DNA from: Candidatus Enterovibrio altilux
GTDB lineage: Bacteria; Pseudomonadota; Gammaproteobacteria; Enterobacterales; Vibrionaceae
Direction of reading: 5' to 3'
Assembly (NCBI RefSeq): GCF_002381345.1
Contig: NZ_CP020660.1
Coordinates: 682,001 to 746,000, forward strand
DNA length: 64,000 bases
A program made the translations under genes and the position numbers. Of this stretch, positions 1 through 64,000 are shown in pieces (the first letter of the stretch is position 1; each line of letters starts with the position of its first letter). The notes below the pieces were generated by a model. The model was given only the letters and a program-made list of their open reading frames with translations, had not been told where the DNA came from and ran no database searches.

Positions 1-439
1 GAACAATAGTTTGAATTTGAGGATGTTCATTAATAATAATTGATGCAACCTGACGTGGATCCATCCATTTAAGCGAGTCTAATCCTTTTGATCCGCTCCC
101 CAAAAGCATTTGATCAACAAGATGTGTAGCTTTATCTTCACCCAATGCTGCTACAAGTGCATTCCGTACGAAATCTTCACTGCCCATACCTATAGCGGTA
201 AACTGCTGAATATCTTCAATAAATTTACGATGAACAGCCCCCACCATATCTTGATTAAGATCCTGCATTTGCGTCATCACTCCACCGACTTTCTGAACCT
301 GTTTGGGTTCTAAATGCCGAATGATACTTGCAGCGTCTTGCTCTGTTAAACTAAGGAGTAAAATGGCAGCTTTATCAAACCCAGACAATTGCGACACATC
401 ATAGCTTGTTCTTGATTCGTTTTTATCTTCATTAGCCAT
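1..439 (-). CDS. fliG: FliG, flagellar motor switch protein (N-terminal 146 residues; continues past the window edge)
   Basis: Reading the minus strand from the ATG at 439 gives a protein starting MANEDKNESRTSYDVSQLSG and continuing FDKAAILLLSLTEQDA, which matches the N-terminal domain of FliG. FliG sits on the cytoplasmic face of the MS ring (FliF) and, with FliM and FliN, forms the rotor that controls torque and switching. The frame is open to base 1, so the middle and C-terminal torque-generating domains lie outside the window. The start overlaps the fliF stop by one base (TAATG), so the two are probably translationally coupled, as expected for partners that bind each other directly. No defect is visible in the part present. 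Confidence 0.93.
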   Translation of the reverse strand, partial: MANEDKNESRTSYDVSQLSGFDKAAILLLSLTEQDAASIIRHLEPKQVQKVGGVMTQMQDLNQDMVGAVHRKFIEDIQQFTAIGMGSEDFVRNALVAALGEDKATHLVDQMLLGSGSKGLDSLKWMDPRQVASIIINEHPQIQTIV

Positions 440-2199
440 TAACCTTTATTCACCCAACTTTTCACAACCTGAGCAGCAAGATCAGGTTCATTCGTAACTA
501 AAGCTCGGATGGCCTTAAGCAAGTCTTCATCCTTATGAAGGTCTGGGAGATTAAGGTTAGATGATCTCATTGAGAGGCTGCTTGACCCATCCAGATCTGA
601 GCCAATCAAACCAATATCATCATCAGGATTCAGTGGCAATCCATCAGGTCCCAACATTTCACCATTTGGTCCCAGCATACTGTCATTATCTTTGTTCAAA
701 TAAAGTAATTTTGACAACGCTGGACGAATTAAAACTAAAATTACCACGATAAAGACCAGAGATGCTGCCAACCAGCGTATCCAATCATTGAAATTTGGAT
801 GTTCGTAAATAGGCACATTGCCCAAGGCCTCAACCTCTGGGATAATAAATGGCATTGAAATCACTTCAAGTACATCCCCACGTATGTCTGAATAACCCAC
901 ACCACCGATAAGAAGACGCCTAATTTTATCAAGCTCGTCCTCACCAATAGGTATTCGTACCATTTTTCCAGACTCTGCATTAAAGGATTCTAAGTAATTG
1001 ATAGCAACGGATACCGTCTGACGAGACACAACACCTGTCTGCGCCCGGCGGTGACTAATGGTAGTATCAAGTTCAAAATTTCTCGTAACTTCACGGTTGA
1101 GTGATCCCTTATCGCCGACACTATCATTCTTCAGGTCTTTAATATTCTCAGGAATCGCAGAATCTACAGGTGGTTGATTACTCAATGCACCAGGAATTCC
1201 TGCAACAAAATTACTATTATTATAATTTTCATATGTATGTTCACTGCGTGTTGCTGGGGTCATAGGGTCAAAATGCTTGCGTGTTTCTTCTACTGCACTA
1301 AAGTCCATTGTCACATCAACCTGCGACGTGAAATTACCTAAGCCTAGAACCGGTATTAAGATAGAGTCAATCTTCTCTCGTAGTATTTGCTCTTGCTTGC
1401 GTTCAAGCTCATATTCTTTGCGATGCCGAGAAGTTATTGCACTTTCACTGCCTGAACTTAAAAGACGACCATGCTGATCAGTAACAGTGATACGCAATGG
1501 TTTTAAGCTCGATACGGCAGAAGCGACCATATCGACAATTGAATCAACTTCTTCCTGACCAAGGATAGTTGTTCCACGCACGGTTAAGAATACCGTTGCT
1601 GTCGCTTCTTGATTATGCCGAATAAAGACACTTTGTTTTGGCATAGCCAGTAAAACACGAGCTTTGCTAACGCTACGAATTTTTTCAATTGCAGCAGCAA
1701 GCTGACGTTCACGGCTGAGTTTAAGACGTTCGCGTTCAAGCTGCTGAGATACGCCAAACCCCATGTCTTGAAGCAAGATATTATCACCGGCCTCTCGAGC
1801 TGAATTCAAACCTACACGACTCAAATTTAATTTAATCATGGAGTATTCCTTGGCGGACACATGAATTGTGTTGCCTTCTAATCTGTAGTCAATGTTTTGT
1901 TGGTCAAGATAATCCAGTACAAGAATCAGTTCATCAGTTTCATACATGCCTAGCGGTCTCATTTCTGGTTCTTGAACCCAAACGAAAAGCAAAGCAATTA
2001 ACACAACACAAATGGCAATCGCAGCCACAAGTATCAATTGACGTGCAATATCAATGCCGCCGAGAGGACTAGAGGCAGGCGAAACGTTTCGCTCCATGGA
2101 ATCTGGATTGTGCAGTGATGCACTCACGTCCGCTGAAGCTGGTAGTTCTGATCCACCATCAGCTAAGGCTAACTCTTTGTTTTCACCTTCTCCCGCCAC
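439..2199 (-). CDS. fliF: FliF, flagellar MS-ring protein
   Basis: 586 residues, a normal length for Vibrio FliF. FliF forms the MS ring in the inner membrane, the platform on which the flagellar motor and export gate assemble. A hydrophobic segment lies at about residues 53-75 and a second at about 473-495; between them is the periplasmic ring-building region and after the second an acidic cytoplasmic tail of about 90 residues that in the family binds FliG. It lies 15 bases downstream of fliE and overlaps fliG by one base, the usual order fliE-fliF-fliG. No internal stops or missing segments are seen. Confidence 0.96.
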   Translation of the reverse strand: MAGEGENKELALADGGSELPASADVSASLHNPDSMERNVSPASSPLGGIDIARQLILVAAIAICVVLIALLFVWVQEPEMRPLGMYETDELILVLDYLDQQNIDYRLEGNTIHVSAKEYSMIKLNLSRVGLNSAREAGDNILLQDMGFGVSQQLERERLKLSRERQLAAAIEKIRSVSKARVLLAMPKQSVFIRHNQEATATVFLTVRGTTILGQEEVDSIVDMVASAVSSLKPLRITVTDQHGRLLSSGSESAITSRHRKEYELERKQEQILREKIDSILIPVLGLGNFTSQVDVTMDFSAVEETRKHFDPMTPATRSEHTYENYNNSNFVAGIPGALSNQPPVDSAIPENIKDLKNDSVGDKGSLNREVTRNFELDTTISHRRAQTGVVSRQTVSVAINYLESFNAESGKMVRIPIGEDELDKIRRLLIGGVGYSDIRGDVLEVISMPFIIPEVEALGNVPIYEHPNFNDWIRWLAASLVFIVVILVLIRPALSKLLYLNKDNDSMLGPNGEMLGPDGLPLNPDDDIGLIGSDLDGSSSLSMRSSNLNLPDLHKDEDLLKAIRALVTNEPDLAAQVVKSWVNKG

Positions 2200-2214
2200 G
2201 ATTCAGTTCCTACT

Positions 2215-2526
2215 TTATATCTGCATATTCATCAATTCTTTGTACGCATCAACCAACTTATTGCGGGTTTGCACCGTTGCTTCAAATGCAATACTAGATT
2301 TATTACGCGCAATCATTACATTAGAAAGGCTAACACTGAGGTCTCCTTGATCAAAACGTGCTGCTAACTCGCTTGACGTTTTTTGGAGCCCATTGACTTT
2401 TTTGATAGCAGACGATAATAATTCAGCAAAGTCTTGACTCACTTGCTGACCAGTAGCCTGACGGCTTACATTTTGTGCTTCCAATGCTATCGTTTGCATT
2501 CCTTGCTGCATAGGAAAAATTTTCAT
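2215..2526 (-). CDS. fliE: FliE, flagellar hook-basal body protein
   Basis: 103 residues, the usual size. FliE is a small periplasmic junction protein between the MS ring and the proximal rod and an early export substrate. The C-terminal part reads MIARNKSSIAFEATVQTRNK then a region ending AYKELMNMQI, the typical FliE C-terminal signature. It is the first gene of the fliEFG unit, 74 bases below the -12 element of a sigma-54-type promoter sequence at 2600-2615. The ATG is preceded by GAGGATA, an acceptable ribosome binding site. Confidence 0.95.
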   Translation of the reverse strand: MKIFPMQQGMQTIALEAQNVSRQATGQQVSQDFAELLSSAIKKVNGLQKTSSELAARFDQGDLSVSLSNVMIARNKSSIAFEATVQTRNKLVDAYKELMNMQI

Positions 2527-2599
2527 TGATTATCCTCGCTGTCAAAATTTTAGCAACTCACGCAAGATAAAACTATTAATGTATTTTGGTTAATAACTG

Positions 2600-2615
2600 T
2601 GCAATGATTAAACCA
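2600..2615 (-). promoter_or_regulatory. Probable sigma-54 promoter of fliEFG
   Basis: On the minus strand the sequence TGGTTTAATCATTGCA has the GG and GC dinucleotides separated by exactly ten bases, fitting the -24/-12 pattern (consensus TGGCAC-N5-TTGCA). It lies between flrC and fliE and reads toward fliE. In Vibrio these middle flagellar genes are transcribed by RpoN with FlrC, whose gene is directly upstream. The match is good at the key positions but the CAC part is not conserved. Confidence 0.6.
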
Positions 2616-2656
2616 TAATGTAAGCTGCTCATACCTTTAAAAGCATTGCCTTACAG

Positions 2657-4108
2657 TTAAATATTAATACCTGCATTACGCATCTTTGCTAATTTATAAC
2701 GCAACGTACGCGGCCTAATACCTAAGCGCTCAGCTACGTCTTTTCTGCGCCCTCCACATGCCCGAATCGTTTTTAAAATAATCGCAAACTCCTGCTCTCT
2801 TAACTCACCATCCAAGCTATCATATGTACCTATTACTGGCTTCAACGCATCAAATGTAATAACGTCTTCAGCTATATCAGTCAAGCTCGATGTTCGAAAC
2901 GCTAAGTTTAGTGACGGTTTCGACTGAGCCTCAGCACGCGATGAGGAAGCGACAAGAGATTGCAAACTTTCTGCATCTTGCCAATCAATACCTTCCAGTA
3001 AAATGTCACATGCCTGAATATAGTTTTTTTTACAGAGAATAAGCGCACGTTGCATGACATTATCTAATTCGCGCACATTACCAGGCCACCTATAAGTCAA
3101 AAGCTTTTCTGCTGCTTTCTTTTGAAGTATTGGCACAGCATCACTCATTTTACTACAATGGCGTTGAAGCAGATGTTCTGCTAACGGAATAATATCTCCT
3201 TGACGATCAGATAATGGCAACCATGAGATAGGAAATACATTAAGGCGGTAATATAAATCTTCACGAAAGTAACCTTTTTCAATATACTCCCGTAAATCAC
3301 GGTTACTAGTTGCTAATACGCGGACATTGAGTTTAATGCTTTTACGACTGCCTAGCCTTTCTACTTCACGTTCTTGCAGAACACGCAATAATTTTGCCTG
3401 TAAAGATACACTCATTTCACTGATCTCATCCAGCAAAATAGTACCACCTTGCGCTTGTTCGAATTTCCCAGGGCAAGCTTGCACCGCCCCAGTAAATGCA
3501 CCTTTTTCATAACCAAACAACGTTGCTTCCAGCATATTTTCAGGAATAGCAGCACAATTGATGGCAATGAACGGGCCGTTAATACGAGTAGATTGGCAGT
3601 GAATATGACGCGCCATTATTTCTTTACCAGAACCACTTGGGCCAAGAATCATTACGTTAGCATCAGTTTTTGCTACTTTATCAGCCAATGCCATAAGCGC
3701 CAAACTTTTAGGATCAGCCACAATCGCTTTGCTCATATCGGTTGTAACCGGTGCATAACGACTGATCATATTTAGCAACACTTCAGGAGCAAATGGCTTC
3801 GCCATATAGTCAATGGCACCTTTTTTCATGGCTGATACTGCATCTTCAATGTTAGCGTATGCTGTCATAAGCAAAACAGGAAGCCTCGGATGATTAAACT
3901 TCAGATTTCGCAATAAGTCTAAACCATTCATACCCGCCATTTGAACGTCTGACACAACAATATCAACAGATTCCTTTTTAAGAAGCAACAAGGCTTGTTC
4001 CGCACTATCAGCTACTAACCACTGGAAGCCAGCTAATGTTAATGTATCCACTAAAGCTTCTCGCAGCCCTTCATCATCTTCAACAATTAGTACTTTACTT
4101 TGATTCAT
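2657..4108 (-). CDS. flrC: FlrC, sigma-54-dependent flagellar response regulator
   Basis: 483 residues with three parts in order: a receiver domain with the phosphoacceptor D54 (DIVVSDVQM) and acidic pair DD11-12; an AAA+ sigma-54 activation domain with Walker A GPSGSGKE at about 156-163 and the GAFTGA loop at 203-208; and a C-terminal Fis-type helix-turn-helix ending in RIRPR-like residues (LGIRPRTLRYKLAKM). In Vibrio, FlrB phosphorylates FlrC, which then drives RpoN transcription of basal body, hook and some flagellin genes. The start codon overlaps the flrB stop by one base. All residues needed for ATPase and sigma-54 contact appear intact. Confidence 0.95.
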   Translation of the reverse strand: MNQSKVLIVEDDEGLREALVDTLTLAGFQWLVADSAEQALLLLKKESVDIVVSDVQMAGMNGLDLLRNLKFNHPRLPVLLMTAYANIEDAVSAMKKGAIDYMAKPFAPEVLLNMISRYAPVTTDMSKAIVADPKSLALMALADKVAKTDANVMILGPSGSGKEIMARHIHCQSTRINGPFIAINCAAIPENMLEATLFGYEKGAFTGAVQACPGKFEQAQGGTILLDEISEMSVSLQAKLLRVLQEREVERLGSRKSIKLNVRVLATSNRDLREYIEKGYFREDLYYRLNVFPISWLPLSDRQGDIIPLAEHLLQRHCSKMSDAVPILQKKAAEKLLTYRWPGNVRELDNVMQRALILCKKNYIQACDILLEGIDWQDAESLQSLVASSSRAEAQSKPSLNLAFRTSSLTDIAEDVITFDALKPVIGTYDSLDGELREQEFAIILKTIRACGGRRKDVAERLGIRPRTLRYKLAKMRNAGINI

Positions 4109-5148
4109 TAAGCTGTTCCTGATATTTTTTGATACGCTACATTACTGTTTTCTGCCAAAGGTAAGCAGAGCGTAAAGCAGGCACCTTGGCCCGGTTGCGA
4201 GTGAAGGGTCATCCTGCCTTTGTGGGCATGACAAACCATTTGTACAATGGCAAGACCAAGACCTGTACCCTGCTGACGAGTTGTAAAGAATGGTTCGATA
4301 ATTTTATTTTGCAACTCTTTTTGGATACCGGGGCCATTATCGGAAACAGATAAAAACATATGGCCATTGGTTGTTCGTGTATCAACTACGATTTTACACT
4401 CATTTTCTGCTACTTGAATCGCATTAATGACAAGGTTCGATAATGCACTTGCCAACGCATGAGCATTACCAAGTAATAAAAGAGACTCATTATCACAATT
4501 GATTTCAAACTTCACGTTTTGGCTATTCACTGCAGCCTCCACCATAGGTTCAAATTCATTCAGTAAATGTTCAATCGTGAAGAGATTAGTTACCTTATTA
4601 TCTCCACCTTTAGCAAATAACAACATATTATTTACTTGCTTTTCGAGATCATGAAGCCGATCTATCAGCTTGACTTGAAAATGCTTGCGGGTATGTTCAT
4701 TAATATTTGGCGCTGCTAAATTGGCGGCATATAACAACGCACTAGAGAGAGGCGTACGCACTTGATGTGCTAAGGACGCTACCATTTGACCCAGCGAAGA
4801 AAGTCGCTGAAGATCACTAAAACAAGATTGAAGTAAACGCGTTTCTGTCATATCAGTAAGCAAAATTATCTGTCCTGAATCAGATGCGGAGATTGCAAGC
4901 TTAACACGTCGACCATCTCTTAAAGATATTTCATGACCGTCATCTTCGCGTGGAAAAAATGCGCGATAAATAACGTCCACCCAGCGTATCTGCTCCAACG
5001 GTTCACCCAGTAAGCGATGTGCTTCTGGATTCGCTTCAGCCACACGCCCATAGGGATCTAAAAGGATGATACCTGCTGGCATTACATTGAGTACTTGTTG
5101 GTCAACGGTTCCAAATGGTGAATTTTTGGCTTCCATGATCCTATACAT
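4108..5148 (-). CDS. flrB: FlrB, flagellar two-component sensor kinase
   Basis: 346 residues. A PAS-like region covers about residues 14-100; the HisKA box SLAHQVRTPLSSALLY puts the phosphorylated histidine at H128; the ATPase domain follows with NLVINAI (N box), DNGPGI (G1) and TGLGLAI (G2). No membrane segment is seen, consistent with the cytoplasmic FlrB kinase that phosphorylates FlrC. It overlaps flrC by one base. A second in-frame ATG at 5136 (MEAKNS) follows AGGAT closely and is an alternative start. A sigma-54-type promoter sequence lies just upstream at 5181-5198. Confidence 0.93.
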   Translation of the reverse strand: MYRIMEAKNSPFGTVDQQVLNVMPAGIILLDPYGRVAEANPEAHRLLGEPLEQIRWVDVIYRAFFPREDDGHEISLRDGRRVKLAISASDSGQIILLTDMTETRLLQSCFSDLQRLSSLGQMVASLAHQVRTPLSSALLYAANLAAPNINEHTRKHFQVKLIDRLHDLEKQVNNMLLFAKGGDNKVTNLFTIEHLLNEFEPMVEAAVNSQNVKFEINCDNESLLLLGNAHALASALSNLVINAIQVAENECKIVVDTRTTNGHMFLSVSDNGPGIQKELQNKIIEPFFTTRQQGTGLGLAIVQMVCHAHKGRMTLHSQPGQGACFTLCLPLAENSNVAYQKISGTA

Positions 5149-5180
5149 TCAACTCTAAATTCTTCATTATCAATGCTACT

Positions 5181-5198
5181 ATGCAGATATTACACCAA
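5181..5198 (-). promoter_or_regulatory. Probable sigma-54 promoter of flrBC
   Basis: The minus strand reads TTGGTGTAATATCTGCAT, with GG and GC ten bases apart, matching the -24/-12 layout of RpoN promoters. It is 33 bases upstream of the flrB start and downstream of the possible flrA terminator. In Vibrio flrBC is a class II unit activated by FlrA with RpoN, so position and type agree. Confidence 0.6.
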
Positions 5199-5240
5199 TT
5201 ATTATCTATTATTATTCAATGTGTTATGTTCTAAATCATA

Positions 5241-5264
5241 AAAAATAGAGTCAAAAAATTGACT
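5241..5264 (-). terminator. Possible terminator of flrA
   Basis: On the minus strand an inverted repeat AGTCAA-TTTT-TTGACT is followed by CTATTTTTTA. The stem is only six base pairs, so it would be weak, but it sits 36 bases past the flrA stop and ahead of the flrBC promoter. Confidence 0.4.
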
Positions 5265-5299
5265 TTACTTTAAAAGTACTACATTAACATGATGGTAAA

Positions 5300-6772
5300 T
5301 TAGAAAATTTTTCCTTTATTCAGTCCGTATTTTTTCATTTTTTCAACTAACGTTGTACGTCGCATACCTAACATATCAGCAGCACGGGCAACGATACCCG
5401 CTTGCGCTTCTAATGCTTGACAAATCATGTCAATTTCTAAGTCAGCCAGCATTGCTTTGAGATTAACACCCTCAGGAGGAAGACCTGAGGGCGTGGAACC
5501 AAAGCTCGGTTGCTCTTCACTTGCCATGTCCATCGCAAATACAGTACTTAATGCATCACGCTCAAGCGCTTCATTGTCTTCAAGAGAACAGTTAGCTTCA
5601 CGCTGAAATTCCGGAATATCACTGTAACGATACTTTTTAGGTAAATGGTTCACATCAACCATTTGGGAAGGATACAGAATAACTAAACGCTCAATTAAAT
5701 TGGCTAGCTCACGAATATTACCCGCCCATTCGTGTTCCATCAATGATGTAATCGCGCGAGGTGTGAGGTGTATTTGATTGCTACCTTCTGCTTCTAAACG
5801 CCTCATAAGCTCTTGAATTAACAATGGAATATCCTCAATTCGATCGCGTAATGCTGGCATCTCAATTGGAAATACATTCAAGCGATAGAACAAGTCCTCT
5901 CGAAACGACCCCGCCTCAATCATAGCATCCAAATTGCGATGTGTTGCGGCAACGACACGTACGTTAACTTGAATAGTTCTATTACCACCCACACGTTCAA
6001 AACTATGCTCTTGAAGCACACGCAATAACTTAACCTGCATTAATTGTGGCATATCTCCAATTTCATCAAGGAACAATGTACCACCTTCAGCGAGTTCAAA
6101 GCGGCCTTTACGGGTAGATATTGCGCCAGTAAAAGCACCCTTTTCATGACCAAAGAGTTCACTTTCCAGTAACTCTGAAGGAATTGCACCACAATTAACA
6201 GGCATAAATGGTCCATTACCACGAAGGGAATGGTAATGAATATTACGTGCTACAACTTCCTTGCCTGTGCCAGATTCACCAAGAATCAAAACGCTGGCTT
6301 CTGTTCCAGCGACCTGCTCAATAAGATGTCTAACATAACTAATAGCATTATTGCGTCCAATCATACTACGAAATAACGTATTTTTACGGCTAAATTGCGG
6401 AATGTTAATCGCATGCTTACCTAAAAATTCCTGACAATGACGCAATGCATCTGCTAATTGTAGATAGTTTAAAGGCAATGCTAATTCACCAACAAAATTA
6501 GGTAAGCCATACAAATTATTTTTATGTTTTGAAAGCGCAATAACCGGGATATGGTTATTAATAGTCAAATTATCCAAAACCTGCGACAAACGCTGGGATG
6601 AATGAATATTGCCTAAAAAGCAAGCTCCTTCTGCTTGTTTCCAATGCATTTCATTAAGCTCGTTGGTTGAACATAACAGGTATTGCTCACCAATAAACTC
6701 CAAAATAACGCCAAAATCGTGACAAAATTTTTCATCGTCCTCGATAATAAGTATTTTCGCTAAACCTTGTAT
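5300..6772 (-). CDS. flrA: FlrA, master sigma-54-dependent activator of flagellar genes; start codon apparently ATA
   Basis: FlrA is the class I regulator that turns on flrBC and other class II polar flagellar genes with RpoN. The central AAA+ domain has Walker A GESGTGKE, the GAFTGA loop and the R-finger region, and the C-terminus has a Fis-type helix-turn-helix ([20 protein letters not shown]). The family N-terminus is encoded upstream of any standard start: from 6772 the frame reads [20 protein letters not shown], and Vibrio FlrA begins MQ.LAK, so the ancestral ATG seems to be ATA (6770-6772). From there the protein is 490 residues, about the size of V. cholerae FlrA. The first standard start is a TTG at 6703 (467 residues), which would remove the start of the N-terminal domain. 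No clear ribosome binding site precedes the ATA. The coordinates given use the homology-based start. Confidence 0.85.
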
Positions 6773-6946
6773 GTGTGAGATATATCTGCACCAAAACCAT
6801 CTTTATTATCAACGCGTATATATTAACGGTAACAATAAAATAATCCATCTATTGTAATTATTGATTACTCTAAGGCAACTGAAGACACAGTAAGTCTGTC
6901 ACTTCAATATCACCACCAATAATATTGTAGTGAAAATGGTGAGGTT

Positions 6947-7363
6947 TTATACTTCTGTTTGAGTAATATTGTGATACTCAACGGGTATTTGATCCCAAGC
7001 TGATTTAATCTCGCGCAATATACCTATGACATCATCAATGGGTACGTCCAAATTATTTAGATTAGCTTCTGAAATCTGATGGATCATATAGTAATAAAGT
7101 GCATCAAGATTGGAGGCAATTTTACCACCCTCATCCTTTGAGAGGCATGTTCTAAGGCTAATAATAATATCCAGTGCTTTACCTAAGCGTTCTCCTTTAG
7201 TAGGAATATTACCCTGCAGCATCGCAGCTTTACCTTGAATCAAACGCTCGATTGCCCCAGCCATCAGCATCTGGATCACTTTATGTGGTGATGCTGAACT
7301 TAACTGGCTGTTAATGGAAACTTTTTTGTAGGCCTGAAGTGACCCTCTCATAATATTCCTCAC
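6947..7363 (-). CDS. fliS: FliS (FlaJ), flagellin export chaperone
   Basis: 138 residues, typical for FliS. The N-terminal stretch SLQAYKKVSINSQLSSASPHKV and the following helix with MLMAGAIERL are the hallmarks of the family. FliS binds the C-terminal helices of newly made flagellin in the cytoplasm, preventing premature polymerisation and handing it to the export gate. It directly follows flaI (one base apart) in the flaG-fliD-flaI-fliS order of Vibrio. Confidence 0.95.
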   Translation of the reverse strand: MRNIMRGSLQAYKKVSINSQLSSASPHKVIQMLMAGAIERLIQGKAAMLQGNIPTKGERLGKALDIIISLRTCLSKDEGGKIASNLDALYYYMIHQISEANLNNLDVPIDDVIGILREIKSAWDQIPVEYHNITQTEV

Positions 7364-7660
7364 CTACTCAAATTTTTTATACACTTGTACTGACCTATGT
7401 CCTGTAATAATACGATTGGCTTGAGCTGCAGCATTATCTCGATGTTCTTTTATCAGGATAACTATTTGCTTAGTTCTTTTTAATGCAATCGACCAAGTTA
7501 TTTTTTCCGGTAATTCCGGCAGCACCGCAATACTTGCCAAACATTGTTTTCTTTTGTTCAATAATCGTACCATTTTATTAGCATCAACTGGATTTGTTGT
7601 TAACACATTCAGTACATGTTCATCTATCGTTTCTAATTGGGACAAATATACTGATATCAA
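7364..7660 (-). CDS. flaI: FlaI, FliT-like flagellar protein
   Basis: 98 residues, mostly helical, between fliD and fliS, the position held by flaI (a FliT-like cap-protein chaperone) in Vibrio polar flagellar clusters. Sequence similarity is hard to judge by eye; the call rests mainly on size, helical character and position. The fliD stop lies 8 bases before the start and fliS begins immediately after the stop, so all are probably one transcript. Confidence 0.8.
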   Translation of the reverse strand: MISVYLSQLETIDEHVLNVLTTNPVDANKMVRLLNKRKQCLASIAVLPELPEKITWSIALKRTKQIVILIKEHRDNAAAQANRIITGHRSVQVYKKFE

Positions 7661-7668
7661 TGTTTACC

Positions 7669-9036
7669 TTACCCAGGTATCATGTTCGTCATTGCTGAAA
7701 ACTGTGATTGCATTTCTGCCATCGCGTTATCCATAGTGGAAAATTGTTTTAATGTTCGATTTTCAATATCTGTCATACGACGATTTAATGTATCTTGCTC
7801 ATCACGCAAGCGTACTCGTTGATTATTTAAACTACTTTCACGGTTACGAATAGTACCGGTGACACCAGTGAAAGAATGGATTGTATCCTCTACCTTCTTT
7901 GCAAACCCATCATGACCTCCAAAAAAACCTTCCAAAGCCAAAAAATTACTTAACAGTTGCTTATCTAACAGACTGTGATTAATTTTTAACCGACCTTCCG
8001 TAGTTGTTGAAATACCCAGTTCACTCAGCGTTCTGATTGAGTCGGATGCTCCGTCAATAGGAGTAGAAAATAAATTTCGCATCTGGCTGGTTACAGAACG
8101 TACAATACTATCTCCCACCAGTGGTCCACCCTGCTGGCTTTCTGGATCGTACTTAGACAACAGTTTAGTAGTTTGATAAAAAATATTGTAAGCTTCAATA
8201 AAGTGCTCAAGCAATGCTTTCACTGCTTCGCGGTCTTCATCAATGACTATTGTTACTGGTCCATCTTTAGAGGTAGTAACTTGAGAAACATTTAGACTGA
8301 CACCTTGAATCGCATCTGCAAACAAATTGGTGTCATTAGATACTGATGCCAACCCATCAATCAAAATACGTGCGTCTTTAGGTGCCTGTATTTCATTCAT
8401 GGCATTAAAATCATTGAGGTGATTATACACTAAATTTTGCAGTGGGCTGGTTAGTGCAGCATTCACTGCTACGGAGATATAATTGTCAGCTCCTGTTTTA
8501 CCACTACCTAAGATTAAACGTGCTCCAGTATCATCATTGATCACTGATGTTGTTACACCAGGATTAGATGGATGGTTATTAATGGCGCGAACAATGTCAA
8601 GCAGGGAACTGCTATCTTCGTCAATATCAATGGTCATTGAGTGACCATCGAGCCGTATAACCAAACGTCCTGCGCCAAAGTCATTGTCAGAGTCTAACCC
8701 GCCCGAAACCAGTTTATGAGGTTGAGCCAGTTGCCGTATATCAATCGAATAAACGCCAGTAACGGCTTGGTGATCTGCAAAAACAGAAACGGCCTCCGAA
8801 TTATCGGAAGTAGTATTCCTAGCTGTAAAAGTATTTTTACGACGAAAGTTAGACATTAAATCTTGCATCGTATCAAGAGAATCTTTAAGTCTACCATAGG
8901 CACTAATGTGGGTTTCAACATCATTCATACGGCTCATAATGCGCTCCTGTTTAGGCGCACGCTCAGCATCAATAATTTTGTTGACCATAGAATTAATGTT
9001 CATTCCACTGCCAAGACCAGTTGCACTCAGACCCAT
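7669..9036 (-). CDS. fliD: FliD, flagellar filament cap protein
   Basis: 455 residues. The N-terminus MGLSATGLGSGMNINSMVNK is the conserved FliD start (GLGSGLDI-type motif), and the C-terminus holds a long heptad-rich region (NNQRVRLRDEQDTLNRRMTDIENR) that forms the cap leg. FliD pentamers at the filament tip direct flagellin polymerisation. It lies between flaG and flaI. The first 40 residues and the last 60, which pack as a coiled coil, are intact. Confidence 0.94.
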   Translation of the reverse strand: MGLSATGLGSGMNINSMVNKIIDAERAPKQERIMSRMNDVETHISAYGRLKDSLDTMQDLMSNFRRKNTFTARNTTSDNSEAVSVFADHQAVTGVYSIDIRQLAQPHKLVSGGLDSDNDFGAGRLVIRLDGHSMTIDIDEDSSSLLDIVRAINNHPSNPGVTTSVINDDTGARLILGSGKTGADNYISVAVNAALTSPLQNLVYNHLNDFNAMNEIQAPKDARILIDGLASVSNDTNLFADAIQGVSLNVSQVTTSKDGPVTIVIDEDREAVKALLEHFIEAYNIFYQTTKLLSKYDPESQQGGPLVGDSIVRSVTSQMRNLFSTPIDGASDSIRTLSELGISTTTEGRLKINHSLLDKQLLSNFLALEGFFGGHDGFAKKVEDTIHSFTGVTGTIRNRESSLNNQRVRLRDEQDTLNRRMTDIENRTLKQFSTMDNAMAEMQSQFSAMTNMIPG

Positions 9037-9050
9037 ATTCTTTTCCTCGG

Positions 9051-9473
9051 TTATACCTTTACTTCCACTAGCCCCCTCGCATGCAGAGACAGTTGCTGTG
9101 CTAGCTCTAACATTTCCTTCTCTGGAATCTGCCTAATTATATCGCCGCTACTCATTTCATAAACAATAACGACGCTTTTTCCAGAGTCCTCATCGAGACG
9201 AAACGACAAGCCTTTATTAAAGGTAGACACAAACTCATCCAGTCGTGCTACCAATGTTTCAAGCTGTTCCTGCTGAATTTCACGCAAATCTTTAAATTGA
9301 TAGACTTGCCCTACTGGACGCTTAGGGAACTTCTCAACATTAGCAATCGACGGATGTTGGTGTGTGGTTTTGAGCTGAGTCTCTCCCATTGGCTTTTTGC
9401 TATTATCCATTTGACTGCCGGACTGTGGGGACACATGAGACAGGGATGTTAAAGAAACGGATGTTATGTCCAT
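9051..9473 (-). CDS. flaG: FlaG family flagellar protein
   Basis: 140 residues. The C-terminal half has the FlaG signature: RLDEDSGKSVVIVYEMSSGD then IIRQIPEKEMLELAQQL. The N-terminal 70 residues are polar and low in complexity, as in other FlaG proteins. FlaG is encoded between flagellin and fliD in Vibrio and affects filament length, though its biochemical role is not settled. A strong ribosome binding site AGGAGGTGA lies seven bases before the ATG. Confidence 0.92.
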   Translation of the reverse strand: MDITSVSLTSLSHVSPQSGSQMDNSKKPMGETQLKTTHQHPSIANVEKFPKRPVGQVYQFKDLREIQQEQLETLVARLDEFVSTFNKGLSFRLDEDSGKSVVIVYEMSSGDIIRQIPEKEMLELAQQLSLHARGLVEVKV

Positions 9474-9541
9474 TGCTGTTCACCTCCTGTTAGCTAATAC
9501 TAGTGAAAAGCAAGCTCACCATCATACTGGCTACATCTCTA

Positions 9542-10675
9542 TTATCCTAACAAGCTTAATGCTGCTGATGGAGCTTGCTTTGCTTGTGCAAGTATAGACG
9601 TACCAGACTGCTGCAAAATTTGAGATTTAGTAAACTGCGTAGTTTCCTTCGCAAAATCTACATCACGAATACGGCTATTAGATGCACTGACGTTTTCATT
9701 CACATTATTCAGGTTAGCAATCGTATGGCTTAAACGGTTTTGCTTCGCACCCAGCTCTGCACGGTGAGAATTAATATATTGTATCGCGTTGTCCACAAGA
9801 CCCACTGCTTTCTGTGCCCCCCCCATGGTACCAACATCAATATCTTTAACTGTTTCGTTAGTTTTTATCGCTTCAACCATCCCTAAAGACGTTGCTAAAA
9901 CACCTTCAAAAGTAACATCTGCACCTGATGCAGCTACGACTTGCAGTTCACCATTCTCAGTCACAGATGCATTAATTTTACTATCTGCTTGACCGTTAAT
10001 ATAAGTTGCAATTTCTTCCACGTCGTCACCCGCTTTCGCAGAAACACTAATTGACGTTGTACCGCCGTCAGCATTGGTGATAGTCATATTCATTGACACA
10101 CCGCCTGTTGCGGTCCAATCAGCTATTGAAACACCTACTGAAGAGGTAAAGGTTGCCCCTCCCATCATCGCTTCATCGGCACGGATATTTTTGAGTTCCA
10201 TCATAACCATTTCACCCGCATTCGCACCAACTTGGAATGACTTAGTTCCAAAAGTGCCGTTCAGCAGTTTCGTACCACCAAAAGAGGTCGTTTCTGCAAT
10301 ACGGTTTAGTTCATCTTGTAATGCAACAACTTCTTCTTGAATTGCTTTACGCTCTTCAGTTCCATTTGCACCATTAGCTGATTGCAGGGACAGATCACGC
10401 ATACGCTGTAGAATATTAGCGGATTCTTCCATTGCACCTTCAGCAGTTTGCGCCAGTGAGATGCCATCATTGGCATTACGAACAGCAACATCTAACCCAC
10501 GACTTTGTGAAATCAAACGGTTAGATATTTGCAGACCTGCTGCATCATCCTTTGCACTATTGATACGATAACCTGACGATAAACGCTCCATAGATGCATT
10601 TAGTGAGTCAGTGGAACGGTTTAAATAACGCTGAGCAGTCATTGCTGGAACGTTAGTGTTTACTGTAATAGCCAT
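9542..10675 (-). CDS. Polar flagellin
   Basis: 377 residues, normal for Vibrio polar flagellins. The conserved N-terminal D0/D1 region ([20 protein letters not shown], later [20 protein letters not shown]) and C-terminal D1/D0 region ([20 protein letters not shown], end [16 protein letters not shown]) are complete; the variable centre is intact. It is the filament subunit, exported unfolded. It heads the cluster flaG-fliD-flaI-fliS. Vibrios carry several flagellins (flaA-flaF); I cannot tell which paralogue this is, so no symbol is given. A sigma-28-type promoter sequence (10756-10782) suggests late-class expression rather than the sigma-54 control known for V. cholerae flaA. Confidence 0.95.
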
Positions 10676-10755
10676 AACTATTCTCCATTTAGGACTAAGC
10701 CCAGCTTTCGGCCAACTATATAGGGAAAACCAGTACTAAATCTCTCTTAACCCAT

Positions 10756-10782
10756 GTAACGGCGCCGTTTCACAAACCTTTA
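10756..10782 (-). promoter_or_regulatory. Probable sigma-28 (FliA) promoter of flagellin
   Basis: The minus strand contains TAAA, then exactly 15 bases, then GCCGTTAC, against the FliA consensus TAAA-N15-GCCGATAA (six of eight in the second box). It lies 81 bases upstream of the flagellin start with a good GGAG site in between. This is the normal control of late flagellin genes. Confidence 0.65.
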
Positions 10783-10849
10783 CACTTTTTTCCCTGTTTG
10801 TATAACACTCAGGACCATCCAACAAATGACCATAGTGTCATGTTGCTAT

Positions 10850-12093
10850 GCTTTGTTTCCTCATTAAAATTCAGATAGCAAATCCCAACATGTTCCACTA
10901 TTAGACAATCGTTTTCGTTGTAGGCATACCTAGCCTTATCAGCTTATTGAACGCTTTTATCATGGCGTCAGTTTCATTAATCTAAGTGCCGTGATTTCTT
11001 AGGCTCAACGTTCCTACCAGTAGTTTTTAACTGGAACCATTTTTGTCTCTGCTAGATAACGTTTATAGTAATAATATTTCGCCTTATAATGCTGCTTTAA
11101 ACCATATAATTGCTGATAACTGACCGCTAAGTTATACGAATGGCTTCGCTTTTTCACAAGTTTCTTCTTTACTTAGGAGGGATGAATGGAACTGCTTATT
11201 TAATATAAGCACCACCGCCTAACCTTGCATTGATTCTTAGGGAGGTCTATTTGAAAAAGTTAGGTAGCACTTCACCATCAGTCATATTTGACGCACTTAA
11301 CTCAGCAGCAATAATTCCACGCGTCTTTATATCTACCACTAGATGTAACTTGCCAAACTCTCCGTTTCCCATAAGTGCTATGCTTTTTTTACTTCCCATG
11401 CGCCGTCACCGTAGCTTTTGAGCCCCATAAAATCAATGGCTCTGTGCTGTATACTTCCTTTATTCTTCGTCTTCAACATGACGTTAACCGTTTTAATTTG
11501 CTTGCTAATTCATGAATAGTGAGGGCATGACAATAGCAGCTGAACAAGTCTAAAAATAAAATTAATTAATCCTTTTCGACCTCTTAATAACACTGAAAAT
11601 ATTCATTTAACCATGAGGGCCGTCGTAATAGCTAAGTCTCCAGATAAACGAGGTCTTCCATAATTACCCAGCTTAGTTGGATTCCATAGCTGAATGGCTT
11701 CTTCATCAATTCAGAATATTAGTAAGCCACGATTGATTAACACTGTATTACACTGCTTCCAGTTAGCTGTTTTGTGGCGTAGATTGTTCATAGACCTGAA
11801 TATTTGAGTGAGCCTAACTGCTTAGAGTGCTCATTGAAAATTTAGTTCCCTTGTTTAGGAGATAAAAACAGTCACCATACACGTTCCCTAGCAAAGACAG
11901 CAATGATTCGAATTAGCAAATTACTTAGATAGATATTAAGCCTAAGGAATCACACAGCTCATACTAGTAAAATCGACGCCATGATAAAAGCGTTAAATAA
12001 ACTGACACCACTTGGTGTGCCTAACACGAGAGCGATTGTCTAATAGTGAATCATGTGGGGATTTGCTATCTGACTCACATTAAGAAACAAAGC
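10850..12093 (-). mobile_element. Decayed IS5-family element, compound fold-back form
   Basis: Bases 10850 to about 11868 are a near full-length minus-strand copy of the window's IS, from the 3' terminal repeat (GCTTTGTTTCC) to the eroded 5' end. At about 11869 it is joined to roughly 225 bp of the 3' end of the same IS in the plus orientation, ending AAGAAACAAAGCC at 12093. Both outer ends are therefore the IS 3' end. The transposase frame is broken by many stops and frameshifts. Confidence 0.8.
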
Positions 12094-12231
12094 CCATGAT
12101 TACTCCGCTTAGTTTGTTTCCAGTTGGTTGTTTGGTAATGAAGCTTCTTCATAGATCTGAATATTTAAATAATCCTAACTGTTTAGAACATAGGTTAACA
12201 ATTTGGTTCCATAATTTAGAAAACAAAGCTA
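12094..12231 (-). mobile_element. 5'-end fragment of the same IS
   Basis: About 138 bp matching the 5' terminal part in minus orientation, with an internal deletion of roughly 90 bp, ending at the terminal repeat AGAAAACAAAGCT. It abuts the compound element directly, so one element probably inserted beside or within another. Confidence 0.7.
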
Positions 12232-12410
12232 TGTGAAGTGTGAATTTTTGGCATATGAACTGACAGACGAAACATAGAAATAGTGCCAAAAGTATTTAAG
12301 AATATGATGTAAAAATAGAAAATAATAATATTATCTAGTCATGGTAAAAATTAGCTATATTATATAGTTATATTAAGCTAAATAATGGAATACCTGTTAA
12401 AATAAAGATT
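12232..12410. other. AT-rich spacer without a gene
   Basis: No IS similarity and no reading frame of note between the IS debris and the rplT terminator. Confidence 0.6.
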
Positions 12411-12443
12411 AAAAAGCCACTCACTTTCAAGTGAATGGCTTTA
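12411..12443 (-). terminator. Terminator of the infC-rpmI-rplT operon
   Basis: On the minus strand the inverted repeat AAAGCCATTCACTT / AAGTGAGTGGCTTT (one G-U pair, two-base loop) is followed by a short T run. It starts about 40 bases past the rplT stop, where the operon terminator is expected. Confidence 0.85.
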
Positions 12444-12485
12444 AACTTAAGCTCTCTTTTCTTGCTAATTCTATTTTAGAATTAA

Positions 12486-12839
12486 TTACAGAGCAGCTTT
12501 TGCTTTTTCAACAAGCATAGAGAATGTTCTTTTATCAAATACTGCGATATCAGCTAAGATCTTACGATCTATTTCAATTGATGCTTTCTTTAGACCATTG
12601 ATGAAACGACTATAAGGCATACCATTTTGATGTGCCGCAGCATTGATGCGAACAATCCACAGTTGACGAAATTGACGTTTCTTCTGACGACGGTCCCGGT
12701 AAGCATATTGACCAGCTTTAGTAATAGCCTGAAAAGCCACACCATAAACACGTGAACGTGCCCCATAATAACCTTTAGCTTGTTTTAAAACTTTCTTGTG
12801 ACGTACACGAGATCGTACACCACGTTTCACGCGAGCCAT
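12486..12839 (-). CDS. rplT: 50S ribosomal protein L20
   Basis: 117 residues, the standard length, with the basic N-terminus [20 protein letters not shown] typical of L20. L20 binds 23S rRNA early in 50S assembly and in E. coli also represses rpmI-rplT translation by binding the mRNA. It is the last gene of thrS-infC-rpmI-rplT, 41 bases after rpmI, with ribosome binding site AGGAGATAA. Confidence 0.98.
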
Positions 12840-12880
12840 GAATTATCTCCTAAACTAAATCGTTAATACACTAAGAAAAA

Positions 12881-13075
12881 TTATGCATATGGAAGCATGC
12901 GAATAACTGCTGCAACTTCGCACTTCGATAAAATTGCATATAAACGCAGTTGACGTTTATTCTTAGTAGAACGCTTAGTTAGAATGTGGCGTTTAGTTGC
13001 GTGCTTGAACTTAAAACCACCAGCAGTTTTTTTGAAGCGCTTAGCCGCACCTTTGTTTGATTTCATCTTAGGCAT
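12881..13075 (-). CDS. rpmI: 50S ribosomal protein L35
   Basis: 64 residues; starts [20 protein letters not shown] and continues with the lysine- and histidine-rich [20 protein letters not shown], as in bacterial L35. It lies between infC (117 bases upstream) and rplT. A component of the large ribosomal subunit. Confidence 0.98.
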
Positions 13076-13192
13076 AATGAAGAATTCCGCATTGTTTCCA
13101 TGTTAATAACAACATAATCAGGCGAATGAAAAGGTTACACGCTGTTTAAAATAAAAAAGTGCATAATCTATTACATTACTTGTATGCCAAAA

Positions 13193-13738
13193 TTACTTCT
13201 TTTTAGGGGCAAGAATCATGACCATTTGACGACCTTCGATTCGCGTTGGAAAACTTTCTACTAAACAAATATCAATAGTGTCTGCCTTCAAACGATTTAG
13301 AACGTCAACACCGATCTGTTGATGCGCCATTTCGCGCCCACGGAATCGGATAGTGACTTTGACCTTATTGCCTTCTTCAATAAAGCGAATCAGGTTACGT
13401 AGTTTTACCTGATAGTCTCCAATATCAGTACCAGGACGGAATTTAATTTCCTTAACCTGAATAACTTTTTGATTTTTTTTCTGCTCTTTCGCAGCTTTAC
13501 TCTTTTCGTAAATGAACTTACCATAGTCCATCACACGACAAACTGGTGGTTCGGCATTAGGACTGATTTCAACTAAATCTACTCCCGCTTTTTCAGCTAT
13601 TCTCATAGCTTCTACAATCGAAACAACACCAACAGCTTCACCGTCAAAATCAGTTAAACGCACTTCACGTACACCAATAATTTCGTCATTTAAACGATGA
13701 GCATTTTGTTTTGCTGGGGTTTTTTTTGCGCCTTTAAT
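13193..13738 (-). CDS. infC: Translation initiation factor IF-3, AUU start
   Basis: 181 residues from an ATT codon at 13736-13738 ([20 protein letters not shown]...), against 180 in E. coli. IF-3 binds the 30S subunit, prevents premature 50S joining and discriminates against non-standard start codons. E. coli infC starts at AUU, which lets IF-3 repress its own translation. The same codon is used here, preceded by GGAGGAATAAGGT, and starting at the first ATG would lose part of the N-terminal domain. It begins three bases past the thrS stop, with its ribosome binding site overlapping the end of thrS. Confidence 0.97.
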
Positions 13739-13741
13739 ACC

Positions 13742-15676
13742 TTATTCCTCCAAAATATTGAGCGTTCGGGTGCGAATTTCATTCTCGAGCAGAGAAGCAA
13801 ATTCTTCAATTGTTAATTTACCCAAATCTTTACCTCTGCGCGTACGTACACGTACTGTTGCTTTGCCTGCTTCTATCTCTTGGTTACCACAGACAAGCAT
13901 ATAAGGTACACGCTGTATAGTATGTTCTCGAATTTTAAAGCCAATCTTCTCATTTCTCAAGTCCGCTGACGCTCTAAATCCTGCTTTTTGAAGTTTTTTC
14001 GCTATACTCTGAGCATAATCAGCCTGATTGCTGGTGATATTCATCACCACAGCCTGCAAAGGAGTCAACCAACTCGGGAAATAACCAGCATATTCTTCAA
14101 TCAAAATACCGATGAAACGTTCTAGTGAACCTAAAATAGCTCGGTGAATCATCACTGGAGTATGGCGCTCATTGTCTTCGCCAATGTACGTTGCGCCTAA
14201 ACGCTCAGGCAAAGCGAAATCAAGTTGCACAGTACCACACTGCCATGCACGATCCAAACAATCACGCAGTGTAAATTCAATCTTTGGTCCATAGAAGGCT
14301 CCTTCTCCATTCAAAATGTCAAATTTAATGCTCATGGAATCAAGTGCTTCAACCAATGCGGTTTCTGCACGATTCCACATTTCATCTGAACCAACTCGCA
14401 TCTCAGGACGCGTAGATAAATGCACAATAATTTTATTGAAACCAAAAATTTTATATATATCATAAATCATTGAAATACAATAAATTATTTCTTTTTTAGT
14501 TTGTTGAAAAGTACAAAAAATATGTGCATCATCCTGTGTGAATCCACGAACACGCATCAAGCCATGTAATGCGCCTGATGGTTCATCACGGTGACAGCTA
14601 CCAAATTCCGCCATACGAAGCGGCAAATCGCGATAAGATTTCAAACCTTGGTTAAAGATTTGTACGTGACCTGGGCAATTCATTGGTTTCAATGCATATT
14701 CACGACTTTCTGATTGTGTCGTAAACATGTAATCAGCATATTTATCCCAATGACCTGAGCGTTCCCAGAGAATGCGATCCATCATCAGTGGACCTTTCAC
14801 TTCCTGATATTCATACTCAACCAATTTCTCGCGAATCAACATTTCCAACTCACGAAATATAATCCAGCCCTTGTGATGCCAGAATACCATACCAGGCGCT
14901 TCTTGCTGCATATGATACAGAGCAAGCTGCTTACCAAGTTTACGATGATCACGTTTTTCTGCTTCTTCCAAACGAATAAGGTACGCTTTAAGTTCCTTCT
15001 TATTTCGAAATGCTGCACCATAAATACGTTGAAGCATTTTATTATTACTGTTACCTCGCCAATAGGCGCCAGCAACACTTAGAATCTTAAAGTTCTGGCA
15101 GAAGCTCATGTTCGGCACGTGCGGGCCACAACACATATCAACATACTCTTCATGGTAGTAAAGGCCAGGACAATCATCTCGAGAAATATTTTCGTTAAGA
15201 ATTTCAAGCTTGTAAGTTTCACCACGTGCTGCGAATACATCACATGCATTTTGCCAACTTACATTTTTCTTAACCACTGGATATTTAGTTTTAGTTAGCT
15301 CTTTCATGCGCTTTTCAATCGCATCAAGATCTTCTTGCGTAATAGATCGCTCAAGATCAACGTCATAGTAGAAACCGCTGTCAATAGTTGGACCAATCGC
15401 CATTTTTGCATCTGGAAATAACTGTTTAATTGCATGACCTAACAAGTGAGCACATGAGTGGCGGATAATTTCCAAGCCATCTGCATCTGTTGCAGTAATG
15501 ATTTTCAGATTCGCATCTTGTGCAATCAAATCACATGCATCAACACGTTGATTGTTAACACGACCTGCAATACAAGCTTTTGCAAGACCAGCCCCAATAT
15601 CTAGAGCAACATTAAGAGTGGAAACTGGGTTGTCAAAAGAACGTTGACTACCGTCTGTAAGAGTAATTACAGGCAT
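13742..15676 (-). CDS. thrS: Threonyl-tRNA synthetase
   Basis: 644 residues (642 in E. coli). Domains in order: TGS (1-60), the HxxxH-type second N-terminal editing domain ([12 protein letters not shown] and later CCGPHVPNM), the class II catalytic core with [14 protein letters not shown] (zinc-binding Cys), [20 protein letters not shown] (motif 2) and a motif 3 helix ending [14 protein letters not shown], then the anticodon-binding domain ([15 protein letters not shown]). It charges tRNA-Thr and edits mischarged Ser. First gene of thrS-infC-rpmI-rplT. Confidence 0.98.
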
Positions 15677-15848
15677 TTAATTATCCTATGTACAGTAATG
15701 CCACACATGCGGTAGCACATATTATGATTTTATTTTTTAATAAAATTAGTTATAAATAAGATGGTGTTAAATAAGTTCTTCACATATTCATTTTGTATAT
15801 AAATAAAATTCAATGCACAAGAATCAAAAATAAATTGCCACTTCATGT
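15677..15848. promoter_or_regulatory. thrS leader and promoter region
   Basis: About 170 bp between the thrS start and the first IS copy. It contains the imperfect inverted repeat ATGCCACACATGCGGTAGCA close to the start, which may belong to the autoregulatory leader known from E. coli thrS; that link is inference. No gene is seen. Confidence 0.35.
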
Positions 15849-16886
15849 GGCTTTGTTTCCTGGTTTGAGTTAAGCTAGCAAATCCTAACATAATTAACGA
15901 TTAAACTATCGCTTTTATTTTCCATATATTTAGCTTAATCAGCTGATTTAACGCTTTTATCATGGCGGAATTTTCGATAATCTGAGCCTTATAATCTCTT
16001 AAGCTGAATGTCCCTCCTTCCAGTAATTTTTTTGTTCAAAATATTGTTGTTTTTAATAGGGAACGCGTTTACGGTTGCCATATTTCGTTTTTTAATGCCG
16101 ATTGAAACCGTATAATTTTTGGTAACTGACCGCTAAAGTACACGGATAACTTTGTTTTTTAAAAAGTTGCTCTTTTTTTGATGAAATGAATGAAACCGCT
16201 CGTTTAATACGAATGGTTTCGTAACATTGTCTGATGTCATAAGCACCATCGACCAATATTTCATTGCTTTTTCGACAAATCTGTTTGAACAAGTTAGGTA
16301 GCACTTCACCGTCAGTTACATTTAAGGCATTTAGCTAAGCAGCAATGATTTCTTGCGTTTTTATATCTATCGCTAAATGTGACTTACGTCAGATTTACCG
16401 TTTCCCATTAGTACCATGCTTTTTTACTGTCCATTCGCCTTCACCGTAGATTTTGAGCACCTTAAAATCCATTACTAAGTGCTGGATGCTTCCTTTATTC
16501 TTCATCTCAAACGTGACATTGGCCTTTTGGCTCGCTTGCTAATGTATGAATAGTGGGGACATAACAATGGCAGTTGAGCACATTTGAAAACAGAATTAAT
16601 AAATCCTTACTAACCTCTCGATGCCATTGGAAATACGTGTTTCACCATGAGTAATGGATAAGTAGCTAAATAAACTAGGTCTCCCATGATTATCCTGATT
16701 AGTTTAATGCCATAGGTGAATCGCTTCTTCATCAATCCAGAATATTAGGAATTACGATTAATTAAAGCTTAATTATACTGCTTTAGTTTGTTATTTTACA
16801 GTAAAATTTATTCATAGACTTAAATATTTAAGTGAGCTTAGCTGTTTAGAGTACAGATTAATAATCTAGTTCCATTATTAAAAATC
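15849..16886 (-). mobile_element. Decayed near full-length IS5-family element
   Basis: About 1.04 kb copy in minus orientation, from the 3' terminal repeat GGCTTTGTTTCC at 15849 to a degraded 5' end. Its broken frame still shows pieces of an IS903-like transposase, for example VDGAYDIRQCYETIRIKRAV. It is one of the copies without an inverted-arm junction. Confidence 0.8.
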
Positions 16887-17152
16887 ATTATGTTTCATTG
16901 ATTCTTCGGCAGGTCTTTTTGAGCAAGTTAGATAGTATGTCAATCTTCAGTCATACTTGATGAATTTAACCCAACAGCAATGATTTCATGTATATTTATA
17001 TTTACCGCTATATATAACTTGTTCCAGACAAGCAGTTTAGCGTCTGTGTCATGCTTTTTTACTGTCTACTCGTCTTTACCGTAAATTTTTAGTCCTGTAG
17101 AAGCAATGGCTAAGAGCAGGATAATTCCTTTAGGCTTCTGTCTTGAACGCAA
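16887..17152 (-). mobile_element. Central fragment of the same IS
   Basis: About 265 bp in minus orientation covering the middle of the transposase region (CAGGTCTTTTTGAGCAAGTT onward). Both element ends are missing. It lies between two other copies. Confidence 0.7.
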
Positions 17153-18168
17153 TGGGCTTTATTTCACTAATATGAATGGCGTGATCCCTTAAGCTCGCTG
17201 TCTCTCCCAGTCATTTTTTGACTAGAACCATTGCTACCTCTGCTAAGGGACGTTGATAATAACCGGCTTTATTTTCCAAATAATGGAACTAAATTTTCAA
17301 TCCACAATCTAAACAATTAGGCTCACTTTAATATTCAGGTCCATGACAATCTTTGCTACAAAACAACTAACTGGAAGCAGTATAATCAAGTTTTCATCAA
17401 TCGTAGCTAGCTAACATTCTGGACTGATGAAAAACTATTCAACTATGAAGTCAAGCTAAGCAGGGTGATCATGGGAGACCTCATATATTTAGCGACTCAA
17501 CCATTACGACGACCTTCATGGTTGAATACGTATTTTCAATACCATTGAAAGATCTGCAAAGATTCATTAATCCTGTTTTTAAATTTACTCAACTGCCATT
17601 GTCATGCCCTCATTATTCATGCATTAGCAAGCGAACTACAATGGTTAACATCACGTTCAAAAAAAATAAAGGAAACATCCAGCACTTAACCATAGATTCT
17701 ACAGTGCTCAAAGTTCACGATGAAGATGAATAGACAGTAAAAAAACATGGTACTGATGGGCAACGACGAGTCTGACACAAATTACATTTAGTAATAGATA
17801 TAAATATACATAAATCATTGCTACTGAGTTAAGTGCTTTAAATGTCACTGATGGTACAGTACGAACTAACTTGCTCAAACAGACCTGCTGAAAAATTAAT
17901 AAAATATCAACCGATAATGCTTGTAACATCAAACAATATTACGAAACCGTTCAAATTAAACGTGCGGTTCCACGCATCTCATCCAAAAAAGAGCAACTGT
18001 CGGGGAACGAGGTCATCCGCGTAATTTAGTGATCAGTTACCAAAATTATACGGTTTCAAGCAGCATCGAAAAACGAGGTATGATTACCATAAACGTTCCC
18101 TAGCAAAGACTGCAATATTTAAAGTTAAAAAATTTTTGAAAAAACGTTGAACCGAAGGGCTTACAATG
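17153..18168 (+). mobile_element. Decayed IS5-family element, compound fold-back form, truncated
   Basis: Bases 17153-17264 match about half of the inverted 3' arm, ending GATAATAACC. It is joined to the 5' terminal repeat GGCTTTATTTTCC of a plus-strand copy that runs to about 18168, where the 3' tip is lost. The plus-strand transposase is broken into pieces of 60-75 codons. Confidence 0.75.
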
Positions 18169-18173
18169 CCTAG

Positions 18174-18678
18174 GTGGCTTTGTTCCTCATTCTAGTTCAG
18201 ACGGCGAATCTCCACATGATTCACTATTAAACAATCTCTTTCGTCTTAGGCATACTTCATTTTATCAACTCATTTAACGCTTTTATCATAGCGACGGTTT
18301 TACTAATCTGAGTTATGTGATTTCTTAAACTCAATGTCCCTACTAGTAGTTTTTAGGCTCGAACCATTACTGTCCCTGCTAGGGAACGTTTGCGGTAACC
18401 GGCTTTATTTCCTAAATAAAAGAACTAGATTTTCAGTCAACACTCTAAATAGTTAGGCTCACTTAAATATTCAGGTCTATTAACAATCTGCGCCACAAAA
18501 CAACTAACTGGAAGGACATTGAGCTTAAGAATTCATCATGCTCAAATTAACGAGACTTACCCCATGATAAAAGCGTCAAATAATCTGACCAAGCTTAGTA
18601 TGATAAAAACACAAGCAATTGTTTAATAGTGGATCACGTTGGGATTTGCTATCTGAATTCAAATTAGGAAACAAAGCC
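18174..18678 (+). mobile_element. Short 505-bp fold-back derivative of the IS, no transposase
   Basis: An inverted 3' arm (18174-18398) is joined at GCGGTAACC/GGCTTTATTTCC to about 110 bp of the IS 5' end. This then jumps directly (CTAACTGGAAG / GACATTGAGC) to the 3' arm, ending AGGAAACAAAGCC. The two outer arms are inverted repeats of about 170-220 bp. Both tips are present, so it has the form of a non-autonomous, MITE-like element. Confidence 0.8.
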
Positions 18679-19127
18679 TAGCAAACATATGCAGTTCAAA
18701 AGCATTGGATGGACATAGTGGACACTATGGAAAATGAAAAATTTTATACGAAAAATACCTATGCCATACATGACTCAAGTAGGTAATAAATCCACTCAAA
18801 AATTACTATAATTTAAAAGATAAACTTGAAACTTTGGTATATTTTAGAGAGTAATGAAGAATATATAGTTGAAGTACAAAAAAACAAGTGGCAACTTATG
18901 ATTGATAAAAAACTATTGTCCTATTTTAAACTCTACTCAGTAAAAAAATATCATGTATCACATGAAAATCATGTTATTATAGATTAACGAATGTATATTT
19001 ATAAAATATAATCAATAAAATAAATAATGATAATATAGGCTAGATAGCCATAAGAGGCTTCCCAATACGCGCAAAAAATTGCCGCTATAAACTTACATTT
19101 TTAAATATGAGTATACCAAGCAATCAG
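18679..19127. other. Spacer upstream of fpr
   Basis: AT-rich, without IS similarity. The only frame of note is the small one at 18826-18987. The inverted repeat CACATGAAAATCATGT-like sequence near 18960 is weak. No clear promoter stands out. Confidence 0.4.
18826..18987 (+). CDS. Possible small protein of unknown function (53 residues)
   Basis: An open frame from a TTG at 18826 to TAA at 18985-18987 with aromatic and charged content (starts LKLWYILESNEEYIVEVQKN). It is the only unexplained frame in this spacer. There is no convincing ribosome binding site and the base composition is very AT-rich, so it may be a gene remnant or chance. I do not recognise it. Confidence 0.2.
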   Translation: MKLWYILESNEEYIVEVQKNKWQLMIDKKLLSYFKLYSVKKYHVSHENHVIID

Positions 19128-19139
19128 TAAGGAGTGTAT

Positions 19140-19883
19140 ATGGCTACTTGGATCAAAGCGAAAGTCATTGCAAATCGCCGCTGGAATAAAAATCTGTTTA
19201 GCCTTGTACTTGATGCTGATGTTGATCCGTTTATTGCCGGACAATTCACTAAACTTGGTTTAGAAATCAACGGAAAGCTTATCCAACGCGCCTACTCTTA
19301 CGTAAACCCTCCTGACGGTAAGTATCTAGAAATTTATGTGACACGTGTGACAGATGGATTGCTCTCTCCCGCACTACACGCACTAGAAGCGGGCGATTCA
19401 GTAATGATCACCAAAGATACGACTGGTTGTTTTACGCTTGATGAAATTCCTGATGGTGAACATCTTTGGATGCTGTCTACAGGTACCGCACTCGGACCTT
19501 TCTTATCAATTTTACAGCAAAATAAAGTGTGGCCACGCTTTCGTAAAATAGTACTCATACATGCCGTTCGTTTTTCTGCTGATCTCAGCTATCAATCTAA
19601 AATTAATTCATTAAAACAACAACACAGTGACCAAATTATTGTACAACCATTTGTAAGCCAAGAGCCCAATGCTAGTGCATTATCTGGACGCATTACTCAC
19701 GCACTTGAAGATGGCATGTTAGAACGCATTATTGGTTTAAAGTTGTCACCAGAACAAAGCCAAATTATGCTGTGTGGTAACCCTAGCATGATCAAAGATG
19801 TACGAGAACTACTTGAACAAAAAGGGTTAACAAAAAACTTACGTCGTAAACCAGGGCAAATCACCACTGAGCAATATTGGTAA
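19140..19883 (+). CDS. fpr: Ferredoxin/flavodoxin-NADP+ reductase
   Basis: 247 residues from the ATG at 19140 (MATWIKAKV), which follows TAAGGAG with good spacing; a GTG six bases earlier is less likely since it overlaps the ribosome binding site. The FAD-binding motif RAYSYVNPP and the NADP-binding segment MLSTGTALGPFLSIL are clear, and the protein ends in an aromatic residue (TEQYW) as in bacterial Fpr. It moves electrons between NADPH and flavodoxin or ferredoxin, supporting radical enzymes and redox balance. A single gene with IS debris on both sides; length matches E. coli (248). Confidence 0.95.
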   Translation: MATWIKAKVIANRRWNKNLFSLVLDADVDPFIAGQFTKLGLEINGKLIQRAYSYVNPPDGKYLEIYVTRVTDGLLSPALHALEAGDSVMITKDTTGCFTLDEIPDGEHLWMLSTGTALGPFLSILQQNKVWPRFRKIVLIHAVRFSADLSYQSKINSLKQQHSDQIIVQPFVSQEPNASALSGRITHALEDGMLERIIGLKLSPEQSQIMLCGNPSMIKDVRELLEQKGLTKNLRRKPGQITTEQYW

Positions 19884-19929
19884 TCACGCTTCATGAATTA
19901 TTCAACCAGAGGTGACACTACTACGATAT

Positions 19930-20548
19930 ATCTGCTACTTGAGCTATTCAATCATGAATACCTTCCATTAAACAATTGCTTTCGTATTAAGCATACCTAG
20001 TCTTCTCAACTTATTTAATACTTTTATCATCGTGAAGGTTTCGCTAACCTGGTATTCTAATCCTTTAAGTTCAATGTCCCCCCCTCAGTAGTTTTTTAAT
20101 TCGAACCATTGCTTTCTATACTAAAAAGCTTTTATAGTAACTAGCTTTTTCTAAATCATGGAACTCACTCTTCAATTAACACTCTAAGTGGCTAACTGGA
20201 AGCAATATAATCAAACTTTAATCAATTATGGCTCACTAGCATTCTGGATTAGTGAAGAAGCCATTCAGCTATAAAATAAAACTAAACAGGCCAATCATGG
20301 GAGAACTCATTTATTTAGCAACTGAGCCATTACGACAGTACTCATGGTTAAATACATATTGTTCAATGCTATTGAGAAGTCTTCACGAATTCATTAATTT
20401 TGTCTTTAAACTTGTTCAGTTGCCTGGTTTTGTTTCCTAAATCAAAAAATTGAGTATTTAAATGAGTCTAATTGTTTAAAGCATAGATTGGTAATTTAGT
20501 TTACTAATTTAGAAAATAAAGTTTATCTGAACTCAAATTAGGAAACAA
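19930..20548 (+). mobile_element. Heavily deleted compound IS derivative
   Basis: An inverted 3' arm with an eroded tip runs from about 19930 to 20137 and is joined at TAGTAACTA/GCTTTTTCTAAATC to the IS 5' end in plus orientation. That part runs to about 20432 with deletions. A 90-bp inverted piece of the 5' end follows, then the last 28 bp of the 3' end (TCTGAACTCAAATTAGGAAAC). At least four rearrangement points are seen. Confidence 0.7.
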
Positions 20549-20575
20549 CAGTATGGTGCGGATGATGATTAAATT

Positions 20576-21202
20576 TTATTTTGTACCAAAAATTTTATCA
20601 CCAGCATCTCCTAAGCCTGGAATAATATAGCCTTTATCATTCAGATTTTTATCAATTGCTGCAGTGTAAAGCTCTACATCGGGGTGAAATTTTTCAAGAG
20701 CAGTAACACCTTCCGGCGCAGCAACCAGTACCAATATTTTAATGTTGAAACAACCATTCTCTTTTAAGAGATCAACAGTCGCAATCATTGAACCACCGGT
20801 AGCTAGCATGGGGTCAATCACCAACGCCATGCGCTCATTAATGTTGCTAGCTAATTTGTGAAAATAAGGCACTGGCTCAAGTGTTTCTTCGTCGCGGTAA
20901 ATGCCTACAACACTAATGCGGGCACTTGGTATATGCTCCAGAACACCATCCATCATGCCTAGTCCTGCACGCAATATTGGTACAACAGTGACTTTTTTAC
21001 CTTTAATTTGATCAACTTCTACTGGACCATTCCACCCCTCAATTGTTACTTGTTCAGTTTCAAAATCAAAGGTTGCTTCGTAGGTCAGCAAACTACCTAC
21101 TTCGTTCGCTAACTCACGAAAACGTTTGGTGCTGATGTCACCTTCTCGCATCAAACCAATTTTGTGTTTTACCAGTGGATGCATAACCTCAACGACTTTC
21201 AT
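20576..21202 (-). CDS. upp: Uracil phosphoribosyltransferase
   Basis: 208 residues from the ATG at 21202 ([20 protein letters not shown]), identical in length to E. coli Upp; the site AAGGG lies seven bases upstream. A GTG 27 bases earlier would extend the frame without family support. The PRPP-binding motif is [19 protein letters not shown], and the uracil-binding C-terminus is [18 protein letters not shown]. It converts uracil and PRPP to UMP in pyrimidine salvage. It is divergent from purM; the usual neighbour uraA is not present. Confidence 0.97.
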
Positions 21203-21239
21203 GACAAACCCTTGCAAAAATATATTCACACATTATACA

Positions 21240-21690
21240 CAGGCTTCATTAAATTTGTTTTCAAATTTACGCAACTGCCATTATCATGCACCCACTATTA
21301 ATGCACTAGCCAGCGAGCCAAAGCAGTTAATGTCTCGTTCAAAGCGACAATTAACGGAAGCTTAAAGCACTTAGCCATTTATTCAGCAGAGCTGAACATC
21401 TACAATGAAGGAAAATAGAAAGTAAAAAAGCATGGTGCTGATGGAAAATAGCAAATCTGGCGTCAATTATATTTGTTAGTAGATATAAATGCGTATGAAA
21501 TCATTGCTGCTGAGTTAAGTATATCAGATGTTATTACGGTGAAGTTCTACTTGACTTCTTCACACAGACCTGCTGAAAAATCAATACAGTCTCAGCCGGT
21601 AGTGCTTACAACACCAAACAATGTTACGAAACCATTCATATTAAACGAGCAGTTCCACTCATGCCACCAAGAAAAATAACTGAATAGTAT
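21240..21690 (+). mobile_element. Internal fragment of the IS transposase region
   Basis: About 450 bp in plus orientation matching the middle of the transposase (for example GCATGGTGCTGATGG, GAAATCATTGCTGCTGAGTT), with no terminal repeats. It separates upp from the purM promoter. Confidence 0.75.
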
Positions 21691-21727
21691 GCTCATCTAG
21701 TTGCGATTGTCTCATCCAAACCCGCTG

Positions 21728-21743
21728 ACGCAAACGTTTCTTT
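21728..21743 (+). promoter_or_regulatory. PurR operator upstream of purM
   Basis: ACGCAAACGTTTCTTT matches the PurR box consensus ACGCAAACGTTTNCNT-like palindrome at 13 of 16 positions when compared with ACGCAAACGTTTGCGT. It is 62 bases upstream of the purM start. Purine repression of purMN through PurR is established in enteric bacteria. Confidence 0.8.
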
Positions 21744-21804
21744 TTTGTTATGACACTGTTAAAGTAGACAAGCTTTTAGTCCATAAACTTGGTAAGGAGC
21801 TCCA

Positions 21805-22851
21805 GTGAGTAGTAATACGTCTTTTCTTAGTTACAAAGATGCAGGTGTTGATATTGACGCAGGTAATGAGCTCGTTGCCCGTATCAAAGGTGTCGTAAAA
21901 CGCTCTCTTCGCCCTGAAGTCATGGGGAGTATCGGTGGATTTAGCGCACTGTGTAAATTACCAACTAAATACAAACAACCAGTTCTGGTATCGAGTACTG
22001 ATGGGGTAGGTACTAAGTTGCGTTTGGCTATAGACCTTAAAACACATCACACTATTGGCATTGATTTGGTTGCTATGTGTGTGAATGACTTACTCGTTCA
22101 AGGTGCAGAACCTCTATTTTTCCTTGATTACTACGCAACTGGAAAACTCAATGTTGATATTGCAGTTGACGTGGTTACTGGTATTGGTGAAGGTTGCATC
22201 ATGTCTGGATGCTCACTGATCGGTGGTGAAACTGCAGAAATGTCAGGTATATACAAAGATGAAGACTACGACATTGCTGGGTTTTGTGTTGGAGTTGTTG
22301 AAAAAGAAAATATCATTGACGGCACCAAGGTAAGTGTTGGTGATGCAATCATTGCAGTTTCATCATCTGGACCTCACTCAAACGGTTACAGTTTGGTGCG
22401 TAAAATAATTGAAGTATCAGAAGCCAATATATCTTCTGAACTAGAAGGTAAATTTTTAAGTGAGCACCTTCTGGAACCTACTCGAATTTACGTGAAACCA
22501 ATATTAAAGATGCTAGAGACCTGCGAAGTCCATGCTATTGCTCACATCACTGGCGGTGGCTTTTGGGAAAATATCCCTAGAGTTTTACCTAAGAGCACAA
22601 AAGCTATTATCAATGAAAATAGCTGGGAATGGCCAGCTATTTTTAAATGGTTACAAGAAAAAGGTAATGTTACCCAACACGAAATGTACCGTACTTTCAA
22701 CTGCGGTATTGGTTTAGTCATTATTCTACCAGCAGAGCAAGCAAAACAATCAATCGATCTTCTTAATAACGAAGGCGAGAATGTTTGGTTGATCGGTACG
22801 ATTGCAGATGCTGAAACTAATGAAGAACAGGTTGAAATTAAAGGCTTATAA
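21805..22851 (+). CDS. purM: Phosphoribosylformylglycinamidine cyclo-ligase (AIR synthetase)
   Basis: 348 residues, starting at GTG after AAGGAG. The N-terminus ([16 protein letters not shown], here with [13 protein letters not shown]), the ATP-binding region [18 protein letters not shown] and the motif [16 protein letters not shown] are those of PurM. It catalyses the fifth step of purine synthesis, closing FGAM to AIR with ATP. It overlaps purN by one base (TAATG), the standard purMN operon, under the PurR box at 21728. Confidence 0.97.
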
Positions 22852-23486
22852 TGAAAAATGTAGTTGTGCTAGTTTCTGGAAACGGCTCTAACCTGCAAGC
22901 CATCATTGATAAATGCCATGGCAAACATGGTATTAATCTTGTTGCGGTAATAGCTAACAAAGAAAATGCATATGGGTTAATTCGAGCAAAAGAAGCGGAT
23001 ATCGATACTTTAATTGTACCAAGCAAAGGTATAACTAAACGTGATGAATATGATGGTAAATTAATGATAGCTATTGATGTATATCAACCTGATCTAATTA
23101 TACTTGCAGGTTTTATGCGCATCTTAACGCCTGAATTCGTTCGGCATTACCACGGTAAAATGATTAATATACACCCTTCTTTGCTGCCAAAATATTCAGG
23201 TTTAAATACCCACCAGCGGGCAATTGATGCAGGTGATAACGAACATGGCGCATCTATTCACTTTGTGACTGAAGAACTAGATAGCGGTCCTGTTATTATT
23301 CAAGCTAAAGTGCCAATTTTCATAGAAGATGATGCAGATACTATTTTTGAGCGTGTTCAAGAACAAGAGCGCAGCATCTGTCCATTGATAGTTAAGTGGT
23401 TCTGTCTAGACCGCTTAAAAATGAAAAATGGAAAAGCATTACTTGATAACCAAATACTTAGTGAATCTGGTTACGCGGCTGATTAA
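22851..23486 (+). CDS. purN: Phosphoribosylglycinamide formyltransferase (GART)
   Basis: 211 residues (212 in E. coli). The phosphate-binding loop VLVSGNGSNLQAIID, the catalytic Asn and His in INIHPSLLPKY, and the catalytic Asp in FVTEELDSGPVIIQ are all present. It transfers a formyl group from 10-formyl-THF to GAR, the third step of purine synthesis. It is cotranscribed with purM. A hairpin follows at 23546. Confidence 0.97.
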   Translation: MKNVVVLVSGNGSNLQAIIDKCHGKHGINLVAVIANKENAYGLIRAKEADIDTLIVPSKGITKRDEYDGKLMIAIDVYQPDLIILAGFMRILTPEFVRHYHGKMINIHPSLLPKYSGLNTHQRAIDAGDNEHGASIHFVTEELDSGPVIIQAKVPIFIEDDADTIFERVQEQERSICPLIVKWFCLDRLKMKNGKALLDNQILSESGYAAD

Positions 23487-23545
23487 AGTGAGACTTTGCC
23501 AAATAAAAATGCATTTTGAAACCCTTTTTAATTTCTAATTTTGTA

Positions 23546-23585
23546 AAAATCATCTGTCTTTTTAATTAAACGTACAGGTGATTTT
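23546..23585 (+). terminator. Probable terminator after purN
   Basis: Inverted repeat AAAATCATCTGT / ACAGGTGATTTT (one G-U pair) around a 16-base loop, 60 bases past the purN stop. The loop is long and the T run is part of the stem, so strength is uncertain. Confidence 0.5.
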
Positions 23586-23983
23586 ACTAAATGAAAGGTA
23601 ATTACTTCACTCAAGTGAAATACGAAGCATTCACTAGGCTACATTTTGTGACTGAGGTTAGTTGCTGGTAAAAAATTATATCACTACATCATTAATTTTT
23701 ACTTCTTCCTGTGAGTCAACAATAACCTCTGTATCAAACAAAGTTTATTGACTAAACGGAACTTGATGGATAATCCAGAAAAAATTATTAAAGTAATTAT
23801 TCATGGTAGAATAAACATCGTTAAACAATATGTTAAACATATGAATTTATAGTAAAGTTATTTCAGAGGTCTACGACCAAAACCAAAATTATTCAACTTA
23901 ATTTAATTGTTACATGCTCTATAGGTTATCTATATTTAATATTATATTATGGTATATGAGTGATCTTAGTGTGTACGATATTT
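23586..23983. other. Spacer after purN without a recognisable gene
   Basis: About 400 bp of AT-rich sequence between the purN hairpin and the next IS copy. Short frames occur on both strands (about 27-32 codons near 23765-23860) but none has a recognisable motif or ribosome binding site; it may be the residue of a lost gene. Confidence 0.4.
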
Positions 23984-25184
23984 GGCTTTGTTTTTTAATT
24001 CAAATTCAGACAGTAAATTTCAACATGATTGACAATTAAACAATCGCTTTTATCATGCATAAATTTCGCTAACCTGAACATTATTATTTCTTACACTCAA
24101 TATCCCTCCCAGTAATTTTTGAACCCTAAGCATTGCTGTCTTTAATTAAGAACGCTTATGGTAACCATATTCTCATTTTACAATGCTGATTGGAACCGTA
24201 TAACTTCTGGTCACTGACTGCTAAATTACGCGGACGATATTGTTCCCAGAACGTTGCTCCTTTTCTTGTTGAATAAGTGGAACCGCAAGCTTAATACAAA
24301 AAATTCGTAATATTGTCTAGTGTTATCAGCATAATCAGCTAATATTTTATTGATTTTCAGACGGATCTCTTTAAGCAACTTAGGCAACATTTGACTGTTA
24401 TCACATTTAATCCACTTAACTCAGCAGCAATACTTACATACGTATTTATATCTACCGCAAAATGTTACTTACGCCAGACTCGCCATTTCCCACCAGTACC
24501 ATGCTTTTTACTTTACATTCTATTTCACCGTAGGCTTTGAACCCCGTAAGATCTATGATTAAATGCTGGATGCTTCCTTCATGCTTCATCTTGAACGTGG
24601 CGTTAACCGTTTTAGCTCGCTTGCTGATGCATGAATAATGAGGACATAGCAATGGTAATTAAATAAGTGTAACAAACAGAATAAATGAATCATTGCATAC
24701 CTCTCAATAGCATTAAAAATATACCTTTAACCATAAGAGCAGCCGTAATGCGTAAGTCGCGAAATAAACTAGCTCTCCCATGATTACTCTACTTAGTTTA
24801 ATCCCATAACTGAATAACTTCTTCATCAATCCTACATGTTAATCATCCACGATTGATTAAAGCTTTATCATGCTGCTCCCGGTGAGTTGTTTTGTAGCGC
24901 AGATTGCTCATAGACCTGAGTATTTAAGTAAACTTAACTGTTTCAAGCACTGATTGAAAATTTAGCTCCCTTATTTAAGAAATAAAACCGGTTACCATAA
25001 CCATTACTTAGCAAAGAGAGTACTAGCTCGAGTCAAAAAACTATTTGGAGGAACATGAATCCTAAGGGATTACACAACTTGGATTAAAAAAATGAAGTCT
25101 GCCCAACACGCAAGCGATTGTTTAATCATGAATCATGAATCATATTGAAATTTAATGTCTGCACTCGAATTAGGCAACAAAGCC
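23984..25184 (-). mobile_element. Decayed IS5-family element, compound fold-back form
   Basis: A minus-strand copy (23984 to about 24989) is joined at AATAAAACC/GGTTACC to about 195 bp of the 3' end in plus orientation, ending TTAGGCAACAAAGCC at 25184. The structure matches the 10850 copy. The transposase is broken throughout. Confidence 0.8.
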
Positions 25185-25548
25185 GCGATATTATGCCAGA
25201 GAATACACAATCGTTAGCAAACCCTATACTCCACGTAATATTCCGTGCACACTTGAAATAATTTAACAAAAAAAATAATTGGGCATATGAAGCTTACTTA
25301 AGTCGTAAAAAATTAATTTATTATTCAGTGTAATAATTATGTATTATAAACAGAACAGCCTTATTTTAACCAGCAGCTTATCATTTTGACAATGTTCAGT
25401 TTTATTTGTTGATGATGTCACAATGAAGACATTGATGTCGGATTGTTTACTGCACAATTAAAATGCATTACAGTGAAATAATGATAGTTATCATTTAAAA
25501 AATAAGAAAATACTTTAAAAGTATGCCTAAAATCAAAAATTAATCACA
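25185..25548. other. Spacer between two IS copies, with a Fur-like box
   Basis: 364 bp without IS similarity or a supported reading frame. It holds the palindrome at 25480-25495. It may be the remains of a promoter whose gene was lost. Confidence 0.4.
25480..25495. promoter_or_regulatory. Fur-box-like palindrome without a gene
   Basis: AATGATAGTTATCATT is a 7-bp perfect inverted repeat around two bases, close to the Fur half-site arrangement (AATGATAATCATT). No coding region follows; an IS copy begins 54 bases downstream. Confidence 0.4.
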
Positions 25549-26571
25549 GCTTTATTTTTTAAACCAATACTTAAAACAGTTAGGATCGCTAAAATATTCA
25601 GGTCTATGAACAAACTTCGCTAAAAAAGAACTAACTGAATGCTGTATCATCGAGCCTTAATCAATCATAGCTCAATAATATTTTTGTTTGATGAATAAGC
25701 CATTCAGCTGTGGGATCCAACTAAACAAGGTAATCACGAAAAACCTCGTGTATTTAATGACTTGGCCATTACGACGGCCCTCATGGTTAAAGGCATATTT
25801 TTAATGCCATTGAGAGGTCTGCAAGGATTCATTAATCCTGTTTTCAAATTTATTCAACTGCCGTTGCCATGACCTCACTATGCATGCATTAGCAAACGAA
25901 CCACAATAGTTAACGTCATGTTCAAAACAAAAAATAAAAGAACTATCCAGCACTTAGCCATTGATTATACGGAGCTCTAAGTATACGGTTACGGAGAATA
26001 GCAAGCCAAAAAGCATGGTCCTGACGGTTAACGTTGAATTTGACACAAGTTACGTCTAGCGGTAGATATAAATTCACATGAAATCATTGCTGCTGAGTTA
26101 AGTGCATCACACATGACTGATGGTATAATGCTACCTAACTTGCTCAAACTGCCCTGCTGCAATAATGAATTAAATATTAGGCCATGGTGCTGATGACACC
26201 AGACAGTATTACAAAACCGCTCACATTAAACGGAAGATTCCATTCGTCCTACCCAAAAAAATAATTTTTCAAAACGAGATTATTCGCATCATTTTATAGT
26301 CTGTTACCAGCCATTATATAGTTCCAATGAGTAGAAAAATGAGGTAAATTACCATAGATATAGCCTATCAAAAACAATAGTCTTTCGAGTCAAAAATTAT
26401 TCGGGGGAACCTTGCACTTAAAGGGCTATAATACCCGAATTGGATAAACCTACAACAAGATAAAAGAATGAAATAAGCTAACCGAGCTAGCTATGTCTAA
26501 AATGACAGCAAAAGTCTAATAGTTAATTATATTGAAATTTACTAGTTAAACTCGAATCAGGAAATAAAGCC
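25549..26571 (+). mobile_element. Decayed full-length IS5-family element, simple form
   Basis: About 1.02 kb plus-strand copy from GCTTTATTTTTTAAAC to AGGAAATAAAGCC, without an inverted arm at its 5' side. It ends 23 bases before the gpsA stop codon. Frames are broken; transposase fragments such as CGGTAGATATAAAT are readable. Confidence 0.8.
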
Positions 26572-26593
26572 ACTTCATACAGTAGTGCATGCT

Positions 26594-27613
26594 CTATTCA
26601 GATGTTCGTTGGCGTGCCAATAAATCTTGCGCAGCCAATTTAGCAGCTTTGCCTTTATATAACACATGGTAAATTTGCTCTACGATAGGCATTTCAACCC
26701 CCATGCGCTCAGCAAGCATACGGACTTCTTTGGTGTTACGACAGCCTTCTACAACTTGACCAATTGAAATCTTTGCTTCTTCAATACTTTTGCCTTGTCC
26801 CAAGGCAAAACCAAAACGACGGTTACGAGATTGATTATCAGTACACGTAAGAACTAAATCACCCAAACCAGCCATACCCATGAACGTTTCTCGTTCAGCT
26901 CCAAGTTTCATACCCAATCTAGTAAGTTCAGCAAGGCCACGAGTGATCAATGCAGTACGTGCATTTGCACCAAAGCCAATGCCATCAGACATACCAGCAC
27001 CAATAGCAATAATATTTTTGACTGCACCACCAAGCTGCATACCAATAAAATCATTATTACCATACACACGAAACGTACGACTACAATGGATTTTTTCTTG
27101 CAAATCGGCTAAAAACTCCGCATTAGGTGATGCCACAGCAATAGCAGTCGGCATGCCCGCTGCGAGCTCTTTAGCAAAAGTTGGTCCTGATAATACTGCT
27201 AACGGCACATTATCACCTAATTGCTTTCGTGCTACGTCTTGTAACAAACAACCTGTTTCTGGCTCTAAACCTTTCGTAGCCCAACAAATACGTTGGTCAT
27301 CACGAAGGAAGGGTCTAACCTGTGCCAACACCAAGCCAAATACATAACTTGGTACTACAACTAAAATATCACGCGTCGCTTGTACTGCTTCTTCAAGATC
27401 AGCACACAGAATCAATGAATCTGGAAAAGGAACACCAGACAGAAATACTTCATTAGAACGATCAATTTTAAGCTGTCTCATATGCTCAACTTCGTGTCCC
27501 CACAATATTATATTTGTTCCCTTACGTGCTAATGAAATTGCGAGAGACGTACCATAAGAGCCGGCGCCCAATACGGTCATTGCTACGTTTATATTCGGAG
27601 CATTGTTTGTCAT
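26594..27613 (-). CDS. gpsA: Glycerol-3-phosphate dehydrogenase [NAD(P)+]
   Basis: 339 residues from the ATG at 27613 ([20 protein letters not shown]), the same length as E. coli GpsA; a further-upstream start at 27658 would run into secB. The dinucleotide-binding motif [12 protein letters not shown], the catalytic-domain motif [19 protein letters not shown] with its Lys, and [20 protein letters not shown] are present. It reduces DHAP to glycerol-3-phosphate for phospholipid synthesis. It is 25 bases after secB. In relatives cysE follows; here an IS copy lies at that position. Confidence 0.97.
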
Positions 27614-27638
27614 CAGTGTCGACCTTAATTTACTTACA

Positions 27639-28103
27639 TTAAACTTCTGCGCCTGCATTAGCCTGCTCTTGCAGGTAATTCATGAATAATGCAACAAAGT
27701 CAACCGGAGCAAGATTCAGTTGTGGGAATGCACCTTTAATTACCAAATTAGAAATAGTCTCCCGAGCGTATGGAAACAATATATTCGGACAGAATGCACC
27801 TAGACAATGTGCTAATTGTGGCTCTTCCATGTCATTCACGGTAAAAATACCACCTTGCTGAACTTCACACAGAAACGCATTTTTTTCAGCATTTTTAACC
27901 GTTACGGTCAAACGTAAAACTACTTCGTAAACATCTTTACCCAGCTGGCAACTTTGCGTGTCTAAGTCTAGATTTACATCTGGATTCCATTCTTGCTTAA
28001 ACACATTAGGAGAGTTTGGAGCTTCGAAAGAAAGGTCTTTCAGAAAAATACGTTGAATAATAAAATTTTGTTGTGATTTTGAGTTAGTTGCTACTTCAGC
28101 CAT
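27639..28103 (-). CDS. secB: SecB, protein-export chaperone
   Basis: 154 residues, the usual size. Typical segments are [20 protein letters not shown], then [10 protein letters not shown]-type [18 protein letters not shown] and [20 protein letters not shown]. SecB keeps preproteins unfolded and delivers them to SecA. It lies between the rhodanese gene and gpsA, as in E. coli yibN-grxC-secB-gpsA, but grxC is absent here. Confidence 0.97.
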
Positions 28104-28153
28104 GGTTATAAATCCTTATTATTTAAAAATGTGCTCTCACATTATAAAATAAT

Positions 28154-28179
28154 ACAGGCAGCCTTACTCGGCTGCCTGT
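28154..28179 (-). terminator. Terminator between the rhodanese gene and secB
   Basis: A perfect 10-bp stem ACAGGCAGCC / GGCTGCCTGT with a six-base loop, followed on the minus strand by ATTATTTTATAAT. It would end the rhodanese transcript 24 bases past its stop and separate it from secB. Confidence 0.75.
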
Positions 28180-28202
28180 CAAATAGGTCATCAGTTAAAC
28201 GG

Positions 28203-28643
28203 TTACTTTTTTCTTTTCTGTTTAACTAATGGAAGATTAGCTTCATTCCACGATATCAAACCATCTTTAAGAATACTAATATTTTTAAATCCTAATTTTA
28301 TCAACATATTCGCGTTTTTGACAGCAACTTGACCAGCCTTACATACCACAATAATTGGGTCAGACTTATGTTTCTCAAGTTCACTCATGCTATTCTCTTT
28401 AATGTCTTTTACTAAAACATGAAGTGCGCCTGCAATATGACCAGCACGATATTCATCACGGCTACGAATATCAACAAACACACCATTCTGACGGTTGACC
28501 AATGTGGTCGCAACATTGGGTGCAACAATGGTATAAGCGGCTGTTTTTTGTTTAACAACTGACACAATCAGCGTGACAACCAGAGCCACCCACACAAGTG
28601 ACAAAATCATTTCACTTTGAACAAATTCAATAAATTGCTGCAT
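28203..28643 (-). CDS. Membrane-anchored rhodanese-like protein (YibN type)
   Basis: 146 residues. One N-terminal membrane segment lies at about residues 12-30 (MILSLVWVALVVTLIVSVV). A single rhodanese domain follows with VDIRSRDEYRAGHIAGALHV and the active-site loop VVCKAGQVA, so the catalytic cysteine is retained. Position next to secB matches yibN of E. coli. The family is predicted to transfer sulfur, but the substrate of YibN is not established. Confidence 0.9.
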   Translation of the reverse strand: MQQFIEFVQSEMILSLVWVALVVTLIVSVVKQKTAAYTIVAPNVATTLVNRQNGVFVDIRSRDEYRAGHIAGALHVLVKDIKENSMSELEKHKSDPIIVVCKAGQVAVKNANMLIKLGFKNISILKDGLISWNEANLPLVKQKRKK

Positions 28644-29080
28644 AACTGATTTCTACATTCATGTCGGCAAAAAATGATTCCGAGTATAATCTTCCCGGTC
28701 CCTAAATACAGCGTGGTCTTGGATTTCCATGCCCATGCTGACCACTTTAAAAAAAGTCTACTTTTCAAAATATATCATACTCACCCTTAATTATTGATTA
28801 ACGCACTAATATTTACCATGCATAAATATAGATAGAAACAATGAAAACCCGTTTATTTACTATAATTTTTTTAGCATTTTCATGCTTAATCAGCATTATT
28901 GATAATAGTCATAAATAACTTAAAATGCATGTTTACTATACAAACCGTTTGCTAGCACAACATTTATTTAATGACCATATCAAAATATTTGCTTACTGTT
29001 CAACCAATAAAATATAGTAAAGTTACGTTAATTACTTTTTTTATTTTAAACATTGAATTTAATATTAAAGAGGATACTGT
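28644..29080. promoter_or_regulatory. Divergent promoter region between the rhodanese gene and gpmI
   Basis: 437 bp, AT-rich, with no gene or IS similarity. It must hold the promoters of the minus-strand rhodanese gene and the plus-strand gpmI-envC pair. TTGCTTACTG-type and TATAGTAAAG sequences near 28990-29022 could serve gpmI, but I cannot single out a promoter. GAGGAT precedes the gpmI ATG. Confidence 0.4.
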
Positions 29081-30619
29081 ATGCCTGCTAAGAAGCCTTT
29101 GGTACTTGTTATCCTAGATGGATGGGGTTATCGAGAAGATAATAACAACAATGCCATTGCTAACGCAAACACACCAACTATTGATGAGTTGATGATAAGT
29201 AACAGCACTTTAATCTCTGCATCAGGCATGGATGTTGGTCTACCAGACGGTCAAATGGGCAACTCAGAAGTTGGTCACACTAACATAGGTGCCGGTCGCA
29301 TAGTTTACCAAAACTTAACAAAAATTACCAAAGATATTACTGATGGAGAATTTTTTAACAACGCTGTACTAACTAGTGTTATTGATAAAGCAGTACAAGC
29401 AGACAAAGTGGTTCACATCATGGGTTTGATATCATCAGGGGGTGTACATAGTCATGAAGACCACATAGTCGCAATGGTAAAAATGGCCGTTCAACGTGGT
29501 GCTGAACATGTGTACCTTCACTGTTTTTTAGACGGTCGTGACACACCACCACGTAGCGCACGAAATTCTTTAATTTATTTTGATGAATTATTTAAAAAAT
29601 TAGGTAAAGGTCGCATTGCATCTATTATTGGACGTTACTATGCAATGGATCGCGATAACAACTGGGATCGAATAGAGCAAGCTTACGACCTGCTAACTCA
29701 ACCAAAAAGTGCATTTACTTATGCGTCATCAGTCAAAGCACTCGAAGCTGCATATGCTCGCGAAGAAAGCGACGAGTTTGTTAAAGCATCTGAAATACGC
29801 GTTGAGGGCCAACCTGTTGCATCTATTAACGACGGTGATAGCCTGATTTTTATGAATTTTCGTGCTGATCGTGCTCGCCAAATCACGCGTGCGTTTCTGC
29901 CTATTTTCAACGGCTTTACCCGTTCAAAAATAGTTACACTATCTAATTTCGTGATGCTAACTGAATACGCAGTTGATATTGATGCTGCTTGCGCGTACTC
30001 ATCAGTTAACCTTGTGAATACTCTAGGTGAATGGCTATCAAAAAAAGGCAAAACACAACTACGTATCTCTGAAACGGAAAAGTATGCGCACGTGACCTTT
30101 TTCTTTAATGGTGGCGTTGAAGATGTTTTCGAAGGTGAAGAACGCTCATTGATTGCTTCGCCAAAAGTAGCTACGTATGATATGCAGCCTGAAATGAGTT
30201 CTAAAGAGCTGACTGACCAGTTGGTTGCTGCTATTAAGGGCGGTAAGTTCGACCAGATTATCTGTAACTACCCAAATGGCGACATGGTTGGCCATACGGG
30301 TATATATGATGCAGCAGTTAAATCTTGTGAAACGATTGACTATTGTATTAGTCGTGTGGTGGAAGCAATCAAAGAAATTGGTGGCCAACTGCTGATCACT
30401 GCTGACCACGGCAACGCTGAAATGATGGTTAACCCTGAAACGGGTGATATTCATACAGCACACACCAACCTACCTGTCCCTTTAATCTATGTAGGTGACA
30501 AAGATCTGAAACTGGTTGACGGTGGTAAACTTTCTGACCTAGCACCCACCATGTTGGCACTAACAGATACCTCAATCCCATCAGACATGACGGGTAAACT
30601 ATTGTTTAATTTAAAATAA
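29081..30619 (+). CDS. gpmI: 2,3-bisphosphoglycerate-independent phosphoglycerate mutase
   Basis: 512 residues (514 in E. coli GpmM). The N-terminal metal motif [11 protein letters not shown], the catalytic serine S62 in [17 protein letters not shown], the transferase-domain motif GRDTPPRSA and the C-terminal metal-binding ITADHGNAE are present. It interconverts 3- and 2-phosphoglycerate in glycolysis using manganese. It overlaps envC by one base, the usual gpmI-envC pair. Confidence 0.97.
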
Positions 30620-31770
30620 TGCAGCTTATGCGAGCAATAGTCAAACGGCTCACCTTTCACATTAACACCAGTGCATTATACACTGGTGTTTTATTATACC
30701 ATTTTTTAAATGGAATAACCTTAGCTGATGATAGACAATTATTTAGCATAAAAGACGAAATTTTTCATCAAACGCAGGAACTTAACATCAGCAACAAAAA
30801 ATTAAGCAGATTTCAAATTAACCTAAAAAAACAAAAACAATTAATAAGCGTACTCGCGACTAAAGTTCATACTGTATCTTTCATGTTAAGAGCACTTACA
30901 AACGAAATTGCCACACTTAACGAAGCAAGTCAGCATCTTAAGCAACTTAAACTCGGCCAAATTGAATTATTAAAAGAACTTCTAAACAGCCAATATCACC
31001 AAGGCAAAAATAACCAAATTAATACATTTTTAAATGGTAAAGACAGCTACAATCTTGACCGTATGGTAGTATACGCAGAACATCTTTCCAAAGCCAGGAC
31101 TGATGCAACAAATATACTAGTCACAACAAACACAACGTTGCAATTAAAGCGCCATATTCTCGATCAGCAAAAACAAAAACAAACGGTACTACTAAACACA
31201 CTAAAAACTAACATAACTACACTTGAAAAACGACAAAACGCACAACATAAAATGATCAATGCGGTTCAACGCAAAATACGCAGTAATAAAAACTATTTAT
31301 CTGAACTTCGCAGCAACGCAGATCGCCTTAAAGTAGAACTAGATAAAGCTGCCGAACAAGCCAACATAAAAATGAATGGTTTGGGTGAATACAAAGGTAA
31401 ACTCCATTGGCCAGTTAAAGGCAAAGTACTACATAGTTTTGGTAGCGCACAAACAGGAGAACTACACTGGAATGGCATGGTAGTTGCTGCGGAAAAAGGA
31501 ACCACAGTCAACGCCACCCACGATGGTATAGTGGTGCTTTCTAACTGGTTACGTGGCTATGGCTTAATGCTGGTAATTGACCACGGTAAAGGTGACATGA
31601 GTTTCTATGGCTATAATCAAGCATTGTTGAAAAATATAGGGGAAACAGTGAAAGCAGGTGACCCTATTGCCCTGATCGGCAATAGTGGCGGGCAAACAAA
31701 TATGGGCCTCTATTTCGAAATTCGGCGCCAGGGTAATGCTACCAATCCCAGCCTCTGGTTAGTTCAGTAA
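30619..31770 (+). CDS. envC: EnvC, activator of murein hydrolases
   Basis: 383 residues. A short basic N-terminus and hydrophobic stretch at about 17-34 serve as signal peptide; a long coiled coil spans about 40-250; the C-terminal degenerate LytM domain (from about 263) includes GYGLMLVIDHGKGDMSFYGY and ends GLYFEIRRQGNATNPSLWL. EnvC works in the periplasm at the septum, activating amidases AmiA/AmiB for daughter-cell separation. It overlaps gpmI. As in the family, the LytM zinc ligands are not complete, which fits an activator rather than an enzyme. Confidence 0.94.
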   Translation: MQLMRAIVKRLTFHINTSALYTGVLLYHFLNGITLADDRQLFSIKDEIFHQTQELNISNKKLSRFQINLKKQKQLISVLATKVHTVSFMLRALTNEIATLNEASQHLKQLKLGQIELLKELLNSQYHQGKNNQINTFLNGKDSYNLDRMVVYAEHLSKARTDATNILVTTNTTLQLKRHILDQQKQKQTVLLNTLKTNITTLEKRQNAQHKMINAVQRKIRSNKNYLSELRSNADRLKVELDKAAEQANIKMNGLGEYKGKLHWPVKGKVLHSFGSAQTGELHWNGMVVAAEKGTTVNATHDGIVVLSNWLRGYGLMLVIDHGKGDMSFYGYNQALLKNIGETVKAGDPIALIGNSGGQTNMGLYFEIRRQGNATNPSLWLVQ

Positions 31771-31888
31771 ATGCCGCTGAATACAGGTGCAAAAGGTGAT
31801 CACTGTCATCGTCCTACTCTTCCACTACTGACCTTAGAGGTTATGTATTCGATCAATTAATCATTATAAAACAATAGTGCTTAAAGTC
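31771..31888. other. Spacer after envC
   Basis: 118 bp from the envC stop to the IS. A 29-codon frame begins right at the stop (MPLNTGAKGDHCHRP) but has no recognisable homology; yibQ, which often follows envC, is not present. Confidence 0.4.
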
Positions 31889-32750
31889 AGCTTTCTTTTC
31901 TAATTTGAGTTCAAAAAATAAATTTCACATGATTCACTATTAGATAATAGCTTTCTTGTTACACATACTTAGCCCTACTAACTTTTTTAACGCTTTTATT
32001 ATGGCGTCGGTTTAGCTAATCTGAGAATTATACTCTCTTAAGCTCAATGTCCCTCCAAGTAGTTTTTTAGCTCGACACGTTGCCGTCTCTGATAGATAAT
32101 GTTTATGGTAACTATACTTCGCTTTCCAATGCTTATTAGCATCATATAACTTTCAGTAACTAACCCGCCAAATTACGCGGATAACCTCGTTTCCATAAAA
32201 TTACCTAGTGTAGTATGCACCATAAGCTGATGTTTCATTGATTTTTCAGCAGGTTTGTTTGAATAAGTTAGGTAGCACTGCACCGTCCGTCACATTTGAT
32301 GCGCGTCACTCAGCTGCAATGGTTTCATGCGCATTTATACCTACCACTAAATATAACTTGCACCAGATTCGCCATTTCCCATCAGTACCATGCTTTTTTA
32401 CTTTTTATTTATCTTCCCGTGGACTTTGAGCCAGTAAAATCAATGGCTAAATGCTGTATGCTTCCTTCATTTTTTGTCTTGAACATGACGTTACCGTTTT
32501 GGCTCGTTTGCTCATGCATGAAGAGTGAGAGCATGACAAAGACAGTTAAGCAAGTTTGAAAACAGAGCGAATGAATTCTTGCTGATCTTTCATAACATTG
32601 AAAATACACATTTAATAATGAGGACCCTCGTAATGGCTAAATCGCTAAATAAACGAAGTCTCCCATGGTTACCCTGCTTAGTTTCATACCATAGCTGCAT
32701 GACTTCTCCATCAACCGAGAATATCTAGTAAGTCACGATTGATTAAAGTT
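31889..32750 (-). mobile_element. Decayed IS5-family element lacking its 5' end
   Basis: A minus-strand copy beginning at the 3' tip (GCTTTCTTTTCTAATTTGAG) and running to about 32750, where the sequence leaves the IS in the middle of the 5' region. About 150 bp of the 5' end are missing. Confidence 0.75.
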
Positions 32751-32814
32751 TGCTTGAGTATCCGCACAAAAAAAGCCATAATTTTTTTATATCAAGTAAT
32801 CACGCTGCTTATTC

Positions 32815-34074
32815 TTATGGTGAAGACGTTTTAAGCTCATTTTTTATTTCAATTGCCAATTTATTCGCTTTAACTTTATGGTTAATAAACCACGTCAATA
32901 GCGCTAATGCTAATACAAAAATATTTCCTACAATAATAGTAATCAGCACTATTGTGCGATTTTCTCTCCTTTGAGTAGCAAGCCGCTTCTCTTCTTCTTG
33001 TGCTCGTTCAATTTCTCGCACTTCACGCTCAAAGGTAGCTTTCTCTATGGCTTCGTAGTCAGCCACCACAAATGTTTGTTCTGGTAATGCAAAAACAAGA
33101 GGACGTCCTAATAGCTTATCCGTTCCATAAAGCCACGCATGCCACTTATGCCTTCCAGATACATCAAAATTATCAATATCAACAGTCATTCGCGTATACT
33201 CTTTTATTGCCTGACCTTGATAAACTGAAAGTTTACCGTTAGTATCTAAAAATTCAACATGCATTGCAATGGTGCCTGGCTCAATACTTGCAGCATCTGA
33301 TTCTACAAAAAAATTATGAGGTAAGGCTTTTTGTTTACTCTGTTTAAACGTCGCCATCAGTGGTGTTGGATACACAAACACTTCTTGTTCAAGCGTGCGC
33401 AAAAAAATATTATTGCCTGACGCCACTCGGGCATGATATTTACCAGGTTGAACATTAATTGGTAATTTAACGGTAAAGATGCCATCTCCAGCCACTTCAT
33501 CAAGTTCTGTTCCAGTATCTTTAAACTTCCCAAGAAGTCTTTCTTGTGGTCTCTGATCAACAGGAATATCATTAATACCGTCAATCAACTCTGTAAAGGT
33601 AACCGTTAACTCAACGCTATTCAAAAAATCATGAAAATTTAATGGGCTATCAGCCTGCATTAGCTGTGCTGTGAATTTAATCGTTTCCCCTTGATATAAG
33701 CGCGCAGGGAAGCTATTAACCTTCATATTCAGTTCAGAAAGGATACGAATTTTATTTTCAGGAGTCACCTTTCCGATAGCCTGCCAAGGTCCAGGCATGG
33801 GGGCAAGCACTGACACGATGTCCCTATCAGATTCTTGGTGCCAAGACACATTTTTTGGATGTCGCCAAGCATAAAGTTTCGTTCCATCTGGCTGGATAAG
33901 CACAACGGGATGACTCGATTGCTTGCGGTAAATAATAAAAGCAACTTGAGAGATCGTGGAATCAACTCTAAAACGATTATTTAATAATCGAATATCACGA
34001 TCGGATGTATTCGCGACTGAAGGGTTACATACTATCAGCAAAATAAGCAAAAACCATGCCCACTTTGTTCTCAT
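32815..34074 (-). CDS. TIGR03503-type membrane-anchored protein, function unknown
   Basis: 419 residues from the ATG at 34074 (MRTKWAWFLLILLIVCNPSV), which has GGGAG upstream; a longer start would overlap dnaQ. Features: a signal peptide (about 1-22), a large beta-rich region with Ig-like stretches (DGIFTVKLPINVQPGKYHA), one membrane segment near 380-402 (VLITIIVGNIFVLALALLTW) and a short basic cytoplasmic tail. It resembles the conserved gammaproteobacterial family TIGR03503, often found beside dnaQ. The two-base spacing to dnaQ implies cotranscription. No enzymatic motif is seen. Confidence 0.75.
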   Translation of the reverse strand: MRTKWAWFLLILLIVCNPSVANTSDRDIRLLNNRFRVDSTISQVAFIIYRKQSSHPVVLIQPDGTKLYAWRHPKNVSWHQESDRDIVSVLAPMPGPWQAIGKVTPENKIRILSELNMKVNSFPARLYQGETIKFTAQLMQADSPLNFHDFLNSVELTVTFTELIDGINDIPVDQRPQERLLGKFKDTGTELDEVAGDGIFTVKLPINVQPGKYHARVASGNNIFLRTLEQEVFVYPTPLMATFKQSKQKALPHNFFVESDAASIEPGTIAMHVEFLDTNGKLSVYQGQAIKEYTRMTVDIDNFDVSGRHKWHAWLYGTDKLLGRPLVFALPEQTFVVADYEAIEKATFEREVREIERAQEEEKRLATQRRENRTIVLITIIVGNIFVLALALLTWFINHKVKANKLAIEIKNELKTSSP

Positions 34075-34075
34075 A

Positions 34076-34807
34076 TCATCTCCCGTTGCCCCACAAGCAG
34101 CTACCTTTTTTTTCAATTATATCTAACTGAGAATTATGCTCAATCAGTTCATCGGCTGATGCATGGATAATCTTTAGTCCTTTTGTTCCTATTTCTACAC
34201 GCCTAATTTCCCCCCCATCTTGCTCGTTTTTATCAGTACCGCTGAATGCCAATGTAGTTTGTCCGCCTGTCATTAACAAATAAACATCAGCTAATATTTT
34301 GGCATCAAGCAAAGCACCGTGCATGGTTCGATGAGAGTTATCTATACCATAACGTTCGCAGAGAATATCCAAATTATTTTTCTGACCAGGAAATATCTGT
34401 TTTGCCATTGCAAGGGTATCGGTAATCCTGCAGTAATCTTCAATTTTACCAATTTTAGGATCAAGCGCCTGGAATTCTCCGTCTATAAAGCTGACGTCGA
34501 AGGGTGCATTGTGTGCAACCAACTCAGTGCCTTTAATAAACTCAAGAAACTCTTTATGGATAACCGAATATTTCGGCTTATCAACCAAAAATATATCCGT
34601 AATACCATGAACAGCAATTGCTTTAAGATCTATCTTACGATCTGGTTTAATATACACATGAAAATAGTTACCCGTTAGTTTACGATTTACAATCTCTACT
34701 GCTCCAATTTCAATAATTTTATGCCCTACATTAACAGGACCGCCTTCACGGTTGATGCCCGTAGTTTCTGTATCGAGAACGATTATTTTATTATAATTAG
34801 CATTCAT
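34076..34807 (-). CDS. dnaQ: DNA polymerase III epsilon subunit (proofreading exonuclease)
   Basis: 243 residues, as in E. coli. Exonuclease motif I is IIVLDTETTGINREGG, motif II is VAHNAPFDVSFIDGEF, and motif III is HGALLDAKILADVYLL with the preceding His; the acidic residues and catalytic His are present. The C-terminal tail binds the alpha subunit. It gives the replicative polymerase 3'-5' proofreading. It is divergent from rnhA across 51 bases, the classic dnaQ-rnhA arrangement. Confidence 0.96.
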   Translation of the reverse strand: MNANYNKIIVLDTETTGINREGGPVNVGHKIIEIGAVEIVNRKLTGNYFHVYIKPDRKIDLKAIAVHGITDIFLVDKPKYSVIHKEFLEFIKGTELVAHNAPFDVSFIDGEFQALDPKIGKIEDYCRITDTLAMAKQIFPGQKNNLDILCERYGIDNSHRTMHGALLDAKILADVYLLMTGGQTTLAFSGTDKNEQDGGEIRRVEIGTKGLKIIHASADELIEHNSQLDIIEKKGSCLWGNGR

Positions 34808-34858
34808 TGCATTATTTGTGTAACACTTAATGATTAAATTAAATAGATACTAACAAAT

Positions 34859-35326
34859 ATGGTCAAGCAAGTAGAAGTTTTTACGGATGGTTCTTGTTTC
34901 GGTAATCCTGGTCCAGGCGGATATGGAGTTGTAATGCGTTACAAAGAACATGAAAAAGTGCTTAGTGAAGGCTTCAGTCTTACGACCAATAATCGTATGG
35001 AACTGCTAGCCGCTATTGTGGGACTCACCTGTCTAAAAGAACCCTGTAATGTTACTCTTACAACAGATAGTCAATACGTTCGGCTAGGCATTACACAATG
35101 GATCCATAACTGGAAAAATCGAGGATGGAAAACGACTAACAATACACTCGTTAAAAACGCAGATTTATGGAAGCGTTTAGACACAGAAGTCAAACAGCAT
35201 ACTATTTATTGGCAATGGATTAAAGGTCATTCTGGTCACCCAGAAAATGAACGATGCGATGAACTAGCTCGCACTGCTGCTGAAAACCCTATTCAGCCTG
35301 ATAATGGCTATCTGCCAAACGAGTAA
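34859..35326 (+). CDS. rnhA: Ribonuclease HI
   Basis: 155 residues, the same as E. coli. Catalytic residues are visible: D in [20 protein letters not shown] in [11 protein letters not shown] in LTTDSQYVR, and the H/D of [17 protein letters not shown]. It removes RNA from RNA-DNA hybrids (primers, R-loops). An IS copy begins 17 bases past its stop. Confidence 0.97.
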
Positions 35327-35342
35327 TCTTGCCTATTAGGTA

Positions 35343-36487
35343 GGCTTTGTTTCTTAATTTGAATTCAGATAGCGCATCCCAAGATGATTCACTATCAGAC
35401 AATCGCTTTCATGTTAGGCATACCTAGCCCGGTCAGCTTATTTAACGTTTTTGCCATGGCGTAAATTTCATTAATCTGAATTACATGATCCTTTAGGTTC
35501 AATGTCCCTCCCAGAAGTTTAATGAAGAAACTGTTTAGCTATAGAATCAAGCGATGCTAGGTAATCATTTGACTCGAACCATTACTATTTCTGCTAGGTA
35601 ACGTTTATGACAACCGGTTTTATTTTTTAAAGAAAAGACCTGAATTTTTAGTCAACACGCTAAATAGTTAGGCTCATTTGAATATTCAGGTCTATGAAAA
35701 ATCTTCGCTACAAAACAACTAACCGAAAGCAGTATAATAAAGTTTTAATGAATTGTGGTTCACTAACATTCTGAATGTGGGAGACCTCGTTTATTTAGCG
35801 ACTTAACCATTACGACGGCCCTCATGGTTAAATACGTATTTTCAATGCCATTGAGAGATCTGCAAACATTCATTAACTCTGTTTTTTTAAAGTTGCTCAA
35901 CTACCGTTGCTATGCTCTCACTCTTCATGCATTAGTAAACGAGCCAAAACAGCTAACGTCACGTTCAAGACGAGAAATAAAGGAAGCATCAAGTACTTAG
36001 CCATTGATGCTACGGGACTCAAAGTCTATGGTGAAAGATAATGGAAGGTCAAAAAGCATGGTACTAATGAAAAACGGCAAGTCTGGCGCAAGTTACATTT
36101 AGCGGTAGATATAAATGTGCATGAAACTATTATTGCTGAGTGAAGTGCATCAAATGTAATTGACGGTAAAGTGCTATCTAACTTGTTCAAACAGACCCAC
36201 CGAAAAATCAATGAAATATCAATCCATAATGCTTATTAAGACGCCAGACAATATTACGAAACCGCTCATATTAAACAAGCGATCCCACTCATCCTACCAA
36301 GAAAAAGAGCAACTTTGGGGAAACAAGATCATCCGCGTAATTTGCTGTCAGTTACCAGAAGTTATACGGTTCAAATTAGCATTGGAAAACAAGGTATGGT
36401 TGCCATAAACGCTCCCTATCAGAGACGATAATGTTTCAAATCAAAAAATTCCTAGGAGGGACATTGAGCTTAAGAGATCACAATGCT
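35343..36487 (+). mobile_element. Decayed compound IS element with a relocated internal block
   Basis: An inverted 3' arm (35343 to about 35615) is joined at ACAACC/GGTTTTATTTTTT to a plus-strand IS that runs to about 36487. A 48-bp block (35521-35568) sits inside the left arm. It matches the segment missing from the normal place at about 35776 (CTGAAT/GTGGGAG). The 3' tip is lost. Confidence 0.8.
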
Positions 36488-36788
36488 TTTTTACATAGTA
36501 CTTATAGTACATGGTGTTTCATTTTAGTATCCTCAAAATTTCTACAGTAATGCATATAGATGTAGCTTGATCCAGTGTGAAAATACTATGCAATCAAATG
36601 ATGCAGTCACCAATCCACAGGTACATAAAAATAAGGTTCTATTTTACCTAAACTAAGAAAAAGTGCAGACATGTTCACACTCGAGTAACACAATACGAAA
36701 ACAAAGATTGCCTCGTATTTAGGTTTCTGATATAGATACTGCCTTCTTTTGACCTAGCAGGTCAGGATGTATTGAGGAGAACGCTTAC
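36488..36788 (+). promoter_or_regulatory. dksA promoter and leader region
   Basis: 301 bp without IS similarity. Near its end, TGACCTAGCAGGTCA (36750-36764) is a perfect 6-bp hairpin 9 bases ahead of the ribosome binding site GAGGAGAA, which could affect translation. I cannot assign a promoter with confidence. Confidence 0.4.
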
Positions 36789-37238
36789 ATGCCAGAAAGC
36801 AAAATTAAAAAATCGCTGGGCATCCTGGCTACCGCCGGGTTAGAACCATACCAAGAAAAAGTTGGCGAAAAATACATGAATGATCTTCAAGTTGATCATT
36901 TTCGTAAAATCCTTCATGCATGGCGTAGTCAACTACGTGAAGAAGTTGACCGCACTGTTCATCACATGCAGGATGAAGCAGCAAATTTTCCAGATCCTGT
37001 TGATCGCGCCGCTCAAGAAGAAGAATTTAGCCTTGAGCTACGTAATCGTGACCGTGAACGTAAACTGATTAAAAAAATTGCGAGAACGCTTCAACGTTTA
37101 GAAGACGATGATTTCGGCTTCTGCGATTCTTGTGATATCGAGATTGGCGTGCGTCGTCTTGAAGCTCGCCCTACTGCCGACCTTTGCATTGACTGTAAAA
37201 CGCTAGCAGAAATCAAAGAAAAGCAAATGGCTGGCTAA
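36789..37238 (+). CDS. dksA: DksA, RNA polymerase-binding transcription factor
   Basis: 149 residues. The coiled-coil tip motif [13 protein letters not shown] holds the acidic residues that act in the RNA polymerase secondary channel; the zinc finger is [12 protein letters not shown] followed by [13 protein letters not shown] (four cysteines). With ppGpp it represses rRNA promoters and activates amino-acid promoters. It is the first gene of the conserved dksA-gluQ-pcnB-folK-panB-panC region, followed by a strong terminator at 37254. Confidence 0.97.
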
Positions 37239-37253
37239 GACTTTTTAGTAAAT

Positions 37254-37289
37254 AAAGCAAAAAGGGAGTTCAAGCTCCCTTTTTGCTTT
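37254..37289 (+). terminator. Terminator of dksA
   Basis: A perfect 15-bp stem AAAGCAAAAAGGGAG / CTCCCTTTTTGCTTT with a six-base loop, 15 bases past the dksA stop. It is symmetric and could act in both directions. Confidence 0.9.
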
Positions 37290-37376
37290 ATTTATAGATC
37301 TCACTATTGATTGCTAGAGCAGCTTTTAATATTCAATTTCACTTTATAGAAAAGCGTATAAATATAAATTTTAGTT

Positions 37377-37495
37377 ATGCTCAAACGCAATATATTGGGC
37401 AACTTGCTTCTTCTCCTTCCGGTCCACTGCATTTAAATAACTTAGTTGTTGCACTAGGTAGTGATCTTCATGTACGGACATGTATAGGTAAATAA
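37377..37495 (+). pseudogene. gluQ: Remnant of gluQ (glutamyl-Q tRNA(Asp) synthetase)
   Basis: The frame reads YIGQLASSPSGPLHLNNLVV then ALGSDLHVRTCIGK before a stop. This matches the N-terminus of GluQ (YIGRFAPSPSGPLHFGSL...), with the class I HIGH-type motif region SPSGPLH. The ATG at 37377 is in a different frame, and after about 35 codons similarity ends, so the rest of the roughly 290-residue enzyme is gone and IS debris occupies the gap to pcnB. GluQ glutamylates queuosine on tRNA-Asp. Position between dksA and pcnB is exactly that of gluQ in relatives. Clearly non-functional. Confidence 0.85.
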
Positions 37496-37673
37496 TTTAT
37501 CCATATATACTCCTAATCATTGAAGATACTTAATTTATTAATCTGTATAATCAGACTATAGGTAATAAAACTTTTTTAACTGACAGTCAAACATAAAAAT
37601 TAGAAGCCTAACTCAATTGAGTTGTAATGGTAGAAGACGTGACCGTATAGAAACAGTACTACTTATATTACAA
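37496..37673. other. Spacer after the gluQ remnant
   Basis: About 180 bp of AT-rich sequence without IS similarity; ATTGAAGAT near 37521 may be the eroded IED motif of gluQ, but this is too short to be sure. Confidence 0.3.
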
Positions 37674-38858
37674 GCGTTTTTTTAATTTTAGTACAGATAG
37701 CAAATCCCCATATCATTTATTATTAGACAATCGCTTTCGTATTAGGCATACCTAGTCTTCTCAACTTATTTAGTATTTTATCATAGCGTCGGTTTCACTA
37801 ATTTAAGTCATGTGATCCCTTAGACTCAATTTCCCCCCCAAGTAATTTTTTACTCGAAGCATTGCTGTCTCTGCAAGGGAACGTTTATGGTAGTCGACTT
37901 TATTTCCTAAATAAGGAAACTAAGTTTTTAATCAACACTCTAAACAGTTGGGCTCACTAACATTTTGGATTACTAAAAAAGCTATTCAGCTATGAAATTA
38001 CACTAAGCAGAGTAATTACGGAAGACCTCGTTTATTTAGCGGCTTAGCCATTACAATGATCCTCATTATAAAATGCATATTTTCAATGCTATTGAGAGGT
38101 CTGCAATGGTTAATTAATTCTGTTTTCAAACTTGTTCAACTGCCCTTGTCATGTCCTCCCTATTCATACATTAGCAAGCGAACTAAAACGATTAACATCA
38201 TGTTCAAGAAGAGTAAAGGAAGCATACAGCACTTAACGATTGATTTTACAGGGCTCAAAATCTACGGCAAAGGAGAATGAAAAGTAAAAAAGCATGGTAC
38301 TAATGGGAAACGACATGCCTGGCATAGGTTATATTTAGCGGTAAATATAAATACGCATGAAATTATTACTGCTGAGCTAAGTGCATCAAATATGACTGAT
38401 GGTGAAGTGCTACTGACTTACTCAAACAAGTCCGTCGAAAAATCAATAAAATCTCAGTTAATGGTGCTTATGACACCAGATAATGTTACAAAAACTGTTC
38501 GGATTAAACGAACGGTTCCACTCATACCACCAAGAAAAAGAGCAATTTTTTAAAAGCGAGGTCATCCGCGTAATTTAACGATAAGTTACCAGAAGTTACA
38601 TGATTCCAACCAGCATTGACAAACCAGGTATGATTACCAGAAACGTTCCCTCATAGAGACAGCAATGTTTCGAGTAAGAAAACTACTTGGAGGAACATTG
38701 AACTTAAGAGAGCATAATGCTCAGATTGACTAGACTTACGCCATAATAAAAGTGTTAAATAAGTTAACCTGGTTAAGTATGTCTAATATAAAAAGCGACT
38801 GTTTCATCATAAAACATGTTGAGATTGGCTATCTAAACTCGAATTAGAAAAGAAAGCC
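37674..38858 (+). mobile_element. Decayed compound IS element with a repeat-mediated deletion
   Basis: An inverted 3' arm (37674 to about 37893) is joined at ATGGTAGTCG/ACTTTATTTCC to a plus-strand IS ending GAATTAGAAAAGAAAGCC at 38858. About 120 bp near the 5' side are missing between two copies of GGCTCACT. The transposase is in pieces of at most about 75 codons. Confidence 0.8.
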
Positions 38859-38992
38859 ACTTGAAGCGTGAAGCATTAGCAGATTAAGAGTCAGTCTACA
38901 GCAACGGAAATTATTACATCTTTTTAAAATATAGGGACATACTATATCATATGCTGTCGTTATTATACTACGACCTATCAAAAATGGGGTGA

Positions 38993-40390
38993 ATTATCTT
39001 TAATCAAGTTACCAGCTTTTACCGCAAGGTACTGAATCGTAATAATAAAATACGCAATATCGATGACCTTAAGTTAGAAATTATTCCTCGTCAAGAGCAC
39101 GGTATATCAAGAAAAGGTATCAGTCAAAATGCGCTGAAGGTTTTATATCGCCTGAATAAAGCAGGCTATGAGGCATACCTTGTTGGTGGAGGTGTTCGCG
39201 ATCTACTGTTGGAGATACAACCAAAAGACTTTGATATCGCAACCGATGCAACGCCTGACGAAGTGAATGATCTTTTCTGTAACTGCCGTTTGGTCGGGCG
39301 CCGATTCCGTTTAGCACATATTCTATTTGGCCGTGACGTGATTGAAGTAGCAACATTTCGTGGTCACCATCCGGGTGATAAAAATAAAAAGAACACGAAC
39401 CAATCCACCGATGGCATGCTACTGCATGATAATGTGTATGGTTCTATCGATGAAGATGCACAGCGTCGTGACTTCACCGTCAATACACTATATTATAATA
39501 TTAATGATTTCTCCGTCCGTGATTATGCTGGTGGTGTAGAAGACCTTAAAAATCGAGTAATCCGATTGATTGGCGATCCAGAAACACGTTATCGTGAAGA
39601 TCCGGTACGTATGCTGCGAGCCATCCGCTTTGCCGCCAAACTCAACATGAAGATAAATACAACAACAGCAGCACCGATCCCGGCACTTTCACATCTACTG
39701 CAAGAAATTCCATCAGCGCGTCTATTCGAAGAAAGTTTAAAACTACTTCAATCAGGCCACGGATACGCAACTTATGCCATGTTGCGTAAATACAATTTAT
39801 TTTTGCCGCTATTCCCAAGTTTTAAAGAACACTGCACGAAAGATCACAGCAGTAAGTGTGAACAAATGATGGCGCTCGTGTTTAAGTCCACAGATAAAGG
39901 TGTTGTAAGCGAACAGCGTATTAACACTGCATTTATGTACGCAGCCATGCTGTGGTATCCGGTAGAAACGCGAGCAGAAAGCATTGCTTTTAACAGTGAT
40001 CTTAGTTACTATGATGCTTTTATGATAGCAGCCAATGATATCCTATATGAACAAGTGAAATACACTGCAATTCCTCGCCGCTTTACGGCAATGATCCGAG
40101 ACATGTGGCAATTACAGCTTCGTTTAAGCCTTTGCTCGGGCACCCAAGCATACAAACTACTGGAACAGCCAAAATTTCGAGTTGCGTTTGACTTCCTTGA
40201 AATGCGTGCCCAAGTAGAAAGTGGACAGCTTAAAGAACTCGCCCTATGGTGGGATGCATTTGAAAAGGCAGATAGTGATGATCGCAACTATATGGTACAC
40301 GTACTCAATAAAGAACATTCTACCAACAAAGTACGTCGTTGCCATAAAATTAAATCATGCAAACATAAGACACAACCGAATCATAATTAA
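38993..40390 (+). CDS. pcnB: Poly(A) polymerase I, near-cognate start
   Basis: 465 residues from an ATT at 38993 (IIFNQVTSFYRKVLNR...), the length of E. coli PcnB. No ATG, GTG or TTG occurs in frame between the upstream TGA (38990) and a TTG at 39209 that lies inside the nucleotidyltransferase domain, so an ATT (or the following ATC) must be used if the gene is expressed; E. coli pcnB is reported to start at AUU. Motifs: LVGGGVRDLLLEIQPKDFDI (GG and DxD), EDAQRRDFTVNTLYYN and RYREDPVRMLRAIRFAAKL. The enzyme adds poly(A) tails that mark RNA for decay. It lies three bases before folK. Confidence 0.93.
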   Translation: MIFNQVTSFYRKVLNRNNKIRNIDDLKLEIIPRQEHGISRKGISQNALKVLYRLNKAGYEAYLVGGGVRDLLLEIQPKDFDIATDATPDEVNDLFCNCRLVGRRFRLAHILFGRDVIEVATFRGHHPGDKNKKNTNQSTDGMLLHDNVYGSIDEDAQRRDFTVNTLYYNINDFSVRDYAGGVEDLKNRVIRLIGDPETRYREDPVRMLRAIRFAAKLNMKINTTTAAPIPALSHLLQEIPSARLFEESLKLLQSGHGYATYAMLRKYNLFLPLFPSFKEHCTKDHSSKCEQMMALVFKSTDKGVVSEQRINTAFMYAAMLWYPVETRAESIAFNSDLSYYDAFMIAANDILYEQVKYTAIPRRFTAMIRDMWQLQLRLSLCSGTQAYKLLEQPKFRVAFDFLEMRAQVESGQLKELALWWDAFEKADSDDRNYMVHVLNKEHSTNKVRRCHKIKSCKHKTQPNHN

Positions 40391-40393
40391 CGA

Positions 40394-40876
40394 ATGCAAT
40401 GTGTATATCTAGCAATTGGAAGTAATCTGGAAAATCCGGTAATGAAGGTTAAACTAGCCATTGAAGCTTTAAAACACCTCCCGGGTACACAGTTTATTTG
40501 CTGCTCTTCTTTGTACAGCAGCAAACCAATGGGAGCTTATGAGCAGCCGGATTACGTCAATGCTGTTGCAATGATTAATACATTACTCGAACCGTTAGAT
40601 CTTCTTGATCAAACTCAACGTATTGAGCTAGAATTTGGTCGAGAACGTAAAGAAGCACGCTGGGATTCAAGAATCTTGGATTTAGACATACTTCTCTTTG
40701 GTAATCTGCAAATAAAAAGTGAACGGTTAATCGTTCCACACTACGGGATGAAAGTACGCGGATTCGTGCTTTGCCCTCTCGCCGAAATTGCCCCGGGTTT
40801 GCAATTACCAGATGGGAGTATAATCACCAATTTAGTAGCTGTAATAGATAAAGATGAACTTACCGTTCTCGTGTGA
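40394..40876 (+). CDS. folK: 2-amino-4-hydroxy-6-hydroxymethyldihydropteridine pyrophosphokinase
   Basis: 160 residues. YLAIGSNLENPVMKV at the N-terminus, then YSSKPMGAYEQPDYVNAVAM and the signature ARWDSRILDLDILLFG (usual RWGPRTLDLDILLFG) identify HPPK. It transfers pyrophosphate from ATP to the pterin in folate synthesis. It is directly after pcnB, 50 bases before panB. The two aspartates of the signature that bind magnesium are kept. Confidence 0.96.
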   Translation: MQCVYLAIGSNLENPVMKVKLAIEALKHLPGTQFICCSSLYSSKPMGAYEQPDYVNAVAMINTLLEPLDLLDQTQRIELEFGRERKEARWDSRILDLDILLFGNLQIKSERLIVPHYGMKVRGFVLCPLAEIAPGLQLPDGSIITNLVAVIDKDELTVLV

Positions 40877-40926
40877 TCACAAGGCGAAGGTGCCTTTCAA
40901 ATAACCAGTAAACTTTAGGTAATAAG

Positions 40927-41721
40927 ATGAAAAAAGTGACTATTAATACCTTAATGGCATGGAAGAAGGAAGGACGTAAATTTGCTTCAGTAACTGCATA
41001 TGACGCGAGTTTTGCGAAGCTTTTTGAACAACAAGAAATACCATTGTTAGTGGTGGGCGACTCTTTAGGTATGGTACTGCAAGGTAAAAACAATACGCTT
41101 TCAGTATCACTAGAAGAAATGGCATATCATACTCGCAGTGTCCGTGCTGGCAGTCCCAATTGCCTTCTTATAGCCGACATGCCATTTATGACTTGCGCCA
41201 CACCTGAGCAAGCTTGTAATAATGCAGTAGAACTAATGAAAGCAGGTGCTAATATGGTGAAAATTGAAGCTGGATGCTGGCTAGCTCCAACCATCACTAT
41301 GCTTGTGCAACGGGCCGTACCTGTGTGCGTTCACCTTGGTCTGACACCACAATCAGTTAATATATTTGGTGGTTTTAAAGTACAAGGTCGGAGTGATGAG
41401 CAAGCTGAAAAGATAGTGCAAGATGCATTAGCGCTTGAAATGGCTGGCGCGCAAATTATTCTTCTTGAATGTGTGCCTAAAGCACTAGCAGCACGCATCA
41501 CAGATACTGTTCGTGTTCCTGTAATTGGTATTGGTGCCGGTAACGCTACTGATGGCCAAGTTCTTGTTATGCATGATCTGTTTGGGATTTCAACCAACTA
41601 TATTCCTAGTTTTTCAAAAAATTATCTTTCAAAAACAGGTGACTTACGTCAGGCCATTTCTCTCTATATTAAAGAAGTTGAAACAGGTGAATTCCCAAGC
41701 CATGAACAGACATTTAATTAA
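40927..41721 (+). CDS. panB: 3-methyl-2-oxobutanoate hydroxymethyltransferase (ketopantoate synthase)
   Basis: 264 residues, the same as E. coli. Metal-binding and active-site segments are seen: [37 protein letters not shown] and [15 protein letters not shown], then [20 protein letters not shown]. It adds a hydroxymethyl group from methylene-THF to ketoisovalerate, the first step of pantothenate synthesis. It is 14 bases before panC. Confidence 0.97.
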
Positions 41722-41735
41722 GGAATGCTGAAAAT

Positions 41736-42614
41736 ATGCAAGTAATCGCTGAAATTGCCTCAGTACGAGACCAAATCCTTCAATGGCGTCATGAGGGGCA
41801 ACGTATTGCGTTCGTTCCTACTATGGGACACCTTCACGATGGTCATCTGGCTCTTATCAAAAAAGCACTCGAAAACGCCAATGTAGTTGTTGTTAGTATT
41901 TTCGTCAATCCAATGCAATTCAATAATCCTGATGATTTAGCAGCTTACCCTCGTACCATTGATGAGGACATTAGCAAACTGAACATGGAAGGTGTTGCGG
42001 TTGTTTTCACACCAAGTATAGATATTATGTACCCTCAAGGCATAGACAACCACGTATTTGTTAGCGTTCCAAGCCTTTCTAACATTCTTGAAGGTGCATC
42101 ACGCCCGAATCATTTTAATGGCGTTGCTACTATTATTAGTAAGTTATTTAACATAATTCAACCAGACGTTGCTTTGTTTGGTGAAAAAGACTTTCAACAG
42201 CTTGCAGTGATAAACAAAATGGTTTTCGATTTGGCGCTACCAATTAGTATCATTGGCGTACAAACCGTACGTGAAATGGATGGTCTCGCCATAAGTAGTC
42301 GTAATTCTCGTTTAACTGTTGATGAACGCCAACGTGCGCCAGTACTTGCCAAAACACTGCGTTGGATTAGCAGCCAAATGCGTAGTGGTCGTAATAACTA
42401 CAGTGAGTTAGTGTTGGATGGTAATGACCAGTTACGTGCAGCAGGTCTAGAACCGGATGCAATTTTTATTCGTGATGCAATTACATTACAGCCAGTCACA
42501 GATCAGACGACGAAAGCCGTGATCCTTGCCTCAACTATTCTTGGTCAAGTACGTCTTATCGATAACTTAATCGTCGAATATACTATTCCTATGACTGATG
42601 ACAAGAAAGAATAA
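41736..42614 (+). CDS. panC: Pantothenate synthetase
   Basis: 292 residues. The nucleotide-binding motif [16 protein letters not shown] (HxGH type), [14 protein letters not shown], and the KMSKS-like region AISSRNSRL with [10 protein letters not shown] identify PanC. It joins pantoate and beta-alanine with ATP to make pantothenate, precursor of coenzyme A. With panB it shows that this step of the pathway is kept despite genome reduction. Confidence 0.97.
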
Positions 42615-42730
42615 ATTTCAAACACTTCAATAGAACACTCTATGGAGAATAATTCTATTAAGTTGAATATTATAGTTCATAAACTTGCAAGACTTGATTT
42701 CAATGCTCTCTCAAAGTAAAGTTTCTTTAT
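42615..42730. other. Spacer after panC
   Basis: 116 bp. AATAGAA ... TTCTATT (42629-42660) is a weak 7-bp inverted repeat that could end the operon. No gene. Confidence 0.3.
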
Positions 42731-43990
42731 AATTTTATTTCCTCATTCAAATTCAAATTTAAATAGTAAACTACAACACAATTCATTATTTAATGATTAC
42801 TTGCGTTTTAAACATACTGAAACTTATCAGGTTATTTCACGCTTTGATGATTATGTAGCTTTCATCAATCTAAGCATTATAATCGATTAGACTCACTGTC
42901 CCTACCAGTCATTTTTTTGATTCAAACCATTGTTGTCTCTGCTAGGAAACGTTTATGGTAACCGGCTTTATTTCCTAAATAAGGAAACTCAGTTATTAAC
43001 CTATGCTCTAAACAACTAGGTTCACTTAAATATTCCTGTCTACAGATAAGCCTCAATACAAAACAACTCATTATGAGCAATATAATCAAGCTTTAATAAA
43101 TTATAACTCACTAATATACTGGATTGAAGAAGAACCCATGTAGCTACTAAATCAAACTAAGCAGGATAATCGTGAGGGATCTCATTACGATGACTTTGAT
43201 AGTTAAACGCATATCTTCAATGCCATTGAGAGATCTGCAAGAATTAATGAACTATGTTTTCACACTTGTTCAACTGCCGTTGTCATATTCTCACTATACG
43301 CGTATTAATAAGCGAGACAAAACGGTTAACGTCGCAGTCAAAACGAAAATTAAAGGAACGATCCAGCATTAACCTATTTATTCTACAGGACTAAAAGTCA
43401 CGGTGAAGATGAATAAAAAGTACAAAATAAGGCATTAATGGTAAACGGCGAGTCTGGTGCAAGTTACATTTAGCGGTAGATGTAAATGCGTATGTAATGA
43501 TTGCTGCTAAATTAAATACGTCAAATATGACTGACGGTGAAGTGCTATTTAATTTACTTAAACAAGCACACGGCAAAGTCAATGAAATATCAGGCGAGAG
43601 TGCTTAAAATACCAGACAATACTACGAAACCGGTTGTATTACATAAGTGGTGCCATTCATCCCACCAAAAAAAGGAACAACTCCTTAGGCAAAAGATCAT
43701 CCGTGTAATTTAGCAACCAGTGACCAAAATTATACGATTCAAGTCAGCATTGGAAAACAAAGTATAGTTACCATAAATGGTTCCTATCAAAAACAACAAT
43801 GTTTTGAATCAAAAAACTACTCGGAGGAACATTAAATCCAGGAAATTACCATGCTCAGATTGACGAACTCTACGCCAGGATAAAAGCATTCAATAAGCTA
43901 ACCAGGCTAAGTATGCCTGAAACGCAAGTAAGCATCTAAAAGTTAATAGTATTGGGATTTGTTATCTGAACTTGCATTATAAACAAAGCC
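42731..43990 (+). mobile_element. Decayed compound IS element, best-preserved layout
   Basis: An inverted 3' arm (42731-42962) ends ATGGTAACC and is followed at once by GGCTTTATTTCC, the 5' terminal repeat of a plus-strand IS that runs to AAACAAAGCC at 43990. The total is about 1.26 kb with both arms of about 230 bp. This copy best shows the full fold-back architecture. The transposase is still broken by stops. Confidence 0.85.
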
Positions 43991-44111
43991 TACTGGACGT
44001 CAAATTTATGTCTTTGACTTTCAGCTTAAAAATTTTTTATAGTCTATCGTGTGACCCTAATTATGAAGAAATTAAGCATCTTCTATGCTTACCAGTGTAA
44101 CACTATAAAAT

Positions 44112-46664
44112 TTAGCGAGACGCATACTGTGTTATTTCGGTACCGGTATTCGTGTTGCGTTGCCAAGGGCCACTTTTATAAGGAATAACCTGCGCTTTAC
44201 CATTATCATGATACACAATATCATAAAATTGAGGTAAATTGAAGTTCACGACTTGTCCGGTAAAAAATACTTTAGCTTGGGATGAAGTATAAAAGCGATT
44301 CACACTTTGTACCATCTCATCTTTAACGCCACTGAACTGGCGATAGACCTCCACTCGATTATTCTCATCTAGCACGTAAACATTGAATCCTTGATTACAA
44401 TCTTCAAAGAAAAATTGAATTAATCCCTCGCTCGCATAGGCATCAACCACTTCTGGAGGATGTATCTCTCCGTCTTTATCTAACACAATAATTGGTGAAC
44501 CATGAATTTTATTGGTGGAAATAGAACGATAGAAATCAACCGAATTCTCTAGTTTTTGCACCGAAACACCTCGACGTTCAAAAAAAAGTCCGAAGGTTTG
44601 ATTTGCAATACAAATAGCTTTAAAGCGACGGCATGTTTCATGATCGACAGGTTTCAAACGTATATCTATGCATTCAGCTACCAGCTGATACACTAAATTA
44701 CGGATCAATCCACGCATTTTACCAGCATAACAAAATACATCGACCGATTCTGGAGGAATCGCATCTTGATGCATTTTACCTAACAAGGCTCTTAGCAAAT
44801 CCAACATAGCATTTTGACCCTTGAAATTCAGGGTTCGCACTTCGTTCCAACTGTTACGGTAAACTAAATCAATACTCCCTACTAAACATTGCTGTTCAGA
44901 CCCGTAACTAAAAATATTAGTATTTTTAAAATCAAACCGTGTTATAGATTGTTTCAGTTCAAAGGTTGGATCTTGATCAAGATTTATAAACAGCGCCAAT
45001 TTATGAATTTCGCATGGACTTGATAATGCTTGCAATGATGGGTTAGGGCGGCGAACCGGAAAGGTATTACGCATATCATTCACAAATTGATATAATTTAT
45101 TAGTATCAATATTGCTGGAACGCACCACCGAATGCAGACACGTTGACACCGTCAGCAGGCCATTAAAATACGCCCACGCCACCAACTTCGATAGATAACT
45201 GTTATGCTCAAGCGGAGAGCAACCAATGATGGCCTCAGGCTTCAACGATTGCTTATACAAGTACCATCCCGCAGGGTTAGTCCGATTTTCTAGCACCTGG
45301 ATCAACGTCAAGTTAGGCTCATGCAAATCTAGAGACAATTGTGGGTTAAGTAATGTCACTTTACCCGGCAATACCTCAAACGCAGCATAAAGCTTACGCG
45401 CCAGAATACTAATATCTTCTGGACTAATAGCAGAAGTAATGTCATTATGACGCGCAAAACAAATCAAATTTTGATAACTCAACATAAGTGCTTCGAGCAA
45501 CTCATTGTGCGCTTCTTTAACTTCTTCAACTTTCCAATTACGGCAATTATCCAAATGCGCAACATAATCTTGGCTCCAACCCCATTCATGAACTAGCATG
45601 CAAAGCACTTCACGACGCCAAGGCACAGAGCCAGATTCCGACTCCTGAGTCAACTTTTCATGAGTTTTTAAATAGAAACAACGACGCACCAAATCTAAAC
45701 GACGGAAGTCATTGATACACTCTAAATAGCGCGTTACTTTTTTTAACATTAAATAGTAGGCATCAGATTGATAGGCATCCACCATACCAGAGAAGAAATG
45801 ACGTTTCCTATCCACGCTTAAAAACTGTGTTTTTGGGTATTCCCATGAGTAAGCTTCAAGCAAAATAGCTTTAAGAACAGATTTATAAGGTGAATCTATG
45901 CTTTTATAGAGCTGCCATAAACTTGAACCAAAGTACTCTTCAGCAGGAATAGATGGTAGTCCGCCGAAATCTATCCAGTCGTCACGACAAATTGCACCGC
46001 TGGTGATCATCTTTCCAGTATAAGCTTCATAGCAATCTTCCATTTCTGGTGGTACCAGATACCACAGTAACTGCTGGCCGGCTAAATGAAGAGCTGAACG
46101 GTAAAACTCATCAAGTAAAAGGTAATGTTGACTAGACCCACAGTTATCAGAGGTCATTTTTTGTGCTAAATTTTGGCGAAAACGCTGTTCACACATTACA
46201 AAGAAGTTAACTTCAATGCCTTGAGTCATAGCCCAATCAGAAATTAGTGCACACTTACTATCGAGCATTGCCCGTTGGTCTGCACTTACCCATTGCTGGA
46301 CACAAACCCAAATATCAAGATCGCTAGACAGGCTTTGACCCATCGACGCAGTACTGCCCATGGAAAACAGACCTTTGATAGGACAATCGGAAGACTCGTT
46401 TTTTTCAGGAGCAGAACTATCAATCGCTAACGAACATTCGTTGACAAAACGGCGTTGAAAGTCAGAAAGCGAAAAGTTAGAAATTCCATGGATGACATTG
46501 GGCTCCAAATAACCAGACATGGCCGGATGGTTAAAGTGCAGCAAGACAGGCAATACATCAAACACATTCATGGCCTGCGAATGCATAGCACTTCGTGCGC
46601 GTTCCAACCTTACGTGGTTGGAAGAATTAAGGCGCTCTATTTGCCGATCAACATAGTTTTGCAA
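44112..46664 (-). CDS. cyaA: Adenylate cyclase, class I
   Basis: 850 residues (848 in E. coli). The proposed start is TTG at 46664: QNYVDRQIERL aligns with the MQAY... start of Vibrio CyaA, and E. coli cyaA also starts at UUG; an ATG nine bases upstream overlaps the likely ribosome site. The nucleotidyltransferase motif FSMGSTASMGQSLSSDLDIW lies at about 103-120; the long C-terminal regulatory domain is complete. It makes cAMP from ATP and signals through CRP. It is divergent from hemC across IS debris, as cyaA and hemC are in Vibrio and E. coli. Confidence 0.96.
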   Translation of the reverse strand: MQNYVDRQIERLNSSNHVRLERARSAMHSQAMNVFDVLPVLLHFNHPAMSGYLEPNVIHGISNFSLSDFQRRFVNECSLAIDSSAPEKNESSDCPIKGLFSMGSTASMGQSLSSDLDIWVCVQQWVSADQRAMLDSKCALISDWAMTQGIEVNFFVMCEQRFRQNLAQKMTSDNCGSSQHYLLLDEFYRSALHLAGQQLLWYLVPPEMEDCYEAYTGKMITSGAICRDDWIDFGGLPSIPAEEYFGSSLWQLYKSIDSPYKSVLKAILLEAYSWEYPKTQFLSVDRKRHFFSGMVDAYQSDAYYLMLKKVTRYLECINDFRRLDLVRRCFYLKTHEKLTQESESGSVPWRREVLCMLVHEWGWSQDYVAHLDNCRNWKVEEVKEAHNELLEALMLSYQNLICFARHNDITSAISPEDISILARKLYAAFEVLPGKVTLLNPQLSLDLHEPNLTLIQVLENRTNPAGWYLYKQSLKPEAIIGCSPLEHNSYLSKLVAWAYFNGLLTVSTCLHSVVRSSNIDTNKLYQFVNDMRNTFPVRRPNPSLQALSSPCEIHKLALFINLDQDPTFELKQSITRFDFKNTNIFSYGSEQQCLVGSIDLVYRNSWNEVRTLNFKGQNAMLDLLRALLGKMHQDAIPPESVDVFCYAGKMRGLIRNLVYQLVAECIDIRLKPVDHETCRRFKAICIANQTFGLFFERRGVSVQKLENSVDFYRSISTNKIHGSPIIVLDKDGEIHPPEVVDAYASEGLIQFFFEDCNQGFNVYVLDENNRVEVYRQFSGVKDEMVQSVNRFYTSSQAKVFFTGQVVNFNLPQFYDIVYHDNGKAQVIPYKSGPWQRNTNTGTEITQYASR

Positions 46665-46955
46665 GATAAACATCCAAAGTTGCCGACATCCAAGTCAACG
46701 TAGCTAAACCGATAACTAATAACATCGGTACCCATGGATAAAAACGTGAGCAATTTAACAGTTTTTTTTGGAACGTAAAGCAAACAAAACGTATTATTTT
46801 TTATAGTATCGTTCATTTTATGAACAAAATAATGAAATAAATACTTTTTGTTTAAAATTTAATCAAAAAAATAAGTTATATAGTATTCACTTATGAATCA
46901 GATTCAAAAAACAGATCTTCATCACACAAGCATAGCCCATACTACCTCATTGTGC
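46665..46955 (-). promoter_or_regulatory. cyaA promoter region
   Basis: About 290 bp. GTTCATTTTATGAAC (46811-46825) is a perfect 6-bp inverted repeat with a three-base centre and could be an operator. A clear CRP site (TGTGA-N6-TCACA), which regulates cyaA in E. coli, is not seen. Confidence 0.35.
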
Positions 46956-47608
46956 GGTTTTCTTTCTTAATTTGAGTTCAAATAGCCAACCTCAACACAA
47001 TTAATTATTAGATACTCACTTTCATTTTAAGCATGCCTAACTCAGTCAACTTATTTAACCCTTTCATCATTACGGAAATGTCACCAATTTGGACATTGTA
47101 ATTCCTTAGGCTCAATGTTCCTCTAATAGGTTTCTTAGTTTGAAACATAGCCGTCTCTGATATGGAACATGCACAGGAACCAGTCCTCCTTTTCCAGTGT
47201 TGGTTTGAACTGTATAACTTCTGGTAACTGACTACTAAATTAAGCAGATAATCTCGTTTTCAAAAAATTGCTCCTTTTCTTAGTGGAATGATTTAAATCG
47301 CTCATTTAATACAGCCAGTTTCGTCACATTATCTGGTCGTATTAAATGGGCGGTTCAAATTAACTTTGGAAAACGAGGACTGGTTCCTGTACATGTTCCA
47401 TATCAGAGACAGCTATGTTTCGAGTTAAAAAACCACTGGGGGATGACATTGAGTCTAGTAGATGATAATACTTAGATTGGTGACACATCAGCAATGACAC
47501 AAACGTTAATAAGCTAGCAGGACTAGAGATATCTAAAATAAAAGCGTTCATCTGATTGTTCATTATGTTGGGATTTACTATTTGCACTGGAATCAAAAAC
47601 AAAGCCGC
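46956..47608 (-). mobile_element. Internally deleted IS with long inverted arms
   Basis: A minus-oriented 3' part (46956 to about 47346) meets a plus-oriented 3' part (about 47348 to 47608, ending AAAAACAAAGCC). This leaves an inverted repeat of about 260 bp and no 5' end or transposase. Both arms carry the same unusual sequence (GGTTCC-TGTACATG / CATGCACAGGAACC) where other copies have GGTTACCATAAACG. Confidence 0.8.
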
Positions 47609-47949
47609 ATGGCAACAATAGTTAAGCACGTTTAAAAACAGAATTAATAAATCTTTGCAGCCTCTCAATAGCATTGATAATATATGGTTGACCATGAGAG
47701 CCATTATAATGGTTCAATCACTCAATAAACGAGGTATCTCATAATTACTCTTCTTAATTTAATGCCATCGCCGAATAGCTTCTTCATCAATCCAGAGTGT
47801 TAGTGAGCCACGGTTGATTAAAATTTGAGTATGCTGCTTTCAATTAGTTATTTTGTAGCAAAACTTATCCATATACTTAAATCTTTAGATAAACCTAGCG
47901 GTTTCAAACGTAGGTTGACAATTAAGTTTCCTGATTGAGGAAACACAAC
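47609..47949 (-). mobile_element. 5' fragment of an IS copy upstream of hemC
   Basis: About 340 bp in minus orientation covering the 5' third of the IS, ending at a terminal repeat (GATTGAGGAAACACAAC). It ends where the hemC promoter region begins. Confidence 0.75.
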
Positions 47950-47981
47950 TTGACTCCATACGTTTTACACATCGCTATAAT
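47950..47981 (+). promoter_or_regulatory. Possible hemC promoter at the IS edge
   Basis: TTGACT (47950-47955) and TATAAT (47976-47981), spacer 20 bases, longer than ideal. The -35 lies at the very end of the IS fragment, so the element may contribute part of the promoter. Confidence 0.35.
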
Positions 47982-48046
47982 CTGCGATTATCCAGTATTG
48001 AGAATCGATGATACGATTAACTTAATAGATACAATTGGATACAATA

Positions 48047-48982
48047 ATGAACTCAATGCCTATTCGTATAGCAACACGACAAAGCCCTCTCGCACTCTGG
48101 CAGGCGAAACATGTAAAAACCGCACTGAAATCAACTCATAGTGATTTGGTGGTTGCATTAGTCCCCGTAGTCACCAAGGGTGACATTATCCTTGATACTC
48201 CATTGGCTACAATCGGTGGTAAAGGATTATTCGTAAAAGAGCTTGAGCAAGCCATGCTAGACGGTTATGCTGACATCGCAGTGCACTCAATGAAAGATGT
48301 ACCCGTAGAGTTTCCTAAAGGTTTAGGTCTCGTCACTATTTGCGAACGGGGTGACCCACGTGATGCATTTATTTCAAATATCTATGCGAATATTAGTGAT
48401 TTGCCCCAAGGCGCAGTTATCGGGACGTCCAGCTTACGTCGTCAGTGCCAGCTGCGTCAAATGCGCCCCGATCTTGTCATCAAAAATTTACGGGGCAACG
48501 TAGGAACTCGTCTGACTAAATTGGATAACGGCGAATACGACGCTATCATCCTTGCAGCCGCAGGTTTAAAACGTTTGAACCTACATGACCGCATTCGCAC
48601 AGCAATCGAGCCTGAAGAAATGTTGCCCGCGGTTGGTCAGGGCGCAGTTGGTATTGAATGCCGCTTAAATGACAAACGCATTCGTACTTTACTAGAGCCA
48701 TTGTCTGATGCCACTACAACTTACCGTGTGTTGTGTGAACGTGCTATGAATAATCGTCTTCAAGGTGGCTGTCAGGTACCTATTGGTAGTTATGCGATCG
48801 TACAAGCTAATCAACTTTACCTCCGCGCATTTGTTGGTGAACCTGATGGCAGCGAAATCATTCATGGTGAAGTCACTGGCCCACTAGAAAAAGCGGAAGA
48901 ACTTGGAACATGCCTTGCAGAACAGTTACTCGAAGCAGGTGCGCGTACGATTTTAAAAAAATTTTATCAGGCCGAAATATGA
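48047..48982 (+). CDS. hemC: Hydroxymethylbilane synthase (porphobilinogen deaminase)
   Basis: 311 residues from the ATG at 48047 ([20 protein letters not shown]); GGA lies seven bases upstream. A TTG 12 bases earlier is possible but not supported by the family. The dipyrromethane cofactor cysteine is C242 in [13 protein letters not shown], the same number as in E. coli; other motifs are VHSMKDVP and GTSSLRRQ. It builds the linear tetrapyrrole for haem and sirohaem. It overlaps hemD by four bases. Confidence 0.97.
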
Positions 48983-49752
48983 TTGTACTGATTGTTAGAC
49001 CCGCTCCTTCATGCTTTGAACTAGTTAATTCTCTCAACCAAGCAGGCATAAAGGCACAACCCGCGCCTTTATTGTCTTTTTCTGAGGGCCGAGATTTACC
49101 CACCCTTTCTGCAACATTACAAGCTCTTCCTAAAAGTAGCATTGTTGTAGCTATAAGCCCTCGTGCGGTAGTTTACGCCATAAGCTATTTACGCGACCTC
49201 AAGATATCTTGGCGCATTGATTTGCATTACGTGGCGATAGGTAAAAAGACCGCAATCACGTGGCAAGAAGAAAGTGATGTGCACGCATATCAACCGCCCC
49301 TAGAAGATAGCGAAAGCATTTTAAGTATGCCACTATTTTCCGATCCTAATTCTTTGTCAGTGCTGATCTTACGTGGCAATGGTGGACGAGCATTATTAGG
49401 TGATACGCTTCAATCAAATGGTGCTCACATCCACTATCTTGAAGCGTATCAAAGACACTGGCAAAGTGACAATTTATCATTTCTTGCCAGTCAATGGAGA
49501 AAGCAAAACATCGATACCCTTGTTATAACCAGTGGCGGGCAACTAACATTTTTGTGCCAGACAATCTCAGAGTGTAACCAGCAATGGTTGCGCCAATGCC
49601 ATATACTGGTGCCTAGCAAACGGATTTATAATCAAGCAATTGACCTTGGTTTTCATAATATTATTTGTGTAAATAGTGCCTCTAATAGCACGATATTTCA
49701 CATTTTATGCAAGATGAATAACTCGAGACATTCTTATGACAGACAAGAATAA
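48979..49752 (+). CDS. hemD: Uroporphyrinogen-III synthase
   Basis: 257 residues from the ATG at 48979 ([20 protein letters not shown]), overlapping hemC by ATGA. Family features, always weak in sequence, are the N-terminal LIVRP, the central [10 protein letters not shown], and LTFLCQTI near the end. It closes and inverts ring D of hydroxymethylbilane. Position in hemCDXY makes the call secure. It overlaps hemX by 17 bases. Confidence 0.94.
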
Positions 49753-50953
49753 AACATTAGGTACAGATAAAGACACATCACCGCCAGCATCCTCAATAGA
49801 CAAGGAGCCGATAGCTGTGTCGAGCACAACAGCCAAGAAATCGTTTAATGCCTCAACCTCATCCGGCAAAGCTTCTTCATGCTCTGCTTCTAAATCAACA
49901 AAACCAACTCAAACAGAAAAACACATTGGCAATAAACTCACGACGGTTGCCCTTATTTTGGCAATCATGCTCAATGTCGGCCTTTATTATTACAATTATC
50001 AGCATTCCAAACAATACAGTGGTGAGATTTTTGCACTAACAACGCAGGTGGAAGCATTAAAAACTACATTAACTGATAACAAACAACAGAATCAAAATGC
50101 GCTGCAAAGTGTAACTCAAAACACACAAGTGCTGATTAACCAGCAGAATCAAACAATCCTCAGTCTTCAATTCGCTTTAGCTGACATGCAAGGTCGTCAA
50201 CCTAATGACTGGTTATTAGCCGAAGCGGAACATTTAGTGAACCAAGCAGGCCATCAATTATGGCTCCTGCACGATGTATTAACTGCAATAATCTTGATGG
50301 AAACCGCAGATCAGAGAATTGCAACACTTAATGACCCATCTTTAACGTCAATCCGTCAAGCCATAACGAAAGACATCATGCAACTTAAAACCGTTAAGCA
50401 TATTGATCGCGATGGTATTGTGCTACGCCTCAATAGCCTTCAACAAGAAGTGGACAAACTACCTTTAATAAATATGCCTAAGGCCGCAGCAGTAGGACTG
50501 CAAACAGTCTCAACGGACGTAAATGATTGGGCACAAAATTTCAAAATATCTATAAATAATTTCGTTAGTCAATTCATTACTTACCACAAACGTGATGGCA
50601 ATATTGTACCTTTGTTAACATCTGCACAAACTTTTTATTTACAAGAAAATTTAAAAACAAAACTCGATCAGGCTATTACTGCCGTGTACCGTGAAAACAG
50701 TCACCTTTATTCTGAATCAATTAATACAGCAAAAGCATGGGTTGAGCGTTTTTACAATCAAGATATAAAATTGACAGCAGCTTTTTTAACAACTCTAACA
50801 CACTTAGGTGAACAAACTATCTCGGTGAATTATCCTAAAGTTCTGCACAGTCAAAAAATGATCAGTGAAATATTGGCTGATCGCCTACGACGCTATTTGC
50901 CACCATTGCCAGCTGAAAACAGCTCTACAGAGACACAACTAACCGAGGAGTAA
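49736..50953 (+). CDS. hemX: HemX, membrane protein of the hemCDXY operon
   Basis: 405 residues. A polar, Ser/Thr/Lys-rich cytoplasmic N-terminus (1-60) is followed by one membrane segment at about 65-82 (TTVALILAIMLNVGLYYY), a coiled coil (about 90-140) and a helical periplasmic domain with the family segment DWLLAEAEHLVNQAGHQLWL. Annotated in E. coli as a uroporphyrinogen-III methyltransferase-like protein, but no methyltransferase motif is seen here and its role is not established. Confidence 0.92.
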   Translation: MTDKNKTLGTDKDTSPPASSIDKEPIAVSSTTAKKSFNASTSSGKASSCSASKSTKPTQTEKHIGNKLTTVALILAIMLNVGLYYYNYQHSKQYSGEIFALTTQVEALKTTLTDNKQQNQNALQSVTQNTQVLINQQNQTILSLQFALADMQGRQPNDWLLAEAEHLVNQAGHQLWLLHDVLTAIILMETADQRIATLNDPSLTSIRQAITKDIMQLKTVKHIDRDGIVLRLNSLQQEVDKLPLINMPKAAAVGLQTVSTDVNDWAQNFKISINNFVSQFITYHKRDGNIVPLLTSAQTFYLQENLKTKLDQAITAVYRENSHLYSESINTAKAWVERFYNQDIKLTAAFLTTLTHLGEQTISVNYPKVLHSQKMISEILADRLRRYLPPLPAENSSTETQLTEE

Positions 50954-50958
50954 AGCCA

Positions 50959-52158
50959 ATGATAAAAATTTTTTTACTACTTATTTCACTGGTAACAGGC
51001 ATAATTTTCGGTTCAGATCTAGCAGGTAACCAAGGCTATGTCCTGTTCTCCGTAGCGAATCAAACCGTTGAGATGAGTTTTACCACACTAATCTTTCTCG
51101 TATTCTCGTTACTAATAGTACTGTTCTGGTTTGAATTTGTATTGCGTAAACTGTTTACGCTATCATACTCAGTTCAAAACTGGGTCTCTAGTCGTAAGTA
51201 CAAAAAAGCACGTAAACTGACTAATGATGGCTTAATGAAATTATTAGAAGGAGACTGGAAACAAGCTGAGAAACTGGTTATCAAAGGCGCATCACATAGT
51301 GATGCACCTTTGATAAATTACTTAGCAGCGGCAGAATCGGCGCAAGGTAGAGGGGATGTGGAAAGCCGTGATTGCTATTTACAGCAAGCCGCCACCTTTG
51401 ATTCAGACCATCTAGCAACGACTCTTACGCGCGTTAAACTACAATACCGTCAAGGGCAATACGAAGAAGCTCTCGCCAGCCTACAGGAACTAATTGACGA
51501 ACATCCTCACAATGCCATTCTACTTTCACTATTAAAAGATAGCTACTTACAACTGCAAGATTGGCAAGCGTTACTGCGACTATTACCAGCACTTAAACGT
51601 GTCAAAGCAATCACAAAAAAAGAAGCACATAGTCTAGAGATAAATGCTGAGTGCGGTTTAATGGCTTATATTGCTGCCCAAAAAGGCAGTGATGGTTTGT
51701 TAGCACACTGGCATAGTTTATCACGTGTAACACGTCAACAAACACCCTTAATTACCTGTTTAATCAAAGAACTTATCGCACGCCATGCAGACTCAGAGGC
51801 TTATGCAATTTTACGTAAAAATCTCAAAAAACAGCCAGATGAAAAACTGATTAGTCTAGTGCCTAAGCTCTCTCTACCTGATTATCATCCCGTAATTTTT
51901 AAGCTACAAGATTTGCTTAGATATAACGAAAACAACCCTGTTATTCACAGCATTCTTGGTCAGCTCTATTTTCGAGAAGGAAAATGGACAGATGCTCGTC
52001 AACATTTCGAGCGAGCATTAGCTGCTCGTCCTGACGTGACAGATTACGCATGGTTAGTCGATACGCTAGAGAAATTGAATGAATCAAGCATTGCAAACAG
52101 TGTATCACGTGAAGCCTTGAAATTAGCTCTGCCCGTTTCACCATTGTCGCCTTCATAG
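50959..52158 (+). CDS. hemY: HemY, TPR membrane protein of haem biosynthesis operon
   Basis: 399 residues (398 in E. coli). Two N-terminal membrane segments (about 2-21 and 42-62) contain the HemY_N region with GSDLAGNQGYVLFSVANQTV; TPR-like helices follow (for example VIHSILGQLYFREGKWTDAR). Thought to act late in haem metabolism; mechanism unknown. The stop TAG at 52156-52158 touches the first base of an IS copy, so the native end could have been trimmed by the insertion, although the length is normal. Confidence 0.93.
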   Translation: MIKIFLLLISLVTGIIFGSDLAGNQGYVLFSVANQTVEMSFTTLIFLVFSLLIVLFWFEFVLRKLFTLSYSVQNWVSSRKYKKARKLTNDGLMKLLEGDWKQAEKLVIKGASHSDAPLINYLAAAESAQGRGDVESRDCYLQQAATFDSDHLATTLTRVKLQYRQGQYEEALASLQELIDEHPHNAILLSLLKDSYLQLQDWQALLRLLPALKRVKAITKKEAHSLEINAECGLMAYIAAQKGSDGLLAHWHSLSRVTRQQTPLITCLIKELIARHADSEAYAILRKNLKKQPDEKLISLVPKLSLPDYHPVIFKLQDLLRYNENNPVIHSILGQLYFREGKWTDARQHFERALAARPDVTDYAWLVDTLEKLNESSIANSVSREALKLALPVSPLSPS

Positions 52159-53208
52159 GCCTTTGTCTCCTAAATCAGGGAATTCCATTATTAACCTACA
52201 TTCTCAACAGTTAGGTTAACTGAAATATTCAGGTCTCTGAACGAGCTTCACTACAAAATAACTAACTGGGAACAGTATGATTCAGTTTCAATCAATCGTG
52301 ACTCACTAATATTTTGGATTGCTCAAAAAGCCATGCAGCTATATAATTAAACTAAACAAGGTTATCGTAGATACCTCGTTTATTTAGCAACTGACCAATT
52401 ACGATAGTTTTCATGATCAAACGAGTATTTTCAATGCTCTTAAAGAGTCTGCAAAGATGCATTAATTCTGTTTTCAAATTTATTCAACTGCCGTTATCAT
52501 ACCCTCATTATTCATGCCTTAGGAAGCAAACCAAAACAGTTAACGTCAAGTTCAAGGCAAAGAATAAAGGAACCATCTAGCACTTCGACATTGATTTTAC
52601 AGGGCTCGAAGTCTACGGTGAAGATGGATAGAAAATAAAAGAAATATGGTGCGGATGAAAAACGGCAAATTTAGCACAAATTATATTTAGGAATAGATAT
52701 CAACACACCTAAAATGATTACTACTGAGTTCAGTGCATCTAATGTGACTGACTGTGAAGCGCTACCTAACTTGCTCAAACAGACCACTGCAAAATCAATG
52801 AAATATCAGCCAATGGTGCTCACGATACCAGACAATATTACGAAACCTTTCGTATTGAACGAACAGTTTCACTCATTCCACCAAGAAAAGGAACAACTTT
52901 TTAAAAACGAAGCCATCCAAGTAATTTAACAACTAGTTACCAGAAATTATACGGTTTAAATCAGCATTGAAAAACGAGGAATGGTTACCATCAATGTTCC
53001 ATATCAGAGACGGCCATGTTTCAAGTCAAAAAATTATTCGAAAGGGCATTGAGCTTCAGAAATCACAATACTCAAACTAGCGAAACCGACGCCATGATAA
53101 AAGCATTACATAAGCTAATAGGGCTAGACATTCCTAGCACGAAAGCCAGTGTTCGATAATGAATCATGTTGAAATTTACTATTTGAACTCGTATTAGGAA
53201 ACAAAGCC
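52158..53208 (+). mobile_element. Decayed full-length IS5-family element, simple form
   Basis: About 1.05 kb plus-strand copy from GGCCTTTGTCTCC at the hemY stop to AGGAAACAAAGCC at 53208, without an added inverted arm. It is one of the more complete copies, but the transposase is still broken into frames of at most about 70 codons. Confidence 0.85.
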
Positions 53209-53278
53209 TAACTTATTTTTACTATGCAGATAGATTCAGGCATTACTCAAATACCTAATGGAGAAATTGGAAGAGATT

Positions 53279-53479
53279 ATGATTTTACAAAAAAAATCTA
53301 CAAAGAGACAATCAGTTGCATTGCCTCTTAGCGAGACCGTGAAAGCTGCTACAAGACAAGCATTAGCAGCGTTTAAATTATATATGCTGCGGATGACTCT
53401 GTATTGGGAAATATTGCCAAAACCGCATCGCATAGGAATTTTAGTGTTGATAGGGATACTGATTATGCTACTACTCTAA
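53279..53479 (+). pseudogene. Truncated OapA-like membrane protein (N-terminal 66 residues only)
   Basis: Starts at ATG 53279 after GGAAGAGATT. The frame reads MILQKKSTKRQSVALP... and ends in EILPKPHRIGILVLIGILIM plus LLL, then a stop. The Leu-Pro-Lys-Pro-His-Arg sequence followed by a hydrophobic segment is the N-terminal motif of opacity-associated protein A-like proteins, membrane-anchored relatives of LysM/M23 peptidoglycan peptidases. Those proteins continue for several hundred residues; here all of the periplasmic part is missing. It could still make a small membrane protein, but a truncated remnant is more likely. Confidence 0.5.
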
Positions 53480-53533
53480 TCTTAGAGTGATGAAACATTG
53501 ACAACAGCATAAAATATTAATGAAAGTAGGTAT

Positions 53534-53641
53534 TTATCCAGCTTTAAATAGATGGCTAAGGTGCTTCAAAAAATATTGATTTCGATAGATACACATTGCA
53601 AGCGACATCAATGCTGCCAATATCGCACCAAAGAGGATCAT
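53534..53641 (-). pseudogene. C-terminal remnant of an unidentified membrane protein
   Basis: A 35-residue frame (MILFGAILAALMSLAMCIYR then NQYFLKHLSHLFKAG) has one clear hydrophobic segment with positive residues after it, as in the last helix of a polytopic membrane protein. Upstream sequence is IS, which appears to have removed the rest. I do not recognise the family. Confidence 0.35.
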
Positions 53642-53651
53642 TTTAACAATA

Positions 53652-54587
53652 GAATTCACTATTAAACCATTGCTTCCTTGTTAGGCATACCTAGTCCTGT
53701 CAACCTATTTGACGCTTTTATCATGGCGTAGACTTCGCTAATCTAAATTGTATAATCCTTGAGACTCAATATCCCTCCCAGTAGTTCTTTAATTCAAAAC
53801 ATTGCTATCATTAGTAGAAAATGTTTATGGTAACCATACCCATGTTCTAATGTTGATTTGATCCGTATAATTTCTGGTAACTAACGCTTAAATGACACAG
53901 ATGCCCTCATTCCTAAAAAATTATTTTTTTTGATGGAATGCATGGAATCGTTTATGTAATAGAAAAGGTTTCGCAACACTATCTTGTGTCGTTCGCGTCG
54001 TTAGTCATATTTGATGTACTTGACTCAGCAGCAATAATTTCATGCATATTTATATCTATGCTAAATGTAACTAAACCAGATTCACCATTTTCTATCAGCG
54101 CCATACTTTTGTACTTCTACTTACCTTCACCGTGAGCTTTTAATCCTATAGACTAAATATTTCAATGCTAAGAAGATTCCCTTAGTTTTTATCTTGAATG
54201 CAACATTAACCGTTTTGGCTCGTTTGCTAATGTGTGAATGAGGGTATGACAATGGCAGTTGTACAAATTGCAAACAGAATTGATTAATCCTTGCAGACTT
54301 TTCAAGGGCATTAGAATATGCATTTAACCATGAAAGCCGTCGTACTAGATAAGTCGCTAAATAAACAAGACCTTCTACAATTACTTTGCTTAGTTTAATT
54401 CCATGTCTGAATGGCTTCTTTATTAATCCAGTCTATTAGTAAGCCAGAATTAATTAAAACTTAATTATACTACTTCTATTTGCTTATTTTTGTAGTAAAG
54501 TTTTTTCGTAAACCTAAATATTTAAGTTAGCCTAGCTATTTAGAGCATAGATTGATAATTTAGTTACCTAATCTAGGAAACAAAGTT
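53652..54587 (-). mobile_element. Decayed IS5-family element lacking its 3' tip
   Basis: A minus-strand copy from about 40 bp inside the 3' end to the 5' terminal repeat (TCTAGGAAACAAAG) near 54587. It lies where ffh, the usual neighbour upstream of rpsP in Vibrio, would be expected. Confidence 0.75.
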
Positions 54588-54884
54588 GCTACATACTCCA
54601 ACTCATGAAAAGTATTATAGTTCTATTTTGCGCTTATTTCACTCACCTCAGACACGACCTTTTATATGCGCAATTTAGATTCATTATATAATTATCCCTT
54701 TAAATGAAGAAGACTACAACTATAAAAATTTGCTAAATGATTAAATACTTATAGCCGATAGTGATTTTTTAACTAAAGCAGTTGCATTCGATTATAAAAA
54801 GCGTAGAATTTCAAGGCTTTATTTTGGCATTAGATTCCGTAGTACTATGGACTAATTTAATGTGGTAATGTAATCGAGGATAAT
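54588..54884 (+). promoter_or_regulatory. rpsP promoter region
   Basis: About 300 bp with no IS similarity. TTGCAT (54782-54787), a 16-base spacer and TAGAAT (54804-54809) form a good sigma-70 promoter 75 bases upstream of rpsP. GAGGAT precedes the rpsP ATG. Confidence 0.55.
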
Positions 54885-55133
54885 ATGGTAACCATTCGTT
54901 TGGCACGTCACGGCGCTAAAAAGCGTCCATTTTATCAAATTGTTGTTGCTGACAGCCGTGTAGCACGTGACGGTCGTTTCATCGAAAAAGTAGGTTTTTT
55001 CAATCCTATTGCACAGGGCCAAGAAGAGACGCTGCGTTTAGATCTGCCTCGCGTCAAACATTGGATTAATGAAGGTGCATCTGTTTCTAACCGCGTAGCA
55101 CGATTAATCAAAGACGCAGCGAAAATAACATAA
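54885..55133 (+). CDS. rpsP: 30S ribosomal protein S16
   Basis: 82 residues, identical in length to E. coli. Starts [20 protein letters not shown], the typical S16 N-terminus, and includes [19 protein letters not shown]. First gene of the conserved rpsP-rimM-trmD-rplS operon. Confidence 0.98.
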
Positions 55134-55165
55134 TTAATCAGTATTACTGATTTAAAGAAAAAGAC

Positions 55166-55693
55166 ATGCATAAGCAAGAAAAAGTAATAGTAGGTAAGCT
55201 AGGTGCTTCTCATGGTATCCATGGGTGGCTGAAAATTTTTTCTTACACTGAAAATGCTGGAAGCATTTTTGACTACAAACCTTGGTTTATTAAGGTACGT
55301 AAAGAATGGCAAAATTTTCAAGTCGAAAGCTGGAAATGTCACGGTAAAAATTGGGTTAGCAAATTGGTAGGAGTTGACGTACGTGAAGATGCACAAACCA
55401 TAACGAATGCTGAAATAGCAATTAATGCAGACACATTACCTTCGTTGTCAGATGAAGAGTTCTATTGGCGTGAGTTGTTCGGTATGAACGTATTCACTTC
55501 ACAGGGGTACAATCTTGGTAAGGTTACTAATATTCTAGCAACAGGCTCTAACGACGTGCTGGTCATTATTGCGAACGTAGAAGATACTTTTGGCAAGAAA
55601 GAAAGACTAATACCGTTTCTTGATGGACAAGTCGTTAAGATGATTGAGCGCTCCACTCAACGGATTGAAGTCGACTGGGATCCTAGATTTTAA
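55166..55693 (+). CDS. rimM: RimM, 16S rRNA processing factor
   Basis: 175 residues. VGKLGASHGIHGWLKIFSYT at the N-terminus and the PRC-barrel domain with FYWRELFGMNVFTSQG and LIPFLDGQVVKMI are those of RimM. It assists maturation of the 30S head with S19. It lies 32 bases after rpsP and 37 before trmD. Confidence 0.97.
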   Translation: MHKQEKVIVGKLGASHGIHGWLKIFSYTENAGSIFDYKPWFIKVRKEWQNFQVESWKCHGKNWVSKLVGVDVREDAQTITNAEIAINADTLPSLSDEEFYWRELFGMNVFTSQGYNLGKVTNILATGSNDVLVIIANVEDTFGKKERLIPFLDGQVVKMIERSTQRIEVDWDPRF

Positions 55694-55730
55694 ACTCTCC
55701 GATAATAATTAAAGTGATGGGAGAAGGAAT

Positions 55731-56477
55731 ATGTGGGTTGGTATCATCAGCCTCTTCCCTGAAATGTTCTGCGCTATTACTAACTTTGGGGTAACTGGTC
55801 AAGCGATTAGGAAAGGCTTACTCGAAGTAGAAACGTGGAATCCGCGTGATTATACTCACGATAAACACCGGACAGTTGATGATCGTCCATATGGTGGCGG
55901 TCCGGGCATGTTGATGATGGTACAACCTTTACGTGACGCTCTTCATACAGCCAAGAACGCCGTCAAAGGTAAGGTGAAAGTAATTTACCTATCGCCTCAA
56001 GGCAAAAAACTTGAGCAAACTGGCATTGAGAAGCTGGCAAAAAATGAGACGTTAATTCTTATTTGTGGACGCTATGAAGGGATAGATGAACGGATTATAC
56101 AAACCGAAGTCGATGAAGAATTATCTATCGGTGATTTTGTACTCAGTGGAGGTGAGTTACCTGCGATGGTGTTGATCGACGCAGTTGCTCGGCTTGTTCC
56201 GGGTGTACTAGGAAACTTCGCATCAGCAGCAGAAGACTCTTTTACAAATGGATTGTTAGATTGTTCACACTACACTCGACCTGAAGTAGTGGATGGATGG
56301 TATGTACCTGCGGTACTTAAATCTGGTAATCATCAGAATATCCGTCGCTGGCGACTGCAACAATCACTCGGGCGAACTTGGCTTAGAAGACCAGAACTTT
56401 TGAAAAATTTAACTTTGACTGACGAACAAAAATTACTGCTTGCTGCGTTTATTCATGAACAAAGAGCAAGTACCTAA
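55731..56477 (+). CDS. trmD: tRNA (guanine-37-N1)-methyltransferase
   Basis: 248 residues. The knot-forming SAM site includes [16 protein letters not shown] and [15 protein letters not shown], and the catalytic Asp region is [12 protein letters not shown]. It methylates G37 next to the anticodon to prevent frameshifting. SD GGGAGAAGG precedes the ATG. Operon with rimM and rplS. Confidence 0.98.
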
Positions 56478-56513
56478 ACATACTTAATATCAGTTTATTC
56501 TACGGTATAGCAA

Positions 56514-56867
56514 ATGAGTAATATAATAAAAAAACTTGAAGAAAAACAACTTAAACAAAATCTTCCTGAAATCAAAGTGGGTGACACCGTTGTTGTTCAG
56601 GTTAAAGTAAAAGAAGGTGAACGTTCACGTCTTCAGGCTTACGAAGGTATTATAATCGCCAAACGTAATCGTGGTCTACATTCTGCCTTCACCGTACGAA
56701 AAGTATCTAATGGCGAAGGCGTTGAGCGTGTATTCCAAATTCACTCTCCAGTTATTGACAGTATCACTGTCAAACGACACGGTGCAGTACGTCGTGCTAA
56801 ATTATACTACCTGCGTGAGCGTTCTGGTAAAGCAGCTCGAATTAAAGAGCGTCTAGCTAAAAAATAA
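56514..56867 (+). CDS. rplS: 50S ribosomal protein L19
   Basis: 117 residues. [20 protein letters not shown] and [20 protein letters not shown] are typical of L19, which sits at the subunit interface. Last gene of the rpsP operon; no strong terminator is seen after it. Confidence 0.98.
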
Positions 56868-57501
56868 TTGCTTCATCGTCTATTTCCTTTATGGAATAAC
56901 TAAGAGCTTACTATTGAGGCCAATTTAAAAATATCTGAGTTTTAAAAAAAACTCTACTGTTTAGTCTGACCTCTTGTATATTCCAGAGCGATCCGGACAT
57001 TAATGTCATATTTATTCAGGTATCTGTTCCGTTTTAAATTAAACACCATCTCTAGAAGAGACTTTCATTTTTTCACGGATTTTGGAATTACTATTCGGTT
57101 ATTCAGAAATTATTAAGCTCTCTCTTTATTAATATGAAGTCAAAAAGTGACAATAACAACACAGAGAGTATAGATAAAATATATTGTTCCTCAAATATAA
57201 CTGTGACCTATCAAGACAGGAGATAGCCTACCGCACCAAAATCAGCAGCTCAAAAGCTTCTAAAAAATCACTCCAATTTAAACAAAATCATATTACTTAA
57301 CCATTCCACGAAACCTGCGTAGGCATCAAGTTTTCTCGTGACTTTTGCCATGCAGAAACAGTAAGCAAAATGAAAAGTATGCCTGACTTTACATTGTGCT
57401 TTAAAAAATTCAGAAAGCAGGCATAACCAAGCAGCTGATATATTAGAAGAGCATGTAGTGTATTTTACAACGACGTGCAGCATTATGATTAAATCTGTGA
57501 A
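56868..57501. other. Spacer after rplS without a recognised gene
   Basis: 634 bp without IS similarity. A minus-strand frame of 71 codons (57268-57483) exists but shows no known motif, no ribosome binding site and unusual cysteine content, so I do not call it. It may hold the decayed remains of a gene that follows rplS in relatives. GAGTTTTAAAAAAAACTC near 56937 is a weak hairpin. Confidence 0.45.
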
Positions 57502-58452
57502 CGATTTTATCTCCTAATTAGAGTTCAGACAACAAATCCTACCATGGTTAACAATTAAATAATTGCTTTTGTTTGAAACATACTTATCCCTATCAAATTA
57601 TGTAATACTTTTATCAGGACATAAGTTTCGTTAATCTGAGCATTATAATCTCTTCAGCTCACTGTCCTTCCAAGTAGTTGTTAACTCGAAACAGTGCCGT
57701 TTTTAACAGGGAATGTTTATAGTAACCATACTCCATTTTACAGTGCTGATTGAACCGTTCGTTTAATACGAACGGTTTCGTAACATTGTCTGGTGTTGTA
57801 AGCTCCATCAGCGAATGTTGCATCGATTTTCCCATCAGTACTATGCTTTTTTACTTTTTATTCGCCTTCATAAGAGACTGTACGCCCCGTAGAATCAATG
57901 GCTACGTGTTGAATACTTCCCTTTATTCTTCGTCTTGAACATGAAGCTAACCGTTTTGGCTCGCTTGCTAATACATGAATCGTGATGGCATAACAATTGC
58001 AGTTGAATAAATTTGAAAACAGAATTAATTAATTCTTGCAAACTCTTCAATGACATTGAAAATACGCATTTAATCATTAGGACCATCGCAATGGCTAAGT
58101 CACTAAATAAACGAAATCTTCCATGATTACCCTGCTTAGTTTGATTCCATAGTTTAATAGCTTCTTAATCAATCCAGGATATTAGTGAACCACTATTGAT
58201 GAAAACTTGATTATACTATTTACAGTTAGTTTTTTTGCAGCGAATATTTTTTATAAACATGAATGTTTAAGTAAGTCTAACTGTTTAGAGTATTGGTTGA
58301 AAATTTAGTTTTATTTAGGACATAGAACCAATTATCATAAAGATTCCATAGTAGAGCCAACAAGACTAGGTATGCCTGGCATGAAAGTGATTATCTAATA
58401 ATTAATCATGTAAAAATTTATTTTTTGAATTTAAATTAGGAAATAAAATCCT
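57502..58452 (-). mobile_element. Decayed compound IS element with several deletions
   Basis: A minus-strand copy with at least two internal deletions is joined at about 58327 (CATAGAACC/AATTATCATAAAG) to a shortened 3' arm in plus orientation, ending AGGAAATAAAATCC at 58452. The architecture is as in the 10850 copy. Confidence 0.75.
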
Positions 58453-58899
58453 TTAAATGCGTATTTTAAATCCCATTGAGAAGTCTACAAAGATTCATTA
58501 ATTCTGTTTTCAAACTTGCTCAACTGCCATTGTCATGACCTAACTATTCATGCATTAGCAATCAAACCAAAACGGTTAACGTCACGTTCAAGGCGAAACA
58601 TAAAGGAACTATCCAGTACGTGGCCATTGATTTTATAGGGCTCAAAGCCTATGATAAAAATGAATAAAAAGTAAAGAAAAGAATGGCACTGAAAGGAAAC
58701 AGTGAATCTAGCGCAAGTTACATTGAGTGGCATCTATAAACACGCACAAGAGCATTACTGCTGAGTTAAATTCATCGAATATGACTTACCATTAAGTACT
58801 ACCTAACTTGCTCAAACAAACTAGTCGAAAAATCCATAATATATCAGTTTATGATGCTCACGACACCAGATAGTATTATGCAAGCGTCGATATCAAACT
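58453..58899 (+). mobile_element. Internal fragment of the IS transposase region
   Basis: About 447 bp in plus orientation (ATGCGTATTTTAAATCCCAT onward), with neither terminal repeat. It reaches to within 90 bases of prkB. Confidence 0.7.
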
Positions 58900-58989
58900 A
58901 ACCAAATCATTCAGCCATAGCACTTGCTTGACCTAAGCCCAACACCCTGTTAATTATTTGACATCTTCGTAAATTTTTTAGGGCTTATC

Positions 58990-59859
58990 ATGTCTGTAAA
59001 ACATCCTATTATTGCAGTCACCGGTTCATCCGGCGCCGGAACGACAACAACTTCCGATGCTTTTCGGAAGTTATTTAACATGCTCAGTATAAAGTCAGCA
59101 TGGGTGGAAGGTGACAGTTTTCACCGCTTCACTCGTCCAGAAATGGACGTTGAAATTCGAAAAGCTTGTGAACAAAGTCGCTATATCAGCTATTTCGGGT
59201 TGCAAGCCAATCATCTGCCAATGCTTGAAGCCTTATTCCGTGAATATGCTGAACACGGTACAGGTAAATTTCGCCGTTATCTACATACTTTTGACGAGGC
59301 AGCACCATATAACCAAATGCCTGGCACATTCACAGCATGGCAAGATTTGCCAGAGAACACAAATACCATGTTCTACGAGGGTCTTCACGGGGGAATTGTG
59401 AATGGTCACGTTAATGTTGCTCAGTATGTTGATTTACTGATCGGCATGGCCCCTATTGTAAATCTGGAATGGATTCAAAAATTTGTCCGTGACACGCATG
59501 ATAGAGGACATTCACGTGAAGATGTCATGAACTCCATTGTACAATCAATGGCTGATTACTTGCATTATATAACACCTCAATTTAGTCGAACACACATTAA
59601 TTTCCAACGTGTGCCAACCGTGGACACTTCCAACCCGCTTAACACTACAACTGTTCCTAGTTTAGATGAAAGTTTTGTGATAATTCACTTTCGCGACGTC
59701 AAAAAGGTTCGCTTTCCATATCTACTTTCCATGATCCAGGGATCTTTCATGTCAAAGCATAACACCATTGTGGTACCAGGCGGTAAAATGAACTTTGCTA
59801 TGGAGATAATTACGCGCCCACTAATACAACAACTTATTGAGACCAGCAAAACCAGTTAA
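58990..59859 (+). CDS. prkB: Phosphoribulokinase-like protein PrkB
   Basis: 289 residues, identical in length to E. coli PrkB. The P-loop is VTGSSGAGTTTTS; EGDSFHRFTRPEMD and ENTNTMFYEGLHGG follow. The family resembles Calvin-cycle phosphoribulokinase, but these bacteria lack RuBisCO and the in vivo substrate is unknown. SD AGGG lies seven bases before the ATG. In relatives it sits near crp; here IS debris lies on both sides and crp is not in view. Confidence 0.93.
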   Translation: MSVKHPIIAVTGSSGAGTTTTSDAFRKLFNMLSIKSAWVEGDSFHRFTRPEMDVEIRKACEQSRYISYFGLQANHLPMLEALFREYAEHGTGKFRRYLHTFDEAAPYNQMPGTFTAWQDLPENTNTMFYEGLHGGIVNGHVNVAQYVDLLIGMAPIVNLEWIQKFVRDTHDRGHSREDVMNSIVQSMADYLHYITPQFSRTHINFQRVPTVDTSNPLNTTTVPSLDESFVIIHFRDVKKVRFPYLLSMIQGSFMSKHNTIVVPGGKMNFAMEIITRPLIQQLIETSKTS

Positions 59860-59930
59860 TAATAAATTTAACATTATATAACATCAGTGACAAGTAAATT
59901 GATTCGTGACAAACAACAGTCTTAATGATA

Positions 59931-60824
59931 ATGTAATATCTTAATTTAAGTTAAAATAGCAGAATCTCAATATAATTCACTATTAAATGATCATTTTTGT
60001 TTGAACCGCATAATTACTGGTGACTTAGCACTAAATTACGCGGATGATCTCCTTCCAAAGAAATTGCTCCTTTTCTTGGTGGAATAAGTGAAGCAGCTCA
60101 TTTAATCCGAACGGTTTCGTAACTTTGTCTCGTATCATAAGCATCATTAGCTGATATTTCATGAATTCTATAAAGGGTCTGTTTGAGCAAGTTAAGTAGC
60201 ACTTCACCGGTAGTCATATTTTATACACTTAGCTGAGCTGCAATGATTTCATCCGTGTTATATCTACCGCTAAATGTAACTTACGCTAGACTTCCCCCGC
60301 TTTTCATCAGTGCCATGCGTTTTTACTTTCTATTTTCCTTCACCGTAGACTTTGAGCCCCATAAGATCAATGACTAAGTCACTAAATAAACGAGGTCTTC
60401 CATAATTACTCTGCTTAATTTAATTTCATAACTGAATTGCTTTTTCATCAATTCACGATGTTAGCGAACCACGCTTGATTACACTGCTTCTAGTTAGTTA
60501 TTTTACAGCAAAAATTATTCATAAGCCTAAATATTTAGGCAAGCCTAACTGTTTGAGTATTCATTTAAAACTTAGTTTTTTATTTAGAAAAGCAAGCCAA
60601 TTACCATAAATATTACCTAGCAAGGCAGGAATGGTTCAAGCCAAAAAACTGCTGGGAGGGACATTGAACCTAAGGAATCACACAACTCAGATTAGTGAAA
60701 CCGATGCCATGATAAAAGCGTTAAATAAGCTGGTAAGACTAGCCATACCTAACACGAAAGTGATTGTCTAATAGTGAGTCATGCTGAAATTTACTATCTG
60801 AGTTCAAATCAAAAAAACAAAGCC
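59931..60824 (-). mobile_element. Decayed compound IS element with internal deletions
   Basis: A minus-strand copy (about 59931-60594), shortened by deletions and with an eroded 3' tip, is joined at AAGCAAGCC/AATTACCATAAATATT to a 230-bp 3' arm in plus orientation that ends AAAAAAACAAAGCC at 60824. Confidence 0.75.
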
Positions 60825-61227
60825 AGTCTGTAGGACTCATTAATTATGTCTTCACATTTACTCAACTACTATTGTCATATTCTCACTACTCATGCATTAG
60901 TAAGAGAACCAAAAGGGTTAACGTCTCGTTTAAAACGAAGACTAAGAGTCTACCGTAAAGGGCTACCTAACTTGCTCTAACACCACACCACCGAATCAAT
61001 GAAATATCCGCGATAGTACTTACGGCACCAGGCAATGTTATGAGTCAAGAAACTACTTGAAGAAACATAGAAGATAAGAGATTACAATACTCAGATTAGC
61101 GAAACAGGCGTCATGATAAAAGCACAAAATAAATCGACAAGACTAAGCATGCCTAAAACAAAAATAATTGGCTAATTATTAATTATGTTGAAACTTACTA
61201 TCTGAACTCAAAGTAAAAAATAAAGCC
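60825..61227 (+). mobile_element. Multiply deleted IS remnant
   Basis: About 400 bp in plus orientation with at least three deletions, ending at the 3' terminal repeat (GTAAAAAATAAAGCC). Adjoins the compound copy. Confidence 0.7.
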
Positions 61228-61294
61228 CATTCTTAGGCATCGTTTCAATAATGTTATCCTTATTTGCTCATGAGCTAGGCTTAATGTTCATGTC

Positions 61295-62563
61295 TCACTC
61301 TGCAACTTTTGCTTTTTCAATCATCTTAGTGATGGTTGATGCTTGCACGAGTATAGAAAAAACTACCACGGCATACGTCATCACCAAGATGACCTCGCGT
61401 ACGTCAATGTTTTTTTCTGGTAGAATCATATAGCCTGTAGGAATAGCCATTGCCATGGCAATCGCTAAACCACCACGTAATCCTCCCCATGTCAAGATAC
61501 GCACCGAATGCGGATTATAGTCTCGATAACGATTGAAACCTACGTAACATAATTTGACGCTAATATAACGAGCGATGAGAACAAGAGGAATAGCGAAAGC
61601 CATAATAATCCAGTCTTCCTTGTGGAAGCTAAAGGTCAACATGCTCAATCCGATGAGTAAGAAAAGAACTCCATTTAGGAATTCATCAACTAGTTCCCAA
61701 AAATAGTCTAAATGATCTTCACTTTCTTTTGAAAAACCAATATAACGAGTCCAATTACCAATCATGATACCTGCAATAACCATAGCTAAAGGACCTGACA
61801 CGCCGATTAAACTTGCAAACACATAACCTGCGGTTGGAATTCCTAAGGTGAACAATAGTTCCATTGAACGTTCATTAGTATTGCATATCATATAATGAAC
61901 GAAAAGTCCAAGAAAAAAACCATAAAAAATGCCACCAATAGCTTCGTGCAAGAAGAGTGTGATAACACCCATAATGGTTGGCGCTTCAGTGCCGAAAGCC
62001 GCAGTGAATAAAGTGATAAAAATAACTAAACCAAAACCATCATTGAATAATGATTCCCCTTCAATCTGAGTAGATATGCGTTTTGGTGCGTTTAATTTTT
62101 TGACGATAGCCATCACTGCAATAGGATCTGTCGGTGAGATAAGTGCACCAAATAACAAGCAGTATATAACGTTAAATTGTATATTAATAAGTTGGAAAAA
62201 TAGCCATGTCGCTCCGCCAATGAATAACGTCGATATCAGCGTTGCACCAAAGGCAAGTATGGTTATTTCCCATTTTTGATCTTTAAGGTTCGGTAATTTT
62301 ATGCCTAACCCGCCAGCAAATAACAAAAAACCAAGTACACCTTTCAAAAGAAAATCATCAAAATGAACTTCATTTAGTGTTTTCTCTGCAAAATTTTTCA
62401 GGTCAAACCAGTTGTTTTGGCCTGATATTACAACACCTAAAGAAAATATTAGAGCACCAGCCGTGAGGGCTATGGTTGTTTGTATTTGTCCAATTTTGCT
62501 ATTAATAAAAGCAATAATCATTGCTGCAGCAGCGAGAAAGCAAAACGTTGTATAGACGGTCAT
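61295..62563 (-). CDS. CPA1-family Na+/H+ antiporter (NhaP-like)
   Basis: 422 residues with about 12 hydrophobic segments. The CPA1 motifs are present: FGALISPTDPIAVMAIVKKL, QIEGESLFNDGFGLVIF (the ND pair of the ion site) and LTWGGLRGGLAIAMAMAIP. It exchanges cytoplasmic Na+ or K+ for protons at the inner membrane, supporting pH and salt balance in a marine bacterium. Its neighbour is the metH remnant, divergent, as with the antiporter and metH of V. cholerae. Full length. Confidence 0.9.
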   Translation of the reverse strand: MTVYTTFCFLAAAAMIIAFINSKIGQIQTTIALTAGALIFSLGVVISGQNNWFDLKNFAEKTLNEVHFDDFLLKGVLGFLLFAGGLGIKLPNLKDQKWEITILAFGATLISTLFIGGATWLFFQLINIQFNVIYCLLFGALISPTDPIAVMAIVKKLNAPKRISTQIEGESLFNDGFGLVIFITLFTAAFGTEAPTIMGVITLFLHEAIGGIFYGFFLGLFVHYMICNTNERSMELLFTLGIPTAGYVFASLIGVSGPLAMVIAGIMIGNWTRYIGFSKESEDHLDYFWELVDEFLNGVLFLLIGLSMLTFSFHKEDWIIMAFAIPLVLIARYISVKLCYVGFNRYRDYNPHSVRILTWGGLRGGLAIAMAMAIPTGYMILPEKNIDVREVILVMTYAVVVFSILVQASTITKMIEKAKVAE

Positions 62564-62669
62564 TCATGAACCCATGTTAAAGAATTTACAATTCAAAAAA
62601 TTTGTTACGGAATATAAGTCTATATGCAAAAAAAAACTATAATAAATCTGTGCATTTTAGGTATCTGCC

Positions 62670-62702
62670 AGATGTCGACTCGTAATAGACGTCTAGACTC
62701 CC
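62670..62702 (+). promoter_or_regulatory. MetJ operator (met boxes) upstream of the metH remnant
   Basis: A perfect met box AGACGTCT (62687-62694) is followed directly by AGACTCCC and preceded, 17 bases start to start, by AGATGTCG. MetJ binds tandem 8-bp boxes of this kind. The operator is 50 bases upstream of the remnant's start codon. Confidence 0.7.
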
Positions 62703-62751
62703 AATTGGGCTATGATACTATGCCAATATAGAGCAAGATCAAAAGGAATTT

Positions 62752-62839
62752 ATGAATGTGAGTAGTAAGAATGTATTAGGGAAACTGTTGACTGAAAATA
62801 TTTTAATTATCGATCGCAGTATGGGCAATTCTTCAGAGT
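62752..62839 (+). pseudogene. metH: Remnant of metH (cobalamin-dependent methionine synthase), first 29 codons
   Basis: After AAAGGAATTT the frame reads MNVSSKNVLGKLLTENILII then DRSMGNSSE. It matches the start of MetH, where ILVLDGGMGTMIQ begins the homocysteine-binding domain; here GG is RS and the rest is cut off by the IS at 62840. The functional protein has about 1,230 residues. The MetJ operator upstream supports the identity. Non-functional. Confidence 0.7.
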
Positions 62840-63707
62840 GGTTTTATTTCCTAAATAAGAGAACTAAATTTTCAATCAACACTCTAAACAGAGAGGTTAA
62901 CTTAAATATCCAGGCCTATAAACAAGCTTAACTACAAAACAACTAACTGGAAGCAGTATACTCAAGGTTTAATTAATAGTGCTCAACTACCATTGCCATG
63001 CCCTTGCTATTCATGCATTAGCAAGCGAGTCAGAATGGTTAACGTCACGTTCAAGACGAAGAATAAAGGAACTATACAGTACTTGAACATTTATTCTACG
63101 AGTTTAACAGTCTACAAGAGAGACGCATTGAAAGTAACACAGCCTTGCACTGACGGGAAACTTAGAATTTGACGCAAATTACATCTAGTAGTAAATATAA
63201 ATATGCATGCCATTATTGCTACTGAGTTAAGTTCATTGAATATGACTGGCTGCGCAGTAATACTGAACCCGCTCCACCAGATCCGTCTAATAATCAATAA
63301 GATATAAAGAAATAGTTGTTGCGGCACAAAAAAATATTATAAAGCTATTCATATTAAACAAGCTGTTTCACTCATCTCACCAGATAGGGCTCAGTTTTCT
63401 AAGAATAAGGTCATCTACACAATATAGCGCTCAAGTTACCATAAGTTATACAATATAAAGCAGTATAAAAAAAGAAGGTATGGTTAACGTAAACCTTCTC
63501 TATCAAAGATGGCACTATTTCAAGTCAAAAACTTTTCAGAGTAACATTGAGCCTAAGAGATCACATTACTCAGATTAGTGAGACTGACGCCATAATAAAA
63601 AACATTAAATAAACTAACAGGGCTAGGTATGCCTAAAACAAAAGTGATTGTTTAATAGTACATTTTGTTAAAATATGCTATCTGAACTTAAATTAGGGAA
63701 CAGAGCC
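62840..63707 (+). mobile_element. Decayed IS5-family element inside metH
   Basis: A plus-strand copy from the 5' terminal repeat GGTTTTATTTCC to TTAGGGAACAGAGCC at 63707, with a deletion of about 190 bp in its first half. No metH sequence is seen on the far side, so the insertion was followed by loss of the gene body. Confidence 0.8.
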
Positions 63708-64000
63708 CACAAAAGTGAAAGTTAATAACGTAAATCGATCATTCGAAGATGCTAATCAGCGTACATTAAACAGTATCATTACTATACCGAAAATCCATTC
63801 ATTTCAATTTATTTTAACCATGACCACAACAATATCATTGTTAATGATTCACAGACATGAGTTCGTAACCATAATCTGATAAAAGTATTAGTGTACTGTA
63901 ATAACGAATGAGGCTTTACTAACCGGGTGTTTAATGCTTCATTAGCCCTGGGATCAGGTCCAGTGGTTAGAATGCTTAAACAACGACTTTTAAAGCATTG
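63708..64000. other. Non-coding tail of the window
   Basis: 293 bp without IS similarity, recognised gene or long frame. AATGCTT ... AAAGCATT (63971-63999) can form a hairpin. It might be the leader of the next gene beyond the edge. Confidence 0.4.

Follow-up and report, generated by a model that had tools for sequence, protein, structure and literature searches.

A compound IS903-like insertion sequence with one end replaced, most likely by nested insertion, in the genome of an anglerfish symbiont

The shrinking genome of the light-producing symbiont of an anglerfish harbours, alongside simple copies of a decayed IS5-family (IS903-like) insertion sequence (IS), a compound form of the same element. 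In this compound, an inverted IS 3' end of about 226 bp, referred to below as the arm, is joined to base 1 of the left terminal repeat of a whole IS. The arm was present at 89 of the 224 left ends scored in 864 kb. The consensus of the compound consists of a left module of 226 bp and a right module that is the whole IS, with no sequence between them, and the unit has the long inverted termini that a preliminary description of this DNA had proposed. We interpret it as an end-replacement derivative of the IS, which would have arisen by nested insertion and then transposed as a unit between two right ends. Based on the sequence comparisons presented here, we assign a probability of about 0.8 to this reading as a whole, the movement as a unit included.

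The window, i.e. the whole stretch of 64,000 nucleotides that was analysed, is G000:C1:682001-746000 of a genome of 2,143,356 bases in four contigs, the largest of 1,604,691 bases. Sample 1 comprised the window and 20 evenly spaced 20-kb stretches (464 kb), and sample 2 consisted of 20 further 20-kb stretches (400 kb). Together they make up 864 kb, about 40% of the genome, and were taken from contigs C1 and C2 only. A profile of the IS, 1049 positions long, was used, and all 'profile positions' mentioned below refer to its numbering. Matches to this profile, hence to a single decayed IS, accounted for 27% of the 400 kb of sample 2. Left ends entered the counts on two conditions: the match to the profile had to start at most 8 positions from the end, and this end had to be at least 60 bases away from the upstream edge of the stretch.

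The IS is about 1.05 kb long and encodes a transposase of about 306 amino acids. The consensus of the latter, derived from decayed copies and with an X at one stop, matched the NCBIfam IS5-family model NF033579 with 363 bits (cut-off, 140), which identifies it as an IS5-family DDE transposase; it is at most 87% identical to its matches in Vibrio. Base counts at both ends of the copies in this genome and of their relatives indicated terminal repeats of about 18 bp starting with GGCTTTGTT. A 9-bp duplication was perfect in 18 of 61 related copies and was also seen around two nested compounds, while isolated copies of this genome were at the level of shuffled flanks. The element probably belongs to the IS903 group of the IS5 family.

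A published study (PMC6020299) deals with 'Candidatus Enterovibrio luxaltus' CC26, a luminous symbiont that lives with the anglerfish C. couesii. According to the main text of that paper, 672 IS5 transposase genes were counted, all transposase genes were termed pseudogenes, the transposases were said to be truncated or to lack inverted repeats, and the IS5 population was judged consistent with a single expansion followed by decay. Compared with this account, we could still recognise terminal repeats at the left ends that were scored, which numbered 224 in 40% of the genome.

An inverted 3' end fused to the 5' end of a complete plus-strand copy had been proposed at 42731-43990 of the window, and this was confirmed. 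The arm (42731-42963, minus strand) corresponds to profile positions 825-1049, approximately. It terminates with TTTATGGTAACC, which directly adjoins the inner left repeat GGCTTTATTTCC, of which base 1 is position 42964, and the complete IS body runs on the plus strand from there to the right end at 43990. Besides this flagship copy, five compounds were found on the plus strand: 17161-18175 (arm remnant 17161-17264, body from 17265, 3' end cut), 18176-18678 (arm 18176-18400, body 18401-18678, with a large internal deletion), 19965-20424 (partial, with arm 19965-20139 and body from 20140), 35343-36487 (arm 35343-35615, body from 35616, 3' end cut) and 37671-38858 (arm 37671-37895, body 37896-38858). 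Three were found on the minus strand: 10849-12094 (body 10849-11869, arm 11870-12094), 23984-25184 (body 23984-24989, arm 24990-25184) and 59930-60824 (body 59930-60598, arm 60599-60824, with internal deletions). Nine of the ten junction places that had been listed thus qualified as armed (17265, 18401, 20140, 35616, 37896 and 42964 on the plus strand; 11869, 24989 and 60598 on the minus strand). At the tenth place (58327), what there is of the arm is shortened and lies at a distance of 28 bp, so that the junction base has been lost; as its marker bases (see below) are of the compound type, the element at 57503-58447 (minus strand) is a probable compound. The coexistence of simple copies was borne out as well. 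The copy at 52159-53208 (plus strand) is armless, and those at 15850-16883 (minus strand) and 25549-26570 (plus strand) are simple copies with a decayed left end, which are missing from the counts because of the scoring rule. The copy at 62840-63707 (plus strand), which has an internal deletion, is armless and carries compound-type marker bases.

The arm was present at 54 of the 125 left ends scored in sample 1 (71 being without it) and at 35 of the 99 scored in sample 2. The junction fell on base 1 of the left repeat, with no insertion or deletion from -13 to +12 in 73 of the 89 armed left ends, and with a small one near the junction, leaving the join unchanged, in 14 others. The remaining two had extra arm bases (2 bp at L049:16979 and more than 20 bp at L197:12120). 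The claim of one fixed junction was therefore upheld, the join being the same in 87 of the 89 cases and the variation that would speak against it being confined to two. Ten seeds chosen as full matches yielded the same compound, in both orientations. Furthermore, a 96-nt model of the junction, derived from sample 1, was matched over 93-96 positions at all 68 places scored among 2,892 candidates in this genome, on all four contigs. If the 40% sample is representative, the genome would contain about 220 copies of the compound.

Some left ends counted as armless deserve a comment. One copy of sample 2 (L193:16487) was found to have an arm when its sequence was read. Nine of the 71 armless left ends of sample 1 adjoin an inverted piece of the IS with a different starting point. 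Compound markers are present in four of these nine, which fits shortened arms, and absent from the other five, which fits separate nestings.

The bodies of compound and simple copies were compared at 1041 positions, and eight sites differed with p < 1e-4, all of them within the first 104 positions. In sample 1, judged over five core sites, 47 of 54 compounds fell on the compound side, as compared with 9 of 70 simple copies (one simple copy being left out because of gaps). The marker sites were selected on sample 1 only and then tested on the independent sample 2, where, judged over seven sites, 33 of 35 compounds fell on this side and, among simple left ends, 5 of 64 (Fisher p = 1.3e-18). In related elements, the state of the simple copies was seen at positions 7 and 18 of the repeat as well as at profile sites 38, 41 and 52; site 31 was mixed (46 A, 26 T), and site 86 had mostly a third base. 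Since relatives match the simple state at most marker sites, the compound state is mostly derived. The marker bases being common in compounds and rare in simple copies, these comparisons indicate that the compound had a single origin and then spread as a unit. This supports the single event followed by spread of the preliminary description, through the fixed junction and through a marker linkage that was replicated in sample 2. It also suggests that what was published as a single IS5 expansion comprises two or more lineages, whose history can be put in order.

This order is partly reflected among the compounds themselves. The flagship belongs to a minority of 8 of the 89 compounds that have ancestral left-end bases, and all eight are also ancestral at arm positions 910-912. 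Four of them, including the flagship, have the early arm bases at 846/861, and two are undecided. In the 79 compounds with derived left ends, arm positions 910-912 were derived in 55, ancestral in 18 and undecided in 6. The two states were linked (Fisher p = 4.9e-5 for the decided cases; two compounds were undecided at the left end). The compound therefore seems to have gained substitutions during its spread, though exchange between copies could blur the order, and the later arm changes are lacking in 18 of these 79, which speaks against our reading. The two elements with other junction points (L049:16979 and L197:12120) also have ancestral arm bases and are therefore probably separate insertions. 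Pairwise likeness was slightly higher among compounds (0.748) than among simple copies (0.723; 0 of 300 shuffles), which may reflect the later spread of the former.

We compared the arm with the 3' ends of the compounds themselves. The two consensus sequences differed at 23 sites, two of which are part of the junction itself; as a gauge of noise, the 3' ends of compound and simple copies differed at 8 sites when majority bases were compared. At profile position 846, arms had 42 G and 3 T, as opposed to 30 T and 2 G in the compounds' own 3' ends, and at position 861 the figures were 38 G and 7 T versus 32 T and 4 G. The derived bases 846G and 861G were present in most arms, and CAA at 910-912 in many. 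For six arm markers, the derived side was found in 41 of 54 arms in sample 1 and 22 of 34 in sample 2, compared with 1 of 36 and 0 of 24 for the compounds' own 3' ends and 2 of 35 and 1 of 29 for simple 3' ends (gap-rich rows were left out everywhere except in the arm count of sample 1). The two 3' ends of the compound, previously described as identical, are thus not so: the arm has derived bases of its own and was already different when the form spread. It was therefore probably derived from another, mutated copy of the IS. Furthermore, it ends exactly at base 1 of the left repeat, which fits an insertion into a second, inverted copy.

We considered the possibility that the element had instead copied its own 3' end, for example by template switching, and then spread, which would imply a single origin without the intervention of a second copy. 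One fixed junction is also predicted in this case, and the changes in the arm, which encodes no transposase of the unit, could have accumulated later under relaxed constraint, i.e. after the fold-back event and before the spread. Yet, the arms are unlike the 3' ends that the compounds themselves carry, and at the arm markers the latter agree with simple copies. Moreover, the join is placed precisely at the first base of the repeat, where the interior sequence has no evident bases in common with the repeat. We therefore regard such a duplication as unlikely, though it is the most serious of the alternatives.

According to the nested-insertion reading, which we prefer, one IS copy would have inserted at profile position 825 into the 3' part of an inverted copy that was already mutated. 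The right end of the outer copy and that of the inserted copy would then have been paired, and a unit of about 1.28 kb (the 226-bp stub and a complete IS) would have transposed with 9-bp target duplications, the transposase being presumably supplied by simple or compound copies. Further shared substitutions would have been acquired during the spread. A full nested progenitor was not found in the sequence read (about 40% of the genome).

Target-site duplications, proposed in the preliminary description as a check, were sought around isolated copies. In complete compounds (n = 36), 2.69 of 9 flanking positions matched, versus 2.65 in shuffles, and in simple copies (n = 28) the values were 2.54 and 2.71. 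Allowing shifts did not bring the signal above chance for either form (z = 1.2 for compounds and -0.7 for simple copies), in a bulk test that may have low power in decayed copies; even in relatives, duplications are perfect in only 18 of 61. Nested cases are more informative because the sequence of the host IS is known. Four nested candidates were found, two of which are compounds with both right ends, and these two did show 9-bp duplications: when flanks were aligned to the IS consensus, nine host positions were duplicated in L038 (element 13499-14589; host 594-602) and in L011 (element 1430-2687; host 391-399). Within each of these two pairs, the duplicated nonamers today agree at only about 5 of 9 bases. 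No duplication was present at the flanks of the nested candidate L195, which has a shortened arm. At L040:5856-7369, a larger composite, made of a complete IS followed by a compound fragment, lies inside a host IS with 12 overlapping profile positions; this would be compatible with 9 bp and with a composite delimited by a left end on one side and a right end on the other. As isolated copies gave no duplication signal, the argument for transposition as a unit is based on the two nested cases and on the marker linkage.

Could the compound have multiplied by exchange between IS copies, through homologous recombination or gene conversion, instead of by transposition? The isolated copies, which as a group have no duplications, and the mixed marker combinations, which suggest some exchange, would agree with this. 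However, when simple and compound ends were taken together, conservation broke off abruptly at the repeats of the right end, two nested compounds were flanked by 9-bp host duplications, and arm and own 3' end were as alike within an element (0.689) as between elements (0.691). Spread by recombination is thus very unlikely. As to target preference, a weak enrichment in A was seen 11-13 bases outside the right ends. Least credible of all is a hot spot within inverted copies that would have been hit by the IS many times independently. Separate nestings exist, and this reading would account for L049:16979 and L197:12120, where an arm with ancestral markers is joined at another point, for the five left ends that adjoin inverted pieces elsewhere and lack compound markers, and for one copy of a genome of the same genus (G017) that follows a similar nonamer within a frame of unrelated sequence. 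It would not account for the shared derived bases, which flank the fixed junction on either side, are seldom seen in simple copies and were replicated in sample 2, nor for outer ends that are two right ends instead of the flanks of a complete outer copy.

We profiled 88 related loci (87 distinct), comprising the best 80 of 393 matching stretches from a scan of bacterial genomes and 8 loci from a search of relatives; loci of G009, G024 and G033 were among them. Many came from few genomes and are therefore not independent. No arm was present at any of the 78 left ends that could be scored in this set (best 80 of 393 stretches plus 8 loci). The transposase search gave matches in 28 of 61 genomes, the symbiont's own included. 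G017 (5.0 Mb) contains a related IS in many copies, most pieces being 75-81% identical, and the arm was absent at all 12 left ends examined. This many-copy IS looks intact and marks many contig ends, making it a candidate active relative. In G012 (2.6 Mb, 40 contigs), a more distant IS5 element was 40-52% identical among the matches listed, and no compound was found at the 6 places read, which were picked for far-reaching or high-scoring matches among those listed. Partial matches to the junction model were obtained in at least 6 of 60 relatives (G009, G012, G017, G024, G025 and G033). The one G017 match spanning the junction among the matches listed (on C83) lies in a putative acetyltransferase-like frame and was not counted as a junction. 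In a plasmid collection, 140 records had a match and none spanned 80% of the compound. In free-living Vibrio (L137, L158, L172 and L180), partial second IS copies were observed at the right end or a few bases from it, indicating that nesting or tandem junctions of the IS occur in free-living hosts too.

Two other features of the copies were considered and rejected. The consensus TGA at profile position 810 is not a fixed stop in the transposase, as it is merely the commonest codon (33 TGA and 25 TGG of 116) and occurs in both forms. Similarly, a deletion at about 242-424 is unlikely to represent another amplified derivative: compounds and armless copies both have it, the short direct repeat ACTTAGCCATT is present at both of its ends in the consensus, and other breakpoints recur, so that independent deletions are likelier. 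Recurrent internal deletions across copies (L031-L050 and the window) were 242/424, 683-686/854-856 and 717/794, and repeat-mediated deletion may be a main route of IS decay in this genome.

The inner left repeat offers a possible reason for the success of the compound. Position 7 of this repeat, which presumably lies within the transposase-binding part, was A in 76 of 86 typed compounds. In relatives it was G at 79 of 80 left ends and 73 of 74 right ends, and in this genome simple left ends had 67 G and 48 A, about one third of the right ends having A. The mean G-to-A decay was 0.25-0.26 over 104 comparable sites, but a few sites were near 1; the excess of A at position 7 therefore makes a founder change likely rather than proven. 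Some simple copies may also carry this change. A second change affects repeat position 18, where compounds had 51 A, 21 C and 11 T. The alteration of the inner left repeat, a former end that is now internal, at two near-invariant positions is perhaps the reason why the outer pair prevailed: a weakening of the inner end would favour that pair and would explain why about 80 derived left ends belong to compounds, as compared with 7 that stand alone. A at position 7 is also found in most of these lone copies, and it is commoner at simple left ends than at right ends, so that the change may not have disabled the left end. It is conceivable, though we hold it to be somewhat less probable than its opposite, that the left repeat had been crippled by the change at position 7 (and later at 18), that the right end of the inverted host was substituted for it as the sole route to mobility, and that the rescued lineage competed against the parental form in the burst, reaching about 40% of scored left ends. 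The terminal repeats of IS903 are presumably equivalent.

If our reading is correct, the compound would be a natural case of an IS that altered its own terminal anatomy and spread with the altered ends. This suggests a simple route by which an IS may acquire long inverted termini or exchange an end that has been damaged.

In composite transposons such as Tn5 and Tn903, a unit lying between same-type ends of inverted IS copies is mobile as a whole. The compound resembles them in being bounded by same-type ends that come from inverted IS copies; it differs from them in that one module is a 226-bp stub and the other a whole IS, with no cargo gene. It is thus no composite transposon in the sense of two near-complete IS copies around other DNA, since nothing lies between its modules. 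Neither is it a MITE, as its consensus contains the entire transposase region, the one TGA of which is not fixed among copies. The IS5 expansion reported for 'Ca. Enterovibrio luxaltus' concerns the same genome and the same IS population; the main text of that paper mentions no compound, IS903, palindromic or fold form, and uses 'inverted' once, about missing repeats (PMC6020299). A two-right-end form of this kind was not found in a literature search of openly licensed papers. External support for a pairing of two right ends comes only from constructed IS2 derivatives: in the passages of PMC3299598 that deal with them, the transposase can pair two right ends, and derivatives with two left ends formed no minicircles. 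The right/right pairing is what they share with the compound, whereas they were built in the laboratory from an IS of another family, which follows a different pathway, and these passages describe no natural spread. Finally, the IS shares with the IS903 group the transposase family, the length of about 1.05 kb and the GGCTTTGTT repeats; 9-bp duplications are present in some intact relatives. The amplified form differs from this group by a second, inverted right end outside the left end and by a left repeat that has become internal and has changed; it is best seen as an IS903-like element with one end replaced, most likely by nested insertion.
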